From the NCBI GenBank assembly GCA_958295955.1, contig OY282420.1, positions 2,680,435 to 2,744,434 of the forward strand: 64,000 nt of DNA, read 5' to 3'. The position numbers were made by a program, and so were the translations under genes. The notes under the pieces are model-generated. The model saw only the letters and a program-made list of their open reading frames with translations. It searched no databases and was not told the origin of the DNA. This DNA is from an uncultured Bryobacterales bacterium. Lineage in GTDB: Bacteria > Acidobacteriota > Terriglobia > Bryobacterales > UBA6623. Shown one piece after another: positions 1-64,000 of this stretch; positions within the stretch are counted from its first letter, which is position 1; each line of letters begins with the position of its first letter.

Positions 1-270
1 GACGCCGACGATTTCGAGGCGCTTCACGAATCCCTGCGTGACTCCGGTCACGCAGTTGTCGGCCAGGGAGCGCGTCAAGCCGTGCAGCGCCGCCTTGGAG
101 TCGTTTTTTCGCGTGATGCGCAGCTTCCCGTCGTCGAGCTCTGCGCCGACCCCTTCCGGAATCGGCGCGCTCAGCGCGCCCTTCGGACCCTTGACGCGCA
201 GCAGGCCGGCTTCGATCTGCACTTCCGTTCCGGCAGGAATGGGAATCGGTAATTTGCCTATTCTCGACAT
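1..270 (-). CDS. rplF: 50S ribosomal protein L6 (partial, C-terminus outside window)
   Basis: Large-subunit protein L6, which contacts 23S rRNA near the factor-binding site. The minus strand from the ATG at 268-270 reads MSRIGKLPIPIPAGTEVQI, a typical L6 start, and stays open to the window edge, giving 90 of the usual ~180 residues. It follows rpsH by 30 nt as the last visible gene of the spc part of the operon. The gene is cut by the window, not broken. Confidence 0.96.
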   Translation of the reverse strand, partial: MSRIGKLPIPIPAGTEVQIEAGLLRVKGPKGALSAPIPEGVGAELDDGKLRITRKNDSKAALHGLTRSLADNCVTGVTQGFVKRLEIVGV

Positions 271-300
271 TGCGCTCTCTTGTTCGTCTCGGCTCCCCGC

Positions 301-696
301 TCAATACACCGTGCAGAGAACTTCGCCGCCTACGCCCTGTTTTCCGGCTTCCTTGCCGGTCATCACGCCCTTCGAAGTCGTCAGGATGCAAACGCCCATG
401 CCGCCGATGACCCGCGGGATATTGTTCGAGTCGGCGTAAACGCGGCGGCCGGGTTTCGATATCCGCTTCAATTCCGAAATGATCGGACTGCGGTCGGGGC
501 GGTATTTGAGATAAACCTTGATAGTCTGCTTGTGGTCCTCGTTCGCTACGCGGTAGTTGGCCACGTAGCCCTGCTCTTTGAGGATGCGGGCAATTTCGAC
601 CTTCACCTTCGAGCCGGGGATATCGACTTTGTGGTGACGAGCCGCCAGCCCGTTGCGGATGCGGGTCAGCATGTCCGAGATGGGATCGCTATGCAT
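301..696 (-). CDS. rpsH: 30S ribosomal protein S8
   Basis: S8 binds the central domain of 16S rRNA and organises the platform; in Escherichia coli it also represses the spc operon. The 131-residue protein begins [16 protein letters not shown] and carries the expected C-terminal [17 protein letters not shown] block. Length is normal. It lies between rpsN and rplF in the standard spc order. Whether it autoregulates here is not shown by the sequence. Confidence 0.97.
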
Positions 697-721
697 GCGG
701 TCTTCTTTCCTCTTGCGCTTG

Positions 722-907
722 CTACCAACTGCTCTTGGTCACGCCCGGCAACTCGCCGCTTAACGCCAGGTTGCGAAAGCAGATGCGGCAGAGCTCGAAC
801 TTGCGCATGTATCCGCGCGGCCGCCCGCAAATCCGACAGCGGTTGCGGAAGCGGACCTTGAATTTCAATTTCTTGCGCTCGCGCGCGATTTTTGCCTGTT
901 TGGCCAT
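722..907 (-). CDS. rpsN: 30S ribosomal protein S14, zinc-binding short form
   Basis: S14 sits in the head of the small subunit. The protein has 61 residues, the short (type Z) form, and keeps both zinc-knuckle pairs: CRIC near residues 21-24 and CRIC near 40-43. It is therefore the C+ zinc-containing paralogue rather than the ~100-residue zinc-free form. It lies between rplE and rpsH as in most bacteria. Confidence 0.97.
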
Positions 908-928
908 CTTTTCGATTCCTGACTTGCT

Positions 929-1471
929 TTAGCTGCGGAACGGCATGCCGAGCAGCTTGAGCAGTCGAAAGCCTTCCTGATCAGTGGTTGCAGTGGTAAT
1001 AAAGGTGATGTTCATACCCTTGATCTCATCGACCTTGGTGTAATCGATTTCCGGGAAAATCGCATGTTCGCGGATGCCTAGCGTATAGTTGCCGCGGCCG
1101 TCGAGCTTCGGCGAAACGCCGCTGAAGTCGCGCACGCGGGGCAGAGCCACCGCAAGCAGCCTGTCGATGAACTCCCACATGCGCGTCCCGCGGAGCGTGG
1201 TCGTGCAGCCGATCGCAACGCCCCCGCGCAGCTTGAAGGCGGCGATCGGTTTGCGCGCCTTGGTGACGACCGGCTTCTGCCCGGCAATCGACGCCAACTC
1301 GGCAACGGCGCTGTCGAGCAGCCGCGAATTGCCGATCGCCTTGCCCATGCCCATGTTCAGCTTGACCGCGGCGATGCGGGGAACCGCCATCGGCGACTTG
1401 TAGGCGAACTCCTGCAGCAAACCCGGAGCGACTTCGTTGCGATACTTTTCTTGCAGCCGCGGCGTCGTCAT
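929..1471 (-). CDS. rplE: 50S ribosomal protein L5
   Basis: L5 binds 5S rRNA and forms part of the central protuberance. The protein has 180 residues, starts [18 protein letters not shown], and shows the conserved GMGxAIGN and [19 protein letters not shown] blocks. Its ATG overlaps the rplX stop by four bases (ATGA), which suggests translational coupling. Confidence 0.98.
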
Positions 1472-1704
1472 GATTCAGTCACCAGCTTGACGTTCGAGAG
1501 ATCCATCGCCGATTCTCTTTCGGCAATGCCGCCCTTGACCTGTTTTTGGGGATTCGGACGGACGTGCTTCTTGACCATGCTGCAGCCTTCGACCAAAACT
1601 TTTCCATGCTTGCGGTCGACCCGCAGCACGCGCCCGCGCTTGCCCTTGCTGCGCCCGGCAATCACCAGGACCGTGTCGTTCTTCTTGATCTGCGTCTTGG
1701 ACAT
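1468..1704 (-). CDS. rplX: 50S ribosomal protein L24
   Basis: L24 is an early assembly protein that nucleates folding of the 5' domain of 23S rRNA. The 78-residue product starts [20 protein letters not shown] and has the KOW motif [13 protein letters not shown] near residues 18-30. The open frame runs far upstream through rplN, but the ATG at 1702-1704 is the family start and leaves an 8-nt gap to rplN. Its end overlaps rplE by four bases. Confidence 0.97.
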
Positions 1705-1712
1705 TTCGATGC

Positions 1713-2081
1713 TTAGAGAACCTCCGGAGCGAGCGAGACGATTTTCATGAAGCGCTTGTCGCGAAGCTCGCGGGCAACCGGCCCGAACACGCGCGTGCCG
1801 ACCGGCTCGCCGAGCTCGTCCACCAGCACCGCGGCGTTTTGATCGAAGCGGATGTAGCTGCCGTCTTTGCGGCGGGTTTCCTTGCGCATGCGCACGATTA
1901 CGGCGCGGACAACCGAACCTTTCTTCACGTTCGAATCCGGCGCCGCTTCCTTCACCGAAGCCATGACGATGTCGCCCAAACCGGCTTTCTTTCCGGTCGA
2001 GCCGCCGCGCGGCAAAATGCACTGCAGCCGGCGCGCGCCGGAATTATCCGCAACCGCCAACTTCGTTTGCATGCCGATCAT
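1713..2081 (-). CDS. rplN: 50S ribosomal protein L14
   Basis: L14 forms part of an intersubunit bridge. The protein has 122 residues and contains the hallmark ADNSGARxLQCI near residues 11-22 and the [17 protein letters not shown] block. The family usually starts at the second methionine ([12 protein letters not shown]), so the true start may be the ATG three codons in. The gene order rpsQ-rplN-rplX is standard. Confidence 0.98.
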
Positions 2082-2126
2082 AGCCGTTTCTTCCCCTTCG
2101 ACTCGAGTCTTCTGCGCGCGCTGCCG

Positions 2127-2435
2127 CTAGCTTGCCTTCGCCTTGCGCCGGCGCCGAACGTTGATCTCGACCTGCGTCGACTTCAGGATCACTTTCTCCA
2201 GCAGCCAGCACTTGTTCTTCGACAGCGGACGGCACTCGACGATGCGCACGCGGTCGCCCATTTTGGCGAGTCCGCTCTCGTCGTGCGCCAGAAATTTCTT
2301 CTTGCGCGTGATATAGCGGCGATAGAGCGGATGCGGCACGCGGCGGCTGACTTCCACGACGATGGTTTTTTCCATCTTGGTCGAGACGACCTCACCGATC
2401 TTGCGGTTCTTGCGCGGTTTTTTCTCTTCAGCCAT
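2127..2435 (-). CDS. rpsQ: 30S ribosomal protein S17
   Basis: S17 is a primary 16S rRNA binder in the body of the small subunit. The protein has 102 residues. It shows the S17 core [19 protein letters not shown] followed by [18 protein letters not shown]. It is slightly longer than the usual ~85 residues because of basic ends. It follows rpmC with a 2-nt gap. Confidence 0.97.
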
Positions 2436-2437
2436 CG

Positions 2438-2638
2438 TCAGTTTCCTTCCGCCCGATTTTTCTGGTTCATTGCGGTCAGAATGCGCGCCAGGTCTTTCTT
2501 CGTCGCGCGGTATTTTTTGATGCCGTCGGTCTGTCCCATCGAGATTTGAAAGCGCAGGCGAAAAAGTTGCTCGCGCGCCTCGCTCTCTTTGCCCCGCAGC
2601 TCGACAGCGGTCATGTCGCGGTACTCGGCAGCGGTCAC
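2438..2638 (-). CDS. rpmC: 50S ribosomal protein L29
   Basis: L29 is a small helical-hairpin protein beside the polypeptide exit tunnel. The 66-residue product has the typical pattern [19 protein letters not shown] and a C-terminal [14 protein letters not shown] helix. Its ATG overlaps the rplP stop by four bases, suggesting coupled translation. It lies between rplP and rpsQ as expected. Confidence 0.96.
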
Positions 2639-3057
2639 AACAGGCCTCCCGATTGCCGGCTGACGAATTTTGTCTTGATCGGCAGCTTGTGCGCCGCCAG
2701 CTTCATCGCCCGCTGCGCGATTTCTTCGGGAACTCCCTCGACTTCAAACATCATGCGGCCGGGCTTGACCACCGCGACCCATTGCTCGGGCGCTCCCTTG
2801 CCTTTGCCCATGCGTGTTTCGGCCGGTTTCTTGGTGATGGGCTTGTCGGGGAAAATGCGGATCCACAGTTTGCCGCCGCGCCGCACATGCCGGGTGATGG
2901 CCACGCGCGCCGCCTCGATTTGCCGGTCGGTAATCCATGCGGTTTCCAGCGACTTCAGCCCGAAATCGCCGAAATCGAGACCCGACCCGCGCCAAGCCTT
3001 GCCGCGGCGCTTGCCGCGATGCACCTTGCGGTGCTTGACTTTTCTCGGCATCAACAT
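2635..3057 (-). CDS. rplP: 50S ribosomal protein L16
   Basis: L16 helps position A-site tRNA on the large subunit. The protein has 140 residues, starts [15 protein letters not shown], and contains the family blocks [19 protein letters not shown] and [20 protein letters not shown]. The in-frame ATG two codons later (MPRKVK) is the more usual start and cannot be excluded. It lies between rpsC and rpmC. Confidence 0.98.
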
Positions 3058-3076
3058 AACAGTGCTCTCTTAAGCC

Positions 3077-4018
3077 TCAATCCTTCTTTGCCGCTCCGGC
3101 ATCGCTCTCGGGCGCGGGCGCCTCCGGCTCTGCGGACGCTGCGGCCGCGAGAGGCGGCCGGAACGGCGCCGGGCCGTCGCCGGCGGGCGGCGTTGCAGGC
3201 GCGGCGGCGGGAGCCTCGTCAGGCGCCGCCGGAGCCGGGGCTGTTCCGGCTTCGGCCGCAGCGGCTTTGCCGGCAGCGGGCGCTGCGTCCTCTTCGCGCG
3301 GGCGCCGCTTGCGCTCGGCTTGCGCGCGGGCGTCGCGCCGCCGCGCCGGCTCCGGATCGCCTTTGCCTGACTTCTGCAGCGACACGGACCCGGCGTCGAT
3401 GATTTCGCCCTTGTATATCCAGCATTTGACGCCGATTACGCCGTACGTCGTGTGCGCTTCGCACAAACCGTAATCGATGTCCGCGCGCAGCGTTTGCAAC
3501 GGCAGACGGCCGTGAAGCTGCCATTCGCTGCGGGCGATCATCTTGCCGTTCAGACGACCCGCAACCCAAATCTTGATTCCCTTGCAGCCGAAACGCTGCG
3601 CCGAATCGACGGCCTTGCGCATCGCGCGGCGGTAAGCCACGCGCTTTTCGATCTGCAACGCCACGGATTCGGCAACGAGCTGCGCATCGAGCTCGGGACG
3701 GTAAATTTCTTGAATGTCGATGTAAATTTCGCGCTTGGTCCGTTCCTGCAATTCGGCTTTCAGCTTTTCGATTTCCGCGCCGCGCTTGCCGATGATCAGG
3801 CCGGGCCGGGGCGTGCGGATCGTGATGCGCAGCTTATTGCCCGGCCGCTCGAGCTCGACCGAGCTGATGCCGACGGCCTTGAGACGCTTGCGCAATTGCT
3901 CCTTGAGCTTGACGTCTTCGTAAACCAGGTTCGCGTAGCCCTGCTCCGCGTACCAATGCGACCGCCAAGTCTTGGTATAACCGAGCCGAAACCCGTAAGG
4001 ATGTACTTTCTGCCCCAT
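3077..4018 (-). CDS. rpsC: 30S ribosomal protein S3 with long C-terminal tail
   Basis: S3 lines the mRNA entry channel. Residues 1-213 are ordinary S3: start [15 protein letters not shown]-domain loop [15 protein letters not shown] near 72-86, and the C-terminal domain ending [12 protein letters not shown] near 195-206. From about 215 to 313 comes an extra tail of ~99 residues, first basic ([17 protein letters not shown]) and then rich in Ala, Pro and Glu. Most bacterial S3 proteins are 210-240 residues. The start abuts the rplV stop with no gap. The tail looks disordered; its role is unknown. Confidence 0.98.
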
Positions 4019-4408
4019 TCAGTCCCCTTTCCGAGCGTGCTGTTCGGAAGCCCCCTCCTCTTCGTCGATCTCGTCCGGCCGGCCGTCGGAGACGGTCACG
4101 ACAATGTGCGCCATGCGGTGAACGTAACGGTGCGAGCGGCCCATCGGCGCGGGGCGCATGCGCTTGGCCCGCGGACCCTCGTTCACGTAGATCGATTCGA
4201 TCACCAACTCGTCCACGTTCGCGCCCCGGTCGTCGGCATTGGCGACCGCCGATTCGAGCACCTTTTGAATCTGCGCCGCCGTCCGCTTGTTGATGTGGCG
4301 CAGCGCCGTCAACGCCGCGTCCACGCCCAGACGGCGAACCCGGTCGGCGACCAGGCGCGCCTTCTGCGGCGAAACCTTCACGTAATTCCATTTGGCCGTT
4401 GCGCGCAT
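4019..4408 (-). CDS. rplV: 50S ribosomal protein L22
   Basis: L22 lines the peptide exit tunnel with an extended beta-hairpin. The 129-residue protein starts MRATAKWNYVKVSPQKARLV and keeps the hairpin sequence GPRAKRMRPAPMGRSHRY, the site where macrolide-resistance changes usually occur; nothing unusual is seen there. A C-terminal stretch of ~20 mostly acidic residues (DEIDEEEGASEQ) exceeds the usual ~110-residue family length. Confidence 0.97.
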   Translation of the reverse strand: MRATAKWNYVKVSPQKARLVADRVRRLGVDAALTALRHINKRTAAQIQKVLESAVANADDRGANVDELVIESIYVNEGPRAKRMRPAPMGRSHRYVHRMAHIVVTVSDGRPDEIDEEEGASEQHARKGD

Positions 4409-4426
4409 TGCTCTCGTGCTCTTCTT

Positions 4427-4708
4427 CTATGCCCCTCGGCCTGACTTTGCGCTGCCGGCGTGACCGCGAAACGTGCGGGTCACGGCAAATTCGCCGAGTT
4501 TGTGCCCGACCATGTTCTCGGTAATGAACACCGGAATGAACTTCTTGCCGTTATAGACGGCGATGGTGTGGTTCACCCACTCGGGCAGAATCGTCGAGCG
4601 GCGCGACCAGGTCTTGACCACCCTCTTCCTGCTCGCGGTGTTGAGCATCTCGACTTTGCGGTGGAGGTGCTCGTCGTAAAACGGCCCCTTTTTTAGCGAA
4701 CGACCCAT
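4427..4708 (-). CDS. rpsS: 30S ribosomal protein S19
   Basis: S19 lies in the head of the small subunit and contacts the A-site finger. The 93-residue product starts [15 protein letters not shown] and contains the signature blocks [19 protein letters not shown] and [18 protein letters not shown]. Length is normal. It lies 9 nt downstream of rplB. Confidence 0.98.
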
Positions 4709-4717
4709 TGCGCCGAA

Positions 4718-5557
<840 letters not shown>

Positions 5558-5582
5558 GGTTTTCTTCGCTTGCTCGCGGCGC

Positions 5583-5870
5583 CTATATGCGGGCGTACTC
5601 GATCATCTTCTCTCCGGCCTTGAGTTTCACGTATGCCTTCTTCCATTTTGCCTGCCGTCCGGAGTAACGGCCGCGGCGCTTCATCTTGCCGATGAAATTC
5701 GAGGTGCGCACGCTGTCAACGTTCACATTGAATATCTTGTGGACCGCGTTCTTGACGTCGGTCTTGGTCGCCTCGGGATGAACCTTGAAGCACAGCGTCT
5801 GCTCTTCGGCGCGGATGGCCTCTGATTTTTCGGTAATCAGCGGACCGCGAACGACTTGATAGGGACTCAT
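5583..5870 (-). CDS. rplW: 50S ribosomal protein L23
   Basis: L23 sits at the tunnel exit and is the docking site for trigger factor and signal recognition particle. The 95-residue protein reads [20 protein letters not shown], with the family pattern [21 protein letters not shown] and the [19 protein letters not shown] end. Its ATG overlaps the rplD stop by four bases. Confidence 0.98.
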
Positions 5871-6496
5871 GCCAATGCCTCACAACATTTCCGGGCGGCC
5901 GCCGCGGAGATCAGTATCCGCTCGTGTCCGAGCACGGAGTACGGGTCCAGACCGCGGCTTCCGATCAGAGTCACGCCGGGGATATTCCGGCTCGACCGCT
6001 CGAGATTCACGTTGTCTTCGTTTTCGACAACCAGCACCTTGCGGCCGGCGCCCAGCGCGCCCAAAACGCCGTCGAACGTCTTCGTCTTGTGGTCGGCCAG
6101 CGTGAAATCCTGAACGACCGTCACCGCGCCGTCGTTCAACTGCGCCGTAAGCGCGGAGCGCAGCGCGCCGCGAAACATCTTGCGCGGCAGCCCCTGCGCG
6201 TAGCTGCGCGGGCGCGGGCCGTGAGTCGTCGAGCCGCCGCGCCAGAGCGTCGAGCGGATCGAGCCGACGCGGGCGCGGCCCGTTCCCTTTTGCCGCCAGG
6301 GCTTCTTGCCCGAGCCCGACACTTCGCCGCGGCTCTTCGTCTTGTGGGCGCCTGCGCGCCCGGCGGCCCGATACGCGGTCACGGCCTGATGAATCAGCGA
6401 CTCGTTGACCGCAACGCCGAAAACGCTGTCGGCAAGCTCGAGCTCGGCGACCTTCTCGTTCGTCAGATCTACAACGTCAACCGTCGGCATCTGCAT
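5867..6496 (-). CDS. rplD: 50S ribosomal protein L4
   Basis: L4 reaches into the exit tunnel; in E. coli it also attenuates the S10 operon. The 209-residue protein contains the tunnel-loop block TKSRGEVSGSGKKPWRQKGTG near residues 52-72 and GGSTTHGPRPRSYAQGLPRK. Its ATG lies directly after the rplC stop with no spacer. No L4-type attenuator is recognisable ahead of rpsJ. Confidence 0.98.
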   Translation of the reverse strand: MQMPTVDVVDLTNEKVAELELADSVFGVAVNESLIHQAVTAYRAAGRAGAHKTKSRGEVSGSGKKPWRQKGTGRARVGSIRSTLWRGGSTTHGPRPRSYAQGLPRKMFRGALRSALTAQLNDGAVTVVQDFTLADHKTKTFDGVLGALGAGRKVLVVENEDNVNLERSSRNIPGVTLIGSRGLDPYSVLGHERILISAAAARKCCEALA

Positions 6497-7129
6497 TTAC
6501 CCCGCGCTGCGGATCGTCACGTATCCGCCGTTCGCGCCCGGAACCGCCCCGCGCACCAAAATCACATTGTCGTCGGGCAGCACCTTGACGATCTCGAGAC
6601 CCTTCGCCGTGACGCGCTTGTTGCCCATCTGACCCGGCAAGCGCATGCCTTTGAGCACGCGCGACGGATAGGAGCTTTGCCCGATGGAGCCGGGAGCGCG
6701 ATGGAACATGGCGCCGTGAGTCGCCGGCCCGCCGGCGAAGCCGTGGCGCTTGACCACGCCCTGAAAGCCCTTGCCCTTGCTCTTGCCGATGACATCGACA
6801 CGCTGCTTGATCTTGAAGTCCGCGGCCAGAATCCGGTCTCCCGGCTTGTACGCGGAATCGGCCGCCCCATCGAGACGGAACTCGCGGAGGAACCTGGCGG
6901 GCTCGACGCCGACTTTCGCGAAGTGGCCTTTCACGGGCTTGTTGACGCGGCGGTCCTTGACGAAATCGACAAGGCCGACCTGAATCGCCTCGTAGCCGTC
7001 TTTCGCCGCGCTCTTGCGCTGCACGACGACACAGGGTCCCGCTTGCAGAACGGTTACCGGCTCCACGCGCCCTGCCGCATCGAAGAACTGCGTCATGCCG
7101 ATTTTCTTTCCCAATATCCCCGGCGCCAT
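6497..7129 (-). CDS. rplC: 50S ribosomal protein L3
   Basis: L3 is an early assembly protein whose loop approaches the peptidyl-transferase centre. The 210-residue product starts [20 protein letters not shown] and contains [21 protein letters not shown] and the central loop [20 protein letters not shown]. Length is normal. It lies 52 nt after rpsJ. Confidence 0.98.
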
Positions 7130-7181
7130 AATCTAAAGTCTTTCTGCTGCAATTCGCCTTGCCGCGATCCGTTCGCTCCCG

Positions 7182-7499
7182 CTACGTCCCGAATGCCTTG
7201 ATTTCCACGTCCACGCCGGCGGGAAGATCGAGCCGCATCAGCGCATCGACCGTGTCCTGCGTCGGCTCCAGAATGTCGAGCAGCCGCTTGTGCGTGCGAA
7301 TCTCGAACTGCTCGCGCGAGCGCTTGTCCGTGTGTACCGAGCGCAATACGGTGTACTTGTTCTTGATCGTCGGCAGGGGAATCGGCCCGGCGACCTGAGC
7401 GCCCGTCCGTTTTGCAGTGCTGACGATCTCGCCCGTCGAATGATCGAGCACGCGGTGATCGTAAGCCTTGAGGCGGATTCTGATTCGTTCTTGCGGCAT
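7182..7499 (-). CDS. rpsJ: 30S ribosomal protein S10 / NusE
   Basis: S10 is a head protein of the small subunit and, as NusE, a transcription antitermination factor. The 105-residue protein starts [20 protein letters not shown] and has [20 protein letters not shown] near residues 37-56. The frame continues ten codons upstream to another possible start, but the ATG at 7497-7499 is the family start. It lies 44 nt after tuf with no visible terminator, so the str and S10 parts appear joined. Confidence 0.98.
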
Positions 7500-7543
7500 G
7501 GTTTGCACTCGGCAAGGCCGGCGCGCCAAGCGCCGGCATCGCG

Positions 7544-8734
<1,191 letters not shown>

Positions 8735-8768
8735 CTCGTCCCCCCTTCGTTTCCGACAGTCGCAACCC

Positions 8769-10856
8769 TTAGCGAACAACCTTTCCCGTGACTCGATTCA
8801 CAATTTCTTCCTGCACCTTCGCCGGCGCTTCTTCGTAGCCGTTGAGGTGCATGGTGTAGCTGCCGCGGCCCTGTGTCCGCGAGCGCAATTCCGTCGCGTA
8901 GCCGAACATTTCGGCCAGCGGCACGTAACTCTTGATGACCTGCGTGGAGCCGCGCAGCTCCATGCCTTCGATGCGTCCGCGGCGCGTGTTGAGGTCGCCG
9001 ATGACGTCGCCCATGTACTCTTCCGGGACGATCACTTCGACGGCCATCACCGGCTCGAGCAAAACGGCCGCGGCCTTGCGCGCCGCGTCTTTCCAGGCCA
9101 TCGAGCCGGCAATCTTGAAGGCGACTTCGGAACTGTCGACTTCGTGGAAGCTGCCGTCGTAAACCGTTACCCGCACGCCGACCGTTTCGTAGCCGGCGAG
9201 ATAGCCGGAAGACATCGCTTCCTTCACGCCGTGGCCGACGTGCGGAATGAACTCTTTGGGGATGGCGCCGCCCACGATCTCGCTGACGAACTCGATCTCG
9301 TCGCCGTCGATCGGCTCGACCCGAATTTTGCAATGGCCGTATTGCCCGCGGCCGCCCGACTGGCGCACGAAACGCCCTTCGCCCCGGTCGGCTCTTCTGA
9401 TCGTTTCGCGGTAGGCGACCTGGGGCCGCCCGACGTTGGCGGCGACCTGAAACTCGCGCATCAAGCGGTCAACGAGAATCTCCAGGTGCAACTCGCCCAT
9501 CCCCGAAAGAACCGTCTGATTCGTCTCCCTGTCGGTATGCACGGTAAAGGTCGGGTCTTCTTTCGAGAGCTTCGCCAGCGCCATGCCGATCTTCTGCTGA
9601 TCGGCCTTGGTCTTCGGCTCGATCGCCAGAGAGAGCACCGGGGTCGGAAAATCGATTTCCTCGAGGACAATCGGATGCTTTTCGTCGCAAATGGTGTCGC
9701 CGGTCTGGACTGTCCTCAGCCCCACGACGCCGAGAATTTCGCCGCTCCGCGCCTCGCGCACGTCTTCGCGTTTGTTGGCATGCATGCGCAGCAGGCGGCC
9801 GATGCGTTCCTTGCGCCCCTTGGCCACGTTGAAGACGCTCTCGCCGGCCCGGAACGTACCCGAATAGACCCGGATGAAGGCCAACTGCCCGATAAACGGA
9901 TCGGTCAGGATCTTGAATACCAGAGCGGAAAACGGCGTATCGTCGGACGCCTCGCGGATCAGCGCGCCCGTGCCGTCGAGCGCCGCTCCCTGCACGGCGG
10001 GAACATCGACCGGCGAAGGCAGGTAATCGACCACGGCGTCGAGCAAACGCTGCACGCCCTTGTACTTGAAGGCCGACCCGCACAGCACGGGCGTAATCTT
10101 GATGGCGACCGTCGCGCGGCGAATGGCCCGGCGCAACTCTTCTTCGCCGATCGCGGCGCCCTCCACGTATTTCTCGAAGATCGCCTCGTCTTCCTCGGCG
10201 AGCTTCTCGATCATCTTGGTGCGGCGGTCGGCCGCCTCTTCCAGCATGTCATCGGGAATCTCGCCGACTTCGTACTCGGCGCCGAGCGTTTCGTCGCGCC
10301 ACAGGATGGCTTTCATCTCGACGAGGTCGACGACGCCCTTGAGCTTGTCCTCCACGCCGATGGGCAACTGAATCGCCAGCGGATTGGCCTTCAGCCGGTC
10401 GATCATCGTCTGCACGGCATAGTCGAAATTCGCGCCGGCGCGGTCCATCTTGTTGATGAACGCGAGGCGCGGAACGCGGTACTTGTCGGCCTGCCGCCAA
10501 ACGGTTTCCGACTGCGGCTGCACGCCCGCCACGGCATCGAACAAGGCGATCGCGCCGTCGAGCACGCGCAGCGAGCGCTCGACCTCGGCCGTGAAATCGA
10601 CGTGGCCCGGCGTATCGATGATGTTGATCCGGTGATCCTTCCAGAAGCAGGTCGTGGCCGCGGAGGTGATCGTGATGCCGCGCTCCTGCTCCTGCTCCAT
10701 GTAGTCCATGGTGGCGGTGCCGTCATGAACCTCGCCCATGCGGTGCAGGCGCCCCGTGTAGTAGAGAATGCGCTCCGTCGTCGTGGTCTTGCCGGCGTCG
10801 ATATGCGCGGCAATACCGATATTGCGGTATCTGTTCAGGGGGACGTCGCGGGGCAT
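8769..10856 (-). CDS. fusA: translation elongation factor G
   Basis: EF-G drives translocation by GTP hydrolysis. The 695-residue protein starts [20 protein letters not shown], with P-loop AHIDAGKTT at 17-25, DTPGHVDF near 84-91 and FINKMDRAG near 136-144, followed by domains II-V ending [10 protein letters not shown]. Length is that of canonical EF-G (about 690-700). It lies between rpsG (19 nt away) and tuf (34 nt) in the classic str order. Confidence 0.98.
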
Positions 10857-10875
10857 GGCGCTTTACCGTTTCGAC

Positions 10876-11346
10876 TTACCAGCGGAAATGCGCGAAAGCC
10901 TTGTTGGCCTCCGCCATCCGGTGGACATCGTCCTTTTTCTTGATGGAGCTTCCTCTGCCGTGAGCCGCATCGAGGAGCTCGGCGCCCAAGCGCTCGGCCA
11001 TGCGGTATTCGCTGCGCGAGCGCGCATTGCCGATGATCCAGCGCAAAGCCAGCGACAAGCGGCGGTTGGGGCGCACCTCGATCGGCACCTGATAGTTCGC
11101 GCCGCCGACGCGCCGCGATTTCACCTCGACGACGGGCTTGCAGCTTTCGACCGCCTTCTTGAAAATCGGCAGCGGGTCCTCGCCCGCGCGCTCGCGGACA
11201 ATCTCCATAGCCTCGTAGAAAATCTTCTCCGACACCGATTTCTTGCCGTCCCACATCATGCAGTTGATGAACTTCGACACCAGCGTCGAGTTGTACAACG
11301 AGTCCGGCACGGGAACGCGTTGGGGAACTTCTCGTCTGCGCGGCAT
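10876..11346 (-). CDS. rpsG: 30S ribosomal protein S7
   Basis: S7 nucleates assembly of the 16S 3' domain and borders the E site; in E. coli it represses the str operon by binding the rpsL-rpsG junction. The 156-residue protein starts [20 protein letters not shown] and contains [20 protein letters not shown]. The rpsL-rpsG gap here is only 10 nt, too short for the E. coli type S7 target, so any control must lie elsewhere. Confidence 0.98.
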
Positions 11347-11356
11347 CTCTTCTTCC

Positions 11357-11731
11357 TTACTTCTTCGGGCGCTTGGCGCCGTACTTGCTGCGGGCCTGGC
11401 GCCTGTCGGCCACGCCCGATGCGTCGAGCGTGCCGCGCACCACGTGATAGCGGACGCCGGGCAGGTCTTTCACGCGGCCGCCGCGAATCAGCACGATCGA
11501 GTGCTCCTGCAAGTTGTGGCCGACGCCCGGAATATAAGTTGTCACTTCGATGCCGTTCGTCAGCCGGACGCGCGCGACCTTGCGCAGCGCCGAGTTCGGC
11601 TTCTTCGGGGTCACGGTGTAAACGCGCGTGCAGACGCCCCTCTTCTGCGGGCATTTCTGCAAGGCCGGCGAAGCGGTTCCATACTTCGGCGCCTTGCGGC
11701 CTTTGCGTACTAACTGGTTGAACGTCGGCAC
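11357..11731 (-). CDS. rpsL: 30S ribosomal protein S12 (GTG start)
   Basis: S12 governs decoding fidelity. The 124-residue protein reads (M)[17 protein letters not shown] and keeps [20 protein letters not shown] and [17 protein letters not shown]; the streptomycin-relevant lysines in KKPNS and RVKDLPG are wild type. The start is the GTG at 11729-11731, preceded by GGAG about 8 nt upstream; the frame stays open 32 codons further but those residues do not fit S12. First gene of the operon, behind a structured leader of about 340 nt. Confidence 0.98.
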
Positions 11732-11757
11732 GATTTCCTGCTCCTGTCTCGTCCTTT

Positions 11758-11857
11758 CCAGACGGCCCCTCGACCGCTGCGGTTTCCTCTGCGCGGCAGC
11801 TCCTGCGAGCCGTTGCCGCGCACACAAAATCCCTGTCGTCTCTGTCTATCCGTCTGG
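11758..11857 (-). promoter_or_regulatory. nested stem-loop in the rpsL leader
   Basis: An outer perfect 8-bp inverted repeat (CCAGACGG at 11758-11765 with CCGTCTGG at 11850-11857) encloses a strong inner hairpin. In the inner one, GCGCGGCAGCTC at 11791-11802 pairs with GAGC at 11807-11810 and TGCCGCGC at 11814-11821, leaving a 3-nt bulge and a CTGC tetraloop. The element ends 26 nt before the rpsL GTG. It is not followed by a U tract, so it is not a terminator; a binding site for an autoregulating ribosomal protein is possible but unproven. Confidence 0.6.
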
Positions 11858-11909
11858 TTCAGCCGTCTCCGCCATAACGACCCCCGGGAGGAGGTTTTTC
11901 GGCGGCAAC

Positions 11910-11938
11910 GCCCCAGCGTAGCTTCCACTCGTTGGGGC
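11910..11938 (-). promoter_or_regulatory. second hairpin in the rpsL leader
   Basis: GCCCCA at 11910-11915 pairs with TGGGGC at 11933-11938. In the minus-strand RNA the helix continues after one A.C mismatch with two further pairs. It lies upstream of the nested stem-loop and adds to the view that the leader is structured. Confidence 0.45.
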
Positions 11939-12074
11939 CGAAATGCAGCCCCCATCCTGCTCTGTTCGCCCCAGCGGGAAACTATGCCCGCGGGAGCAAA
12001 ACCCCCTACTCCGTTATGCGTTCTCCCGAGTCCAACCCGAGCGCAAGTCGGAGCGCCCAAACAAACCTTCTAGC

Positions 12075-12104
12075 AGCATACTGAACTTTGGCGGGGAGTG
12101 TCAA
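12075..12104 (-). promoter_or_regulatory. sigma70-type promoter of the str-S10-spc operon
   Basis: On the minus strand a perfect -35 TTGACA (12099-12104), an 18-nt spacer and -10 TATGCT (12075-12080) are present. This predicts a start site near 12068 and a leader of about 337 nt before rpsL. The -35 sits inside a perfect 6-4-6 inverted repeat, GGGAGT-TGAC-ACTCCC, at 12094-12109, which could be an operator. Confidence 0.8.
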
Positions 12105-12217
12105 CTCCCGTTGCTCCGGAATTTCAGAATTCTGCTGAGCGGCGCGCGAAGAACCCTGTCGAAATTCTACCGTTTTCCGTCTTTTCCCATACTCGCCGCG
12201 GCCCGGTCCTCCCCAAA

Positions 12218-12871
12218 CTATTCTTCCGCGTGGCCGTACACCACGATGCCGACCACCTCGCCGGCGACTTCGAGATCGAGCACCCAGTGCTCGTAATCGT
12301 TCTCCCACAGGTGGGGCGCATCGTCCCCCTCGGGAAGCTCCAGCCGGGCCACCGTCGGGTGCGGATTGCCGACCTCGGCGGTCAACTCCACCAGCGCGTC
12401 GAAATCGTAGTTTTTCTCGACTTCCAGATCTTTGTCCACGGGCGACAGCACGGCAAAATCGCGGCTGGGCGCCACGCCCATGTGATCGCCGTTTTCCGGA
12501 TGCAGGCCGAAGCGCAAAGTGTAGATCCCGGAAGGGATGGACTGCTCGCGGAAATCGGAGCCTTTTTCGGGGAAGCTGACGACGCCGAGAAACGCGCCTT
12601 CCGGAATGGTGTCGTAGCGCACGCCGAACCCATCGACCGCGTCGCCGGCGAACGCCGCGGCGCGCATCCAGAAGTGAGCGACGACCGTGTCGCCCGATTT
12701 GACGGTGACGGCTTCGGCGGCAACGAGCGCCTGCGTTGCTTCCGGGATCGCCGCGGCCGGCCCCGGCCCCGCCTCGATTGTGAAGCTCGCCGCGGCCAGA
12801 GGCGGCAGCAAGCTCGCCGCAGCCAGCATCGAAAACAGAAGTTGCGCGCGCGCATTACGCATCGAGAGCAT
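12218..12871 (-). CDS. exported protein of unknown function
   Basis: The 217-residue protein starts MLSMRNARAQLLFSMLAAAS, a clear signal peptide with a hydrophobic core to about residue 29. The mature part is acidic and contains WMRAAAF, GVRYDTIPEGAFLGVV and IPSGIYTLRFGLHPENGDHM, a pattern I associate with secreted proteins of Solibacter-like bacteria but cannot assign to a function. AGGA lies about 6 nt before the ATG at 12869-12871. A terminator (12897-12926) separates it from the upstream DUF1326 gene, so it may use the TAACTT box just after that terminator. Confidence 0.75.
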   Translation of the reverse strand: MLSMRNARAQLLFSMLAAASLLPPLAAASFTIEAGPGPAAAIPEATQALVAAEAVTVKSGDTVVAHFWMRAAAFAGDAVDGFGVRYDTIPEGAFLGVVSFPEKGSDFREQSIPSGIYTLRFGLHPENGDHMGVAPSRDFAVLSPVDKDLEVEKNYDFDALVELTAEVGNPHPTVARLELPEGDDAPHLWENDYEHWVLDLEVAGEVVGIVVYGHAEE

Positions 12872-12896
12872 TCCCGTCCTTCTCGAAGTTACAGAT

Positions 12897-12926
12897 AAAA
12901 AGGGCCGGTTCCAGTGGCGCCGGCCC
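12897..12926 (-). terminator. rho-independent terminator after the DUF1326 gene
   Basis: On the minus strand GGGCCGG, an 11-nt loop and CCGGCCC are followed directly by TTTTT. The stem is perfect (12902-12908 with 12920-12926). It lies 31 nt past the stop of the DUF1326 gene and before the next gene on the same strand. Confidence 0.8.
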
Positions 12927-12956
12927 CCTGAAAAATGCCGTCCGCCGTTTGCCGGC

Positions 12957-13652
12957 TTAGTCGGAAACCTGCTGCTCGCCGCGCACGGCGAAGGTTCCCA
13001 GATAAGCGCTCGAGCGGCGGTACTCGTGCATGCGGTGGCCGAGGCCGTCGCCGCGGAACGATTGCTCGACCGCGAAGGCGGGCATCGCGTGATCGAGGTC
13101 CACCAGAGGCGTGTAATAGATGTCGTCGAGGTGGCACAGCGAATCCGTGCCGCGGATCTCGCGCGTCTCGAGAGCAACGATATCGCCTGCCTGCAGCGTG
13201 GCGATTTTGTCGTGCATGTTGCCGTGGAAGTCGAGCGTAATCGGCGCCGCTTCCGTGCGCACGATATCGGCGGCCAACTCCCCGGCCTGTTCCTGTACGA
13301 AGGCAACCAGAGCTTCGCGCTGCTCGGCCGAGGCTCTTTCATCGACGATCGCCATCGCTTTCGCCGGCAGGGGGCTGGCGAAGGGATTGCCGATCGTCGC
13401 CGACGCCTTGACCACGGCGACGACGTTGAGGCCGTCGAGGGAAACGCCGTTGCGCCGGCCGGATTCGATATTCCAGGCCATCACCGCCAAGTCGCCCGTA
13501 ATGCCGACTTCGGAATTGGCAAAACAGTGCGACGCGTAAATTTCAGCGTTGCGGGATTCGATGTACGTCCCGTTGATAGTGGAGGCCGCCGCGCCTACGG
13601 TTAACGCCGACACAAGAGCCGCCAAGCCCGCCAAACGAATGCTCTTCATCAC
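12957..13652 (-). CDS. DUF1326-like exported protein
   Basis: The 231-residue protein begins MMKSIRLAGLAALVSALTVG, a signal peptide likely cleaved near AAAS. The mature part reads INGTYIESRNAEIYASHCFA, then GITGDLAVMAWNIESG and a GVSLDGLNVVAVV segment, the layout I associate with DUF1326. No catalytic function is known to me. A strong AAGGAG lies 7 nt before the first ATG, a promoter at 13705-13732 and a terminator at 12897-12926 bracket it, so it is probably monocistronic. Confidence 0.7.
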   Translation of the reverse strand: MMKSIRLAGLAALVSALTVGAAASTINGTYIESRNAEIYASHCFANSEVGITGDLAVMAWNIESGRRNGVSLDGLNVVAVVKASATIGNPFASPLPAKAMAIVDERASAEQREALVAFVQEQAGELAADIVRTEAAPITLDFHGNMHDKIATLQAGDIVALETREIRGTDSLCHLDDIYYTPLVDLDHAMPAFAVEQSFRGDGLGHRMHEYRRSSAYLGTFAVRGEQQVSD

Positions 13653-13704
13653 AGATCTCCTTTTTTCGATTGAAAGCGGCTCTCACACAACCGCCACAGT
13701 AGCT

Positions 13705-13732
13705 ATTCTACACAACCGCCGCGCCGCTGCAA
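13705..13732 (-). promoter_or_regulatory. probable promoter of the DUF1326 gene
   Basis: On the minus strand, -35-like TTGCAG (13727-13732), a 16-nt spacer and -10 TAGAAT (13705-13710) lie about 53 nt before the ATG. The gene behind it has a strong Shine-Dalgarno, unlike the leaderless candidates nearby. Confidence 0.5.
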
Positions 13733-13742
13733 GCGAGCGGAG

Positions 13743-13768
13743 AAAAAAAATTAACGCGAACCGCGCGT
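13743..13768 (-). terminator. rho-independent terminator after the isomerase-like gene
   Basis: On the minus strand ACGCG-CGGTT-CGCGT is followed by TAA and eight T. The stem is only 5 bp but GC-rich, and the T run starts 3 nt after it. It lies 5 nt past the stop of the gene at 13774. Confidence 0.7.
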
Positions 13769-13773
13769 CGCGC

Positions 13774-14640
<867 letters not shown>

Positions 14641-14649
14641 GGCAATCGG

Positions 14650-14655
14650 ATTTTA
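14650..14655 (-). promoter_or_regulatory. -10 element placed for a leaderless transcript
   Basis: TAAAAT on the minus strand, preceded by TGc as in an extended -10, with only 9 nt between it and the ATG at 14638-14640. The expected start site falls on or next to the ATG. No Shine-Dalgarno is present. Confidence 0.55.
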
Positions 14656-14777
14656 GCACGACGGGCGGCTTGGCCTGCTTCCGGCCCTGAAACGGAACCG
14701 GCATCGACTACGTCTTGATGTAATGCAATGACGTTGGCAGACTCTTCTCGGGTGAGCGAGAGAACCGGAGGTCGGAA

Positions 14778-15107
14778 GTGCCGAAGTTAAAGACGGAATC
14801 GAACGTCCTGCCCGTACTGGGGATTGTCTTGCTTGTTCTTCCTGCGTACTTCATCGCGAGATGGATCCGCATTTTCAATGCGCTGAGCGACCACGAAGAT
14901 CGCGTCGCGGAGTTCGGTTCGGTACTCCCGCGCATGCTGCAAGACCCCTTGGCGAGCACGCTGTTCGCGCTGGCGTGCGCGGCGGCCGCGGCGGCTGTCG
15001 GAGCGGCCGGCCTGGTCCGGCTCACCGGGCCGCGGCGGCGACTCTGCGGCGCAACGCTCGGCGGCGGAGGGCTGCTGTCTCTGTGCTTCGCCTGGTCGCT
15101 GCTGTAA
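14778..15107 (+). CDS. small membrane protein of unknown function (GTG start)
   Basis: The 109-residue protein has two or three hydrophobic segments: VLPVLGIVLLVLPAYFIARW (~10-29), TLFALACAAAAAAVGAAGLV (~60-79) and a C-terminal LGGGGLLSLCFAWSLL. It starts at a GTG with GGAGG 6 nt upstream, a good ribosome site. I do not recognise the family. It is followed after 25 nt by another small exported protein, probably co-transcribed. Confidence 0.6.
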   Translation: MPKLKTESNVLPVLGIVLLVLPAYFIARWIRIFNALSDHEDRVAEFGSVLPRMLQDPLASTLFALACAAAAAAVGAAGLVRLTGPRRRLCGATLGGGGLLSLCFAWSLL

Positions 15108-15132
15108 CCGTCGCGGTCCGTTAGGAGGAAAC

Positions 15133-15612
15133 ATGTCTCGACTCACCGGCCCCCGGCCGGCCGTCGCAGCGGCGCTTGCGTTGCTCGGATGCTGGGCCGC
15201 GCTGTGTCCGCCGCGTGCGGCTGCGGCGACTGAAGAACTTCTTGCCGCCGCCGCCGCGTGCGCGCAGATCGACTGGAGGGATCAGGCCGGCGCCGAGCGC
15301 GCCCGGACCTACCGGCAGGCGGTGGCTTGTCTCAAGGCGCTCTACGTGCGCGCCGCCCGCGGCCCGGACGCACACGCAGCGTTCGACGCCGAACTCACCG
15401 ATCGGCTCGACGCGCTTGAAACGGCCTACTACGCCGGCCGCGACGTCTGCCGCCTGCGCGAGCGCCTCGGCCTCGGCGACGGAAGCTGCGGCACGATCGA
15501 CCTTGCGCCCCACGAGTTCGTCGTCTTGCTGAAGACGATGATCCTTGACGAAGACGCCGGCTGGGTGCGTCGCGACCCGGCACTGGCAAGGGCGCTGCGG
15601 CTGGACGAATGA
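15133..15612 (+). CDS. small exported protein of unknown function
   Basis: The 159-residue protein has a signal peptide (AAALALLGCWAALCPPRAAA, ~11-30) and a mostly helical, charged mature part with cysteines at CAQIDW, ACLKAL, VCRLRERL and GSCGTIDL, possibly two disulfides. The start is fixed by a perfect AGGAGG 6 nt before the ATG. No family recognised. Downstream, 15613-15806 carries no gene. Confidence 0.6.
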   Translation: MSRLTGPRPAVAAALALLGCWAALCPPRAAAATEELLAAAAACAQIDWRDQAGAERARTYRQAVACLKALYVRAARGPDAHAAFDAELTDRLDALETAYYAGRDVCRLRERLGLGDGSCGTIDLAPHEFVVLLKTMILDEDAGWVRRDPALARALRLDE

Positions 15613-15791
15613 ATACCCCGCCGAGGGTGTTCCGGCAAAGTGAGGAAGCGCAGTGAGGAAGGTCGGTGACGACTCCTGCCGCACTGCGCCGGTCGGCTCG
15701 GCGGCGCCCTACGCTTGACCGCTTGGCTTTGTGTCCGCGGTGCTGATTTCGGCCGGCCGTGTCTGACAACAGACCGCCGGGAAGAATCTGC

Positions 15792-15797
15792 GAGAAT
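15792..15797 (+). promoter_or_regulatory. -10-like element placed for a leaderless transcript
   Basis: GAGAAT, preceded by TGc (extended -10 form), lies 9 nt before the ATG at 15807. It is a weaker match than the others in this window because the first base is G. No Shine-Dalgarno lies between. Confidence 0.35.
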
Positions 15798-15806
15798 GGG
15801 CTTGCC

Positions 15807-16976
15807 ATGAAACGCCGCGAGTTCTTGCGGGCCGGAGCCGCTTCGGCCGCTCTTCTGCCGACGCCGCGAGTGTTGGGCGCCAACGACCGCATCCGCGTGG
15901 CGCTGATCGGCGCCGGAGGCCGCGGCCGTTCCGTCGCCCGCTGGGTCAATGAAACGCCCAACGCGGAAGTCGCCGCGGTTGCCGATCTCTACACGCCCCG
16001 CCGCGAGCAAGCGGTCGAGCAACTCGGCAAGCCGTGCAAACCCGTAAAGCATTACAAGCAAATCCTCGACGACCGCACCGTGGACGGCGTGCTCATCGGT
16101 ACGCCCGACCACTGGCATGTGCCGCTCACTCTCGAAGCCGTCGCCGCCGGCAAGGACGTTTATTGCGAAAAGCCGATCACGCAAAATGCGGCAGAGGGCG
16201 AAAAACTGCTGCAAGGGGTCGAGTCTTCCGAGCAAATCGTCCAGACCGGCACGCAGCAGCGCAGTTGGGATCACTTCATCCAGGCCAAGGACGTAATTCA
16301 ATCCGGCGCGCTCGGACAAATCACCTTCGTGCAATGCTACTGGTACCAGAACTATCGCGCCGGCAAGAAGATCGAGAAGTTCGACACCGCGAAGCTCGAT
16401 TGGGACCTGTGGCTCGGCGACCGCGAGAAGCAGCCGTTCGACCCGATGAAATTCCGGCGCTGGCGCTTCTTCTGGGATTTCGGGGGCGGCATCTTCACCG
16501 ACTTGCTCACCCATTGGATCGACACGATTCAGTGGATCATGGACAGCCCGGCGCCCCAGAGCGTACAGGCATCCGGCACGACGCACTTTCAGGACTGGGT
16601 CGAGACGCCCGACACCGTCGTCGGCACGATGCTCTACCCTAAAAACTTCACCGTGATGCACCACAGCTCGATGATCGGCTCCCTGGAAGGAGGAGGCATC
16701 GTTTTCCGCGGCGAAAAGGCCATGTTGAAGCTGACGCGCGACGGCTTTGCGCTCTACCCGGAAGGCATTGTCAAGCCGGAAATTACCCGCCTGCCGAAAG
16801 CGCAAATTCAAGTGCGCCGCAGCGGCGACGGAACGCGGACGAATGTCGCCAACTGGCTCGACTGCATGCGCTCGCGGCGACAGCCCAACGCGCCCGTGCG
16901 CGCCGGCGTCGAGGCGGCCCATACCGCGCACCTGTGCAATCGGGCGATGCTCGAAAAGCGTATCGTTACCGTGTAG
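15807..16976 (+). CDS. Gfo/Idh/MocA family oxidoreductase with Tat signal
   Basis: Predicted NAD(P)-dependent sugar or cyclitol oxidoreductase exported by the Tat system. The 389-residue protein starts MKRREFLRAGAASAALLPTP, a twin-arginine leader, followed by the Rossmann motif ALIGAGGRGR (~33-42), TPDHWHVP (~94-101) and the family motif EKPIT (~118-122). An in-frame start 16 codons earlier is rejected because it would bury the leader. Upstream is GAGAAT with 9 nt to the ATG and no Shine-Dalgarno. Substrate cannot be told from sequence. Confidence 0.85.
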   Translation: MKRREFLRAGAASAALLPTPRVLGANDRIRVALIGAGGRGRSVARWVNETPNAEVAAVADLYTPRREQAVEQLGKPCKPVKHYKQILDDRTVDGVLIGTPDHWHVPLTLEAVAAGKDVYCEKPITQNAAEGEKLLQGVESSEQIVQTGTQQRSWDHFIQAKDVIQSGALGQITFVQCYWYQNYRAGKKIEKFDTAKLDWDLWLGDREKQPFDPMKFRRWRFFWDFGGGIFTDLLTHWIDTIQWIMDSPAPQSVQASGTTHFQDWVETPDTVVGTMLYPKNFTVMHHSSMIGSLEGGGIVFRGEKAMLKLTRDGFALYPEGIVKPEITRLPKAQIQVRRSGDGTRTNVANWLDCMRSRRQPNAPVRAGVEAAHTAHLCNRAMLEKRIVTV

Positions 16977-17008
16977 CGGGCGCCGCAGCGGATATCCTGA
17001 AGGAAGAG

Positions 17009-17461
17009 ATGCTCGAAGTCGGCGACACGGCCCCCGATTTCACCGCCGCGGCCGACGGCGGCGGCACGGTTGCGCTCAAAGACCTGCGGGGCAAGAAGGT
17101 CGTGCTGTATTTCTACCCCAAAGACAACACGCCGGGCTGCACCATCGAGGCTTGCGGCTTTCGCGACGCCGCGCCGGAATTTTCGGCGAAAGGCGCGGTC
17201 GTGCTCGGCGTCAGCCCCGACAGCGTGAAATCGCATGACAGGTTCAAGGCGAGGTTCCGGCTGCCGTTCCGCCTGCTCAGCGATCCCGACCACGCCATCG
17301 CGGAGGCATACGGCGTCTGGCGTGAAAAATCGCTGTTCGGCCGCAAGTACATGGGCATGGTCCGCTCGACGTTCGTCATCGATGCCGAGGGCAAGGTGGC
17401 GGAGGTTCACGACAAGGTCAAGGTCAAGGGCCACGTCGCCGCGTTGCAGGCGAATCTTTAG
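17009..17461 (+). CDS. bcp: thioredoxin-dependent peroxiredoxin, Bcp/PrxQ type
   Basis: Reduces hydroperoxides with thioredoxin. The 150-residue protein starts MLEVGDTAPDFTAAADGGG and has the peroxidatic site TPGCTIEACGFRD: peroxidatic Cys near residue 46 and resolving Cys five residues later, the alpha2-type PrxQ arrangement. AAGGAAG lies 5 nt before the ATG, favouring this start over one 25 codons earlier that overlaps the preceding gene. It lies 32 nt after the oxidoreductase and 48 nt before an ABC ATPase. Confidence 0.92.
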   Translation: MLEVGDTAPDFTAAADGGGTVALKDLRGKKVVLYFYPKDNTPGCTIEACGFRDAAPEFSAKGAVVLGVSPDSVKSHDRFKARFRLPFRLLSDPDHAIAEAYGVWREKSLFGRKYMGMVRSTFVIDAEGKVAEVHDKVKVKGHVAALQANL

Positions 17462-17509
17462 GGGCGCCGCGGCCCGCTCGATTCCCGCCGCGCAAGATGC
17501 TGGATTTTC

Positions 17510-18304
17510 ATGTCCGACGCAGCGCACGAACCGCCTCTGCTCGATTTCCGCAACATCACCGTTTACCGCGGCGGGAACGTCGCGTTGAACGGACTTTCGC
17601 TGACGATTCCGGCCGGCCAACATGCGGCGATTATCGGCCCCAACGGCTCGGGCAAATCGACGCTGATCCGTACCGTCATGCGCTACAACCACCCGGTCAA
17701 GCGCTACAAGCCGGTGATGAACCTTTTCGGGCGTTCGGACTGGTGCGTCCGGAACATGCGCGGGCTGCTGGGGATCGTCTCGAACGACATGGTTCGCGCC
17801 TGCTCGCGCGCCGCCACCGGGCGCAGCGTCGTGCTTTCCGGCTTTTTTTCGAGCTTCGAGCTGTGGCCGCAACACCGCGTCAGCCCGGAGATGGAAGCCC
17901 GCGGCGAAGAAGTGCTGCGGTTAATGGGCGCCGAGCGTCTGCGCGATAAACCCGTGGACGAGATGTCGTCGGGCGAGGCGAAGCGGGTCGTCATCGGCCG
18001 CGCGCTGGTCAACCGGCCCCGTGCGCTGCTGCTCGACGAACCTTCGAACAGCCTCGACCTGCGTTCGATGGCGGAGTTGCGCAAGACGCTGCGCAAAGTC
18101 GCCGCGGCCGGGACCGCGCTCATCATCGTCACGCACCACCTGCCGGACATCTTGCCGGAAGTTTCGCGCGTCGTCCTGCTCAAAGACGGACGGGTCTTCG
18201 CCGACGGAACGAAAGAGAAATTGCTCAATTCGGCCGTGCTTTCCACCCTCTTCGGCCAGCCCGTTCACGTCGTCGAGCAGGCCGGTTATTACACTTGTTG
18301 GTAG
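17510..18304 (+). CDS. ABC transporter ATP-binding protein (ModF-like orphan)
   Basis: A single ATPase domain of 264 residues: Walker A GPNGSGKST at 43-51, signature MSSGEAKR near 152-159, Walker B ALLLDEPS near 173-180 and switch His in IVTHH near 207. The long insert between Walker A and signature (SDWCVRNMRGLLGIVSNDM) resembles the ModF-like group. No permease gene lies nearby, so its partner, if any, is elsewhere; a non-transport role is also possible. Confidence 0.85.
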   Translation: MSDAAHEPPLLDFRNITVYRGGNVALNGLSLTIPAGQHAAIIGPNGSGKSTLIRTVMRYNHPVKRYKPVMNLFGRSDWCVRNMRGLLGIVSNDMVRACSRAATGRSVVLSGFFSSFELWPQHRVSPEMEARGEEVLRLMGAERLRDKPVDEMSSGEAKRVVIGRALVNRPRALLLDEPSNSLDLRSMAELRKTLRKVAAAGTALIIVTHHLPDILPEVSRVVLLKDGRVFADGTKEKLLNSAVLSTLFGQPVHVVEQAGYYTCW

Positions 18305-18324
18305 CGTCGCGCGGACTCTTGCGG

Positions 18325-19284
18325 TCAGGGGCGCAGCCCGGCTCCCGACCGAGCGGACTGCACTACGCGGCGAACCGCATCTACCACCGCCCCGGGGCGG
18401 TCGTGGTGAATAAAATGGCCGGAGTTCTCGACGATTCGCCAGTCGCCGGCCGCGGATAACCCACTCAGCTTTTGCTGCATTGCATGCCAAAACTCCGCCC
18501 GCCGCCGGCCTTCCGTCAAGACAACGAGCGGTTTGCGTCCAAGTCTCGGAGGCGCCGCGGCGGCTTCTTGCAAACTCTCGCGCAGCCCGGCCAATTCCGC
18601 CGCCATGGCGCGCAGAGAGCGCGTCGTCATCAGCAATTCCTTTTCCATCGCGCGCGTCGGCGCATCGCGGGACTCCGTGCCGCCGGCGGGGACGGGCATG
18701 AATAAACGGGGGATTCCCAACGGCGCCAAAATACGCGTTGCGCGGGCTAGAGCGCTCATGCGCTCAAGATCTGCCGTGCGCAGCGCTTGGTCGGGATGAG
18801 CGGAATCGACCAGCGCCATGCCCGCGACTTCATGCGGAAATCGACCGGCGTATAGCTGCGCGACCAGACCGCCGAATGAATGCCCGGCGAGAACGTAAGG
18901 CGGTTCGATGCCGGCGTTCTGCAGGAGAAGCCGCAATTCCCTGACGATGTTGCCTGCCGTTCGAGGCGGCGGGGCGGCTTCGCTCCATGCGTATCCCGCC
19001 CTGTCGTAGGCGCAGACTCTCGTGAATTTCGCGATATCCGCGGTAATCGACGCCCACGTGAGCGCGCTGCCGGGGAGGCCCGCCTCGAGAACGACGGTAG
19101 GGTCTCCCGCTCCCGCGCAAAGCAGATGGCCCCGGCGCCCGTCAACGACGACCCGTTGGCCGGGCGCGGGGTTGCCGCGCAAGGCGAGCCTGGAGAGCGC
19201 CCCCTGCGCAACCGCCCCCAACGCAAGCGCGGTGAGCAGCGCCCCGCCGGCCCACAGGCAAACGCGCGTCAGGAGTTTTCTCAT
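18325..19284 (-). CDS. alpha/beta hydrolase, membrane-anchored or exported
   Basis: Serine hydrolase fold protein of 319 residues. An N-terminal hydrophobic segment (VCLWAGGALLTALALGAVAQ) anchors or exports it. The nucleophile elbow is GHSFGG near residue 134, with acid candidate in LVDSAHPD (~157) and catalytic His in VENSGHFIHHD (~290). The frame extends 24 codons upstream, but the ATG at 19282-19284 precedes the leader directly. Divergent from the DUF3604 gene with 61 nt between starts; convergent with the ABC ATPase. Confidence 0.85.
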   Translation of the reverse strand: MRKLLTRVCLWAGGALLTALALGAVAQGALSRLALRGNPAPGQRVVVDGRRGHLLCAGAGDPTVVLEAGLPGSALTWASITADIAKFTRVCAYDRAGYAWSEAAPPPRTAGNIVRELRLLLQNAGIEPPYVLAGHSFGGLVAQLYAGRFPHEVAGMALVDSAHPDQALRTADLERMSALARATRILAPLGIPRLFMPVPAGGTESRDAPTRAMEKELLMTTRSLRAMAAELAGLRESLQEAAAAPPRLGRKPLVVLTEGRRRAEFWHAMQQKLSGLSAAGDWRIVENSGHFIHHDRPGAVVDAVRRVVQSARSGAGLRP

Positions 19285-19331
19285 CGAGAGATATAGACAG
19301 CGTAATCGCCCGGTTTGTTCCGGTCGGCTAC

Positions 19332-19337
19332 TACAAT
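19332..19337 (+). promoter_or_regulatory. -10 element placed for a leaderless transcript
   Basis: TACAAT lies 8 nt before the ATG at 19346. No Shine-Dalgarno lies between. A start site on the ATG is predicted if the spacing is that of ordinary sigma70-type promoters. Confidence 0.5.
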
Positions 19338-19345
19338 TGTTGGTG

Positions 19346-22195
19346 ATGTCACGCAAGTTCTTATGGTCGGCGGCGCTGCCGCTCGTTGCCGCCGCGATCT
19401 ATCTGGCGGCGAGTCCCGCGCGTTCGGTCCGCGCTCAGGATGACCCGCTGCCGACGGTGGAGATCGCAACCGGCATCCGCGTCGTCCTCGGCATCGGCGA
19501 CGCGCAACCGACCGACTGGAGCGGGTCGGTCGAAGGCAACGCGCGCGCACTCGTCGACGGCCGGCGGGAAAGCAGACGCTGGAAACTGGAAAGCAATTCG
19601 TCTCCGCTCAAGCTTGCGGGCGGCGGAAAGGCGCCGCGGGTTCTGCCCGCTTCTCTGATGCTTTTGCCGCATGCCTCCGCGGAGACGCTGCGCATGCGCA
19701 CGGCCCAGGGAGAGTTTTCCTTCGCTCCCAACGATGTTCGACTCGGAGCCGATATGGAACGGCTCGACGGCCGCGTGCGCCTGGAACGCCGGCCGCCGGC
19801 CGTGAAGATCGGCCGGACCGGCGTCGAGGAAGATTTCGTTGCCGCCGCCGCCGGCGCGGACGGCGTGTTGTGGCTGGCTTACACGGTTTACGAAAGCGGC
19901 CGCGCCCTCGATGCCGCCGCGGCGCTCGCCGGCGCCTTCGACTCGGTGGAGTTCGACGGCAACGGCGACCGGGTGATGCTGGCGCGGCGGTCCGGCGAGA
20001 GCTGGGTCTCGGTCGGCCAAGTGTCCTCCGGCCTGAGCGATGTCTGGCAGCCCGTGCTGTCGGTGACGGAAAAAGGAGTTCTCGTCGCCTGGTCCGAGCA
20101 GCGCAACGGCAATTGGGATCTTTTTTCCAGGGTTTACGACCCGCAAGCCGAGGCTTTCCAGGCCGAGCGGCGCCTCACGCGGGACCCCGGCGCGGACATC
20201 AACGCCGCGGCCGCCGGAGAGTACATTGCCTGGCAAGCCCGCCGCGCAGACGATTTCGACATCTTCGCGGCCAAAATCGGCGAGGACCCGGTGCGCGTCT
20301 CCACCAGCAAGGCCAACGACTGGCGGCCCGCGGTCGCGGTAGATGCTACCGGCGCGGCATGGATCGCCTGGGATACCTACGACGCCGGCAACTACGACGT
20401 CTTCCTGCGCAAGCTCGACGGCGCGGAACTCGGCAAGCCCATAGCCGTCGCCGCCTCGCCGCGCTTCGAAGCCCGCCCTTCCGTTGTCGTGGACGATCAG
20501 GACCGCGTCTGGGTGGCGTTCGAAGACGCCGGCCCCGGCTGGGGCAAGGACTACGGCGACCGTTGGCCGGGCCGCCGGGCGGTTCCGTTCTACGCCGAAC
20601 GGAACATTCTTGTCCGCGTCTGGGACGGACGCTTGCGCGCTCCGGCCGCGCAGTTCCGCGCCCCGACCGTCGATTATTTTTCCGACGACCCGCGCATCGC
20701 CACTTCCCAGCGGCACAAGATCGGCATCCCCGTCATGCAAATCGACGCCCGCGGCCGCCCGTGGCTGTTCTATCGCAAGCACCCCTCGCAGACCGGCGTC
20801 GGCGAAGTCTGGCATAGTTACGCCGCCTACTACGAAGGCGAGCGCTGGTCGTCGCCGATCGAGTTGCAGGCGTCGAGCCACCTGCTCGACCGCCGCCCGA
20901 GCGTCGTGCCCCGCAAAGACGGCTCGCTGCACGCGGTTTATTCGTCTGACCATCGGCGCTCCGCCGTCCGCAACCGCAGGGACAGCGACATCTTTTACGC
21001 CGCGCTCGCGCTGCCCGATCCGCCCGCGCCCGCGGTGCTGCAGAAAGTCGATCCGCGAGAGCCGCGGACCGCCCCGCGCCCCGTTCATCCGAACGAAGCC
21101 GCGGACATCGCCCGCATGCGCGCCGCCCGCATCGAGGCCGGCGGCAAGCAACTCCAATACCTGCGCGGCGAGTTCCACCGGCACACCGAGTTCTCCGCCC
21201 ATCGCGACTGGGACGGCCCCTTCGAAGAGGTGTGGCGTTACGCGCTTGACGTCGCCGACATGGACTGGATCGGCCCCGGCGACCACGACTTCGCCGTCGG
21301 TCAGGACTACCTTTGGTGGCTGCAGCAAAAAATCACCGACATGCACCACCTGCCGGGCAAGTTCAACGGCATATACAGTTACGAGCGCAGCGCCCGCTAC
21401 CCCAGCGGCCACCGCAACGTGATCTTCCCGCGCCGGGGCATCCGCCCGCTGCCGCGCTCCGCCGACAAAGAGTACAACGAAGGCACGGAGCAAGACGGTT
21501 CCGCGGACATCAAAAATCTTTATGCGTATCTCAAACGTTTCGGCGCGATCTGTTCGTCGCACACCTCGGCCACGAACATGGGCACCGATTGGCGCGACAA
21601 CGACCCCGAGGTCGAACCCGTTGTCGAGATCTTTCAAGGCCACCGCCAGAACTATGAAGAAACCAACGCGCCGCTGGCCGCGCGCGGCCCCGACGACACG
21701 ATCCAGGGTTACCGTCCCAAGGGTTTCGTTTGGGAGGCGTTCCAAAAGAGCCGCAGACTGGGATTTCAGGCGTCGAGCGATCACATCTCGACGCACATCA
21801 GCTACGCGGTCGTCATCGCCGAGGAACACTCCCGCCAAGGGATTCTCGATGCTTTCAAGAAGCGCCACTCCTACGCCGCAAACGACAACATCCTGCTCGA
21901 CGTGCGCTGCGGCGAATTCATGATGGGCGACGCGTTCGTATCCGCCGAGGCGCCGCGGCTGGCGGTTAGAGCGACCGGCACGACGCCGATCGACCGCGTG
22001 GATATCGTCCGCCAAGTGGGCGCTTCAACCCCGCAATACGTCGCCTCGTTCGCGCCGCGCAAGCGGACCGTCGATATCGACTGGTATGACCCGGCCGCCG
22101 CCGCGGGGCAGGTCAACATGTACTATGTGCGCTTGCAGCAGCGCAACGAAGCGCTGGCCTGGGCCAGCCCGCTGTGGATCGAGTACCGGCCTTGA
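19346..22195 (+). CDS. large exported DUF3604/PHP-like protein
   Basis: The 949-residue protein starts MSRKFLWSAALPLVAAAIYL, a signal peptide. Residues ~20-560 look like a beta-propeller with repeated strands (VAWSEQRNGNWDLFSRVYD, IAWQARRADDFDIFAAKI, AWIAWDTYDAGNYDVFLRKL). The C-terminal ~350 residues carry a DUF3604 domain, related to PHP metallo-phosphoesterases: FHRHTEFSAHRDWD, GPGDHDF, SSHTSATNMG and FQASSDHIS supply likely metal ligands. The frame stays open 108 codons upstream but those run antisense through the hydrolase and hide the signal. Substrate unknown. Confidence 0.85.
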   Translation: MSRKFLWSAALPLVAAAIYLAASPARSVRAQDDPLPTVEIATGIRVVLGIGDAQPTDWSGSVEGNARALVDGRRESRRWKLESNSSPLKLAGGGKAPRVLPASLMLLPHASAETLRMRTAQGEFSFAPNDVRLGADMERLDGRVRLERRPPAVKIGRTGVEEDFVAAAAGADGVLWLAYTVYESGRALDAAAALAGAFDSVEFDGNGDRVMLARRSGESWVSVGQVSSGLSDVWQPVLSVTEKGVLVAWSEQRNGNWDLFSRVYDPQAEAFQAERRLTRDPGADINAAAAGEYIAWQARRADDFDIFAAKIGEDPVRVSTSKANDWRPAVAVDATGAAWIAWDTYDAGNYDVFLRKLDGAELGKPIAVAASPRFEARPSVVVDDQDRVWVAFEDAGPGWGKDYGDRWPGRRAVPFYAERNILVRVWDGRLRAPAAQFRAPTVDYFSDDPRIATSQRHKIGIPVMQIDARGRPWLFYRKHPSQTGVGEVWHSYAAYYEGERWSSPIELQASSHLLDRRPSVVPRKDGSLHAVYSSDHRRSAVRNRRDSDIFYAALALPDPPAPAVLQKVDPREPRTAPRPVHPNEAADIARMRAARIEAGGKQLQYLRGEFHRHTEFSAHRDWDGPFEEVWRYALDVADMDWIGPGDHDFAVGQDYLWWLQQKITDMHHLPGKFNGIYSYERSARYPSGHRNVIFPRRGIRPLPRSADKEYNEGTEQDGSADIKNLYAYLKRFGAICSSHTSATNMGTDWRDNDPEVEPVVEIFQGHRQNYEETNAPLAARGPDDTIQGYRPKGFVWEAFQKSRRLGFQASSDHISTHISYAVVIAEEHSRQGILDAFKKRHSYAANDNILLDVRCGEFMMGDAFVSAEAPRLAVRATGTTPIDRVDIVRQVGASTPQYVASFAPRKRTVDIDWYDPAAAAGQVNMYYVRLQQRNEALAWASPLWIEYRP

Positions 22196-22262
22196 GCGCG
22201 CGGGTGACGGCGCGGAAAAACATCGCAATTCTTCGCTCGCGCGCGGCTTCACCGCGCCCGCC

Positions 22263-22733
22263 TCAATTCAGGTACGCCGCCATGACCCGCGCAGCCTGGT
22301 CCGCGGCTTCCTGGTCCAGCCCCTTGACGCCGATCACGTACTTGCCTTTCTGGAAGACGAGCGTCGGCGTCCCCGCGTCCAGGCCGAAGTAGCCGCCCAG
22401 GTGAGGGATGAACGCGGCGTCCTGCAGCGCGTCCTTGTAGTCCATGAACAGGAAGAGCGCCTGATCGCCGTTGCCGCGCAAGGTGAAGAACATCTGGTAC
22501 TTTTTGCCGTCGGCCTCGTACTCGGCGAAGTTTCCGCCGGGCATGAAGTCCTTGTCCGCCAGACGGCTCGCAACGATCTTCGCGGCGACAAGCCCGTCTT
22601 TCGGAAATTTGTACGTCTCGTCCAGGATTTTTTCCTGCGGCGCGGCCTGCTTTTCCTGAGCGGTCGGCTCGCCGCTCGGTCCGCCGCACGCCCACGGCAG
22701 GCTCAGGCAAAGGGCAAACAGAGTCGGCTTCAT
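22263..22733 (-). CDS. exported or lipoprotein of unknown function
   Basis: The 156-residue protein starts MKPTLFALCLSLPWACGG. Cys16 is a candidate lipidation site, though the preceding PWA is a poor lipobox. The mature part has KYQMFFTLRGNGDQALFLFM and a C-terminal helix EAADQAARVMAAYLN. I do not recognise the family. Its ATG overlaps the MOSC gene stop by four bases (22730-22733), so the two are translationally coupled. Confidence 0.7.
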   Translation of the reverse strand: MKPTLFALCLSLPWACGGPSGEPTAQEKQAAPQEKILDETYKFPKDGLVAAKIVASRLADKDFMPGGNFAEYEADGKKYQMFFTLRGNGDQALFLFMDYKDALQDAAFIPHLGGYFGLDAGTPTLVFQKGKYVIGVKGLDQEAADQAARVMAAYLN

Positions 22734-23200
22734 GCGAATAGCCCCTTTTGTTCGTTTCCGGTGACGATTTTAACCTCATCGCCAACGCGCAGCGCGCCGC
22801 CGCGGACGATTTTTCCGTAAACGCCGCCGCGGCAAGCGGGCTTTAGGGCGTTCTGCAGGCCGGGACGGAAATCGTCCATCAGGCGGCAGGGCGCGAGCTC
22901 CGCGACGACGGCGATGACGCAGCCCGGCCCGATTGCGATCCGCCCGCCGATGCTGCCGGGCAAATCGACCCCCTCGACGAGCAGGTTGGCGCGCCGCCCG
23001 CGGGGTTCGATCTGCGGGTCGCCGAGGTCGGCGCAGACGTCCGCCCAGGCTTCGCGGCTCATCAACGATACTTGGCGGCTGCCTCCGCCCGCGTGGTCGC
23101 CTGACAACCCGCAGCCCGCAACGGCTTCGGCGGAGGCGGCTTCCTTGACCGGAGTGCGCGCCGCCGGCCGTAGATAGATCGCAGCTAATCGACCTGCCAT
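22730..23200 (-). CDS. MOSC domain protein
   Basis: MOSC domains handle molybdenum cofactor sulfur or act on N-hydroxylated substrates. The 156-residue protein from the ATG at 23198-23200 reads MAGRLAAIYLRPAARTPVKE and has GCGLSGDHAGGGSRQVSLMS, RANLLVEGVDLP and the conserved cysteine in LKPACRGGVYGKI. The frame runs 13 codons further to a TTG, but TATGCT 6 nt before this ATG supports the shorter start. Coupled to the following lipoprotein gene. Confidence 0.8.
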   Translation of the reverse strand: MAGRLAAIYLRPAARTPVKEAASAEAVAGCGLSGDHAGGGSRQVSLMSREAWADVCADLGDPQIEPRGRRANLLVEGVDLPGSIGGRIAIGPGCVIAVVAELAPCRLMDDFRPGLQNALKPACRGGVYGKIVRGGALRVGDEVKIVTGNEQKGLFA

Positions 23201-23206
23201 GTAACC

Positions 23207-23212
23207 AGCATA
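23207..23212 (-). promoter_or_regulatory. -10 element placed for a leaderless transcript
   Basis: TATGCT on the minus strand, identical to the -10 of the ribosomal promoter, lies 6 nt before the ATG at 23198-23200 of the MOSC gene. No Shine-Dalgarno lies between. Confidence 0.5.
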
Positions 23213-23312
23213 TAATTCCGCTTGCTTCATGGCCGGCAACGACCGGATGCTTTGTGCGCGCCCGCGGGATGCGCTACGCTTGCAATGTCACGCAACCCGC
23301 AGGGCGGTCTCA

Positions 23313-24689
23313 ATGGCTACGGAGCAAGCTTTCCGCGAAGACTCGGAAGAGGGGCTGATACGCGGCCTGGGGCTGAAAGAAGCTGTCTCGGCCAACGTGG
23401 TCGAGATGCTCGGCATCGGCCCCTTTATCACCATCCCGATTCTGATCGCGGCCATGGGCGGCCCCCATGCCTTGCTGGGCTGGCTGCTGGGGGCCGCGCT
23501 GGCTGTCTGCGACGGCTTGGTCTGGGCCGAGCTGGGAGCCGCCATGCCCGGAGCAGGGGGTTCCTACATCTATCTCAGGGAAGCCTACGGCCCCAAGAAG
23601 ATGGGCCGGATGATGTCTTTCCTCTTCGTCTGGATGATTTTCTTCACCGCCCCGCTTTCCGTGGCGACCGGGGCCGTCGGGTTTGCCCGCTACGCCCGCT
23701 ATCTGGGTCCCGATCTTTCTCCGCTGACCACCCAATTCATCGCGGTGGGGCTTTGTCTGCTCGTCACCTTCGCGCTTTACCGCGGCATTCGCACGATCGG
23801 CCGGCTCTCGTTCATACTCATGCTGGCCGCCGTCGGAACCATTCTCTGGGTAATTGTCTCGGGGCTTTTCAACATCCGCGGCGAGCTTCTTTTCGATATT
23901 CCCGAGGGCGCCTTCTCCCTGTCGTGGGGGTTCGTTTCCGGCTTGGGAGGCGCCGCGCTGATCGGCATCTACGGCTACGGCGGCTATAACAACATCTGCT
24001 TCCTGGGCGGAGAAGTCAGAAACCCGAGCCGGAACATCCCTTTCGCCGTCATCGCCTCGATCGTCATCGTGGCGCTGCTTTACATCTTTCTGAACGTCAC
24101 GATCATCGGCGTCGTCCCTTGGCGCGAAGCGATGGACTCGCAACACATAGTCTCCGATTTCATGGAAATCGTCTATGGGCCGTGGGCGGCGCAGGTGCTG
24201 ACCTGGCTGGTCCTGGGCGCGTCGGCCGCATCCGTTTTCGCTCTGTTGCTCGGCTATTCGAGGATTCCCTACGCCGCCGCCAGGGACGGCAGGTTCTTCG
24301 CTGTTTTCGGCAAGCTGCACCCGGCCAAACGCTTCCCCCATGTCTCGCTGTTGACGCTGGGGACGGCCTCGACCGTTTTCTGTTTCGTCGACCTGGAAAA
24401 CATCATTCAGGCGCTCATCGTGATCCAGATCGTGATTCAGGTGTTGGGGCAAATTGTCGCCGTGACTCTGATTCGAAGGTACCGGCCCGATATCCACCGG
24501 CCTTTCCGCATGTGGGCTTATCCGCTGCCCAGCATCGCGGCCGCGATTCTCTGGCTCCTGGTGCTGGTCTCGACGGGCGCCGCCATTGTGGGTTTGGGGC
24601 TGCTGGTGCTGGCTCTGGGCATCGGTCTGTACATGCTCAGGGCGCGCCGGGTCGGCGAGTGGCCGTTCCAGCCGGTTGGCGAATCGTAA
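23313..24689 (+). CDS. APC-superfamily permease
   Basis: Amino acid/polyamine/organocation-type transporter of 458 residues with about 12 membrane segments. It starts MATEQAFREDSEEGLIRGLG; TM1 carries the substrate-loop pattern MLGIGPFITIPILIAAMGG and the GAAMPGAGGSYIYLREAYGP block is the family hallmark after TM2. An earlier in-frame start is rejected because it adds an unrelated stretch that overlaps the MOSC upstream region. Its 3' end overlaps the convergent CRTAC1 gene by 53 bp. Substrate cannot be assigned. Confidence 0.9.
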   Translation: MATEQAFREDSEEGLIRGLGLKEAVSANVVEMLGIGPFITIPILIAAMGGPHALLGWLLGAALAVCDGLVWAELGAAMPGAGGSYIYLREAYGPKKMGRMMSFLFVWMIFFTAPLSVATGAVGFARYARYLGPDLSPLTTQFIAVGLCLLVTFALYRGIRTIGRLSFILMLAAVGTILWVIVSGLFNIRGELLFDIPEGAFSLSWGFVSGLGGAALIGIYGYGGYNNICFLGGEVRNPSRNIPFAVIASIVIVALLYIFLNVTIIGVVPWREAMDSQHIVSDFMEIVYGPWAAQVLTWLVLGASAASVFALLLGYSRIPYAAARDGRFFAVFGKLHPAKRFPHVSLLTLGTASTVFCFVDLENIIQALIVIQIVIQVLGQIVAVTLIRRYRPDIHRPFRMWAYPLPSIAAAILWLLVLVSTGAAIVGLGLLVLALGIGLYMLRARRVGEWPFQPVGES

Positions 24690-26388
24690 TCTCCCGGCCG
24701 GCCTCCACCTCTTTCAAGGTCGAAGTTCCGCCTCCGGGCCAACGGACTTCCACCGAGTCCGCTTGCGCATGGGCGCCCATCCCGAAATGGAGCGTCAGTT
24801 CGCTCTGCGAAAGATAGCTCCCGCCGCTATGCGCTTCGCGCATCTGCAGCAGGTCTCCGGCGCGGACCCTGACCCGCGCCCCCAAGGCGAGACGATTGCC
24901 GCCCGAGCCGGCCAGGCGGATTCTCAAGTAGCGGTTTCCCTCGACAGGCCGGTTCCAGAAGAGCGTGGGGCCGGAGTCGATGTTGTTGAGCGCCAGGTCC
25001 AGCGCCCCGTCGCCGTCGAAGTCGGCCGCGGCCGCTCCCCGGCTGGATTGCTCGTTTGCCGGACGCAGGAGATCCGACTGCTCCTGGAAACGGCCGTTCC
25101 CCAGGTTGCGGAAAAGGAGGCTTCTCTGGCGGTACGGCCCTACGGAGGGCTGTTGGAGTCGGTCCACGCCGGGAAAGACGTGCCCGTTGGCCGCAAAAAT
25201 GTCCAGCCGTCCATCGTTGTCGAAATCCAGAAAGAGCGTCCCCCAGCCGACGAAGGGGAGCGTGGGGCGGTCGAGTCCGGCCCGAGTGGTGACGTCGGAG
25301 AAGTTGAGGCCGCCCTCATTGCGGTACAGCGTGTTGTATTCCTCGGAAAAATGCGTGACGTACAGCGAGAGGCGCCCGCTGTTGAGAAAATCCCCGACCG
25401 CGACGCCCATCCCGGCCTGTTCGACGCCGTGGCCGTTGAAGGCCGTGCCCGACAGGAGCCCGACTTCTTCGAATGCGGCGTTGCCCAAGTTCCTATAGAG
25501 CAGGTTGGGCGTCGAATCGTTGGCTACGAAAAGGTCGGGCAGACCGTCGTCGTCCAGGTCCGCGAAGACCGCCCCGAGTCCGTAGTAAGCCTCCGGGTCG
25601 CTCAATCCGCTGCTCGCGGATCGCTCGTCGAAGGCGCCGTCTCCGCGATTGAGAAAGAACGAATCGCCGGCGCCTTGCAGCCCCCGCGGGCCGCACATGA
25701 CGGGCAGGCCCAGATAGCGGCAGCCCAGGCCCGCCCTGCCCATCGAGCCGTAGGCCGGGCTTCCGGGTTGCGGCAGATTGCTTGGGTCCAACTCGATATA
25801 GTTGGCGACGAATAAGTCCAGGTCCCCGTCGAGGTCGACATCGGCCCAGGCCGAGCCGGTCGACCAGCGGGAGTCGTTTACGCCCGCCTGTTCGGTGACG
25901 TCTTCGAAGGAGCCGTCGCCTCGATTGCGCAGTAGTTGATTGGGGCCGTAGGCGGTGACGTAGAGATCGGGAAACCCGTCGGCGTCGTAGTCGGTGACCG
26001 AGCAGCCCATGCCCCAATGGCCGTTGCCTCCGGCGCCGGCTTTTTCCGTGGTCTCCTCGAAACGGCGGCCGCCCCAATTGCGGAACAGCGCGTGCCGCAA
26101 GTTCGAGGGCTTGCTTTTCTGGAAGTCTTCGAGGCTGCCGCCGTTCACGAAATAAAGATCGGGGCGGCCGTCCGAGTCGTAGTCGAGCACGCAGACGCCG
26201 GCGGAATTCGCTTCGACGATGTAGCGTTTCCGGCTGTCGCCGCTGGTCAAATGGAAGCCGCTCAGGCCGGCGGTGTCCGCCGCTTCGACAAAGCGCGGCT
26301 GCGGCAGGAGCCGGTCCGGCAAAAAAAGCCCGCAAAAGAGCAGAAGCCCGATCGGGAAAGAAACACAGGCCCTGCGGCAGCGGGGCAC
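24637..26388 (-). CDS. CRTAC1-like exported protein (VCBS/FG-GAP repeats, ASPIC/UnbV)
   Basis: The 583-residue protein starts at a GTG and has a signal peptide (SFPIGLLLFCGLFLPDRLL). Repeats with calcium-binding DxDxDGxxD loops follow: DYDSDGRPDLYFVNGG, DYDADGFPDLYV, DVDLDGDLDLFVANY, DLDDDGLPDLFVANDS and DFDNDGRLDIFAANGH, consistent with an integrin-like beta-propeller. The end LGARVRVRAGDLLQM...VEVRWPGGGTSTL is an ASPIC/UnbV domain. Divergent from a TPR gene, a common pairing in Acidobacteriota. TATAAT lies 9 nt before the GTG. Confidence 0.9.
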   Translation of the reverse strand: MPRCRRACVSFPIGLLLFCGLFLPDRLLPQPRFVEAADTAGLSGFHLTSGDSRKRYIVEANSAGVCVLDYDSDGRPDLYFVNGGSLEDFQKSKPSNLRHALFRNWGGRRFEETTEKAGAGGNGHWGMGCSVTDYDADGFPDLYVTAYGPNQLLRNRGDGSFEDVTEQAGVNDSRWSTGSAWADVDLDGDLDLFVANYIELDPSNLPQPGSPAYGSMGRAGLGCRYLGLPVMCGPRGLQGAGDSFFLNRGDGAFDERSASSGLSDPEAYYGLGAVFADLDDDGLPDLFVANDSTPNLLYRNLGNAAFEEVGLLSGTAFNGHGVEQAGMGVAVGDFLNSGRLSLYVTHFSEEYNTLYRNEGGLNFSDVTTRAGLDRPTLPFVGWGTLFLDFDNDGRLDIFAANGHVFPGVDRLQQPSVGPYRQRSLLFRNLGNGRFQEQSDLLRPANEQSSRGAAAADFDGDGALDLALNNIDSGPTLFWNRPVEGNRYLRIRLAGSGGNRLALGARVRVRAGDLLQMREAHSGGSYLSQSELTLHFGMGAHAQADSVEVRWPGGGTSTLKEVEAGREITIRQPAGTATRRPGAP

Positions 26389-26397
26389 GGCATGTCC

Positions 26398-26403
26398 ATT
26401 ATA
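26398..26403 (-). promoter_or_regulatory. perfect -10 element placed for a leaderless transcript
   Basis: TATAAT on the minus strand lies 9 nt before the GTG at 26386-26388. It is the best -10 match in the window, yet leaves no room for a leader or Shine-Dalgarno. No good -35 is visible. Confidence 0.55.
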
Positions 26404-26525
26404 AAGGGATCTTGCGGGTGCGCCGTTGAGCCGGCCGGAGCGTCCTGCGAACCGGAAGCGGCGGATATATACTGCAAACGGGTCCTCTCGCGGCTGCTCA
26501 ACGCAAGGGCCGCCGGAACAAGGCG

Positions 26526-28262
26526 ATGAATGGATTCACATGGAAGTCCCTCGGCCGCCGCGCCCCGCGGGCTTGTGCGGCCGGGTTCGTTTTGCTGTGC
26601 GTCTGGCGGACGCTACCCGCCATGCCGCAGTCGCGGGTCCCGGCTGACGCCGCCGCCGAATTCAACCGCGCCTTGGACCACTTCCGCGCCGGCAGCTATC
26701 CGCAGGCGCTGCAAGTCCTCGAGCCGCTTGAACGCCGCCGCCCCGCCGTCGCCGAGATTCAACACCTGCTGGCGATCGTCCTCGATCTCAACCGGAAGCC
26801 GGAGGAGGCCAACCGGCACTTCCGGCGGGCCGTGGAATTACAGCCGGACGCGGCCGTTCTGCGCACGAATTTCGGCGCCAGCCTGATGCGCCTGGGGCAG
26901 GCCGCGGAAGCCGCGGAGCAGTTCCGCAAGGCTCTGGAATTGGAGGCGGACAATCCCACGGCGAGCTTCAATCTGGGAACGATACTCTTGCAGCAGGGCC
27001 GTCCCGAACAGGCGCTTCCCCGGTTGGAAAAGGCGTATGCAACGCAGTCGGACGTCTATGAGAATGCGTACCAGCTTGCCTACTGCCGGTTTTTGCTGGG
27101 GAAGTACGCAGCGGCGGACGAGGTTCTGCAGAAACTGGCGGGACCGGCAGCGCCGCGGGCCGAGTTGCGCTTCCTGCAAGCGCTCACAGACCGCGCTTTG
27201 GGGCGCGCCGACCGTACGCGCGAGGTCTTGCAGGCAGTCAAGCCTCTGCTGAACGGCCGCCCGCAACTGCAATTTCAGGCGGCGTTGCTGCTCTTGAGTC
27301 AAGACCTGCCGGAACCCGCCGAGGAACTGCTCCTGTCGGTTGTGGAGCAGCTTCCGGCTTCCTATCCGGCCCGTCTCAACCTGGCCTTGGCTCAAAAAGG
27401 ACTGGCGAAGCTGCCTGCAGCCGCGCGCACGGCGAACGCCGCCCTCGGCCTCAAGGAAACCGGCGAGGTCCATCTGCTTCTGGGGGACATCCTGGAGGCC
27501 CAGGAAAAGCCGCTCGAGGCGGTCGCTCATTTTCAGCGGGCGGTAGCTCTGGAACCCACGCCGGCAAACTACTATGCTTTGGGCCACGAATTCCTGATTC
27601 ATTGGAACTGGGAGGCCGCGGCGCAAGTCTTTTCGGCCGGCCTCGAAAGCCGCCCCGATTCCTGGCGCATGTGGGTCGGCGCCGGCGCCGCGGCGACCGG
27701 CCTGACGCGCTACGAGGAAGCCACCCGCGCCTTTTTACAGGCCGTGAAGCTCAAGCCCGAAGAGCTGGGGGGCTACCGCTTGCTCGCGCAAACATTCGAC
27801 CGCTCGGAAGAGGCTTTCGACGATGCCGCGGGCGCCTTCCGGGAACTGCTCGCACGGGAAGCGGCAAATCCCTGGGCCCGTTATTTCGAGGCGCTGGCGA
27901 CTTTCCAACAGGCTTCCCGGTCGGGAGATGCGAGTCGGTTGGCGTCCCGCGCCGAAACGTTGCTGGCGTTGACCCGTGAGAACCCCCGCTTTCTGGAAGC
28001 GCATCTGCTGTTGGGCGAGATCCGATTCGAGTTGGGCGACTGGGCAGCTTCGGCCGCGGCGCTGCAGCGGGCAATCCGGCTCGATGCGGAACATGCGTCG
28101 GCCCACTATCGGTTGGGCCTTGCACTGCAGCGCTCGGGGCGGCCGCAGGAAGCGCGGCAGGCGCTCCAACGGTATCGGGTCCTGAAAGACCGAGAGGACC
28201 GCACTACCGGCGAGAGAGCCGCGGCAACCACCCGGTTTATCGTGGAGATGGAAAAGAGATGA
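26526..28262 (+). CDS. exported tetratricopeptide-repeat protein
   Basis: The 578-residue protein has an N-terminal export segment (ACAAGFVLLCVWRTLPAM, ~15-32) and then TPR helices throughout, for example FNRALDHFRAGSYPQALQVL (~46-65), NFGASLMRLGQAAEAAEQF and a C-terminal ASAHYRLGLALQRSGRPQEA. It probably scaffolds protein complexes in the envelope. The stop overlaps the kinase start by four bases, so it leads a TPR-kinase-GH4 operon. TATACT about 60 nt upstream may be its -10. Confidence 0.85.
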   Translation: MNGFTWKSLGRRAPRACAAGFVLLCVWRTLPAMPQSRVPADAAAEFNRALDHFRAGSYPQALQVLEPLERRRPAVAEIQHLLAIVLDLNRKPEEANRHFRRAVELQPDAAVLRTNFGASLMRLGQAAEAAEQFRKALELEADNPTASFNLGTILLQQGRPEQALPRLEKAYATQSDVYENAYQLAYCRFLLGKYAAADEVLQKLAGPAAPRAELRFLQALTDRALGRADRTREVLQAVKPLLNGRPQLQFQAALLLLSQDLPEPAEELLLSVVEQLPASYPARLNLALAQKGLAKLPAAARTANAALGLKETGEVHLLLGDILEAQEKPLEAVAHFQRAVALEPTPANYYALGHEFLIHWNWEAAAQVFSAGLESRPDSWRMWVGAGAAATGLTRYEEATRAFLQAVKLKPEELGGYRLLAQTFDRSEEAFDDAAGAFRELLAREAANPWARYFEALATFQQASRSGDASRLASRAETLLALTRENPRFLEAHLLLGEIRFELGDWAASAAALQRAIRLDAEHASAHYRLGLALQRSGRPQEARQALQRYRVLKDREDRTTGERAAATTRFIVEMEKR

Positions 28263-29242
28263 CATTCCCTCGCGACCCTCCGCTGCTGGTCTGCGCCGGC
28301 GAGTTCTATACGGATCTGATCTTCTTCGATCTGGACGGTCTCCCCGCCCCGGGCGAGGAAGTCAAAACCGACAAATTTGCCGTCTCGCCGGGCGGCGGCG
28401 CCGCGATCACCGCCGCAACGGCGGCCCTGCTGGAGCGGCCTGTCGAGTTGGTAACGGTTTGGGGCAAATCCATGTTTGAGGAGGTTGAAGACTACGAACG
28501 ACTGAAGGAAGTCGGGGTTGCTTGCGGCTGGTCGCGGACCCGATCAGGCGCGATATCCGGACTCACGGTGGCCGCCTCCACGCGCGAGGATCGCTGTTTT
28601 CTGACTTACCCCGGCGCCAACCGCTTCCTCGAAGAGCATTTGCTCGATGCGCAAACCCTGGAGCGGCTCGGCAGCGCCGGCCATGTCCATTTCGCTCTGA
28701 CGCCCAGCAAGTGGATGCCGTTCCTGGACGCGGTCCAGGAACTCCAATATGGCGGGGTCACGGTATCCTGGGATCTGGGTTGGGACCCCGCGGCCGGACG
28801 CTCCCACGGTTTCCGGCATCTGTGCCGCAAGCTGGATTTGATTTTCCTGAACGAGATGGAGGCGCTCAAGTATGCTGGAGCCTCGTCGGTCCAAGAGGCA
28901 CTGGATTGCTTTTCCCATAAGCGTAATACCGTGGTCATCAAGTTGGGCGCGAAGGGCGCGGTTGCCTGTAAAAACGCAGCCAGGCCGGTCTATGTCGAGG
29001 GGATCGAGGTCGAGGCGGTCGACAGCACCGGGGCCGGAGACGCCTTCAACGGAGGGTTCCTGCACGAATGGATGGCGGGAGACGTAATGGAAGGGGCGCT
29101 CCTCACGGCAAATGCCTGCGGGGGACTTTCGACCCGCTCGCCGGGAGGCATAGAGGCTTTGCCCACCAAGCAGGAATTGGAACGCCGGCTTATCGAAGAC
29201 ACCGTTGAAGCAAATCGAAGGCGTAGGTTGTTACGAAAATGA
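28259..29242 (+). CDS. PfkB-family sugar kinase
   Basis: ATP-dependent kinase of the ribokinase/PfkB family, 327 residues. The N-terminal glycine pair lies in VSPGGGAAITAATAALL (~44-60) and the catalytic/anion-hole motif DSTGAGDAFNGGF near 258-270 includes the general-base Asp. Translation is coupled to both neighbours: ATGA overlap with the TPR gene and with the GH4 gene. Next to a 6-phospho-glycosidase, a plausible job is phosphorylating a disaccharide or monosaccharide; that is inference. Confidence 0.88.
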   Translation: MTFPRDPPLLVCAGEFYTDLIFFDLDGLPAPGEEVKTDKFAVSPGGGAAITAATAALLERPVELVTVWGKSMFEEVEDYERLKEVGVACGWSRTRSGAISGLTVAASTREDRCFLTYPGANRFLEEHLLDAQTLERLGSAGHVHFALTPSKWMPFLDAVQELQYGGVTVSWDLGWDPAAGRSHGFRHLCRKLDLIFLNEMEALKYAGASSVQEALDCFSHKRNTVVIKLGAKGAVACKNAARPVYVEGIEVEAVDSTGAGDAFNGGFLHEWMAGDVMEGALLTANACGGLSTRSPGGIEALPTKQELERRLIEDTVEANRRRRLLRK

Positions 29243-30609
29243 AACTGACCGTTATCGGCGGGGCCGGCATCCGTGTCCCGCTGGTGGTCAACGGCCTGTT
29301 CCGGCCGGAAACGACCTTGGCCGTAAGCGAGTTGTCGTTGTTCGACACCGACCCGCGGCGCTGCGCAACCGTCGCCCGCATCGCGCAGGCCATGGCGAAA
29401 AGAGCAGGAGGAACGCTGCGCGTAGCGCGGCCCCCTACCCTGGAAGCGGCTCTGGACGGGGCTTCGTTCGTCGTTTCGAGCATTCGCGTGGGCGGGCTCG
29501 CGGGCCGTGTTCGAGACGAAACGATCGCGCTTGAGCACGGCCTCCCCGGTCAGGAAACGGTCGGACCCGGCGGGTTCGCCCTGGCCATGCGCACCATCCC
29601 CATCCTCGCGGCTTACGCCCGCAAAACGGCCGAGCTTGCCCCCGGCGCCTGGCTCATCAACTTCACCAATCCGGTCGGAATCATGGCCGAGGCATTGATC
29701 CGGGAGGGATTGGGCGGCCGCTGCATCGGCGTCTGCGACACTCCCCGGGAGCAATTCCTGCACATCGCCGAGGCCCTGGAGATTCCGTTGCAAGCGGCGT
29801 CTTTCGACTACCTCGGCCTGAATCATCTGGGCTGGATCCGCGCCGTCCTGGTGGATGGGCGCGACGTAATGCCGGATGCGCTGGCCTCGGACGCAGCGCT
29901 GGAGCGCGCTTATCCCACTCCCCTCTTCTCGAAGACGTTTCTCAGGGAATTGGGCCTGCTGCCCACCGAATATCTTTTCTTCTATTATTCGCCCCGCGAA
30001 GCGTTCCGCCGGACCAAGGCATCCGGGAATACCCGCGGCAAACTGATCCGCAAGCTGGAAAACCGCTTACGGCAGTCGCTGGCCGAAGCCGGCGGCAACG
30101 AGGCCAAGGTTCTGGATGCCTACGACCTCTATCTGGCGAGCCGCAACGCCTCCTACATGGCGGTTGAAACGGGAGGGAGCATCGAGGAGGGGAAAGTAGC
30201 CGCGGCAAGAGAAAAGCTGTACCGCAGCGCGGCAGGCTACGAGCGGATCGCCCTGGATGTCATGGACGCGATCGGCAACAACCGGTTGCGGGTGATGCCG
30301 GTCGATGTAGCCAATCGGGGATCGATTCGAGACTTCGACGACGATACCGCGGTGGAGACGCCTTGCGCTATCGACGCCAACGGCGCCCGCCCGCTGGCCG
30401 TCGGCCGCCTCCCCGAGCAGATCGGGGAACTGGTTTTGCGCGTCAAGGATTTCGAGCGGACCGCCGTGGAGGCCGCGCTGCAGGGGTCGCGGGCGCTGGC
30501 GGTCGATGCCCTGACCGCCAATCCGTTGGTCGACCGCCGCGAGTTGGCGGAGAAGCTGGTGGACGCATACCGGCGGGCGCACTCTCCCTGGCTGGATTAT
30601 CTGACGTAG
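29239..30609 (+). CDS. family 4 glycoside hydrolase (6-phospho-beta-glucosidase type)
   Basis: GH4 enzymes cleave 6-phospho-glycosides by an NAD+- and Mn2+-dependent redox-elimination mechanism. The 456-residue protein has the NAD site KLTVIGGAGIRVPLVVNGL at 2-20, NFTNPVG near 141-147, the metal Cys in GVCDTPRE near 165-172 and metal His in LGLNHLGW near 193-200. All key residues appear intact. Such enzymes usually follow a PTS importer; none is here, but the coupled PfkB kinase could supply the phosphate. Confidence 0.92.
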   Translation: MKLTVIGGAGIRVPLVVNGLFRPETTLAVSELSLFDTDPRRCATVARIAQAMAKRAGGTLRVARPPTLEAALDGASFVVSSIRVGGLAGRVRDETIALEHGLPGQETVGPGGFALAMRTIPILAAYARKTAELAPGAWLINFTNPVGIMAEALIREGLGGRCIGVCDTPREQFLHIAEALEIPLQAASFDYLGLNHLGWIRAVLVDGRDVMPDALASDAALERAYPTPLFSKTFLRELGLLPTEYLFFYYSPREAFRRTKASGNTRGKLIRKLENRLRQSLAEAGGNEAKVLDAYDLYLASRNASYMAVETGGSIEEGKVAAAREKLYRSAAGYERIALDVMDAIGNNRLRVMPVDVANRGSIRDFDDDTAVETPCAIDANGARPLAVGRLPEQIGELVLRVKDFERTAVEAALQGSRALAVDALTANPLVDRRELAEKLVDAYRRAHSPWLDYLT

Positions 30610-30742
30610 GCCGAACGCGGAGCGGCTTGCCCGGATCCGGCTTGCAAAAATTTGCGCTGCGCGCACGCGCGATTTGACAGCGGGCGGTTGCTGCCTTATG
30701 CTCGAAATGTCGTCACATTCGAGGTCTCAGGGAGGAAGCGTC

Positions 30743-33484
30743 ATGCGACTTCAGTTCCGGGTTTGCGGTCCGGGTTTCCCAGCCCTCCTGACCTTGTGCA
30801 TTCCGGCCGGCTTGGCGCCGTCCGCGCTTGCGCAAGCGGCGCCCGCTCTCGACCGAGTCCTGACGCTGGCCGAGGCCCGAAGCGGGCCGCGCGCGCTCGC
30901 GGTCGATCGGGGCGCTCCCGGCCTGTGGCAGCGCCTGCTGCGACTGCAGACGACGGCCAGCGTACTCTACACCGCCGCTCACCCGGACGACGAACAGGGG
31001 GGCGCCTTGACCTACCTCAGCCGCGGGCAAGGCGCGCGCGCCGCGCTGCTGACACTCAACCGGGGAGAGGGGGGCGCCAACGCCATCGGCTCCGAGTTGT
31101 TCGACGGGTTGGGCTTGATCCGCACCGAGGAACTCCTCGTTTCCGACCGCTACTACGGTCTCGACGACCAGTATTTCACCACTCTGATCGACTACGGCTA
31201 CTCCAAGAATCTGGAAGAGGCGCTCCGGCAATGGGGCAAAGAGAACGTTCTGCGGGATGTCGTCAGGGTCATTCGCATCAACCGCCCGCTGGCGCTCGTC
31301 TCCCGCTTCTACGGCGGCCCGCAGGACGGCCACGGCAACCACCAAACGGCCGGCGTAGTGACCCAAGAAGCGTTTGACTTGGCCGGCGACCCCAATGCGT
31401 TCCCCGAACAGATACGCGACGAGGGGCTCAGACCCTGGCAGCCGCTCAAGCTCTACCGCAGCAATCTCGAGCGCTCGTTCGGCCGCAGCGGCGAGCCGCC
31501 CGACCACCGCTGGAACGTCGCCGTCAACGCCGGGGCGTTCAGCCCCTGGCTGGGCGAGAGCTACGAGGAATTCTCAGCCCTGGGATTGAGCTTTCAACGC
31601 TCTCAGAACAGCGGCCGGCGACGCGAAAGACCGGGCGCGCACCGTCATTTTTTCGAGCGGGTGGAAAGCCGCGTCGAGGCGCCGGAGCGGGAAACCGGTT
31701 TCTTCGACGGCATCGACACGTCGATTTCGGGCATTTACCGGCTCTTGGGCGAAGAGCCGCCCGAGGGGGTTTCCGCATTGCTCGCGGCAATCGAAAACTC
31801 GGTAAGCGATGCCGTTGCGGCCTACAGCGTCCGCAACCCCGCCGCGGCCGCGCCCTTCCTGGCGCAGGGGCTGGCCCTGACCCGCGAGGCAATCGGCTTG
31901 TCTCGGGGCCGCGACGAGGCGCTCTTCCTGCTGGCGATCAAAGAGCGGCAGTTTCAAGACGCCGTTAGCGCCGCTCTGGGGCTCCGGTTTCGAGCCGCGG
32001 CGGCGCCGCTCGGCGCCGCAGAGCCGAGCTCCCCCTTTTCCCCGCAGGCAACCATGGGGCCGGTCGTCCCCGGTCAAAAATTCCAGGTGGATGTTTCGCT
32101 GGTCAACCCCAGCGGCATTCCGATTCGGACCGAACGGATAGCGCTGGAGGGCGCCGGGGATTGGCAGGTCGAGGGGGACGCGCAGGCGGGCAAGCCGCTG
32201 CGTTCGGGCGCCGTGCTCTCCGCCGCTTTCACCGTCACGGCGCCGCAGGAGGCGACTCTTTCGCGGCGGTACTTTCACCGCGAATCGATCCATGAGAGCC
32301 GCTACCGGATTCGGCAGCCCGAATACCTGCATCGGGCAGGCCGCCCGCCGGCGCTTGCGGCCGCGGTCGACTACTCGCTCGGAGGGCAGTCGATCAGAGC
32401 AAGCGCAACGGTTTACCGCCGCGAGGCGAATCTCCCTTACGGCTACGAATTCCGCGAGTTGAAGGTCGCGCCGGCGCTTGCGGTCAACGTCTCCCCGGCC
32501 AACCTGATCGTTCCGCTGGGGTCGGCGCGGAATCGGGTCTCGCTGGCAGTGGAGTTGCTCAACAACCGCAGCGGAGAAATCCGGGGCGAGCTCGTGCTGG
32601 AGTTGCCCGACGGTTGGCGCGCTCAGCCCGCCCGGCAGCCCTTCAGCTTTTCGCAGGCCAACGCGCGCCGGAATTTCACTTTTTCGGTCAGCGCGCCCCA
32701 ACTCCGCGCGGAGACGTACGACATCCGGGCGGTCGCCCGAGCCGAAGGGCGGGAGTACCGCGAGGGGTATCGGGCGATCCGTCATCGGGACTACGACATC
32801 CGCTACCTGTACCGCGATGCGCTGACCCGCATCCGCGGCGTCGATGTCAAGATCGCTCCCCGTTTGAAGGTGGGCTACGTCATGGGCGTGGGGGACGAAG
32901 TTCCCGGCGGAATCGAGCAGATGGGCGCCCAAGTCGCTCTACTGAACAGTGGCGACCTGGCTGCGGGCGACCTGGACGCCTACGGAGCGATCGTGATCGG
33001 CACGCGGGCCTACGCCGTGCGCCGCGACTTGATCGAATACAACCGGCGGCTGCTCGATTACGCCCGCCGGGGAGGGAATCTGATCGTTCTCTATCAAACG
33101 CAGGAGTTCGTTCCCGGCAAGTGGGCCGCCTTTCCGGCCGACCTCCCGCGCCGGGCTGAAGAGGTTTCGGAGGAAGATTCGCCGGTCAAAATCCTGGCCC
33201 CCGACCACCCTCTATTCAGGCAGCCCAACCGGATCGCCGCCGCTGATTTCGAGGGCTGGGCGGAACAGCGCGGCTCCAAGTTTTTTTCGAGTTGGGACGA
33301 CGCTTACATACCTCTGATCGAGACTCAGGATCGGGGGCAGGAACCGCAAAAGGGAGGATGGCTTACCGCCTCGTACGGCGAGGGACACTACACGTATTTC
33401 GCCTACGCCGTTCATCGACAACTCCCTTATAGCGTGCCCGGCGCCTACCGCATCTTCGCCAATCTCCTTTCGCTGGGCCGCTGA
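30743..33484 (+). CDS. large exported PIG-L deacetylase-like protein
   Basis: The 913-residue protein starts MRLQFRVCGPGFPALLTLCI, a signal peptide; GGGAGG lies 10 nt before the ATG. Residues ~60-330 form a PIG-L/LmbE domain with zinc motif AAHPDDEQGG near 77-86 and third ligand in DGHGNHQ near 195-201, expected to remove N-acetyl groups from amino sugars. A middle part has immunoglobulin-like NEW3-type segments. The last ~200 residues (VGYVMGVGDEVPGG, YGAIVIGTRAY, RGGNLIVLYQTQEF) resemble a glutamine-amidotransferase-like fold. It starts 133 nt after the GH4 gene. Confidence 0.88.
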   Translation: MRLQFRVCGPGFPALLTLCIPAGLAPSALAQAAPALDRVLTLAEARSGPRALAVDRGAPGLWQRLLRLQTTASVLYTAAHPDDEQGGALTYLSRGQGARAALLTLNRGEGGANAIGSELFDGLGLIRTEELLVSDRYYGLDDQYFTTLIDYGYSKNLEEALRQWGKENVLRDVVRVIRINRPLALVSRFYGGPQDGHGNHQTAGVVTQEAFDLAGDPNAFPEQIRDEGLRPWQPLKLYRSNLERSFGRSGEPPDHRWNVAVNAGAFSPWLGESYEEFSALGLSFQRSQNSGRRRERPGAHRHFFERVESRVEAPERETGFFDGIDTSISGIYRLLGEEPPEGVSALLAAIENSVSDAVAAYSVRNPAAAAPFLAQGLALTREAIGLSRGRDEALFLLAIKERQFQDAVSAALGLRFRAAAAPLGAAEPSSPFSPQATMGPVVPGQKFQVDVSLVNPSGIPIRTERIALEGAGDWQVEGDAQAGKPLRSGAVLSAAFTVTAPQEATLSRRYFHRESIHESRYRIRQPEYLHRAGRPPALAAAVDYSLGGQSIRASATVYRREANLPYGYEFRELKVAPALAVNVSPANLIVPLGSARNRVSLAVELLNNRSGEIRGELVLELPDGWRAQPARQPFSFSQANARRNFTFSVSAPQLRAETYDIRAVARAEGREYREGYRAIRHRDYDIRYLYRDALTRIRGVDVKIAPRLKVGYVMGVGDEVPGGIEQMGAQVALLNSGDLAAGDLDAYGAIVIGTRAYAVRRDLIEYNRRLLDYARRGGNLIVLYQTQEFVPGKWAAFPADLPRRAEEVSEEDSPVKILAPDHPLFRQPNRIAAADFEGWAEQRGSKFFSSWDDAYIPLIETQDRGQEPQKGGWLTASYGEGHYTYFAYAVHRQLPYSVPGAYRIFANLLSLGR

Positions 33485-33552
33485 GCGGCAAGAGGCTGCG
33501 GGAACGCGCCGCGCGGGCCGCAAAGACCGCATTGTCTTGCTCTCCACTAAGG

Positions 33553-34308
33553 TCAGCCGTCCCGCCGCATCAGGCTGTAACTTTGGGCCGTGGGTCCGAT
33601 GTCGGGCTGCGCGGCCATGAAAACAGCCAACTCCGTTACGTCGTCGGGCTGCTTGATCCATTCCCCGCGAGTCAGAAACGGCGTGCCGCGGCCGGACTCC
33701 GGGGCGCCTTCTTCGACATCCCGAGTCAAGCGCGTGCGCACCGGGCCGGGTACGAGCTCGTTGACGCTGATGTTGAATTCGACCAACTCCTGCGCCAGAA
33801 CGCGCGTCAGCATCCACACGCCGGCCTTGGCGACCGCGTAAGAGGAGTTTCCCTGCGCGCCGCGATGCCCCATGCCGGAGCCGGTAAAGAAAATCTTGCC
33901 CGCGCCGCGGGCCTTCAGATAGGGAATGGCTTCGCGCGCGCAATAGTAGGCGCCGATCAAGTTCAGTTCGATAGTTGCCCGCCAGCCTTCGACCGTGCCT
34001 TCGTCGATGCGCGCGCGCTCGACGCTGCCGCCGGCGTTCAGGAAAACGATATCGATGCCGCCGTAGGCAGCGGCGGCAGCGGCGTACATGGCGCGGACGG
34101 CGCCGAGGTCGGTGACGTCCGCGCGCACGGCCGCCGCTTCGCCGCCTTCGGCCCGGATCGCCGCGACTGTCGCCTCGAGCTCGTTTTGGGAACGGGCGGC
34201 GCAGGCAACGCGGGCGCCTTCCCGCGCGTAGGCGCGGGCGATTGCCGCGCCGATGCCGCGGCCCGCCCCGGTAATCAGGGCGACTTTGTTCTTGAGTCGA
34301 GCGGCCAT
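33553..34308 (-). CDS. short-chain dehydrogenase/reductase
   Basis: NAD(P)-dependent oxidoreductase of 251 residues. It has the cofactor motif TGAGRGIGAAIA near 12-23, NAG near 90, catalytic Ser in FTGSGMG near 143 and YAVAK near 157-161. The frame runs 50 codons upstream but the ATG at 34306-34308 begins the normal family N-terminus. TATCCT lies 7 nt before it and there is no Shine-Dalgarno. Substrate unknown. Divergent from ileS. Confidence 0.9.
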   Translation of the reverse strand: MAARLKNKVALITGAGRGIGAAIARAYAREGARVACAARSQNELEATVAAIRAEGGEAAAVRADVTDLGAVRAMYAAAAAAYGGIDIVFLNAGGSVERARIDEGTVEGWRATIELNLIGAYYCAREAIPYLKARGAGKIFFTGSGMGHRGAQGNSSYAVAKAGVWMLTRVLAQELVEFNISVNELVPGPVRTRLTRDVEEGAPESGRGTPFLTRGEWIKQPDDVTELAVFMAAQPDIGPTAQSYSLMRRDG

Positions 34309-34315
34309 GCCTGAC

Positions 34316-34321
34316 AGGATA
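34316..34321 (-). promoter_or_regulatory. -10 element placed for a leaderless transcript
   Basis: TATCCT on the minus strand lies 7 nt before the ATG at 34306-34308. No Shine-Dalgarno lies between. Confidence 0.45.
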
Positions 34322-34423
34322 GCCGCCTGCGTGGTCCGCGGCGGCCCAAAATCGCCGGCAACGGAATTTCGTCGGCAAACACGGTTTTGAGATAGGTTAG
34401 AAGTTTCTACCCGTTGAGCGTCC

Positions 34424-37400
34424 ATGAGCGAGCAGAGATTCCAACAAGCCAAGCCCATCGTCGATTTTCCGGCGGCCGAACGAGCCGTGATGCGGTTTTG
34501 GGAAGAAAACCGGATTTTCGAGAAGAGTCTGCAGCGGCGTCAAGGCGCGCCGAAATTCGTCTTCAACGAAGGCCCGCCGACCGCTAACGGGCTGCCGCAT
34601 AACGGCCACGTGCTCACGCGCGTGTTCAAGGACGTTTTCCTGCGCTACCGGACCATGGCCGGCAAGCATGTTCCGCGCAAGGCCGGATGGGACACGCACG
34701 GCCTGCCGGTCGAAGTCGAAGTCGAGAAAGAGCTCGGCATTCACGGCAAGGAGGCGATCGAGCGGTACGGCGTGGAACGCTTCGTTCGCAAGTGCGTGGA
34801 CTCGGTGTTCGCCTACACCGAGGAATGGGAGCGCATGACGCAGCGGGTCGGCTTCTGGGTCGATCTGTCCGACGCCTACGTCACGTTCCACAAGTCTTAT
34901 GTCGAAAGCGTCTGGTGGGCGCTCTCGCGCCTTTTGGAAAAAGGGCTGCTCTACAAGGGCCGCAAAATCGTCTGGTGGTGGCCGCAGGGCGGCACGGCTC
35001 TCTCGGCGGGCGAGGTCGGGCTGGGCTACAAAACGGTCGAGGACCCGTCGGTTTACGTCGCGCTGCCGCTCGACGACGATCCCGCCGTCTCTCTGCTGAT
35101 CTGGACGACGACGCCGTGGACCTTGCCTGCCAATCAGTACGTGGCCGTGCGCCCCGAGTACGAATACGTGCAAGTGAAAGACGGCGGGCGCAGCTTGATC
35201 GTCGCGGCCGCGCTGCGGGAGACGATCGCGCAGAAATTGGGGCGCGGCCTGCCTGTCGAGAAGGAACTCAAGGGCGCCGACCTGCTCGGCAAACGCTACC
35301 GCCCGCCGTTCCCTTACTTCTACGATGCGCTCGCGGACGCATCGGGAGAGCTCAAGAACGGCGGGTCGGAGCCGTACCTTTGGAAAGTCCTCGCGGCCGA
35401 CTTTGTCGAGCTCGACACCGGAACCGGCTTGGTCCACGAAGCGCCGGCGTTCGGCGAGGTGGACTATGACCTGCACAAGACGGTTGCCGAGCGGTATAGC
35501 GATCCCGCAGCGGTTCCGCTGCTGTGTCCGGTCGGGCCGGACGGCAAATTTACCGCGGAAGTCCCCGACGCCGCCGGCCAAGAGGTGAAGGCCGCCGACA
35601 AGCTGCTGATCCGGTTGATGAAAGAAAGCGGCGTTCTGGCGCACCGCGAAAACTACCGCCACGAGTACCCCTTCTGCTGGCGCGCCGACGACGACCCGTT
35701 GATTCAGTACGCACGGCCGGCCTGGTTCATCCGCACCACCGCCCGCAACAAGGAAGTGCTGGCCAACAACGACGCCATCCATTGGCTGCCCGAGCATATC
35801 GGCGCGGGCCGCTTCGGCGATTTCCTGCGTAACAACGTCGATTGGGCGCTCTCGCGCGAACGCTATTGGGGCACGCCGCTCAACGTCTGGGTCAACGACG
35901 TCACCGGCAGGATGCAGGCTCCGGCTTCAAGCGCCGAGATACTCCGGAAAAACCCGGCGGCATTCGACCGTTTCCGGCGCGCCAAGGAAGCGGACCCGAC
36001 TCTGTCGGACCACCTGATGGTGCATAAACCGTGGATCGACGAAGTCGTCTGGACCGAGCCCGGCGAAGAGGGCGTTTACCGCCGCGTGCCGGAAGTGATC
36101 GACTGCTGGTTCGACTCCGGCTGCATGCCCTTCGCGCAATACGGCTTTCCGCACCGGGGGCGCGAGGAGTTCGCAAGCCGTTTCCCGGCCGATTACATCA
36201 CCGAAGCCATCGACCAGACCCGCGGCTGGTTTTATTCGCAGCTCATGGTCTCGACATTGGTTTTCGATGACGAAACGCGCCGGACGCTCGGGCTCGAAAC
36301 ACAACGCTATCCGCATCCTTTCAAGACCTGCATCGTGCTGGGTTTCGTCAACGACCCTTACGGCAGGAAAGAATCCAAATCGAAGGGCAATTACACGCCG
36401 CCCGACGTCATCTTCGACCTTGTCGCGCAAGATTTCGCCGTAGCGAGCGGCGCAGACTGCGGGCAGCAAGTCCGCGCCGGCCAAGCGGTTATCGCCAAGG
36501 AAGACCTCGAGGCGCTGGATCTGAAACCCGGAGAGGCGGTAAAAGTCTATCGGCCGGACAAGCCGGCGGCGGGAATCGAGTTGTCGATTCGACCCGGCAA
36601 GCGCATGCCGCGCCGCGTGGCGGCATTGGCCGACGAAGACCGCGAAGCCCTGGGCGCGGAACTCGCACCCGGCGGCGCGGACACGGCGCCGAACGACGTG
36701 CGCCGCTTGCCGGCCGGCGAGCGCGTAACGATCGAAGTTGCCGGTCCGGCGCCCGGGGCGGACGCCTTCCGCTGGTTTTTCTTGAGCGGCAATCAACCCT
36801 GGTCGGACAAGCGGAACTCCCTGGCGAACGTCCGCGCCGCGCAAAAGGAATTCCCGCTCAAGCTGCGCAACGTCTATTCGTTCTTCACCATCTACGCCAA
36901 CATCGACGGATTCGATCCGCTGACAATGGCCGGCAGAGCGGCGGCCGAACGCGCGCTGCTCGACCGCTGGATTCTCTCAGAGTTGGCTTTGCTGACGCAG
37001 GCCGTCGCCGGCAACATGGAAGCATTCCGCGCCTATGAAGCGGCGGTCGAGCTCAACCGCTTCGTCGACGTCCTGTCGAATTGGTACTTGCGCCGCAGCC
37101 GCGCGCGGTATTGGAAGAGCGCATTCGACGACGACAAGCGCGACGCCTACGCAACCTTGTACGAGTGCCTGGTTGCCGTCGTGAAGCTGGCTGCGCCGTT
37201 CACTCCGTTTTTGGCGGAGGAGATTTATCAGAACATCGTTCGCGGCCCGGGCGGCGATTGCGCCGAGAGCGTCCATTTGTGCGCCCTGCCCGCGGGCGAC
37301 GCATCTTGCATCGACCTGGCGCTGTCGGCAGAGATGGCGGCGGTGCGCAATATCGTTTCGCTGGGGCTGCGCGTGAGGACTACGCATCGACTCAAGGTCC

Positions 37401-38071
37401 GCCAGCCGCTGCGCGGCGTCGAGGTCGTGCTGAGCGATCCGGCATTGCGCGCCCGCATCGCCCCGTATGCCGATCTGATCCGCGAAGAGCTCAACGTTCG
37501 CGAGGTAGTTTTTCCTGAAGGGGACCAGGCGCACGTCGGCTACAGCGCGAAACCGAACTTCCGGCGGCTCGGCCCGCGGCTCGGCAAGAAAATGAAGGCC
37601 GCCAAGCAGGCGTTCGCCGCCCTGGATGCGCCGGCATTGCGGGCGAAGCTGCTCGCGGACGGCTTTGCGGAAATCGAACTCGAGGGAGAAGCGCTCAAGC
37701 TGGAGCCGGCCGATATCGAGGTCGCCGTCGAGGCGGCGGGGCATTTCGCCGCGGCCGGGGATTCGACGGCGGTCGTGGCGTTGGACACCGAGCTCGACGA
37801 CGCGTTGCGCGACGAGGGTCTTTACCGCGAGTTGCTGCACTACGTCCAGAACCTGCGCAAGGAATTGAACATCGACTACGTCCGCCGCATCCATTTAGCG
37901 GTTACGGGGTCGGACCGGCTCGTCCGCGTGCTGCGCGAGAACCGGGAGCATTTCATGCAGGAAACTCTATGCACCGCCCTGCTCGGCGCGAACTCCATTC
38001 CGCTGCGCGGCGAGCTGCGCGAATTTTCGATTGCCGGAGAGGCCGCCCGCGTCGTGCTGGTTCTCGTATAG
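34424..38071 (+). CDS. ileS: isoleucyl-tRNA synthetase with insert after the KMSKS loop
   Basis: Class I synthetase of 1215 residues. The HIGH-type motif is PHNGH near 58-62, the first catalytic half has GWDTHGLPVEVEVEKELG, the CP1 editing domain has WTTTPWTLPANQY (~226), and the KMSKS-type motif is KESKSKGN near 649-656. The adjoining GADAFRWFFLSGNQPW appears only at ~778, whereas it normally follows within ~20 residues, so about 110 extra residues lie between. The sequence resembles the eukaryotic-like (type 2) group. C-terminal anticodon-binding domain is present. Confidence 0.96.
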   Translation: MSEQRFQQAKPIVDFPAAERAVMRFWEENRIFEKSLQRRQGAPKFVFNEGPPTANGLPHNGHVLTRVFKDVFLRYRTMAGKHVPRKAGWDTHGLPVEVEVEKELGIHGKEAIERYGVERFVRKCVDSVFAYTEEWERMTQRVGFWVDLSDAYVTFHKSYVESVWWALSRLLEKGLLYKGRKIVWWWPQGGTALSAGEVGLGYKTVEDPSVYVALPLDDDPAVSLLIWTTTPWTLPANQYVAVRPEYEYVQVKDGGRSLIVAAALRETIAQKLGRGLPVEKELKGADLLGKRYRPPFPYFYDALADASGELKNGGSEPYLWKVLAADFVELDTGTGLVHEAPAFGEVDYDLHKTVAERYSDPAAVPLLCPVGPDGKFTAEVPDAAGQEVKAADKLLIRLMKESGVLAHRENYRHEYPFCWRADDDPLIQYARPAWFIRTTARNKEVLANNDAIHWLPEHIGAGRFGDFLRNNVDWALSRERYWGTPLNVWVNDVTGRMQAPASSAEILRKNPAAFDRFRRAKEADPTLSDHLMVHKPWIDEVVWTEPGEEGVYRRVPEVIDCWFDSGCMPFAQYGFPHRGREEFASRFPADYITEAIDQTRGWFYSQLMVSTLVFDDETRRTLGLETQRYPHPFKTCIVLGFVNDPYGRKESKSKGNYTPPDVIFDLVAQDFAVASGADCGQQVRAGQAVIAKEDLEALDLKPGEAVKVYRPDKPAAGIELSIRPGKRMPRRVAALADEDREALGAELAPGGADTAPNDVRRLPAGERVTIEVAGPAPGADAFRWFFLSGNQPWSDKRNSLANVRAAQKEFPLKLRNVYSFFTIYANIDGFDPLTMAGRAAAERALLDRWILSELALLTQAVAGNMEAFRAYEAAVELNRFVDVLSNWYLRRSRARYWKSAFDDDKRDAYATLYECLVAVVKLAAPFTPFLAEEIYQNIVRGPGGDCAESVHLCALPAGDASCIDLALSAEMAAVRNIVSLGLRVRTTHRLKVRQPLRGVEVVLSDPALRARIAPYADLIREELNVREVVFPEGDQAHVGYSAKPNFRRLGPRLGKKMKAAKQAFAALDAPALRAKLLADGFAEIELEGEALKLEPADIEVAVEAAGHFAAAGDSTAVVALDTELDDALRDEGLYRELLHYVQNLRKELNIDYVRRIHLAVTGSDRLVRVLRENREHFMQETLCTALLGANSIPLRGELREFSIAGEAARVVLVLV

Positions 38072-38257
38072 AGATCGGCCCGCGGCGCAACGGCCCCAAA
38101 ACCTTTGCGCAGAAATTCAAATTGCCGTTGACACGCCCGGCCGGCGTTACGATCGGGTTTCCACAGACGGAAGCGAGGTCTTGTTTCATGCGCTGGAACT
38201 AATCTCAAAGTCGGACTCCGCAGCGCTCATGCCCGCGCGCTGCGCGGACTGCGGGGT

Positions 38258-40690
38258 TCATTCGCCGCGCAGCAGGTAACCTTCGGGGTCCAATGCGACC
38301 CGCGCCGCTCTTTCGTCGAGCGCGAACGAAAACTCCGTTTCGCCGCCGTCAGTGAGGATGTATCTGTCGATGGAGTTGCCCGAAGCCGTGACGACTCTCA
38401 CCGGGGCCGCGATGGAGAAGCGTTCGGCAACGCCGCTCTGCCTGAGTTTCGCCGTCAGCAGGTGGCGGCCCTGCCCCGGTTTTTGACTGTATGCGAGGCT
38501 CAACCGCGGAATTCCGGTGCGGTAAACCCACAGGTCGAAGAACTCGCGCAACTCGGGGTCGGGGTATCCGGCGGGAACCAGGCGGGCCGCTTCCCGGCGG
38601 ATATCCTCGGTCGTGACCGCGCGGAACGCGAAGCGCTCGCGCAACCCCCTGAGGAAAGAATAAAACCCTTCGTCACCCATCACGCCGCGCAGCATGTGGA
38701 AAATCCAGGCGCCTTTCTCGTAGGCGACGATGCGGTAGGCGCGGGGCGTCTTCGCCGTGCGCAGGCGCTCGCCCAAAACGACCGGACCGGCGGCTTCGAG
38801 CGCGCCGCCGCCGTCAACGGTTTCCAGCAACCGCCTGCGGTACGCGGCCAGCGAGCGGTCGAGCGCCGCGCGGCCTTCCCGCTGCTCCAGGAACAAAAGC
38901 GACGAGTAGGTGGCCAGCCCCTCCATGATCCAGCTCTCGCCGGGGCGGGCGACGGTCACCACGTTGCCCCACCATTGATGCGCGAGTTCGTGGGGAAGCA
39001 GCAACTCGGCGTAGAAGCGCGATTCCTCCGCGGACAAACCGCTCAGAGCCGGATCTCCGGGGCGGAAATAGCTCCTGGTCGAGGCATAGACCAATCCGGG
39101 AAAGCCCTGCCCGAAATCGCCGGGCACGGGCGACACGACCACTCGTTTTTGGGCGGGCGCGCCGAATTTCTGCAGGAAAAAGCTGAAGGCCGCCGCGCAA
39201 AGATCGGCCGTTTCTTCGATCCGCGGCGCCGGGGCGGGCGGTTCTCGGGGCGCATCGAAAATCAGGGGGAGGGGCGGGAGCCGCAGGGCGTAGCGCGAAC
39301 GCCGCCGGCCCGGCAGCGGATCGGGAGCGGGCGCGAGGGGTATCGTTACCGGTTGGGGGGGCGGCTTCTCCGCGGCGGGCTTGTGGCCGTGGACCGCGAT
39401 TTCGTAACCGTTCGCCTGCCGCGTCGTCGAGAAGTAGCGGCCGAGATTGAAGCCGGCGAGACGAATGGGGCTCTCCGTTCGGAAACGAGTCGAACGCACG
39501 CCGGCGTCCACGGAATCCGCGATCTGCGTTCCGGTGGCGACCAACTCCAGATGCGCGGGATAGCGGAAATCGAGATCGTAGCGCGAAAAACGGAGATCCG
39601 TCCGCGGATACCACGTGCCGCGGTCGCCCACGTAATAGACTCCCGACCCCGTGTCCGAGATCGATTTTCCGGAATAGCGGAATTCCAACTCGTGCCGCGA
39701 ACCGGCTTGCAGCGGCTCGGGCAGCACAACGACCACGAGATTGTTTTGGCGGCGCGAAGGCCCGCTGAAAGCCGGCTGCTCCTTTTGCAGGAACTCGACC
39801 GCTTCGCCGTCGAGCAGCACTGCGGAAACGCGCAGGCGCCCGGAAAGCTCGAAGTCGAAAGAACGCGCCCGCGGGACTTGCGGATAGAAGTCTGCGCTCA
39901 TGCGCACGTCCATGTCGAGCTCGGGGCCGATTTCGGCGGCAATCCGGTAATTTTGCAGCCGCCCCGGCGCGGGCGTGACGTTGCGCCGGCCTTCCCGAAA
40001 ATTTCTTCCCTCGAAGCTGGTCCAGACTTCGTAGAATTCCCGGTCGCGGTCGCGGACGAGCCTGCCCGCGCTGACCTGCTTGTCGAGGCGGGGTTCGATC
40101 GAGACCTCGAAGCGCCCCAGCCGGTTCCCGCGCATGGCGCCCACGAAGAAGCCGTCTTCGGGGGGCGCATCGGAGTAGGCATCGGCGAACACGCGCAGGG
40201 CCGCGCCGCCCAGCAGATTGCGGACTATCGTGGACCAGCGCGGCGCGAGGCGCGCTCCGGCTGCGGCGTCCGCTCGACTGCTCGGGCTCTTGTCGATGGC
40301 GCGCATCAGCGCGTCGGCCGTATCGTCGGTGAAGAAGAACACGGCGGTGCGGAATTTTTCGTCGAGCACGGTCTCATCGAGAAAGCGGGCGATGGCATGC
40401 CGCTCGCCGGGGGTCGGCGGGATGAGCAGCGCCTCGCCGGTATCGGCCGGCTCGCTCGACACGAAAGCAACGGCGATGTCGCGGCCGTGGACCTTGCGGC
40501 CGAAAATCAAGTGGCCGTCAGTGAAGTAGAGCTTGATCTCCTCGCGTTCGAGGAAGACGTCGCGAACGCGGTAGCAGCGCTCCGGGTCGAGTTCGACGCG
40601 GCGGATCTGCTGCAAATAGTCGTCCGCCGCGGCGCAAAGCACGCGGGCGCACAGCAGCAGGGCAAAGATGACCGGACGCGCCAACTGCAC
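38258..40690 (-). CDS. exported M1-family metallopeptidase
   Basis: Zinc aminopeptidase-like protein of 810 residues with a GTG start and signal peptide (LARPVIFALLLCARVLCAAA). The zinc motif HELAHQWWG lies near 567-575 and the third ligand in SWIMEGLATY follows about 18 residues later, the HExxH-x18-E layout of M1; a tyrosine in RIVAYEKGAW follows. The motif lies ~250 residues further in than in ordinary M1 enzymes because of an extra N-terminal domain (~20-240) that I do not recognise. A proline-rich linker precedes the catalytic part. Confidence 0.88.
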   Translation of the reverse strand: MQLARPVIFALLLCARVLCAAADDYLQQIRRVELDPERCYRVRDVFLEREEIKLYFTDGHLIFGRKVHGRDIAVAFVSSEPADTGEALLIPPTPGERHAIARFLDETVLDEKFRTAVFFFTDDTADALMRAIDKSPSSRADAAAGARLAPRWSTIVRNLLGGAALRVFADAYSDAPPEDGFFVGAMRGNRLGRFEVSIEPRLDKQVSAGRLVRDRDREFYEVWTSFEGRNFREGRRNVTPAPGRLQNYRIAAEIGPELDMDVRMSADFYPQVPRARSFDFELSGRLRVSAVLLDGEAVEFLQKEQPAFSGPSRRQNNLVVVVLPEPLQAGSRHELEFRYSGKSISDTGSGVYYVGDRGTWYPRTDLRFSRYDLDFRYPAHLELVATGTQIADSVDAGVRSTRFRTESPIRLAGFNLGRYFSTTRQANGYEIAVHGHKPAAEKPPPQPVTIPLAPAPDPLPGRRRSRYALRLPPLPLIFDAPREPPAPAPRIEETADLCAAAFSFFLQKFGAPAQKRVVVSPVPGDFGQGFPGLVYASTRSYFRPGDPALSGLSAEESRFYAELLLPHELAHQWWGNVVTVARPGESWIMEGLATYSSLLFLEQREGRAALDRSLAAYRRRLLETVDGGGALEAAGPVVLGERLRTAKTPRAYRIVAYEKGAWIFHMLRGVMGDEGFYSFLRGLRERFAFRAVTTEDIRREAARLVPAGYPDPELREFFDLWVYRTGIPRLSLAYSQKPGQGRHLLTAKLRQSGVAERFSIAAPVRVVTASGNSIDRYILTDGGETEFSFALDERAARVALDPEGYLLRGE

Positions 40691-40723
40691 TCATCATCCC
40701 CCGCCGCGCGGCAACGGTCAACC

Positions 40724-40741
40724 GCGGCGCGTACGCGCCGC
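40724..40741. repeat. 18-bp perfect palindrome between TonB receptor and M1 peptidase genes
   Basis: GCGGCGCGTACGCGCCGC reads the same on both strands. It starts 6 nt past the stop of the TonB receptor gene and ends 34 nt before the peptidase GTG, both on the minus strand. No T run follows on either strand, so it is not a standard terminator; an operator or an RNA-processing hairpin is possible. Confidence 0.6.
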
Positions 40742-40746
40742 CGCGT

Positions 40747-43104
40747 CTAAAAGAACCGCACCATGTAGGTGAAGCGCACGCCGCGGCCGATCTCCGGGGC
40801 GAGGTCTTTGATGAAAGACGAGTGGTTGCGGTAAAGCCGGTCTCCGGCGTTGAAGACGTTCAGTGAGAATTGATGCGCCAAGTGCCGCCGCGCATAGGTG
40901 TACGACGCCTTGATGTTGACCACGGCGTAGCCCGGCGTGCGCGTCTCGCCGGTGAACGTCTGATGCTGTTGGCTCGCCAGAATCAACTCCGGCGCGACGT
41001 GGAAGCCGGCGCGGTTGTAGGCGAAGCCGAGCTTGCCTCTTAGAGGCGGGATGCGCGGTAGCGGGGTCTTCATGTCCGTATCCTGGGCATCGACGAAATC
41101 CATGCCCAGATTCAGCCGCAGGCCGCGGCTCAAGCCGATGTCCAGGAGCGCCTCCGCGCCGGTGAAACGCGCGTTCCGCTGCGTGAATTCGATTATCCGC
41201 AGGCCGTCCTCTTCCTCGCCGGACGCAAAGGGAAAGATGAAGTTGCGGAAGCCGTAGTAGAACACGTTGACCTCGCCGCGCAGGCGGCCTTCTCCTTGGC
41301 GCAGCGACAGGTCGACGCCGTCGCCGCGCTCGGGGCCCAGACCCGGGTCGCCCACCTCGAATGCCAGATTCCCCGCATGGGGGCCGAAGTTGTACAGTTC
41401 TTCGAGCGCCGGAGCGCGGTAGCTGTGCGCGTAATTCGCCACGAAAGCGCCGCCGCGCCACAGGTCGGCATGCAGGCCGGCCGCCGCCGAGCCGCCGGTG
41501 AAGGTCCGCGCGACCGCGTCGGGCGCCTCTTCGTGGTGCTCCTCTTCCTCTTCTTCCTCCTCTTCTTCATCTTCGTGCCCGTGGCTGCGCTCGGCGAACG
41601 CCGGGTTGTAGCGCTGCGTCTCGACACGCCCGCCGAACTGGAACTTCACCCGCTCGAAGTCCAACTCCTCCAGCGCGAAGAAAGCGAGCCCACTCTGATC
41701 GACCGGCGGCGACAGGGCTTCCTCGCCGGCCGCTGCATACTCGCGGTCGATGCCCCAGAAGCCGAACCGGCCGCTCAGCGGACCCCGCCTGCCCTGCTCG
41801 AACACGCCGCGGTAAACGAACTGGTTGTTGCGGAAGGCCGTTCCGATCTCCTGTTCGCCGTCCTCGAAGAACTCGACTTCGTCGTGCTCCCAATCGACAT
41901 AGCCCAATTTCAAGACGAAACTCTCGACCGCCGCGCTGAGGTCGTTCAGTCCCCAGGTGAAGCGGTAGCTTTGGCGGCGCGTGTCGAGCGCGACCCGCTC
42001 GAGTTCTTCCTCGTGGTCTTCTTCTTCTTCCTCTTCGCCTTCTTCTTCGTCTTCGTGCTCGTCCTCGTGGTGGCCGTGAAATTCCTGAACGAACGGCACG
42101 CCGTAGCTGCCGTTATCGACCTTGACGTCGAAGCTGAAAAAAGTCTTGTCGCCGAAGCGGCCGAAGCCGCCGCCGCCATTCGTGCCGTTCGTCCGCGAGT
42201 TGGGGATCTCGCCTTGCTGCGGAGCGGTATAGTCGCCCGCGCGGACGCCCGCGCCCGAGCCCCAGACCATCCAATTGCCGGCGCCGTACTCGAACCCGGC
42301 GTTGCCGGCGGCCAGCGCGTTCGCCGTGCCCGCCGATGCGGAAAGATAACCGCGCAGCCCTTGGTGCGGGTGGCGATGAATCTCATGGTGCCGGCCGATG
42401 GCGTTGACCGTGCCGCCGATGGCGTTGCCCGAGTAGAGCAACGTCGCCGGACCCTTGACGACCTCGAGCCGCTCGAGCTGCGCCGTGTTGACCACTTCGC
42501 CGTGGTCGCCCGACTGTGACGACAGCGTGCCCGTGCGAATGCCGTCTTCCATGACCAGCACCCGGTCGCCGTCGAAACCGCGGACAATCGGCCGCGACGA
42601 GCCGGGGCCGAAGCTGCGCTTGGCAATCCCCGTGCCCACCTTGTGGTCAAGCGCCTCGCCGAGCGAGACGTCGCGGGACAAGCTCAACTCTTGGGCGTTG
42701 AAGGAGTCCACGCTGCCGAACGATTCGAAGGCGGTCTCATGCTTCTCGCTCGCGGTTACGGTGATTTCTTCGTGCATGGCGGTCAAGGCCAGCATGAAGT
42801 CGGCGGTCGCCGTACCGCCGGCGCGGACCTCGACCATCTTGGCCGCTTCGCTGAAAACGCTGTCGAGATGGGTGACGAGGTGGTAGCGGCCCGGAGGCAC
42901 GCGGTCGAATGCATAGGCGCCGTCGTCGCCGCTCAGCGTGCTGCGCCCGAGCTCGACGATCAGCACGATGGCCCCGTGCAGCGGGCCGCCGGTTTCTTTC
43001 ATCGCCACCGTACCGCTCAGACGGCCGTGCGACTGCGCCGCGGCCGAGACGGCCGCCAGAACCGCCAAGGCGGCGATGGGCGGGAAAAGACGTATGTGCC
43101 TCAT
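40747..43104 (-). CDS. TonB-dependent receptor with Glu/His-rich loops, probable metal uptake
   Basis: Outer-membrane receptor of 785 residues: signal peptide (MRHIRLFPPIAALAVLAAVS), a carboxypeptidase-regulatory-like domain (~25-105), plug (VLVMEDGIRTG, YSGNAIGGTVNAIG) and a beta-barrel ending in YMVRFF with terminal Phe. Two loops are extreme: ~340-367 (HGHHEDEHEDEEE then Glu runs) and ~505-527 (HGHEDEEE then Glu runs and HHEE). Such His/acidic loops resemble zinc receptors of the ZnuD kind. Metal specificity is inference. Confidence 0.9.
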   Translation of the reverse strand: MRHIRLFPPIAALAVLAAVSAAAQSHGRLSGTVAMKETGGPLHGAIVLIVELGRSTLSGDDGAYAFDRVPPGRYHLVTHLDSVFSEAAKMVEVRAGGTATADFMLALTAMHEEITVTASEKHETAFESFGSVDSFNAQELSLSRDVSLGEALDHKVGTGIAKRSFGPGSSRPIVRGFDGDRVLVMEDGIRTGTLSSQSGDHGEVVNTAQLERLEVVKGPATLLYSGNAIGGTVNAIGRHHEIHRHPHQGLRGYLSASAGTANALAAGNAGFEYGAGNWMVWGSGAGVRAGDYTAPQQGEIPNSRTNGTNGGGGFGRFGDKTFFSFDVKVDNGSYGVPFVQEFHGHHEDEHEDEEEGEEEEEEDHEEELERVALDTRRQSYRFTWGLNDLSAAVESFVLKLGYVDWEHDEVEFFEDGEQEIGTAFRNNQFVYRGVFEQGRRGPLSGRFGFWGIDREYAAAGEEALSPPVDQSGLAFFALEELDFERVKFQFGGRVETQRYNPAFAERSHGHEDEEEEEEEEEEHHEEAPDAVARTFTGGSAAAGLHADLWRGGAFVANYAHSYRAPALEELYNFGPHAGNLAFEVGDPGLGPERGDGVDLSLRQGEGRLRGEVNVFYYGFRNFIFPFASGEEEDGLRIIEFTQRNARFTGAEALLDIGLSRGLRLNLGMDFVDAQDTDMKTPLPRIPPLRGKLGFAYNRAGFHVAPELILASQQHQTFTGETRTPGYAVVNIKASYTYARRHLAHQFSLNVFNAGDRLYRNHSSFIKDLAPEIGRGVRFTYMVRFF

Positions 43105-43190
43105 GTCTCTTTAGCTTGAAGCCTGTTCGTCCGCGGATGAAGCGCAAAATCGCGGGCGGACACGGAAGCGGCGGCGAACGGGACAAAAAA

Positions 43191-44807
43191 CTACGGCAAG
43201 CGGGACCCCGCAGCAGGGGGCGAAAGCCGGCGATCGGACACGAGCGTGTTCCCCAACTCGTCTTGAAACTCGGCGCAGGCGTTTTCCGTTTCGGCCCGGT
43301 TCCAACCCAAAGCAGCCGCCGCAATCGCTGCCGTCGCATGCGCCCATGCAGGTTCGTAGTTGCGCTCGAAGGCCAGGCCGGTCCGGCGCAAAAGGATGTC
43401 GCCGAGCGTGCGCGCCTTTTCGTGGCGCACGGCGAATTCGATCTGCCCGCGCATGGCCGGGCAGCCGGGCGCCGGCGGCGCCGCGCGCTCGGGCCGGGCG
43501 CGAACGAAGGCCCGCAGCCGCGGCGCGCGCGGGCCGTACAGGACGGCGAGACCGGCGTCGGATTCGTCCAACTCGACAGCTTCGGCAATGCCGGGGTCGT
43601 TCGGAAGCGTCGCGCCGAGTTTTGCGGCGGTTTGCCGCAGCGTGTCCCAGGCAAACGACCGCGCCGTTGTCAGCTTGCCGCCCAGCATCGTCAGCAAGCC
43701 TTGCACGCCGTCCTCGGTTTCGTGATCGTAAAGCGCATGATCGCGGGAAGCCGCATTCATGTTTCCGCCGGTTACGCGCATCAACGGACGCGAGCCGCAA
43801 TAGGCGTAGAGCACGGATTCGCGGCCGACGCCCGCGCGCGGAAACAGGCCGTTCATTTCCTTGAGCAGGTATTCGATCTCGGTCTCGGTCGGCGTCATGC
43901 GGTCCGGGTTGCCGGCAAACGGCGTCTCGGTTGTGCCTACGAGATAGAGACCCCGCCAGGGAACGATGAAAAACGGCCGGCCGTCGGCGCGCGCTTCGCG
44001 ATAAACGGCGTGCCGGGGCGCCCCCGGGAACGGCGCCAGCAAGATGTGCGCCCCGTTCAAGAGAGTCAGCAGGGGTTCCCGCCTTGCCCCGGGCAGCAAG
44101 CGGCGCACGCGGTCGGCCCAAGCGCCGGCGGCGTTGACGACCAACCGCGCGCGGATCTCCTCTTCGCCGTCGGGGCCGTCAACTCTCACCCCGAGGACCC
44201 GCGAATCTTCGACCAGAAATCCCGTGACGGCCGTATGGTTGCGAACCGTCGCCCCGGCTTCCTCGGCCTGCAGCGCCATCTCCAGCGACAAACGCTCGGG
44301 ATAGACCGCCTGGCAGTCGTAATAGACGAAGCCTCCGCGAAGGTCTCCGGCAGCGAGTCCGGGCTCGGCCCGGCGAACCTCCTCGGCGCGCAAACGGCGG
44401 TGTTTCGGCAGCACGGCGCCGCCCGCCAGGAAGCCGTAGATCTCGAGGCCGGCGGCGATATGCCACGGCGGGCGCGAATCGCTGCCGTAAACCGGAATCA
44501 GGAAAGGCTGGGGAACGATCTGCCCCGGAAATTCCCGCAGGAGGATCGTGCGGTCGCGAAGCGATTCGCGCACCAGGCGGAAGCGGAACGATTCCAGATA
44601 GCGCAGGCCGCCGTGAATGAGGCGCGTCGAGCGGCTGGTGACGCCGCAGCCGAAATCGTTCTTCTCGACGAGCGTGACGCGGAAGCCGCTCAACGCCGCC
44701 AGCCGCGCCAGCGCGCAGCCGTTGATGCCGCCGCCAACGATGACGATATCGCTGATGGCGCCGCTTCCCAACTTCCAATCTATCAGCCGTTGCGCCCTCG
44801 CTCCCAA
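43191..44807 (-). CDS. glpD: glycerol-3-phosphate dehydrogenase, FAD-dependent
   Basis: Oxidises glycerol 3-phosphate to dihydroxyacetone phosphate and feeds electrons to quinones at the membrane. The 538-residue protein has the FAD motif DIVIVGGGINGCALARLAA near 20-38, the family block TSRSTRLIHGGLRYLE near 57-72, YDCQ near 165 and GGKLTTAR near 363-370. The start is uncertain: the frame opens at a TTG (44807), and another TTG lies 11 codons in; there is no ATG before the FAD motif. Divergent from pyrD. Confidence 0.92.
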   Translation of the reverse strand: MGARAQRLIDWKLGSGAISDIVIVGGGINGCALARLAALSGFRVTLVEKNDFGCGVTSRSTRLIHGGLRYLESFRFRLVRESLRDRTILLREFPGQIVPQPFLIPVYGSDSRPPWHIAAGLEIYGFLAGGAVLPKHRRLRAEEVRRAEPGLAAGDLRGGFVYYDCQAVYPERLSLEMALQAEEAGATVRNHTAVTGFLVEDSRVLGVRVDGPDGEEEIRARLVVNAAGAWADRVRRLLPGARREPLLTLLNGAHILLAPFPGAPRHAVYREARADGRPFFIVPWRGLYLVGTTETPFAGNPDRMTPTETEIEYLLKEMNGLFPRAGVGRESVLYAYCGSRPLMRVTGGNMNAASRDHALYDHETEDGVQGLLTMLGGKLTTARSFAWDTLRQTAAKLGATLPNDPGIAEAVELDESDAGLAVLYGPRAPRLRAFVRARPERAAPPAPGCPAMRGQIEFAVRHEKARTLGDILLRRTGLAFERNYEPAWAHATAAIAAAALGWNRAETENACAEFQDELGNTLVSDRRLSPPAAGSRLP

Positions 44808-44835
44808 GCCGTCCGATGCGCCGCCCGCGCCCCGC

Positions 44836-44841
44836 TAGAAT
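44836..44841 (+). promoter_or_regulatory. -10 element placed for a leaderless transcript
   Basis: TAGAAT lies 8 nt before the GTG at 44850 of the dihydroorotate dehydrogenase gene. The intervening GTTCTTCC has no Shine-Dalgarno character. Confidence 0.5.
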
Positions 44842-44849
44842 GTTCTTCC

Positions 44850-45773
44850 GTGGCCGACCTCCGGACATCTTTCTGCGGGATTGCGTTGCGCAACCCGATT
44901 CTGGCTTCGAGCGGTACCTTCGGTTACGGATTGGAGTTCGCCTCCCTTGTGGATCTGAATCAGTTGGGCGGCATCGTGGTCAAGGGTCTTTCGCGCAATC
45001 CGATCGCGGGCAACCCCGCTCCGCGCATCGTCGAAACGGCTTCAGGCATGCTGAACTCCGTCGGGCTGCAGAATGTCGGCGTCGAGGCGTTCATCCGCGA
45101 TAAGCTGCCTGCGCTGGCAAAGCTCGATACGCCGGTGTTCGCCAACGTATTCGGCTACGCAGTCGACGACTACGTCGCAGTCATTCGGGCGCTCGAACAG
45201 GCCGAGGGGCCGGCCGGATACGAGTTGAACGTCTCGTGTCCGAACACGCATTGCGGCGGGATGCAGTTCGGCGCCGACGCGGCGCTGCTCGGCGAGGTCG
45301 TTGCCGCCGCAAAGGCCGCCGCGCGCCGGCGCCCGCTGATCGTGAAGTTGTCGCCGAACGTAACCGATATCGCGGCGCAGGCAAGAGCGGCGGAGCGGGC
45401 CGGGGCGGACGCGGTTTCCCTGATTAACACGTTGCAAGGCTTGGCCGTCGATGCCGCGGCGCGAACGCCCCGCCTGGGGGGCGGTTACGGCGGGCTTTCC
45501 GGACCGGCGGTCAAGCCGGTGGCCTTGCGCATGGCGCATCAGGTTGCGCAGGCCGTTTCGATACCGGTCATCGGCATGGGCGGCATTGCCTGCGGCGAAG
45601 ACGCCGCCGAATTCCTCCTCTGCGGCGCGTCGGCGGTGCAGGTGGGAACGGCCTCGTTCTGGGACCCTGCCCGGCCGGCGGCGGCCGTCCGCGAACTGGA
45701 CGACTTTCTCGACAAGCACAAAATCGCCTCGGCAGCCGAGTTGATCGGCGCGCTGCGCATGCCGGGACCGTAG
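44850..45773 (+). CDS. pyrD: dihydroorotate dehydrogenase, class 1B type catalytic subunit
   Basis: Converts dihydroorotate to orotate in pyrimidine synthesis using FMN. The 307-residue protein begins (M)ADLRTSFCGIALRNPILAS and has GTFGYG, KGLSRNP and the catalytic-base cysteine in YELNVSCPNTHCGG near 128-141; SLINTLQGLAVD and GMGGI complete the FMN site. GTG at 44850 is chosen because it gives the family N-terminus; TAGAAT lies 8 nt upstream. The electron-transfer partner PyrK of class 1B is not next to it. Confidence 0.93.
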   Translation: MADLRTSFCGIALRNPILASSGTFGYGLEFASLVDLNQLGGIVVKGLSRNPIAGNPAPRIVETASGMLNSVGLQNVGVEAFIRDKLPALAKLDTPVFANVFGYAVDDYVAVIRALEQAEGPAGYELNVSCPNTHCGGMQFGADAALLGEVVAAAKAAARRRPLIVKLSPNVTDIAAQARAAERAGADAVSLINTLQGLAVDAAARTPRLGGGYGGLSGPAVKPVALRMAHQVAQAVSIPVIGMGGIACGEDAAEFLLCGASAVQVGTASFWDPARPAAAVRELDDFLDKHKIASAAELIGALRMPGP

Positions 45774-45775
45774 GG

Positions 45776-48700
45776 CTAAAACGCGACGCGCAGGCTGAAC
45801 TGCATCTGCCGCGGATCGGTGTTGGTCGAGCGGATCGTGCCCGCCGCCGGCGCTCTCACGTTGCGGTTCGGAGTTCCGTAGCTGGGATGGTTGGTCAGGT
45901 TGAAGACTTCCCAGCGGAAGCGGACATCGACCCGCTCGGTCGGCTGGAACGATTTCTGCAAGCCGATGTCCCAATTGAAGATGCCGGGCTCCTGCATGAT
46001 GTTGCGTCCGAGGTTGCCGAAATTGCCTTGGCCGTTTGCGTCCCGCGGGATGGCGAAGGCGGCGGGGTTGTACCAGCCGTCGGGGTTGGGGTTGGCGACC
46101 TTGTGCTCGCCGATCACGTCCGGGCGCCAAGTGCCGGTAGTTGTTCCAAGATTCGAAAACGCCTGCGGCAGCGTCACGCTGTAGTATTGGCCGGTCTGCG
46201 CCTGCAGCATGCCGCTGAGTTGCCAGCCGCCCAAGACGGCGTTCAACGCGCCGCCGCGGTCCATGAATTTCTTGCCGCGGCCAAAGGGAAGCTCGAGCAC
46301 GTAACTGGTTGCAATGCGCTGACGCACGTCGCTCGAATTGGAGCCGCGCTGGCAGGCGAAGCAGTTCGGGTCCTGTACGCCGGTCTCGCCGCCGACAAAC
46401 TGCTCGGGCACGTTGCCGATGCCGTGCCCCCAGGTGTAGGCGATCGTCCACATGTTGCCCGCGGCGAAGCGCTTGGACAGAGTGGCGTTGAGCCCGTTGT
46501 AGTTGGCCGAGCCGTAAGGCGTGCGGTAGCTGAGATTGCGGACGTCCTCGAAGTGCCTGCGCCGCGAAGCCTCGCTGGAAGCCGGGCCGCGCGTGGCCGC
46601 GTTCTCGTTGTAGCTGCCCACCAGGAAATTCGACGACGAGCCGACATAGGCCACGGTAAGTCCCAGGTTGTCGTCCAACTGCCGCTGCACGCTGAAATTC
46701 CATTGATAGGTGGTCGGCAGCGGGAAGTGCGTGGACCAGTGCTGCAAGACCAGGTTGTACGGCCGGTTGTCGGGGTCGCTGAGGTCGCCCAGGAAATCGG
46801 CCGGAAACCCGTCTTTGAGCAGGAACGCCGGCGATTGGCGGCCCGACGGGCGCGTGACCTGAGCGACCAGCGGGAAGTTGGCCAACATGCGGGCCGAGGC
46901 GCCCACCGCCATCTGCCCGCCGTAGAAGACGCCGCCGCCGCCGCGGAATGTCCACTTCTCGCCGGGCTGCCAGGCGAAACCGACGCGCGGGGCGAAGTTG
47001 TTGGTGTCGGTGTCGATCAATCCGCGGGACGACCAACTGCCGCCGTTTTGTCCCGCCATGATCGTTTGCCCGTATGTGCCGGCGTCGATCGACAGCTTGT
47101 TCATGCGGTTCTCCCTGTCGAACCACGGCGAGGTCAACTCGTAGCGGAGCCCCAGATTGAGCGTGAGCTTGGGGGTGATTTTCCAGTCGTCCTGGGCGAA
47201 GAACATGTAGCTGCGGAAAAGCTGCGTATTCAGCACCTGGGTGCTCTTGGTGGCGTTGTTGAGCCAGCCGAGCAGGAAATCGCCCATGCTGACGCCGCTG
47301 AATTTGCCGTTGACGTTGTGGATGCCGCGGGAGTTCTGCGAGCCGGTGATGTCGGTCGTGTCGTAGCGGACGTCGGCGCCGATCTTGAAGCTGTGGTTGC
47401 CCTTGAGGATCGTCAGATTGTTGAGGAACTGGTACGTCCAGGTGTCTTTGATGTTCGGCTGGAAGGCCGAGCCGCCGAGGCCGATGAAGCCCAGATTCCC
47501 GCCGAATGTGAAGCGGGGCAGGCCGAACAGATTGTCCGCCGCATCTATGCCCTGGATGCCGAACTGCGCGACAGCATCGGCCAGCGGCACGTCGCTGTCG
47601 ATGTTTTTGTTGACGCCGAGAAATTTGCGCCCGAAGCGGAACTCGTTGACGACATTGGGGTTGAAGATGTGCGTTTCGGAGATGACCAGGTGGTTCCCGC
47701 CGTTGTCGTCGCGGGCGCGGTCGTTGCCTACGCCGCCGCGCGCCAGACCGGGCAGCGGCGCGCCGCGGTTCTGGTCGAAGGTGTAGGTGCTGTAGCGCAC
47801 GAACATGCTGTCGTTCGTGGAAAACGTCTGGTCGTAACGGAAATCGTACTGGTTGCGGTTGGTGAACCACGGCTCGCCGCTGGTGAAATTGTTGCGCGTG
47901 GCCGGGTCGGAGAGGTTCGGGCTGGGGTAGATCTGCGCCAGCGCGGAGCCGACCGGGTCTTGCATCGCCATGGGAATGGTCTTGTTGGCGAACGTCGTGC
48001 GGTCGGCGACAACGCTCGAACTGTTAGGGTCGATCAGTCGGTTGAGGTTGCGCGTCATGCTGAAATCGCCGGCGCGCTCGGCGGCGGTCGGCACAATGTT
48101 CAGGTCGCTCTGCGCGCGGCGGACGCGCCAGGCTTCGATGCTGCCGAAGAAGAATGCCTTGTTCCTGACGATCGGGCCGCCGAACGTTCCGCCGAACTGA
48201 TTCTGGCGCAGCACGGCCGGGTCGGCCTTGCCGTCGCCGTCACGGTCGTTGCGTCCGAAGGTCGGGCGCGCGTCGAAGATATCGTTGCGCACGAACTCAT
48301 AGGCGCTGCCGTGGAACTCGTTCGTTCCGCCGCGGATCGAAACCATGATCACGCCGCCTGCGTTGCGGCCGTACTCCGCCGAGTAATTCGACGTTTGCAC
48401 CTTCATCTCCTGAACCGCGTCGAGAGAGGGGATCACGGCCTGCGACTTGCGGTCTTGCAGCCCCATCACGGTGGAGTTGTTGTCCACGCCGTCGATCAAG
48501 TAGTTGTTCTGCAGGGCCGGTTGGCCGTTGACGCTGAGGCCGTTGCCGAACGACGAAGTGCCCAGCGGGCCGCGGTCGCGCCCGCCTATTTCAGGCGCCA
48601 CGCCGGCGCTCAACAAGGCCAGCGACTGATAGCTGCGTCCGTTCAGCGGGAACTCCTCGAGCTGCTTGCGCTCGACGGTGTAGTCGAGAGTCGCGTTCTC

Positions 48701-49084
48701 CGTCTTGAGCACGGGCGTCGTGCCCTCGACGGTGACGACTTCCACCAAGTCGCCGACCTCGAGTTGAAAGTCGATGCCGATGCGGTCGCCGGCGTGAATC
48801 TCGACGCCTGCGCGCACCGACTTCTTGAAGCCGTCGCTCTCGACCGAAATCTCATAGGCGCCGATCTTCAGCGGACCGACAACGTAAGTGCCGGCTTCGT
48901 TCGAGCCGGACGAGATCGTTGCGTTCGTATCCACATTGCGCGCCGTAACGGCGGCCCCGGGAATCACCGCGCCGGTCGAGTCGGTAATCGTGCCGGCGAT
49001 ATTCCCTTGGTCTTGCTGGCCCAGGGCGGGCGCCGCGGCGAGCAATGCCGGGATGAGCAGCGCATACGCTCGATGTCGAGTCAT
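45776..49084 (-). CDS. Oar-like TonB-dependent receptor with carboxypeptidase-regulatory domain
   Basis: Outer-membrane protein of 1102 residues. Signal peptide MTRHRAYALLIPALLAAAPA; carboxypeptidase-regulatory-like domain with GNIAGTITDSTGAVIPGAAV near 27-46; plug with FPLNGRSYQSLALLSAGV and NNYLIDGVDNNS; then a long barrel ending LRVAF with terminal Phe. Oar-type receptors are abundant in Acidobacteriota and probably take up oligomers or peptides. The ATG at 49082-49084 has GGAGG 8 nt upstream; a start 32 codons earlier is rejected. A promoter lies at 49183-49211. Ends 2 nt from the convergent pyrD. Confidence 0.93.
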   Translation of the reverse strand: MTRHRAYALLIPALLAAAPALGQQDQGNIAGTITDSTGAVIPGAAVTARNVDTNATISSGSNEAGTYVVGPLKIGAYEISVESDGFKKSVRAGVEIHAGDRIGIDFQLEVGDLVEVVTVEGTTPVLKTENATLDYTVERKQLEEFPLNGRSYQSLALLSAGVAPEIGGRDRGPLGTSSFGNGLSVNGQPALQNNYLIDGVDNNSTVMGLQDRKSQAVIPSLDAVQEMKVQTSNYSAEYGRNAGGVIMVSIRGGTNEFHGSAYEFVRNDIFDARPTFGRNDRDGDGKADPAVLRQNQFGGTFGGPIVRNKAFFFGSIEAWRVRRAQSDLNIVPTAAERAGDFSMTRNLNRLIDPNSSSVVADRTTFANKTIPMAMQDPVGSALAQIYPSPNLSDPATRNNFTSGEPWFTNRNQYDFRYDQTFSTNDSMFVRYSTYTFDQNRGAPLPGLARGGVGNDRARDDNGGNHLVISETHIFNPNVVNEFRFGRKFLGVNKNIDSDVPLADAVAQFGIQGIDAADNLFGLPRFTFGGNLGFIGLGGSAFQPNIKDTWTYQFLNNLTILKGNHSFKIGADVRYDTTDITGSQNSRGIHNVNGKFSGVSMGDFLLGWLNNATKSTQVLNTQLFRSYMFFAQDDWKITPKLTLNLGLRYELTSPWFDRENRMNKLSIDAGTYGQTIMAGQNGGSWSSRGLIDTDTNNFAPRVGFAWQPGEKWTFRGGGGVFYGGQMAVGASARMLANFPLVAQVTRPSGRQSPAFLLKDGFPADFLGDLSDPDNRPYNLVLQHWSTHFPLPTTYQWNFSVQRQLDDNLGLTVAYVGSSSNFLVGSYNENAATRGPASSEASRRRHFEDVRNLSYRTPYGSANYNGLNATLSKRFAAGNMWTIAYTWGHGIGNVPEQFVGGETGVQDPNCFACQRGSNSSDVRQRIATSYVLELPFGRGKKFMDRGGALNAVLGGWQLSGMLQAQTGQYYSVTLPQAFSNLGTTTGTWRPDVIGEHKVANPNPDGWYNPAAFAIPRDANGQGNFGNLGRNIMQEPGIFNWDIGLQKSFQPTERVDVRFRWEVFNLTNHPSYGTPNRNVRAPAAGTIRSTNTDPRQMQFSLRVAF

Positions 49085-49182
49085 GGTCGTCTTTACCTCC
49101 TGGGGCGGCCCTGCTTGCGTCAAACGGCGGATCGTCGCTTGACGAACCGGAAACAGTCCGGTCGCCGAAAACCCCGCCACAT

Positions 49183-49211
49183 AGTTTAGCGCCTGCGGCA
49201 GCCCCGATCAA
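49183..49211 (-). promoter_or_regulatory. promoter of the Oar-like receptor gene
   Basis: On the minus strand, -35 TTGATC (49206-49211), a 17-nt spacer and -10 TAAACT (49183-49188). The predicted start near 49176 gives a leader of about 90 nt with GGAGG before the ATG. Confidence 0.6.
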
Positions 49212-49244
49212 TTGCCGAATCCGCTCCGGGTGTGCGGCATAACA

Positions 49245-49263
49245 CTGATCCGGCTGGGATCAG
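49245..49263. repeat. 7-bp inverted repeat upstream of the receptor promoter
   Basis: CTGATCC and GGATCAG are separated by GGCTG. No T run follows on either strand. The position upstream of the -35 would fit an activator site for the receptor gene. Confidence 0.4.
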
Positions 49264-49414
49264 GAGTCAGGGCATGTCCGGCAAGAAGAGCGGCGGCGCC
49301 TCGTTGCTGCAAGCGCCACAAGTTTCAGAAAGGGGCTTTCATGCCCTTGCCTGCCGACGTATCGTCCCTGTAGAGGCGACTCGACCGGCAACCGTCAGCG
49401 TTCGCCTGCGGCGC

Positions 49415-50572
49415 TCAATCGCCGGCAAGGGCGGCTTCTTCCAGGAATGCCCGCTCCGACTGCGCCGGCATTTTCGGCAGATAGTTCCGCGACTCCGGGT
49501 AGTCGTCGAACCAGTGCGCTTCCCGCCTCCGCGGGAAGATCATGATCTCGCCTTGGCGCCGGGGGTCCGCGGCGCGGTGGTACTTGAGCAAAATACAGTC
49601 GTCCGTCAGACCGATGACTTCGACCTTGCCGGTCATGTGCGACATCGAGAAGCGCGCCCGCTTGGCCAGGCCGGAGCCCTGCGCCTGAGCCTCGGCAAAG
49701 ATGCGGTACGCCCGTTCGAGCGGTACCGAGTACGACTCGTTCCCCTCGGTAGGCCGGCATTGAAAGATGTAGTACGGCGGCACGCCGAGATATGACAATT
49801 CGTCGAAAAGCTCGCGGAGAACGTCCGGCGAATCGTTGACGCCGGCGATCATCGGCGACTGGTTCACGGTTACGACGCCGTGGCGCTGCAGGCATTCGAG
49901 ACCTTCGCGGGCCTCGGCCGTAAGCTCCACCGGATGGTTGAAATGGCACATCACGTAGATGCGGCCCGCCGTCGCATTCGAGTATTTGTCGAACATCGCC
50001 CACAGCTTCGGGTCGCCCGTGATGCGAAACGGATTGAAGGCCGGCATCTTGCTGCCGATGCGGATAATCCTGACATGCGGGATCGCGCGCAAGCCGGCAA
50101 TGATCGGCTCGAGCTTCGAGGTGGACATGATCAAGGGGTCGCCGCCGGTCAGCAGAACGTTGGAGATTTCCGGGTGGGCGCGGATGTACTCCAACCCCGC
50201 CGACACGTCGCGGACGACCTCGTCGTTGTCGTCCATGAACAACCGCTTGCGGAAGCAAAAGCGGCAGTACGCGCCGCATACGTCGTTGCACAGCAGCAGC
50301 GCCGTATCGGAGTACTTATGCTCCAGTCCGGGAACCTTGGTGTAGAGTTCCTCATGCGAAGCGTCGAGCTGTCCCCATTCATTGATCTCGGTGGAATCGG
50401 GCATGACGATCTTGCGTATGGGATCGTGCGGATCGTCCCAATTGATCAGTCCCTGGTAATAGTCGTTGGTGCGGAAGACGAACTTCTCGCTGACCTGACG
50501 CCCGATTTCCCGCTCGTCCGGCGAGAGTTGGGGGATTTTATCGACGGATGTCATGTATCTCGGCTTGCGCAA
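49415..50572 (-). CDS. KamA-family radical SAM protein, altered substrate site
   Basis: Lysine 2,3-aminomutase relatives are PLP-dependent radical SAM enzymes. Counting from the ATG at 50554, the cluster motif CGAYCRFC lies at 93-100 (C93, C97, C100) and the PLP-lysine candidate is in SMSHMTGKVEV near 319. The usual PGGGGK loop is absent, and the two Asp that bind the lysine side chain look replaced (Arg in FQCRPTEG, Ser before HMTGK). A TTG at 50570-50572 with AAAGGAG 5 nt upstream is the better start; the ATG lies six codons in. Substrate unknown. Confidence 0.85.
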   Translation of the reverse strand: MRKPRYMTSVDKIPQLSPDEREIGRQVSEKFVFRTNDYYQGLINWDDPHDPIRKIVMPDSTEINEWGQLDASHEELYTKVPGLEHKYSDTALLLCNDVCGAYCRFCFRKRLFMDDNDEVVRDVSAGLEYIRAHPEISNVLLTGGDPLIMSTSKLEPIIAGLRAIPHVRIIRIGSKMPAFNPFRITGDPKLWAMFDKYSNATAGRIYVMCHFNHPVELTAEAREGLECLQRHGVVTVNQSPMIAGVNDSPDVLRELFDELSYLGVPPYYIFQCRPTEGNESYSVPLERAYRIFAEAQAQGSGLAKRARFSMSHMTGKVEVIGLTDDCILLKYHRAADPRRQGEIMIFPRRREAHWFDDYPESRNYLPKMPAQSERAFLEEAALAGD

Positions 50573-50937
50573 AAAAACTCCTTTCGAACGACGAAATTTC
50601 GCGGCGCGGTCTGAGCGCCGCCGGGAGTACGCCTCCCCCGATCGACCGTATCTATTGGAAACAATTTGGCCCGCCTCTGTCAAACGGCGCGTCGGAAGGA
50701 CGTACGCTGCCCCGCTGGTCTTTGGAAGAAAGGGGCAGGGAATACTGAAAAGCAGGGGGTAGGAGCACGGTTTTCCGACAGTTCGACAAGCCGGCGGCAA
50801 GGGGGCTCCGCCCTGCCCGGAAACAGTTCCCCGGCGCCGGGCGGATCGTCGGTCCGCGGCTCGCCAAAGAGCATCTGCGGCAAGTCTCCGCGCACCTGTT
50901 CGGCGCCGGCACAGGCGCCGCACGCCCCGCGCGTGGT
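50573..50937. other. intergenic region upstream of the KamA-like gene
   Basis: No gene is supported. It contains the promoter at 50654-50683 and a perfect hairpin GGCGCC-GGCACA-GGCGCC at 50902-50919, 19 bp past the stop of the carboxylate-amine ligase gene. That hairpin has no T run, so any terminator function would be Rho-dependent. Confidence 0.55.
50654..50683 (-). promoter_or_regulatory. probable promoter of the KamA-like gene
   Basis: On the minus strand, perfect -35 TTGACA (50678-50683), an 18-nt spacer and a weak -10 TCCAAT (50654-50659). The predicted start near 50647 gives about 75 nt of leader before the TTG start with its AAAGGAG. Confidence 0.5.
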
Positions 50938-52089
50938 TCAGCCGCTTTCGCCGCAGCCCTCGACGGTCCGTTCGATCAACCTGTCGACGACCTCGAGCAA
51001 GGCTTCCCGCTCGGTTGCGCCGGAACGCAGCGCTTCGCGGTACGTCCGCAGTTGGCGGTGCGAGCTCGCGCCGCGCTCGATGATCGTCAGCGCATGCTCG
51101 ACCTCGCGGACGCAGCCGAAGTGTTCCGCGTCCTCGCGCAGGATTCCAAGCAACTCCCGGGTCAGCGCGGTGAAAGGGACGATCTCGCCGCGTCCGAAAT
51201 CGACCATGCCTTCGTCGAGACCGTAACGCTGCGCGCGCCAGCGGTTCTCATGCACCAGCAGCGGAGCATAGATGCGCCAGCGCTGGTTTTGCCGCCGCAA
51301 GCGGTAGAGCATGCGGCAAAGGCAGCGAAAGACGGCCGCGCAGCACAGCGCATCCTCGACCTGCGTGCAAACGTCGGTGATGCGCATCTCGATGGTCGGA
51401 AAGCGGGCGCTGGGCCGCACGTCCCACCACAGCTTCGTGGCGTCCTCGAGCAGGCCCGCCGCGACCATCAGATCAACCGTCCGCTTGTACTCCCCGTAAC
51501 TTTCGAAGCGTTCCGGCAGGCCCGTGCGCGGCAGTTCGTCGAAAACGCACAGGCGGTAGGAGTGCAGGCCGGTTTCGGTTCCTTCCCAGAAAGGCGACGA
51601 CGTGCTCAGCGCCAGCAGGTGCGGCAGGAAATACGCCGCCTGGTTGAGGATGTCGATGCGCAGGTCGTCGTCCTCGATGCCCACGTGGACGTGCATGCCG
51701 CCGATCATCAGCCGCCGGGCGGCGGCCTGCATATCCCGGTTCAGGATGCGATAGCGTTCTTTGTCGGTGTGCTTCTGCTCCCGCCACAGAGCGAAGGGAT
51801 GCGTGGAGGCGGCAATCGGGGCGAGGCCGTGTTTTCCGGAGACGGCCGCCACGGTCCGGCGGAGGTGAGCGAGGTCGTTGCGCACCTCGTCGAGGGAATT
51901 GCAGACCGTGGTGCCGACCTCGATCTGGGCTTGCAGAAACTCCGGGCTGACCCGGCCCGCGGGCGAGAGCGCCGCGCACTCCTCGATCAGCGCGGCCGGC
52001 GGTTCGCTGACCAGGTTCCGCGAGCGGCGGTCGACCAGCAGATATTCTTCCTCGACGCCGATGGTGAAGCTCGGTTCCCGCGGCGACAT
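50938..52089 (-). CDS. GCS2-type carboxylate-amine ligase (YbdK-like)
   Basis: Member of the glutamate-cysteine ligase 2 family, which joins a carboxylate to an amine with ATP. The 383-residue protein starts MSPREPSFTIGVEEEYLLVD with the ATP/metal motif GVEEEYLLVD at 11-20, MIGGMHVHVGIED near 128-140 and RITDVCTQ near 236-243. The true amine substrate is usually unknown for YbdK-like enzymes. Its ATG directly follows the stop of the amidohydrolase gene, so they form an operon. Confidence 0.9.
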   Translation of the reverse strand: MSPREPSFTIGVEEEYLLVDRRSRNLVSEPPAALIEECAALSPAGRVSPEFLQAQIEVGTTVCNSLDEVRNDLAHLRRTVAAVSGKHGLAPIAASTHPFALWREQKHTDKERYRILNRDMQAAARRLMIGGMHVHVGIEDDDLRIDILNQAAYFLPHLLALSTSSPFWEGTETGLHSYRLCVFDELPRTGLPERFESYGEYKRTVDLMVAAGLLEDATKLWWDVRPSARFPTIEMRITDVCTQVEDALCCAAVFRCLCRMLYRLRRQNQRWRIYAPLLVHENRWRAQRYGLDEGMVDFGRGEIVPFTALTRELLGILREDAEHFGCVREVEHALTIIERGASSHRQLRTYREALRSGATEREALLEVVDRLIERTVEGCGESG

Positions 52090-52968
52090 TCAACGCGCCT
52101 CGCGGTAAAGAGCGTCGTCCGCCAGGATGCCGGCCAAAACATCCGCCAGGATCGCCGTGTAGCGGGCAATGCCCGCCGCGTCGCTTATCAGGTCGGAGCG
52201 GACCTCGACCAGCGCGTTGGGCAGCCCCGCGGCATTCGCGTGGAAGTCGTTCGAATAATCGAAGCGGTCGCGTCCGGAATACGGTTCGTTGTCGCCGACC
52301 GGGAGTCCCGTGCGCCGGCGCAGCCCCTCCAGCAAGGGCACGGCGATGCGCGGGTCGCGGTCCCAGAGCACGCTGACATGCCAGGGGCGCGCGGCCCCGC
52401 CGTTCAGCTTGGGGGTGAAGCTGTGAATCGCCAGGTAAGCCGGCGTCCGCCCGCGCTTGCGTATGCCGTCGAGGGTTGCGTCGATGGCGCGGTGATATGG
52501 GTAGAACAGCGCCTCCGCGCGGCGGGCGGCCTCCGGGGCGGTCAAGCCGAGGTTGCCGGGCACGACAGAGCCGTCGCTGACGGCAGGAATCGAGGTCGCC
52601 TGCCCCGGCCGGCGGTTGCAATCGATCACCAGCCGCGAATAGCGGGAAAGCACGGCCGGCGCGTCGAATCTTGCGGACAACCCGCGCGTCACCTCGGCCG
52701 CGCCGGGGTCCCAGCCGATATGGCGTTGCCTATCCTCCGCGCCGAGCCCCAGATCGCCCAGCGCTTGAGGAACGGCGTGCGAGGCGTGATCGCAGGTGAA
52801 CAGCACGGGGGCCGAGCCCGCCGGATTGACGATCTCGAACGGCGGCTGCTCGCCAGGCTTCAGCAGCGGCCGCTCTTGGCGCTCGAGACATGCCGCGCCG
52901 CCAGCCGCCGGCCGCAGCGAAGCGCCGGACGCATGCGCAGGCCGTTGCTCGCATCGTATCGACGACAT
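52090..52968 (-). CDS. N-formylglutamate amidohydrolase-family protein
   Basis: Predicted zinc-dependent amidohydrolase. The family core begins FEIVNPAGSAPVLFTCDHAS, with metal-ligand type residues in TCDHASHAVP, ending in FHANAAGLPNALVEVRSDLI. From the ATG at 52966-52968 the protein has 292 residues. The start is uncertain: no ribosome site is clear, the frame stays open to 53160, and the first ~45 residues are not family-like. Pairing with a GCS2 ligase recurs in many genomes and suggests joint processing of a glutamyl or formyl-amino compound. Confidence 0.82.
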   Translation of the reverse strand: MSSIRCEQRPAHASGASLRPAAGGAACLERQERPLLKPGEQPPFEIVNPAGSAPVLFTCDHASHAVPQALGDLGLGAEDRQRHIGWDPGAAEVTRGLSARFDAPAVLSRYSRLVIDCNRRPGQATSIPAVSDGSVVPGNLGLTAPEAARRAEALFYPYHRAIDATLDGIRKRGRTPAYLAIHSFTPKLNGGAARPWHVSVLWDRDPRIAVPLLEGLRRRTGLPVGDNEPYSGRDRFDYSNDFHANAAGLPNALVEVRSDLISDAAGIARYTAILADVLAGILADDALYREAR

Positions 52969-53240
52969 AGGCAATGAGTTCGTGTCTTGCCGCCCCGCGC
53001 AGCGGCGTTGCGGCCGCGGAACGCCGTCCGACGGGGGAAGCGGCTCGATGCGTTGCCGGCGCAGGCTCCCGGCGCCCAAACAACACCATCCATAATACAC
53101 GGCGGCGGGAAGCGTGAACCGCATTTGCGCCGGCGCCGCGCGCCTATGCCGGCATTTCAACGGGGCCTCCGGCCGGTCGCGCGGCAGCGAAGAAAAGAAG
53201 AGAAACCGACTACCGAGACGACTTGGAATTATGCCCGGAG

Positions 53241-53660
53241 CTATGCCCCGAGCAGGTGCAAAAAAACGCGGCGGCGGTGCGCGGACCGCCGGTGCTCGAA
53301 AACGTAAATTCCCTGCCAGACGCCGAGAACCGGCCTGCCGCCGGCGACGGGGATCGTCAACTGCGTCTGCGTCAGCGCCGCGCGCACGTGAGCCGGCATG
53401 TCGTCGGGGCCTTCGAGCGTGTGGCGGTAGTGCGGATCGTCTTCCGGGACGATGCGGCTGAAATACCCTTCCAGGTCATGGCGGACATCGGGGTCGGCAT
53501 TCTCCTGGATGGTCAGCGAGGCGGAAGTATGCCGGATAAAAACCGTCAGAAGACCTTCGCGCAGACCGCGCGCGGACACCCAGCCTACAACCGGCGCGGT
53601 AATTTCGTAAAGACCCTTGCCGCGCGTGGAAACTTGAATCTCGTGACTGCTCTGTTGCAT
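53241..53660 (-). CDS. YjbQ-family protein (UPF0047)
   Basis: Small beta-barrel protein of 139 residues of the YjbQ family; some members rescue thiamine-phosphate synthase defects. It has the signature RHTSASLTIQENADPDVRHD near 43-62, the conserved DPHYRHTLEGPDDMPAHVRA and a GVWQGIYVFEHR end. Conserved His residues suggest a metal site. The gene is divergent from an SDR gene and shows no operon partner. Confidence 0.93.
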   Translation of the reverse strand: MQQSSHEIQVSTRGKGLYEITAPVVGWVSARGLREGLLTVFIRHTSASLTIQENADPDVRHDLEGYFSRIVPEDDPHYRHTLEGPDDMPAHVRAALTQTQLTIPVAGGRPVLGVWQGIYVFEHRRSAHRRRVFLHLLGA

Positions 53661-53759
53661 GACCCTCGCCGTCTATCTTCTCCCAAACGCCGAACGGCGT
53701 CTCGGCAAGCCGCCGCGCCGGTCGAAACCGCTATCATGGGCTGAGGGACAACTTGGCGG

Positions 53760-54521
53760 ATGGGCAAGCTGGACCGAAAAACGGCAATCGTCACCGGCGG
53801 GGCGAAGGGACTGGGCGCGGTCTATTGCCGCGCGCTGGCGGCCGAAGGGGCGCGCGTCGCGATCGCCGACATCGCCGACGGCGCCGCGCTTGCCGGCGAG
53901 ATACGGCAGTCCGGCGGCGAAGCGCTGTATTGCGCCGCCGACGTCAGCGACGAGAGCTCGGTTCGCTCGCTCGTATCCGCCGCGGTCGAGCGCTTCGACC
54001 GCATCGACATCCTGGTCAATAACGCGGCGGTCTTTTCCTTGCTTCCGCCGGTCAAATTCCAGGATATCGATGTCGGCCTGTGGGACAGGATCATGGCCGT
54101 CAACGTGCGCGGCAGCTTCCTGACGGCCAAGCACGTCAGCCCGCGGATGATCGCGCAGGGTTCGGGCAAAATCATCAACGTTTCTTCCGCTTCGGCGTAC
54201 AAGGGACAGCCGCCGCTGATGTTGCACTACATCGCCTCGAAGGGCGCGATTCTGTCGCTTACGCGGGCATTGTCCCGCGAGCTCGGCGAGCACGGCATTT
54301 GCGTCAATACCTTGGCGCCGGGCCTGATTCTCAGCGACAGCATCTTGCAAAACCGCAGCCACGTCGAAAAGGCGCAGGAAGGGGTTTTGGCGAGCCGCGC
54401 GCTCAAGCGCCACGGATACCCCGCAGACCTGATCGGAGCGTTGCTCTTTCTCGCCTCGTCAGACAGCGATTTCGTCACGGGACAGACGCTCGCCGTTGAC
54501 GGCGGCTCGATCAATACCTGA
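53760..54521 (+). CDS. short-chain dehydrogenase/reductase, FabG-like
   Basis: NAD(P)-dependent oxidoreductase of 253 residues: cofactor motif TGGAKGLGAVY near 12-22, NNAA near 88-91, catalytic Ser in INVSSASAYKG near 139 and YIASK near 155-159, ending VTGQTLAVDGG typical of FabG-like enzymes. A candidate -10 TATCAT lies about 28 nt upstream. Substrate unknown; it ends 28 nt from the convergent sulfatase. Confidence 0.9.
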   Translation: MGKLDRKTAIVTGGAKGLGAVYCRALAAEGARVAIADIADGAALAGEIRQSGGEALYCAADVSDESSVRSLVSAAVERFDRIDILVNNAAVFSLLPPVKFQDIDVGLWDRIMAVNVRGSFLTAKHVSPRMIAQGSGKIINVSSASAYKGQPPLMLHYIASKGAILSLTRALSRELGEHGICVNTLAPGLILSDSILQNRSHVEKAQEGVLASRALKRHGYPADLIGALLFLASSDSDFVTGQTLAVDGGSINT

Positions 54522-54549
54522 CGAGGGCAAGACGCCCCGCCGGCCGCAA

Positions 54550-56256
54550 TCACTGCTTGACGATAGCGGCGAACCAGACGCCGCGGGCCTCTCCGTCGAT
54601 CACCAGCCGCGCTTCGAACAATCCATCTCCCGGCGCCAGCTTCACTCCCTCGAACTTGACTTGCGAGGAACCCGCCGCCACCGGCGCGGCGGCGTCGAAC
54701 CCGCCGAAAGCGATCTCCCCCCGGCCTGCTTTCTCCGCTGGTTCGGCGAACGTAAGCGTGATGTCGTACGGCCCCGCGGACTCGCAATGCACCTCCCATG
54801 CGCCGATGACCTTGTCCTTGCGGCCCCAGCCGTCGGCAGTCTTCATGCGCCAATCCTGCCGCGTCAGCGTGACGGCCGGCTGTTGCTCGCTGCCGATCGA
54901 AAATCTGACGGCGCGGTAGCCCCCCGGCGGGGCGACGGCGGCGAACCAAGCCTCGTAGCCGGCTTTCATGCGCGCGGCGATATCGGGCTTTTCACCGGCG
55001 AGATTGTTTTCCTCCCCCGGGTCGGCGAGCAAATCGTAGAGTTCCATCGCGGCGTCCGGGGGCGGGGGGGCGGAGAAGCTCAGCGGCTGCGTCAGCTTGT
55101 AGCGCTGAGTCACCGCGGCGAAAGCCCGATAGATCTGCGGCTCGTCGCCGCGGTGGGCCTGCACGTAGTAAGTGCGCTCCGGCTCGGCGGCGGCCTTGCC
55201 CTCGAGTTGCGGCATGATGTCGATGCCGTCGAAGCGCAGGCCGGCGGGCGCGGCGATTCCTGCCGCGGCCAGCAGCGTAGGCGCGATGTCGATATGCGCC
55301 GCGAGGCTGTCCACCTTGCGGGGCGCCAAGCGGGCGGGCCAACGGAAGAAGAACGGCGCGCGGATGCCGTTTTCGTAAACGCTTCCCTTCTGCGCCCGCA
55401 GCCCCGCATGGTACAGCCGCGTCGTCGGGCCGTTGTCGGTCATGAAGATGAAGATCGTGTTTGCGGCCTGCCCCGTGCGCTCCAGATGCGCGAGCAGCTT
55501 GCCGGCGTTGTCGTCGATGTTCTCGATCATCCCGTAGATGCGCGCGTCCTTGTCGCTCAAGCCTTGCGCGGCGTAGGGCTCGCGGTAGGAATCCGGCGTC
55601 AGATACGGAGAGTGCGGCGCATTGGTCGGAATATAGGCAAAGAACGGCTGCCCGCCTGCGCCGCCGATCCAGCGGATCGCCTCGTCGAAATACACGTCGG
55701 TGCAGTAGCCCGCGTACTGCTTCTGCTCGCCGTTGTGGAACAGGATCGGGTCGAAGTAGTCCGAGCCGGGCGGATCGGACGGCTGCCCGATGCCGCCGCC
55801 CTTATGCACCACGGATTCCTGAAAGCCTTGGTCAACCGCCCGCTGCGGATAGTTGTCGCCGAGGTGCCACTTGCCGAAAATGCCCGTCCGGTAACCGGCT
55901 GCGCCCAGCATTTCGGCGATGGTCGTTTCGCCCGGCTCCATCATCGCCCGTCCCAGATAGGTATCGACGACGCCGGTGCGGTAGTTGTAGCGTCCCGTCA
56001 TCAACGCCGCCCGCGTAGGCGCGCAAACCGGCGACACGTAGAAGCGGGTCATCTCCACGCTCCCGCCGGCCAGCTTGTCGAGGTGCGGCGTGCGCAGAAC
56101 CTCGTCCCCGTGGACGCCGAGCTGTGCCCAGCCTTGATCGTCGGTCATGATCAGGACGATGTTGGGGCGCTCGTCTGCGCTTTCAGAAGGAAGGCCGCCG
56201 CACGATGCGAGCAGGAAGGCGGCAGCGAAAACAGCGGTTGGGTTGCGGCGGCTCAC
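54550..56256 (-). CDS. lipoprotein sulfatase (formylglycine type)
   Basis: Arylsulfatase-superfamily hydrolase of 568 residues from the GTG at 56254-56256. A lipobox LLASC with Cys19 marks a lipoprotein. The metal-binding TDDQGW begins at 38, the formylglycine motif is C78-A-P-T-R82, and GKWHLGDN and TDNGPTTR complete the site. The last ~130 residues form an extra beta-rich domain. The frame is open to 56367, but GTG plus lipobox gives a sensible export start with GGGAG upstream. An unusual structured element precedes it (56304-56459). Needs an anaerobic or FGE-type maturase not seen here. Confidence 0.88.
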   Translation of the reverse strand: MSRRNPTAVFAAAFLLASCGGLPSESADERPNIVLIMTDDQGWAQLGVHGDEVLRTPHLDKLAGGSVEMTRFYVSPVCAPTRAALMTGRYNYRTGVVDTYLGRAMMEPGETTIAEMLGAAGYRTGIFGKWHLGDNYPQRAVDQGFQESVVHKGGGIGQPSDPPGSDYFDPILFHNGEQKQYAGYCTDVYFDEAIRWIGGAGGQPFFAYIPTNAPHSPYLTPDSYREPYAAQGLSDKDARIYGMIENIDDNAGKLLAHLERTGQAANTIFIFMTDNGPTTRLYHAGLRAQKGSVYENGIRAPFFFRWPARLAPRKVDSLAAHIDIAPTLLAAAGIAAPAGLRFDGIDIMPQLEGKAAAEPERTYYVQAHRGDEPQIYRAFAAVTQRYKLTQPLSFSAPPPPDAAMELYDLLADPGEENNLAGEKPDIAARMKAGYEAWFAAVAPPGGYRAVRFSIGSEQQPAVTLTRQDWRMKTADGWGRKDKVIGAWEVHCESAGPYDITLTFAEPAEKAGRGEIAFGGFDAAAPVAAGSSQVKFEGVKLAPGDGLFEARLVIDGEARGVWFAAIVKQ

Positions 56257-56303
56257 GGTCTCCCAGACTGACGGACCGCCCTGTCCGCAGTCAAGCCGGC
56301 CGC

Positions 56304-56459
56304 AAAAAAAGAAAGAGCGGTCACGCGTTCGCCGAAACTCCTGACGGCCGGCGGGCTTTACGCCCAAGCTCGCATGTCCTGCGAGGATTTCGGTTTGCCG
56401 TCAGTCAACGAAGAATCAGTTCGAATCTCCGTTGCGCCTCGGTTTTGCTGCGTGACCGC
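56304..56459 (-). promoter_or_regulatory. nested structured RNA-like element ahead of the sulfatase gene
   Basis: On the minus strand a perfect 10-bp stem (56450-56459 with 56317-56326) closes a domain that holds a perfect 8-bp stem (56397-56404 with 56341-56348). Inside that are two hairpins, CTCGCA-TGTCC-TGCGAG at 56370-56386 and GGGC/GCCC around 56353-56365, and CCGAAA/TTTCGG (56332-56337 with 56388-56393) could form a pseudoknot. A U-rich tract (56304-56316) follows the closing stem directly. It may be a terminator-like riboswitch or a small RNA. No known class was recognised. Confidence 0.5.
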
Positions 56460-56484
56460 CCATTCGCGATCGGTGGTTCTATGG

Positions 56485-57798
56485 TTAACCTCCTTTTGAA
56501 AGCGTTTGCCTCGAAAGGCCAATTCTTTTATACCCCGGGACGGAAAGTTTGTCAAGGTTTTCGCTTGCCAAAAACATTGCTGCGGTCTTTTGCCGCACCT
56601 GTTCGGCGATATCGTGCAACCACGCGGCCGTTTCGGCGGCGCCCGCCGTGCAACTCCGCGTCGCCGCCGCATGATTCCTGCCCGCCGCCCGCGCTTCGCC
56701 GTAGCCGTCGACGAAGGCCCCGGGAGGCTCCGGCGAATCGGGTTTCGCCGACAGCGACTCGGCCATAACCGGCCAGCGCTCGATCAACAGGCGGTGCTCC
56801 GGCAGGCAGGACTTGAGCTTGGCGTCGCCGCCGGCGGCCAATTTCGCCATCGAGCGCGGAAGTTTCTCGACGATTTTTCCCAGACGCCCGATGCGCTCTG
56901 CGCGATGCGCCGCGGCTTGCCCGCGGGCCGCCTCGTAAAACGGCTTTTCATGCTCTTCGGCATAGGGCAGGCGGACGGCTTCGTACCAGCGGTCGAAAGC
57001 CCACAGGTTGCCGATCAGCTTCGCCGTGGTCAGGAACTTGCGTTTCAGCCCGGCATAGACTTCGCGGTCGAACCCCGGTATCTCGGCGTTTCCTGCATTC
57101 TTGAAATAGACAACGTCCGCGCCTACGTCTTTGCGCACGATGGAGCCCGCGGCGGCCACCGTGCCGAAGTCGATATGCACCGGCCCGACGATTCCGCATT
57201 GCCCGCCGACGAACACCGGCGCCGAGCGCAGCAGCAAGCCCCGCGCATCACCGAGCAGACTGCCCCATTTGTCGCCGCGCGGGTCGAAGTTGAAGTGAAC
57301 CGCCCCGGAACCGATTTCCGAGTGGTCGTCGCGCGAGGCGCCCCCGCTCATGAAAAGGTCGCAGAAGTTGATCACCGATCCCGCGACGCAGCCGGCCGTA
57401 AGAATGGTGTTCTTGAAGGCCGCCGAGTGCGCCGCTTCAGCTTCTTCTTCGAGCAGCGTGCCCGGACGCAATTCCGCAAAGCCGCGGACGCGCGCGCCCG
57501 CGAGCAGCGTTGCCCCTTGGTAGCTTCCCGCGCCCAGCGTCACGCCGCGGCCGATCTGGCAGTCTTCGACCAGGGCGTGCCCGGACGCTCCGATCTTCGC
57601 GCCCCGCGCGATGCGCAGAGAACCGCCGGCGAGTGTCGCGCGGCGGATTTCAGAGCCGGCCTCGATCCGGTCGAGGTGTACGTCGGCGCCGACGTACACC
57701 CGCTCGGCGCCCCAGACGTCCACGCCTTTCGCGCGCAGCTTGGCGATGCGCCCGCGGTTGCCGGCCTCGTCGTAGGGCATAGGGTTATAGTTTCGCAT
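56485..57798 (-). CDS. hexapeptide-repeat (left-handed beta-helix) protein
   Basis: The 437-residue protein shows imperfect hexapeptide turns (VYVGADVHLDRIEAG, IARGAKIGASGHALVEDCQI, GRGVTLGAGSYQGATLLAG) and GTVAAAGSIVRKDVGAD, as in the acyltransferase half of GlmU-type proteins. An N-terminal uridylyltransferase domain is absent; the C-terminal ~200 residues are helical and unfamiliar. It may be a sugar acyltransferase or a non-catalytic beta-helix. It is followed on the same strand by the structured element and the sulfatase. Confidence 0.75.
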   Translation of the reverse strand: MRNYNPMPYDEAGNRGRIAKLRAKGVDVWGAERVYVGADVHLDRIEAGSEIRRATLAGGSLRIARGAKIGASGHALVEDCQIGRGVTLGAGSYQGATLLAGARVRGFAELRPGTLLEEEAEAAHSAAFKNTILTAGCVAGSVINFCDLFMSGGASRDDHSEIGSGAVHFNFDPRGDKWGSLLGDARGLLLRSAPVFVGGQCGIVGPVHIDFGTVAAAGSIVRKDVGADVVYFKNAGNAEIPGFDREVYAGLKRKFLTTAKLIGNLWAFDRWYEAVRLPYAEEHEKPFYEAARGQAAAHRAERIGRLGKIVEKLPRSMAKLAAGGDAKLKSCLPEHRLLIERWPVMAESLSAKPDSPEPPGAFVDGYGEARAAGRNHAAATRSCTAGAAETAAWLHDIAEQVRQKTAAMFLASENLDKLSVPGYKRIGLSRQTLSKGG

Positions 57799-57881
57799 CC
57801 GGCGAAGTTCAGGCGGCCTCGCTGCCCGCCGCGTTTTTCACCGTTCGCGAGGCGTCGATCGTCTATCCGGCGCTGCCTCGC

Positions 57882-58898
57882 CTACCTTAAGCGGGAATCC
57901 GGGGATCGCTGCTGCGAACCGGCGCCGATGCGCACAACGCCTTGCGTCGCCGCAAACCCCAGAACGATCAGAGCGAGCGAGACGCCGACCTGGCCGGCGC
58001 TCGGATCGAACCGCCGCAGAGGGTAGTCCTCGGCGTCCATCTCGGCGATTCGTTCGGCCGTCATGACCCTGCCCTTGACCACGTCGCCGGGCGCCGGCGC
58101 GACCCCGGCGCGGAACGGCCACAGCCCGAGGACGGCGCCGAGCAGCAGGCCCAGCAGCAGGCCCAGGGTCAACGAGCGGTAACGCGCCAGCAAATAGCGG
58201 ATCGCATTGCTGACCGCCGCCGCGCCGACCACGACGCCGAGACCGACCGGCGCAAAGACGTGCAGCGCGTCGAAGACGAGGTCCCAGCGCGGGCCGCCCG
58301 CCTGCAGCAGCGCGGTCTTGGCCTGGTCGATAGCCCCCAGAATGGTCAGGTATTGACCGAGCACAAGCAGCAAATAGCCGCCCGATATGCCCGGCAGGAT
58401 CATCGCCGACACGCCGGCGACCCCGGAGCAAAAGAGCAGTGCGTACGACCGTTCCCCGCCGCCGGCGGCCGGTTGGGCCGACGCCGTCCAGATCATGACG
58501 GCCATGCCGACGGCGGCCCCGACCCAGACCCGCGAATCCGCCGTCCCGATGAGCTTGCGGACGACGGGGACCCCGCCCAGCGTAAGCCCGATAAAGAGGC
58601 TGAACATCACCCAGCGGTGATCGACGACCAGGCCCTTCAACAGGCCCGCGAAAAGCACGATCGCCAACGCAGCCGCGCCGACGATCGCCGCCAGCGGCGC
58701 CATCGAGCGCGGGCGGAGCCTGAAGGCGGTCAGATCGGCAATGCCGTCGACGAAGCGCGGATAAACCCCGGCCGCGAGCAGCATCGTTCCTCCCGATATG
58801 CCCGGCACGAGATTGGCCAGCCCCATCAACAGGCCGCCCAGCGCGGCGCGCAGCAACTCGGGCGCCGGCGGTCGTTCGTCTTCTACGGTCGGAGACAT
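57882..58898 (-). CDS. DUF368 membrane protein (polyprenyl-phosphate carrier family)
   Basis: DUF368 proteins (PopT) recycle undecaprenyl phosphate across the cytoplasmic membrane. The 338-residue protein has about 8-10 membrane segments and the two inverted-repeat signatures NLVPGISGGTM at 29-39 and ILPGISGGYLLLVLGQY near 167-183. The frame extends 100 codons upstream through the neighbouring gene, but the ATG at 58896-58898 fits the family and leaves an 8-nt gap to the EamA-like gene, implying one operon. Confidence 0.9.
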   Translation of the reverse strand: MSPTVEDERPPAPELLRAALGGLLMGLANLVPGISGGTMLLAAGVYPRFVDGIADLTAFRLRPRSMAPLAAIVGAAALAIVLFAGLLKGLVVDHRWVMFSLFIGLTLGGVPVVRKLIGTADSRVWVGAAVGMAVMIWTASAQPAAGGGERSYALLFCSGVAGVSAMILPGISGGYLLLVLGQYLTILGAIDQAKTALLQAGGPRWDLVFDALHVFAPVGLGVVVGAAAVSNAIRYLLARYRSLTLGLLLGLLLGAVLGLWPFRAGVAPAPGDVVKGRVMTAERIAEMDAEDYPLRRFDPSAGQVGVSLALIVLGFAATQGVVRIGAGSQQRSPDSRLR

Positions 58899-58906
58899 CG
58901 CTGCGG

Positions 58907-59452
58907 CTACCGGCCGCCGGCGACGGACCGCGCGCTCTGCACCGCCGGAGCCTTGGCGGCAGCCGGCGCAGCCGGAGGCTTGTAGAGCGTCACCAGACAT
59001 CCGCCGAGCGCAGCCAAGGCAATCCCTGCGAAAAACTGCCAGCGAATCGACCCCGCGCCGCCGGCGGGCGGGTGCTGCGCGATCGAAACCACCGCGTTGA
59101 CCACGGGCGCCCCGGCAAAGACGATCGACATCACCACGGCGGGCGAGCCCTTGGCGCCGAAGGCCAGCAGGATGCCAAACGCCCCGACGGCGCCGCACGC
59201 TCCGGCGATCAGCGACAACGCCGCGCCCTTGACGGGAATGTTCCAGTCCGAACCCGAGAACAGCATCATCGCCAGCGGCGCCAGCACCGCGATCAGAAAG
59301 TAGGCGATGCCCACGAACAAAAACGACTTATAGCGGCCGTTCACCGGGTCGGCCATGTTCATCTGGCCGCTGTGCAGGAACACGCCGTAAACTCCGAACG
59401 CCGCAACCGTTACCATCGCAAACGCCAACCAGCCCAACCCTGCCTGATTCAT
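58907..59452 (-). CDS. EamA/DMT-like membrane protein
   Basis: The 181-residue protein has about five hydrophobic segments (WLAFAMVTVAAFGVYGVFLH, FLFVGIAYFLIAVLAPLAMM, LSLIAGACGAVGAFGILLAF, VVMSIVFAGAPVVNAVVSIA, FFAGIALAALGGCLVTLY) and an Ala/Pro-rich cytoplasmic tail. It resembles half of a drug/metabolite transporter. AAGGAG lies upstream of the ATG. It precedes the DUF368 gene by 8 nt and may work with it; the pairing is inference. Confidence 0.75.
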   Translation of the reverse strand: MNQAGLGWLAFAMVTVAAFGVYGVFLHSGQMNMADPVNGRYKSFLFVGIAYFLIAVLAPLAMMLFSGSDWNIPVKGAALSLIAGACGAVGAFGILLAFGAKGSPAVVMSIVFAGAPVVNAVVSIAQHPPAGGAGSIRWQFFAGIALAALGGCLVTLYKPPAAPAAAKAPAVQSARSVAGGR

Positions 59453-59524
59453 CTCAATTCATCTCCTTTGCCCAAGAAGGTAAGAGGATAGCAAGTAGCG
59501 GAGACCGGACGGCCCGCGGCGGCG

Positions 59525-60817
59525 TCAGGCCTGCCTGCGGGAGTCGAAATCCCACTTCACGAACTCGCCGCGGCTTGCCGAGTCGTTGATCAGATGAGCG
59601 CACGATGCGGCGTGGTGGCCGGCCCACTCGTCCTGGACGGTCTTGGCGCGCTTTCTGACCGACTCGAAGAAATTCTCGAAATGGAGCACGGTAGCGCCGG
59701 TTTTTCCGTCTCCCATAAATTCCTCGGGCTTCTTGGCGGCGCGCTTCGCCCGTTCGGCCTTGCCGGCCGCGGACCGGTAGTAAGCCTCTTCGAGTTGCGA
59801 GGGCCATGCCTGGACGATCCACGAGTTGTTCTCGCGCATGTTCTCCGGGGTGAAAACCGCCCCGCGGAAGCCGAGCGTCGCCGAGCCTTCCGTGCCCAAA
59901 AACTGAAATCCGGCCCCGCCGTCGCCGCGGTTGTTGAACGTCGAGCTCATGTTCACCGTGAAACCTTGCGGATAGCGCAGCACGGCATTGAGCGTGTCGG
60001 GAACGTCGCGGCTTGCCTGCCAACGATAGAGATCGCCCATCGCCGCGACTTCCGCGGGCATGACGGCGTCCATCACGAAATGAATCGTCGTGCAGAGATG
60101 GACGAATAGATCGGTCGCGATGCCGCCGGAGTAATCGCGGTAGCAGCGCCAGCGGAAAAACCGCTCGAGATCGAATTCATGAGCAGCGGCCGACCCCAGA
60201 AAAGCTTCCCAGTCAACGGTTTTGGGGGAAGCGTCGGGCGGGATGGGATAGAGCCAAGACCCGCTTGCGCTGTTGCGGTTGTAGCTTGCGCGGATCATGG
60301 TGACCTGACCGAGTCTGCCGCTCCGGACCCATTCGCGAACCTTCTGCTGGTTGCCGCCGCTCATCCCCTGGCTGCCTACCTGCAGCAGCTTGCCTGTGCG
60401 CTTGACCGCCTTGGCGATCTCCAGCCCCTCGTCGACGGCGTAGGTCAGGGGCTTCTCGCAATAAACGTCCTTGCCGGCCTCCAGCGCCTCGATCACCATG
60501 CGCTTGTGCCAGTGGTCGGGAGTGGCCACGGTAACGACGTCGATCGACGGATCGGCAAGGATGTCCTTGTAGCTTGCAAAGACCTTCGCCCGGCCCGCGG
60601 TGCGCTCGACGGCGCGCTCGACCCGCCCGGAATAAGCGTCGCAGACGCCGGCGATCTCCGTGCCGGGAATTTTCCTGATCGCTTCGAGCAACTCCTGCGC
60701 CCGCGAGCCGACGGCAATCATGCCGACGGCGATGCGGTCGCTGGGCGGGGCGGACTGAGCCTGCGCCAGAACCCCGGCCCCTGCGCCCAGAAAAACGCGT
60801 CGTGAAACCTGCGCCAT
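59525..60817 (-). CDS. second Gfo/Idh/MocA oxidoreductase with Tat signal
   Basis: The 430-residue protein begins MAQVSRRVFLGAGAGVLAQA, a twin-arginine leader, then a Rossmann segment whose glycine motif is weak (GMIAVGSRAQEL). TPDHWHKRM and the family motif EKPLT (~120) are intact. GGGAG lies 8 nt before the ATG at 60815-60817; an ATG nine codons upstream is less likely. Substrate unknown. It is distinct in sequence from the oxidoreductase at 15.8 kb. Confidence 0.87.
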   Translation of the reverse strand: MAQVSRRVFLGAGAGVLAQAQSAPPSDRIAVGMIAVGSRAQELLEAIRKIPGTEIAGVCDAYSGRVERAVERTAGRAKVFASYKDILADPSIDVVTVATPDHWHKRMVIEALEAGKDVYCEKPLTYAVDEGLEIAKAVKRTGKLLQVGSQGMSGGNQQKVREWVRSGRLGQVTMIRASYNRNSASGSWLYPIPPDASPKTVDWEAFLGSAAAHEFDLERFFRWRCYRDYSGGIATDLFVHLCTTIHFVMDAVMPAEVAAMGDLYRWQASRDVPDTLNAVLRYPQGFTVNMSSTFNNRGDGGAGFQFLGTEGSATLGFRGAVFTPENMRENNSWIVQAWPSQLEEAYYRSAAGKAERAKRAAKKPEEFMGDGKTGATVLHFENFFESVRKRAKTVQDEWAGHHAASCAHLINDSASRGEFVKWDFDSRRQA

Positions 60818-60873
60818 CGCTTTTTCTCCCTCGAATACGCTCAATGATACCGCGCCGCAACGGCGCCCGGCGG

Positions 60874-61878
60874 CTACCGCCCGGTTGCGGAAGCCAATTC
60901 CAACTCGCGGTCGATAAGGGCCGTGAAGACGTCGAGCGGTTGGGCGCCCGACACCAGGATTCCGTTAATCATGAACGCCGGAGTGCCGCTGATGCCGAAC
61001 GCCTGCGCCTCGGCGGTATCGGCATCGACCAGCGGCTTGAATTTTCCGGAATCCAGACAGGTTTGGAAGACCTGCCGATCCAACTCCAGCTTTGCGGAGA
61101 GCAGGTCGTGAAGATCGTCTGAAATTTTCGTGTTCTGAAAGAGCGCCTCGCGGTACTGCCAGAACTTGCCCTGCTCGCCGGCGCAGCGGGCGGCTTCGGC
61201 GGCCTTGCGCGCCGCCGGATGGATGCTGACCAGCGGCAGGTCTTTGAACGACCAGCGGAGCTTGCCGCCGTAGCGCCGTTGCAGCGCCGCCAGCGTGGGC
61301 TGCACGCGCCGGCAAAAGGAGCACTGAAAATCGGAGAACTCCACGATCGTCACCGGAGCGTTCTCGGGGCCGCGCTTCGGCGCCCGCGACAGATCGACCG
61401 GCAGCCGCGGCGGGTCGAGCGCGATCTTGACGTCCGCCGCCGCGCGCAGCTTGCGCACGTAGGCTTGCCGCACCGCCCGATAGCGGCCGTCCTTGAGCAA
61501 GTCGGCGATTTGACTGCGCACCTCGTCCAGCGGCTGCCGGATGCGCGTCCTTTGCTGCTCGTAAAACGCCTCGACCTCGGCGTCGGATGCGTCGTCCACG
61601 TGAAAATTGACCTCGGCGTCGAGCAGCGCCTGCAGGCTTACCCCGCGCCGCGCCGCCTCGCTTCTGAGCAGTCTATCGGCGATCGCGGCGTCCAGCGCCT
61701 GCTTGCGCAACTCGTACGCTTGCCGTTCGAGGGCGATCAACTCGCCGTCGATCTTCAGGTCGCCGGCGTAGATCGACGCACCGTTGACAACGGCGAGCGC
61801 CTCGCCGCCGCCCGGAGCCGCGGCGGCCGCGCAAAGCGCCGAGGCAAGGGCACATACCAAGACAAGCCGCTGCAGCAT
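60874..61878 (-). CDS. SurA-N-like/DsbA fusion, periplasmic thiol oxidoreductase
   Basis: The 334-residue protein has a signal peptide (LVLVCALASALCAAAA). Residues ~27-150 look like the helical N-domain of SurA-type chaperones (AVVNGASIYAGDL, LDAAIADRLLRSEAARRGV). Residues ~165-330 are a DsbA-like thioredoxin fold with CSFC at 186-189 and the cis-Pro loop ISGTPAFMING near 305. It may combine client binding with disulfide exchange. TACAAT lies 10 nt before the ATG and there is no Shine-Dalgarno. Confidence 0.88.
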   Translation of the reverse strand: MLQRLVLVCALASALCAAAAAPGGGEALAVVNGASIYAGDLKIDGELIALERQAYELRKQALDAAIADRLLRSEAARRGVSLQALLDAEVNFHVDDASDAEVEAFYEQQRTRIRQPLDEVRSQIADLLKDGRYRAVRQAYVRKLRAAADVKIALDPPRLPVDLSRAPKRGPENAPVTIVEFSDFQCSFCRRVQPTLAALQRRYGGKLRWSFKDLPLVSIHPAARKAAEAARCAGEQGKFWQYREALFQNTKISDDLHDLLSAKLELDRQVFQTCLDSGKFKPLVDADTAEAQAFGISGTPAFMINGILVSGAQPLDVFTALIDRELELASATGR

Positions 61879-61888
61879 ATATGGGCTT

Positions 61889-61894
61889 ATTGTA
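61889..61894 (-). promoter_or_regulatory. -10 element placed for a leaderless transcript
   Basis: TACAAT on the minus strand lies 10 nt before the ATG at 61876-61878. No Shine-Dalgarno lies between, so a start site on or 1-4 nt before the ATG is expected. Confidence 0.45.
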
Positions 61895-61966
61895 CGCCGT
61901 AGGCCGGCGCTTGGCGCAGAGGAGCCGCTCGGGCTACATTGAAAGTATGCGCGCGGCCGCCGGCCG

Positions 61967-61996
61967 GTTGAGCCTGCGTCGAAATTTCGGTTAGAT
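61967..61996 (+). promoter_or_regulatory. probable promoter of the GldA-like operon
   Basis: -35-like TTGAGC (61967-61972), an 18-nt spacer and -10 TTAGAT (61991-61996). An overlapping TAGAAT at 61997-62002 is an alternative -10. Either gives a short leader before the ATG at 62021. Confidence 0.4.
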
Positions 61997-62020
61997 TAGA
62001 ATTTATTCATTCCATCGGGA

Positions 62021-62902
62021 ATGTCCGGCGCAGAGGCTTCGCGCCGGGCTCCAAAACGACCATTCAGCGCTATGAACGACGAACAAGGCGCGCCGGCCAT
62101 CGAGGCCGTCGACCTAAGCAAGTTCTACGGAAATTTCGCCGCCATCCGGGACGTTTCGTTCCGCGTTGCGCCCGGGCAGGTGACCGCGTTTCTAGGTCCG
62201 AACGGCGCGGGCAAGTCCACGACGCTGAAAATCCTCACCGGTTACCTGACTCCGACGGAAGGAACCGCGCGCATCGCCGGCCTCGATGTCGCCTCGCAGC
62301 GCATCGCGGCGGCGGCGCGGCTGGGCTACCTTCCCGAAAACGGGCCGCTCTACCCCGAAATGACGCCGTTGGAGTTGTTGCGGTTCTTCGGCGAAGCCCG
62401 CGGCCTCGAAAACGGCAGGCTCTCCTCGCGGATCGACGCCGTCGTCGAGCAGTGCAGCCTCGACGCCGTTATCGAGAAAGCGATCCACAAGCTGTCGAAG
62501 GGCTACCGCCAGCGCGTGGGCATGGCGCAGGTGCTGCTCCATGAGCCTGAAATCCTGATTATGGACGAGCCGACGTCCGGCCTCGACCCCAACCAGATCC
62601 GCGGCGTGCGGCGGCTCATCCGCGAGCTCGCGAAAGAAAAGACCGTGCTGATTTCGACGCACATTCTGCAGGAGGTCGAAGCCACGGCCGATCACGTGGT
62701 GATGATCAACGAGGGCCGCATCGTGTTCGACGGCACGCCCACCGAGATGGCGAACGGCGAAGACCTCGCGGACGCCTTCTACAGGCTGACCGGCGGCGCA
62801 TCAGCGGAAGCCGCCGAAGCGCAAGCGGCGCCGCTTCCCGAAGAACCCGAGGAGCCGCCCGCCGCAAACGATACCCCGAGCCAACCGGAGGCGTCCGCAT
62901 GA
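62021..62902 (+). CDS. ABC transporter ATP-binding protein, GldA-like
   Basis: ATPase subunit of an ABC-2 exporter, 293 residues. Walker A is GPNGAGKST near 59-67, signature LSKGYRQRV near 158-166, Walker B ILIMDEPTSGLDP near 179-191 and switch His in ISTHI near 213. After the ATPase domain comes an acidic Ala/Pro/Glu tail of ~35 residues. A start at the ATG at 62072 (MNDEQGAPAIEAVDL) is equally plausible since neither has a clear ribosome site. The stop overlaps the permease start by four bases. Confidence 0.9.
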   Translation: MSGAEASRRAPKRPFSAMNDEQGAPAIEAVDLSKFYGNFAAIRDVSFRVAPGQVTAFLGPNGAGKSTTLKILTGYLTPTEGTARIAGLDVASQRIAAAARLGYLPENGPLYPEMTPLELLRFFGEARGLENGRLSSRIDAVVEQCSLDAVIEKAIHKLSKGYRQRVGMAQVLLHEPEILIMDEPTSGLDPNQIRGVRRLIRELAKEKTVLISTHILQEVEATADHVVMINEGRIVFDGTPTEMANGEDLADAFYRLTGGASAEAAEAQAAPLPEEPEEPPAANDTPSQPEASA

Positions 62903-64000
62903 TGACATCCCGACACCTTCCCAAAGCCGTTTGCCGGCGGGAGCTGACCTCGTATTTCAGCAGCCCGACCGGTTACGTGTTCATCACGCTGTTCGTGTTC
63001 CTCAGCGCGGTCGCCGCGTTTTGGCAGGAAGCGTTCTTCGCCAACAACCTGGCCAACCTCGACACGCTCAACGCCTGGTTTCCATACCTGCTGATCCTGC
63101 TGATTCCGGCGATCACGATGACGGCGTGGGCGGAGGAAAAGATCAACGGCACCGACGAGTTGCTGTTGACCCTGCCCGCCGCCGACATCGAGATCGTGGC
63201 CGGCAAGTACGCGGCGTACGTGGCGATCTACAGCGTGGCGCTGGCTTTCTCGCTGAGCCACGTGGTCGTGCTGCTGATCCTCGGCAGCCCCGACCTCGGG
63301 CTCGTATTCGCCACTTACGCGGGTTACTGGCTGATGGGCGCGGCGCTCGTCGCGCTGGGCATGGTCGCCTCGCTGCTGACGACGAACCTGACCGTGGCCT
63401 ACATTTTGGGCGCGCTGCTCTGCTCCGCGCCCGTTTTCATCGCGCATGCCGGCAATCTGGTAACCGGCAGCCTGCGCCGCCTGCTCGAAGGGCTTTCGTT
63501 CGTCGAGCAATTCCGCGACTTCGCCGAAGGCGTCCTGCCCTTGGCCGGCATCGTGTATTTCATCGCCTTCGCCGCCGCGATGCTCTACTTGAACGTCACG
63601 CTGCTCGGACGCCGCCACTGGGCCACCGGCAAGGACGCGCCTCGCCTCGGGCGCCACTACTGGGCGCGCGGCGCCGCGCTGGTGGTCGCGGTCGGCGCCG
63701 CGGCGATTCTGCTGGGCCGCCTCGGCGGCCGCATCGACGCCACCGCCGAACGCCTGCACTCCCTGGCTCCGAACACCCGCGCGCTGATCGACAACCTCGA
63801 CGCCGAGAAGCCCGTATTCATCCAGGCATACCTCAGCCCCGAAGTTCCGCGGCGCTACCTGCAAACGCGCAACAACATCGTCTCGATGCTGCGGCAGTTC
63901 GATTCCCTGGGCGGCGGCCGCATTCACTCCAACGTGATCCTGACCGAAAAATTCAGCGGCGAGGCGCGCGAAGCCCGCGACCGCTTCAACATCCGCCCGC
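62899..64000 (+). CDS. ABC-2 permease fused to GldG-like domain (partial, C-terminus outside window)
   Basis: The frame is open from the ATG at 62899 to the window end, 367 residues. Residues ~15-240 are an ABC-2 permease with six membrane segments (TGYVFITLFVFLSAVAAFW, WFPYLLILLIPAITMTAWAE, VAIYSVALAFSLSHVVVLLI and others), like GldF. A seventh hydrophobic segment (AALVVAVGAAAILLGRLGG) then leads into LHSLAPNTRALIDNL and VFIQAYLSPEVP, the start of a GldG/ABC_transp_aux-like extracytoplasmic domain. It is coupled to the ATPase by an ATGA overlap. Confidence 0.88.
   Translation, partial: MMTSRHLPKAVCRRELTSYFSSPTGYVFITLFVFLSAVAAFWQEAFFANNLANLDTLNAWFPYLLILLIPAITMTAWAEEKINGTDELLLTLPAADIEIVAGKYAAYVAIYSVALAFSLSHVVVLLILGSPDLGLVFATYAGYWLMGAALVALGMVASLLTTNLTVAYILGALLCSAPVFIAHAGNLVTGSLRRLLEGLSFVEQFRDFAEGVLPLAGIVYFIAFAAAMLYLNVTLLGRRHWATGKDAPRLGRHYWARGAALVVAVGAAAILLGRLGGRIDATAERLHSLAPNTRALIDNLDAEKPVFIQAYLSPEVPRRYLQTRNNIVSMLRQFDSLGGGRIHSNVILTEKFSGEAREARDRFNIRP

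Follow-up and report, generated by a model that had tools for sequence, protein, structure and literature searches.

The stretch of uncultured Bryobacterales DNA analyzed here (64,000 nucleotides, referred to in full as the window) carries, on its minus strand between a hexapeptide-protein gene and a sulfatase gene, a structured element ending in a U-rich tract. A first-pass annotation likened this element to riboswitches and structured small RNAs of no known class and named a large-loop terminator of the upstream gene as the alternative. The question is whether the element serves one of its two neighbors or is a gene in its own right. Taken together, the evidence below makes it likely that the locus encodes a stand-alone structured non-coding RNA, approximately 217 nt long and previously undescribed.

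Secondary structure of the element

The pairings named in the first-pass annotation are all present on the minus strand. The closing stem, GCGGTCACGC (56459-56450) with GCGTGACCGC (56326-56317), comprises 10 perfect base pairs and can be extended to 12 with one G-U, and the inner stem, CTGACGGC (56404-56397) with GCCGTCAG (56348-56341), comprises 8 perfect base pairs and encloses two hairpins (56385-56369 and 56366-56352). CCGAAA (56393-56388) is complementary to TTTCGG (56337-56332), and the tail TCTTTCTTTTTTT (56316-56304) consists of 13 pyrimidines, 11 of them T. Three further features had escaped notice: a probable transcript start farther upstream, at about 56520, one more hairpin, P3 (56434-56406), and a nested helix, P2, formed by CCGAGGC (56442-56436) and GTTTCGG (56338-56332). 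The TTTCGG arm is common to P2 and the proposed pseudoknot. The resulting domain leads from the closing helix, P1, through P2 into a three-way junction with P3 and P4, the latter bearing P5 and P6. The parts of the predicted RNA gene and its surroundings are as follows.

56527-56555, minus strand: promoter TTGACA-N17-TATAAA of the predicted RNA gene, sole match in window and genome
56304-56520, minus strand: predicted RNA of about 217 nt, both ends inferred; z -4.6; homologue in L154
56508-56519, minus strand: 5' hairpin H1, GCCU-UUCG-AGGC, from the fold; L154 has a longer hairpin there
56488-56496, minus strand: AAAGGAGGU, fully complementary to the canonical 3' end of 16S rRNA; identical in L154
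56472-56493, minus strand: hairpin H2, GGAGGUU with AACCACC, one mismatch, from the fold; GGAGG/CCRCC pairing kept in L154
56451-56496, minus strand: conserved 5' block, continuing into P1; about 71% identity to L154 over 49 columns
56450-56461, minus strand: P1 5' arm GGGCGGUCACGC, pairing with 56326-56315
56315-56326, minus strand: P1 3' arm GCGUGACCGCUC, paired with the 5' arm; exchanges in L154
56436-56442, minus strand: P2 5' arm CCGAGGC, pairing with 56338-56332
56332-56338, minus strand: P2 3' arm GUUUCGG, also the proposed pseudoknot 3' arm; from the fold and the L154 comparison
56406-56434, minus strand: P3 hairpin, z -3.0 alone; L154 also has a hairpin in this position
56341-56404, minus strand: P4 domain, helix CUGACGGC/GCCGUCAG with P5 (56385-56369) and P6 (56366-56352)
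56388-56393, minus strand: proposed pseudoknot 5' arm CCGAAA, complementary to 56337-56332; no counterpart in L154
56304-56316, minus strand: U-rich tract, 13 pyrimidines of which 11 are T, presumed terminator together with P1
56265-56294, minus strand: TTGACT-N18-CAGTCT, the sulfatase promoter, 8 nt ahead of the GTG start codon; arrangement common to 4 orthologues

The fold of the element is well beyond chance. Positions 56290-56470 have a minimum free energy of -79.6 kcal/mol (z -3.5), a value equaled by 0 of 200 shuffles, and the predicted 217-nt transcript reaches -89.5 (z -4.6), again with none of 200 shuffles as good. The inner domain remains far from random without the closing stem or the tail (56332-56442, z -4.5), and the P4 domain alone gives z -3.7. 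Furthermore, the GC-corrected folding energy of the element was the lowest among 3,194 stretches of 156 nt taken from both strands of the window, and nearly all positions in the main helices had pairing probabilities of about 0.9 or higher.

Promoters on either side of the element

A near-perfect promoter, TTGACA-N17-TATAAA (56555-56527), is located 66 nt upstream of the closing stem. Neither the window nor the whole 4.58 Mb genome has another match to this pattern, and 100 shuffled versions of the window gave none. Since the reversed control also has a single genomic match, the argument from the promoter lies in its place directly before the structure and not in uniqueness alone. In 18 genomes of the family, the pattern was matched 30 times, against 3 for the reversed pattern, an approximately 10-fold excess. 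The same pattern stands directly upstream of the predicted RNA gene here and of its homologue, L154, described below. From this promoter, a transcript of about 217 nt is predicted, beginning with H1, followed by H2 with AAAGGAGGU in it, and then by P1.

The promoter falls within the final 23 codons of the hexapeptide ORF. In this tail, which covers the promoter and the start of the RNA, third-position GC is 0.42, whereas the gene body has 0.81, and most proteins homologous to the hexapeptide protein stop before the corresponding part. The ORF as a whole (56485-57798 of the window) overruns the end of most homologues by roughly 20-30 codons.

On the other side, the sulfatase gene has a promoter of its own (56294-56265) that begins downstream of the U tract. 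The arrangement TTGAC-N18-CAGNCT just before the start codon is common to the window sulfatase and four orthologues (L090, L091, L096, L099); it stands 8-10 nt before the start codon, and in four of the five (window 56256-56294 and orthologues) 8 nt before a GTG. Judged from sequence, this is a leaderless promoter. The presence of such a conserved promoter after the U tract places the element outside the predicted sulfatase mRNA, which bears directly on a riboswitch or attenuator in the sulfatase 5' UTR, where an aptamer inside the terminator stem would set sulfatase expression through read-through versus termination. An element that precedes the sulfatase gene in the same orientation and has a terminator-like end would suit such a device, and terminator-embedded aptamers are known (HMP-PP riboswitch, PMC6478431). 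However, not only does the leaderless promoter stand behind the U tract, but the upstream regions of about 20 sulfatase homologues, orthologues included, held no recognizable counterpart of the element, and L154 adjoins different genes. The suggestion that the element is a riboswitch of the sulfatase gene is not supported, and we regard this reading as very improbable. Nor was a counterpart found in the downstream regions of 14 hexapeptide homologues.

A homologue at an unrelated locus

When the promoter served as bait in the 18 family genomes, one homologue emerged, L154 (G007:C180), from another genus and an unrelated locus, behind a promoter of the same type. It is flanked upstream by a polX-like gene and downstream by a YtxH-like one, beyond which the same genome has genes whose translations resemble glutaminyl- and glutamyl-tRNA synthetases. 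The predicted RNA is thus independent of any one neighbor, being flanked by the hexapeptide and sulfatase genes in the window and by the polX- and YtxH-like genes in G007. Downstream of the promoter, L154 reads AGAAAGGAGGTCGATATTATAGAGCCGCCGGTCGAGAGGCGGGCGGCCACG ... CGTGGCCGCCCGTTTT, the window counterpart being AAAAGGAGGTTAACCATAGAACCACCGATCGCGAATGGGCGGTCACG ... CGTGACCGCTCTTT.

The homology of the two loci rests on several lines of evidence, each moderate alone. A global alignment of the sequences downstream of the promoter gave a z-score of 5.85, reached by none of 1,000 shuffles, and L154 ranked first among 26 promoter-downstream stretches, ahead by about 5 standard deviations of the others. 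A covariance model built from the window sequence alone and leaving out the 5' block (R1) scored L154 at 18.2 bits (E 1.7e-5 in 701 bases); because the block is not in the model, this score is independent of the 5'-block resemblance. Local similarity by itself is modest, as 10 of 1,979 random stretches scored as high. The abstract shape of the interior, [[][[][]]], is identical in the two copies, including the branching of P4, although they have little sequence in common there; it was reached by only 14 and 10 of 1,000 shuffles (about 1%), and the interiors had z-scores of -4.0 and -3.5.

In P1 of L154, a U-A pair is exchanged for C-G and a G-U is changed to G-C, and in P2, G-U is replaced by U-G and C-G by U-G, so that one P1 pair and one P2 pair differ at both positions. 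The innermost (end) pair of P1 is broken in L154, one P2 pair is unaligned, and the U tract is shorter (UUUU). Across these two sequences, the predicted secondary structure is conserved with compensatory change, of the kind that the first-pass annotation had asked of a relative (U-A to C-G in P1, G-U to U-G in P2). Two sequences are too few for a family in the Rfam sense.

The same comparison disfavors the pseudoknot proposed between CCGAAA and TTTCGG. This pairing is missing in L154, where the CCGAAA arm has no counterpart, and the 3' arm forms the nested P2 helix, which varies compatibly. In the window, freeing the arms would cost 7 kcal/mol of nested pairing, against approximately -5 to -7 for the pseudoknot helix.

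The element might instead end transcription of the hexapeptide gene, as an intrinsic terminator with a large loop that folds by chance or holds unrelated spacer. In favor of this, the element begins a short way behind the stop codon of the hexapeptide gene, and its 12-bp stem runs into a U tract. The enclosed core is far from random (z -4.5), however, the 5' block, P2 and the branching are kept in a homologue at another locus, and a consensus promoter directly precedes the structure. We consider this explanation unlikely. The part of it that stands is that the closing stem with its U tract is a probable terminator, yet of the RNA's own transcript and not of the upstream gene's.

Two observations on other loci came from the same promoter pattern. 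In one genus (g5; L132, L133, L134, L137, L142 and L155), a consensus promoter recurs with an AT-rich, partly symmetric spacer, TTGACATATAATCTATAAATAGATATAAT, which looks like an operator; in several genomes, a conserved protein (MSL..EPSFRLIAPFLRPVMGLLDD) is encoded 127-168 nt downstream of this promoter. At L131 (G010:C20, after 4066), behind a consensus promoter, come about 200 nt that hold no convincing ORF, and a TTTTTA run; this may be a further non-coding RNA.

Relation to known RNA classes and possible function

None of the 4,227 families of Rfam 15 matched the window or L154 at the gathering threshold, and matches with E up to 10 were unrelated noise. ARAGORN found no tRNA or tmRNA gene in the window. 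DNA similarity searches of the own genome, 100 relatives and plasmids yielded only short, chance-level matches, and the best R1 matches in the family, order and class were ordinary terminators or fragments. Run with default filters, R1 passed over L154 in the genome that carries it; the promoter, used as bait, found what the single-sequence model had missed. Models of this type can work: in a positive control, a model made from one 6S RNA alone picked up all 14 of the remaining 6S loci in the sister family, at scores of 42-93 bits. A model from the window and L154 together (R3), run over about 2.2 Mb, mostly of a second genome of the genus to which L154 belongs (G009), singled out the known copies (203 and 224 bits), everything else being noise at about 11 bits or less; no third copy was found in roughly a third of G009 (well over 1 Mb). 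In viral contigs, a pattern search returned a single match, by chance, inside a phage protein gene. We recognized no precedent in the literature, which is weak evidence.

Several specific identities were considered and rejected. The c-di-GMP-I (GEMM) riboswitch, suggested by GGCAAACC...GGCGTAAAGCC, had no Rfam match; ORFs of 104, 187 and 64 amino acids had no Pfam match; and for a leader peptide starting from AUA or AUU after the Shine-Dalgarno-like motif, neither start codon nor spacing is kept in L154.

6S RNA deserves separate mention. Rfam detected it in 15 of 21 searched genomes of the sister family (f3), which belongs to the same order, and neither Rfam nor a model from an f3 6S RNA matched any of the 18 genomes of the family studied here (f1), in which 6S is either lost or strongly diverged. 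The RNA could accordingly be imagined as a highly diverged 6S or a functional substitute for it, which its length and strong promoter would suit. Against this, neither copy matched 6S at E up to 10. 6S RNA is a single long hairpin with a central bubble, from which the two-level branching seen here differs. We hold this reading to be remote.

The description of the element as a structured small RNA of no known class is supported by its own promoter, terminator-like end, lack of an Rfam match and homologue with compensatory changes. For such a stand-alone RNA, we infer that transcription would start near 56520 and that synthesis of the P1 3' arm would let P1 close the domain and, with the U tract, end transcription. 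One helix would thereby both seal the RNA and terminate it, and the product would act in trans as a stable RNA.

Its role can be addressed only tentatively. The best conserved part contains AAAGGAGGU, a 9-nt perfect complement of the 16S rRNA 3' end that sits within hairpin H2, held against CCRCC, with no start codon at a usable distance; for these reasons a ribosome-directed role is suggested, and docking on the 30S subunit would fit. We give this step, which depends on one 9-nt motif, a small chance of being correct. A smaller one still attaches to the fuller proposal of a new class of stable RNA in this Bryobacterales family that would work on the ribosome, the hairpin opening to capture or release 30S subunits. 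In a variant of that proposal, the RNA would stand in for 6S, which cannot be found in the family. If the anti-Shine-Dalgarno complement is functional, the ribosome itself would be the target of this small RNA.

The locus represents a candidate RNA class absent from Rfam 15, from a poorly studied and mostly uncultured bacterial family. Two sequences, a common architecture and a promoter provide handles for finding more members, which may be recognized by TTGACA...TATAAW followed within about 70 nt by AAAGGAGGT, together with a closing stem.

Among known systems, the predicted RNA is like 6S RNA (RF00013) in its similar length, closing stem and stand-alone gene, and unlike it in the branched interior, [[][[][]]], and in matching no 6S model. 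Acido-1 (RF01686) and Acido-Lenti-1 (RF01687), acidobacterial structured RNAs listed as neither cis-regulatory nor riboswitches (PMC2864571), are likewise stand-alone RNA candidates of acidobacteria, although neither family matches either copy in Rfam scans with E up to 10. The HMP-PP (thiS motif) riboswitch, with its aptamer embedded in a terminator (PMC6478431), offers a parallel for a structured element enclosed by a terminator stem. That element is small and regulates the downstream gene, whereas here the stem encloses a domain of about 120 nt and the promoter of the downstream gene lies after the U tract.
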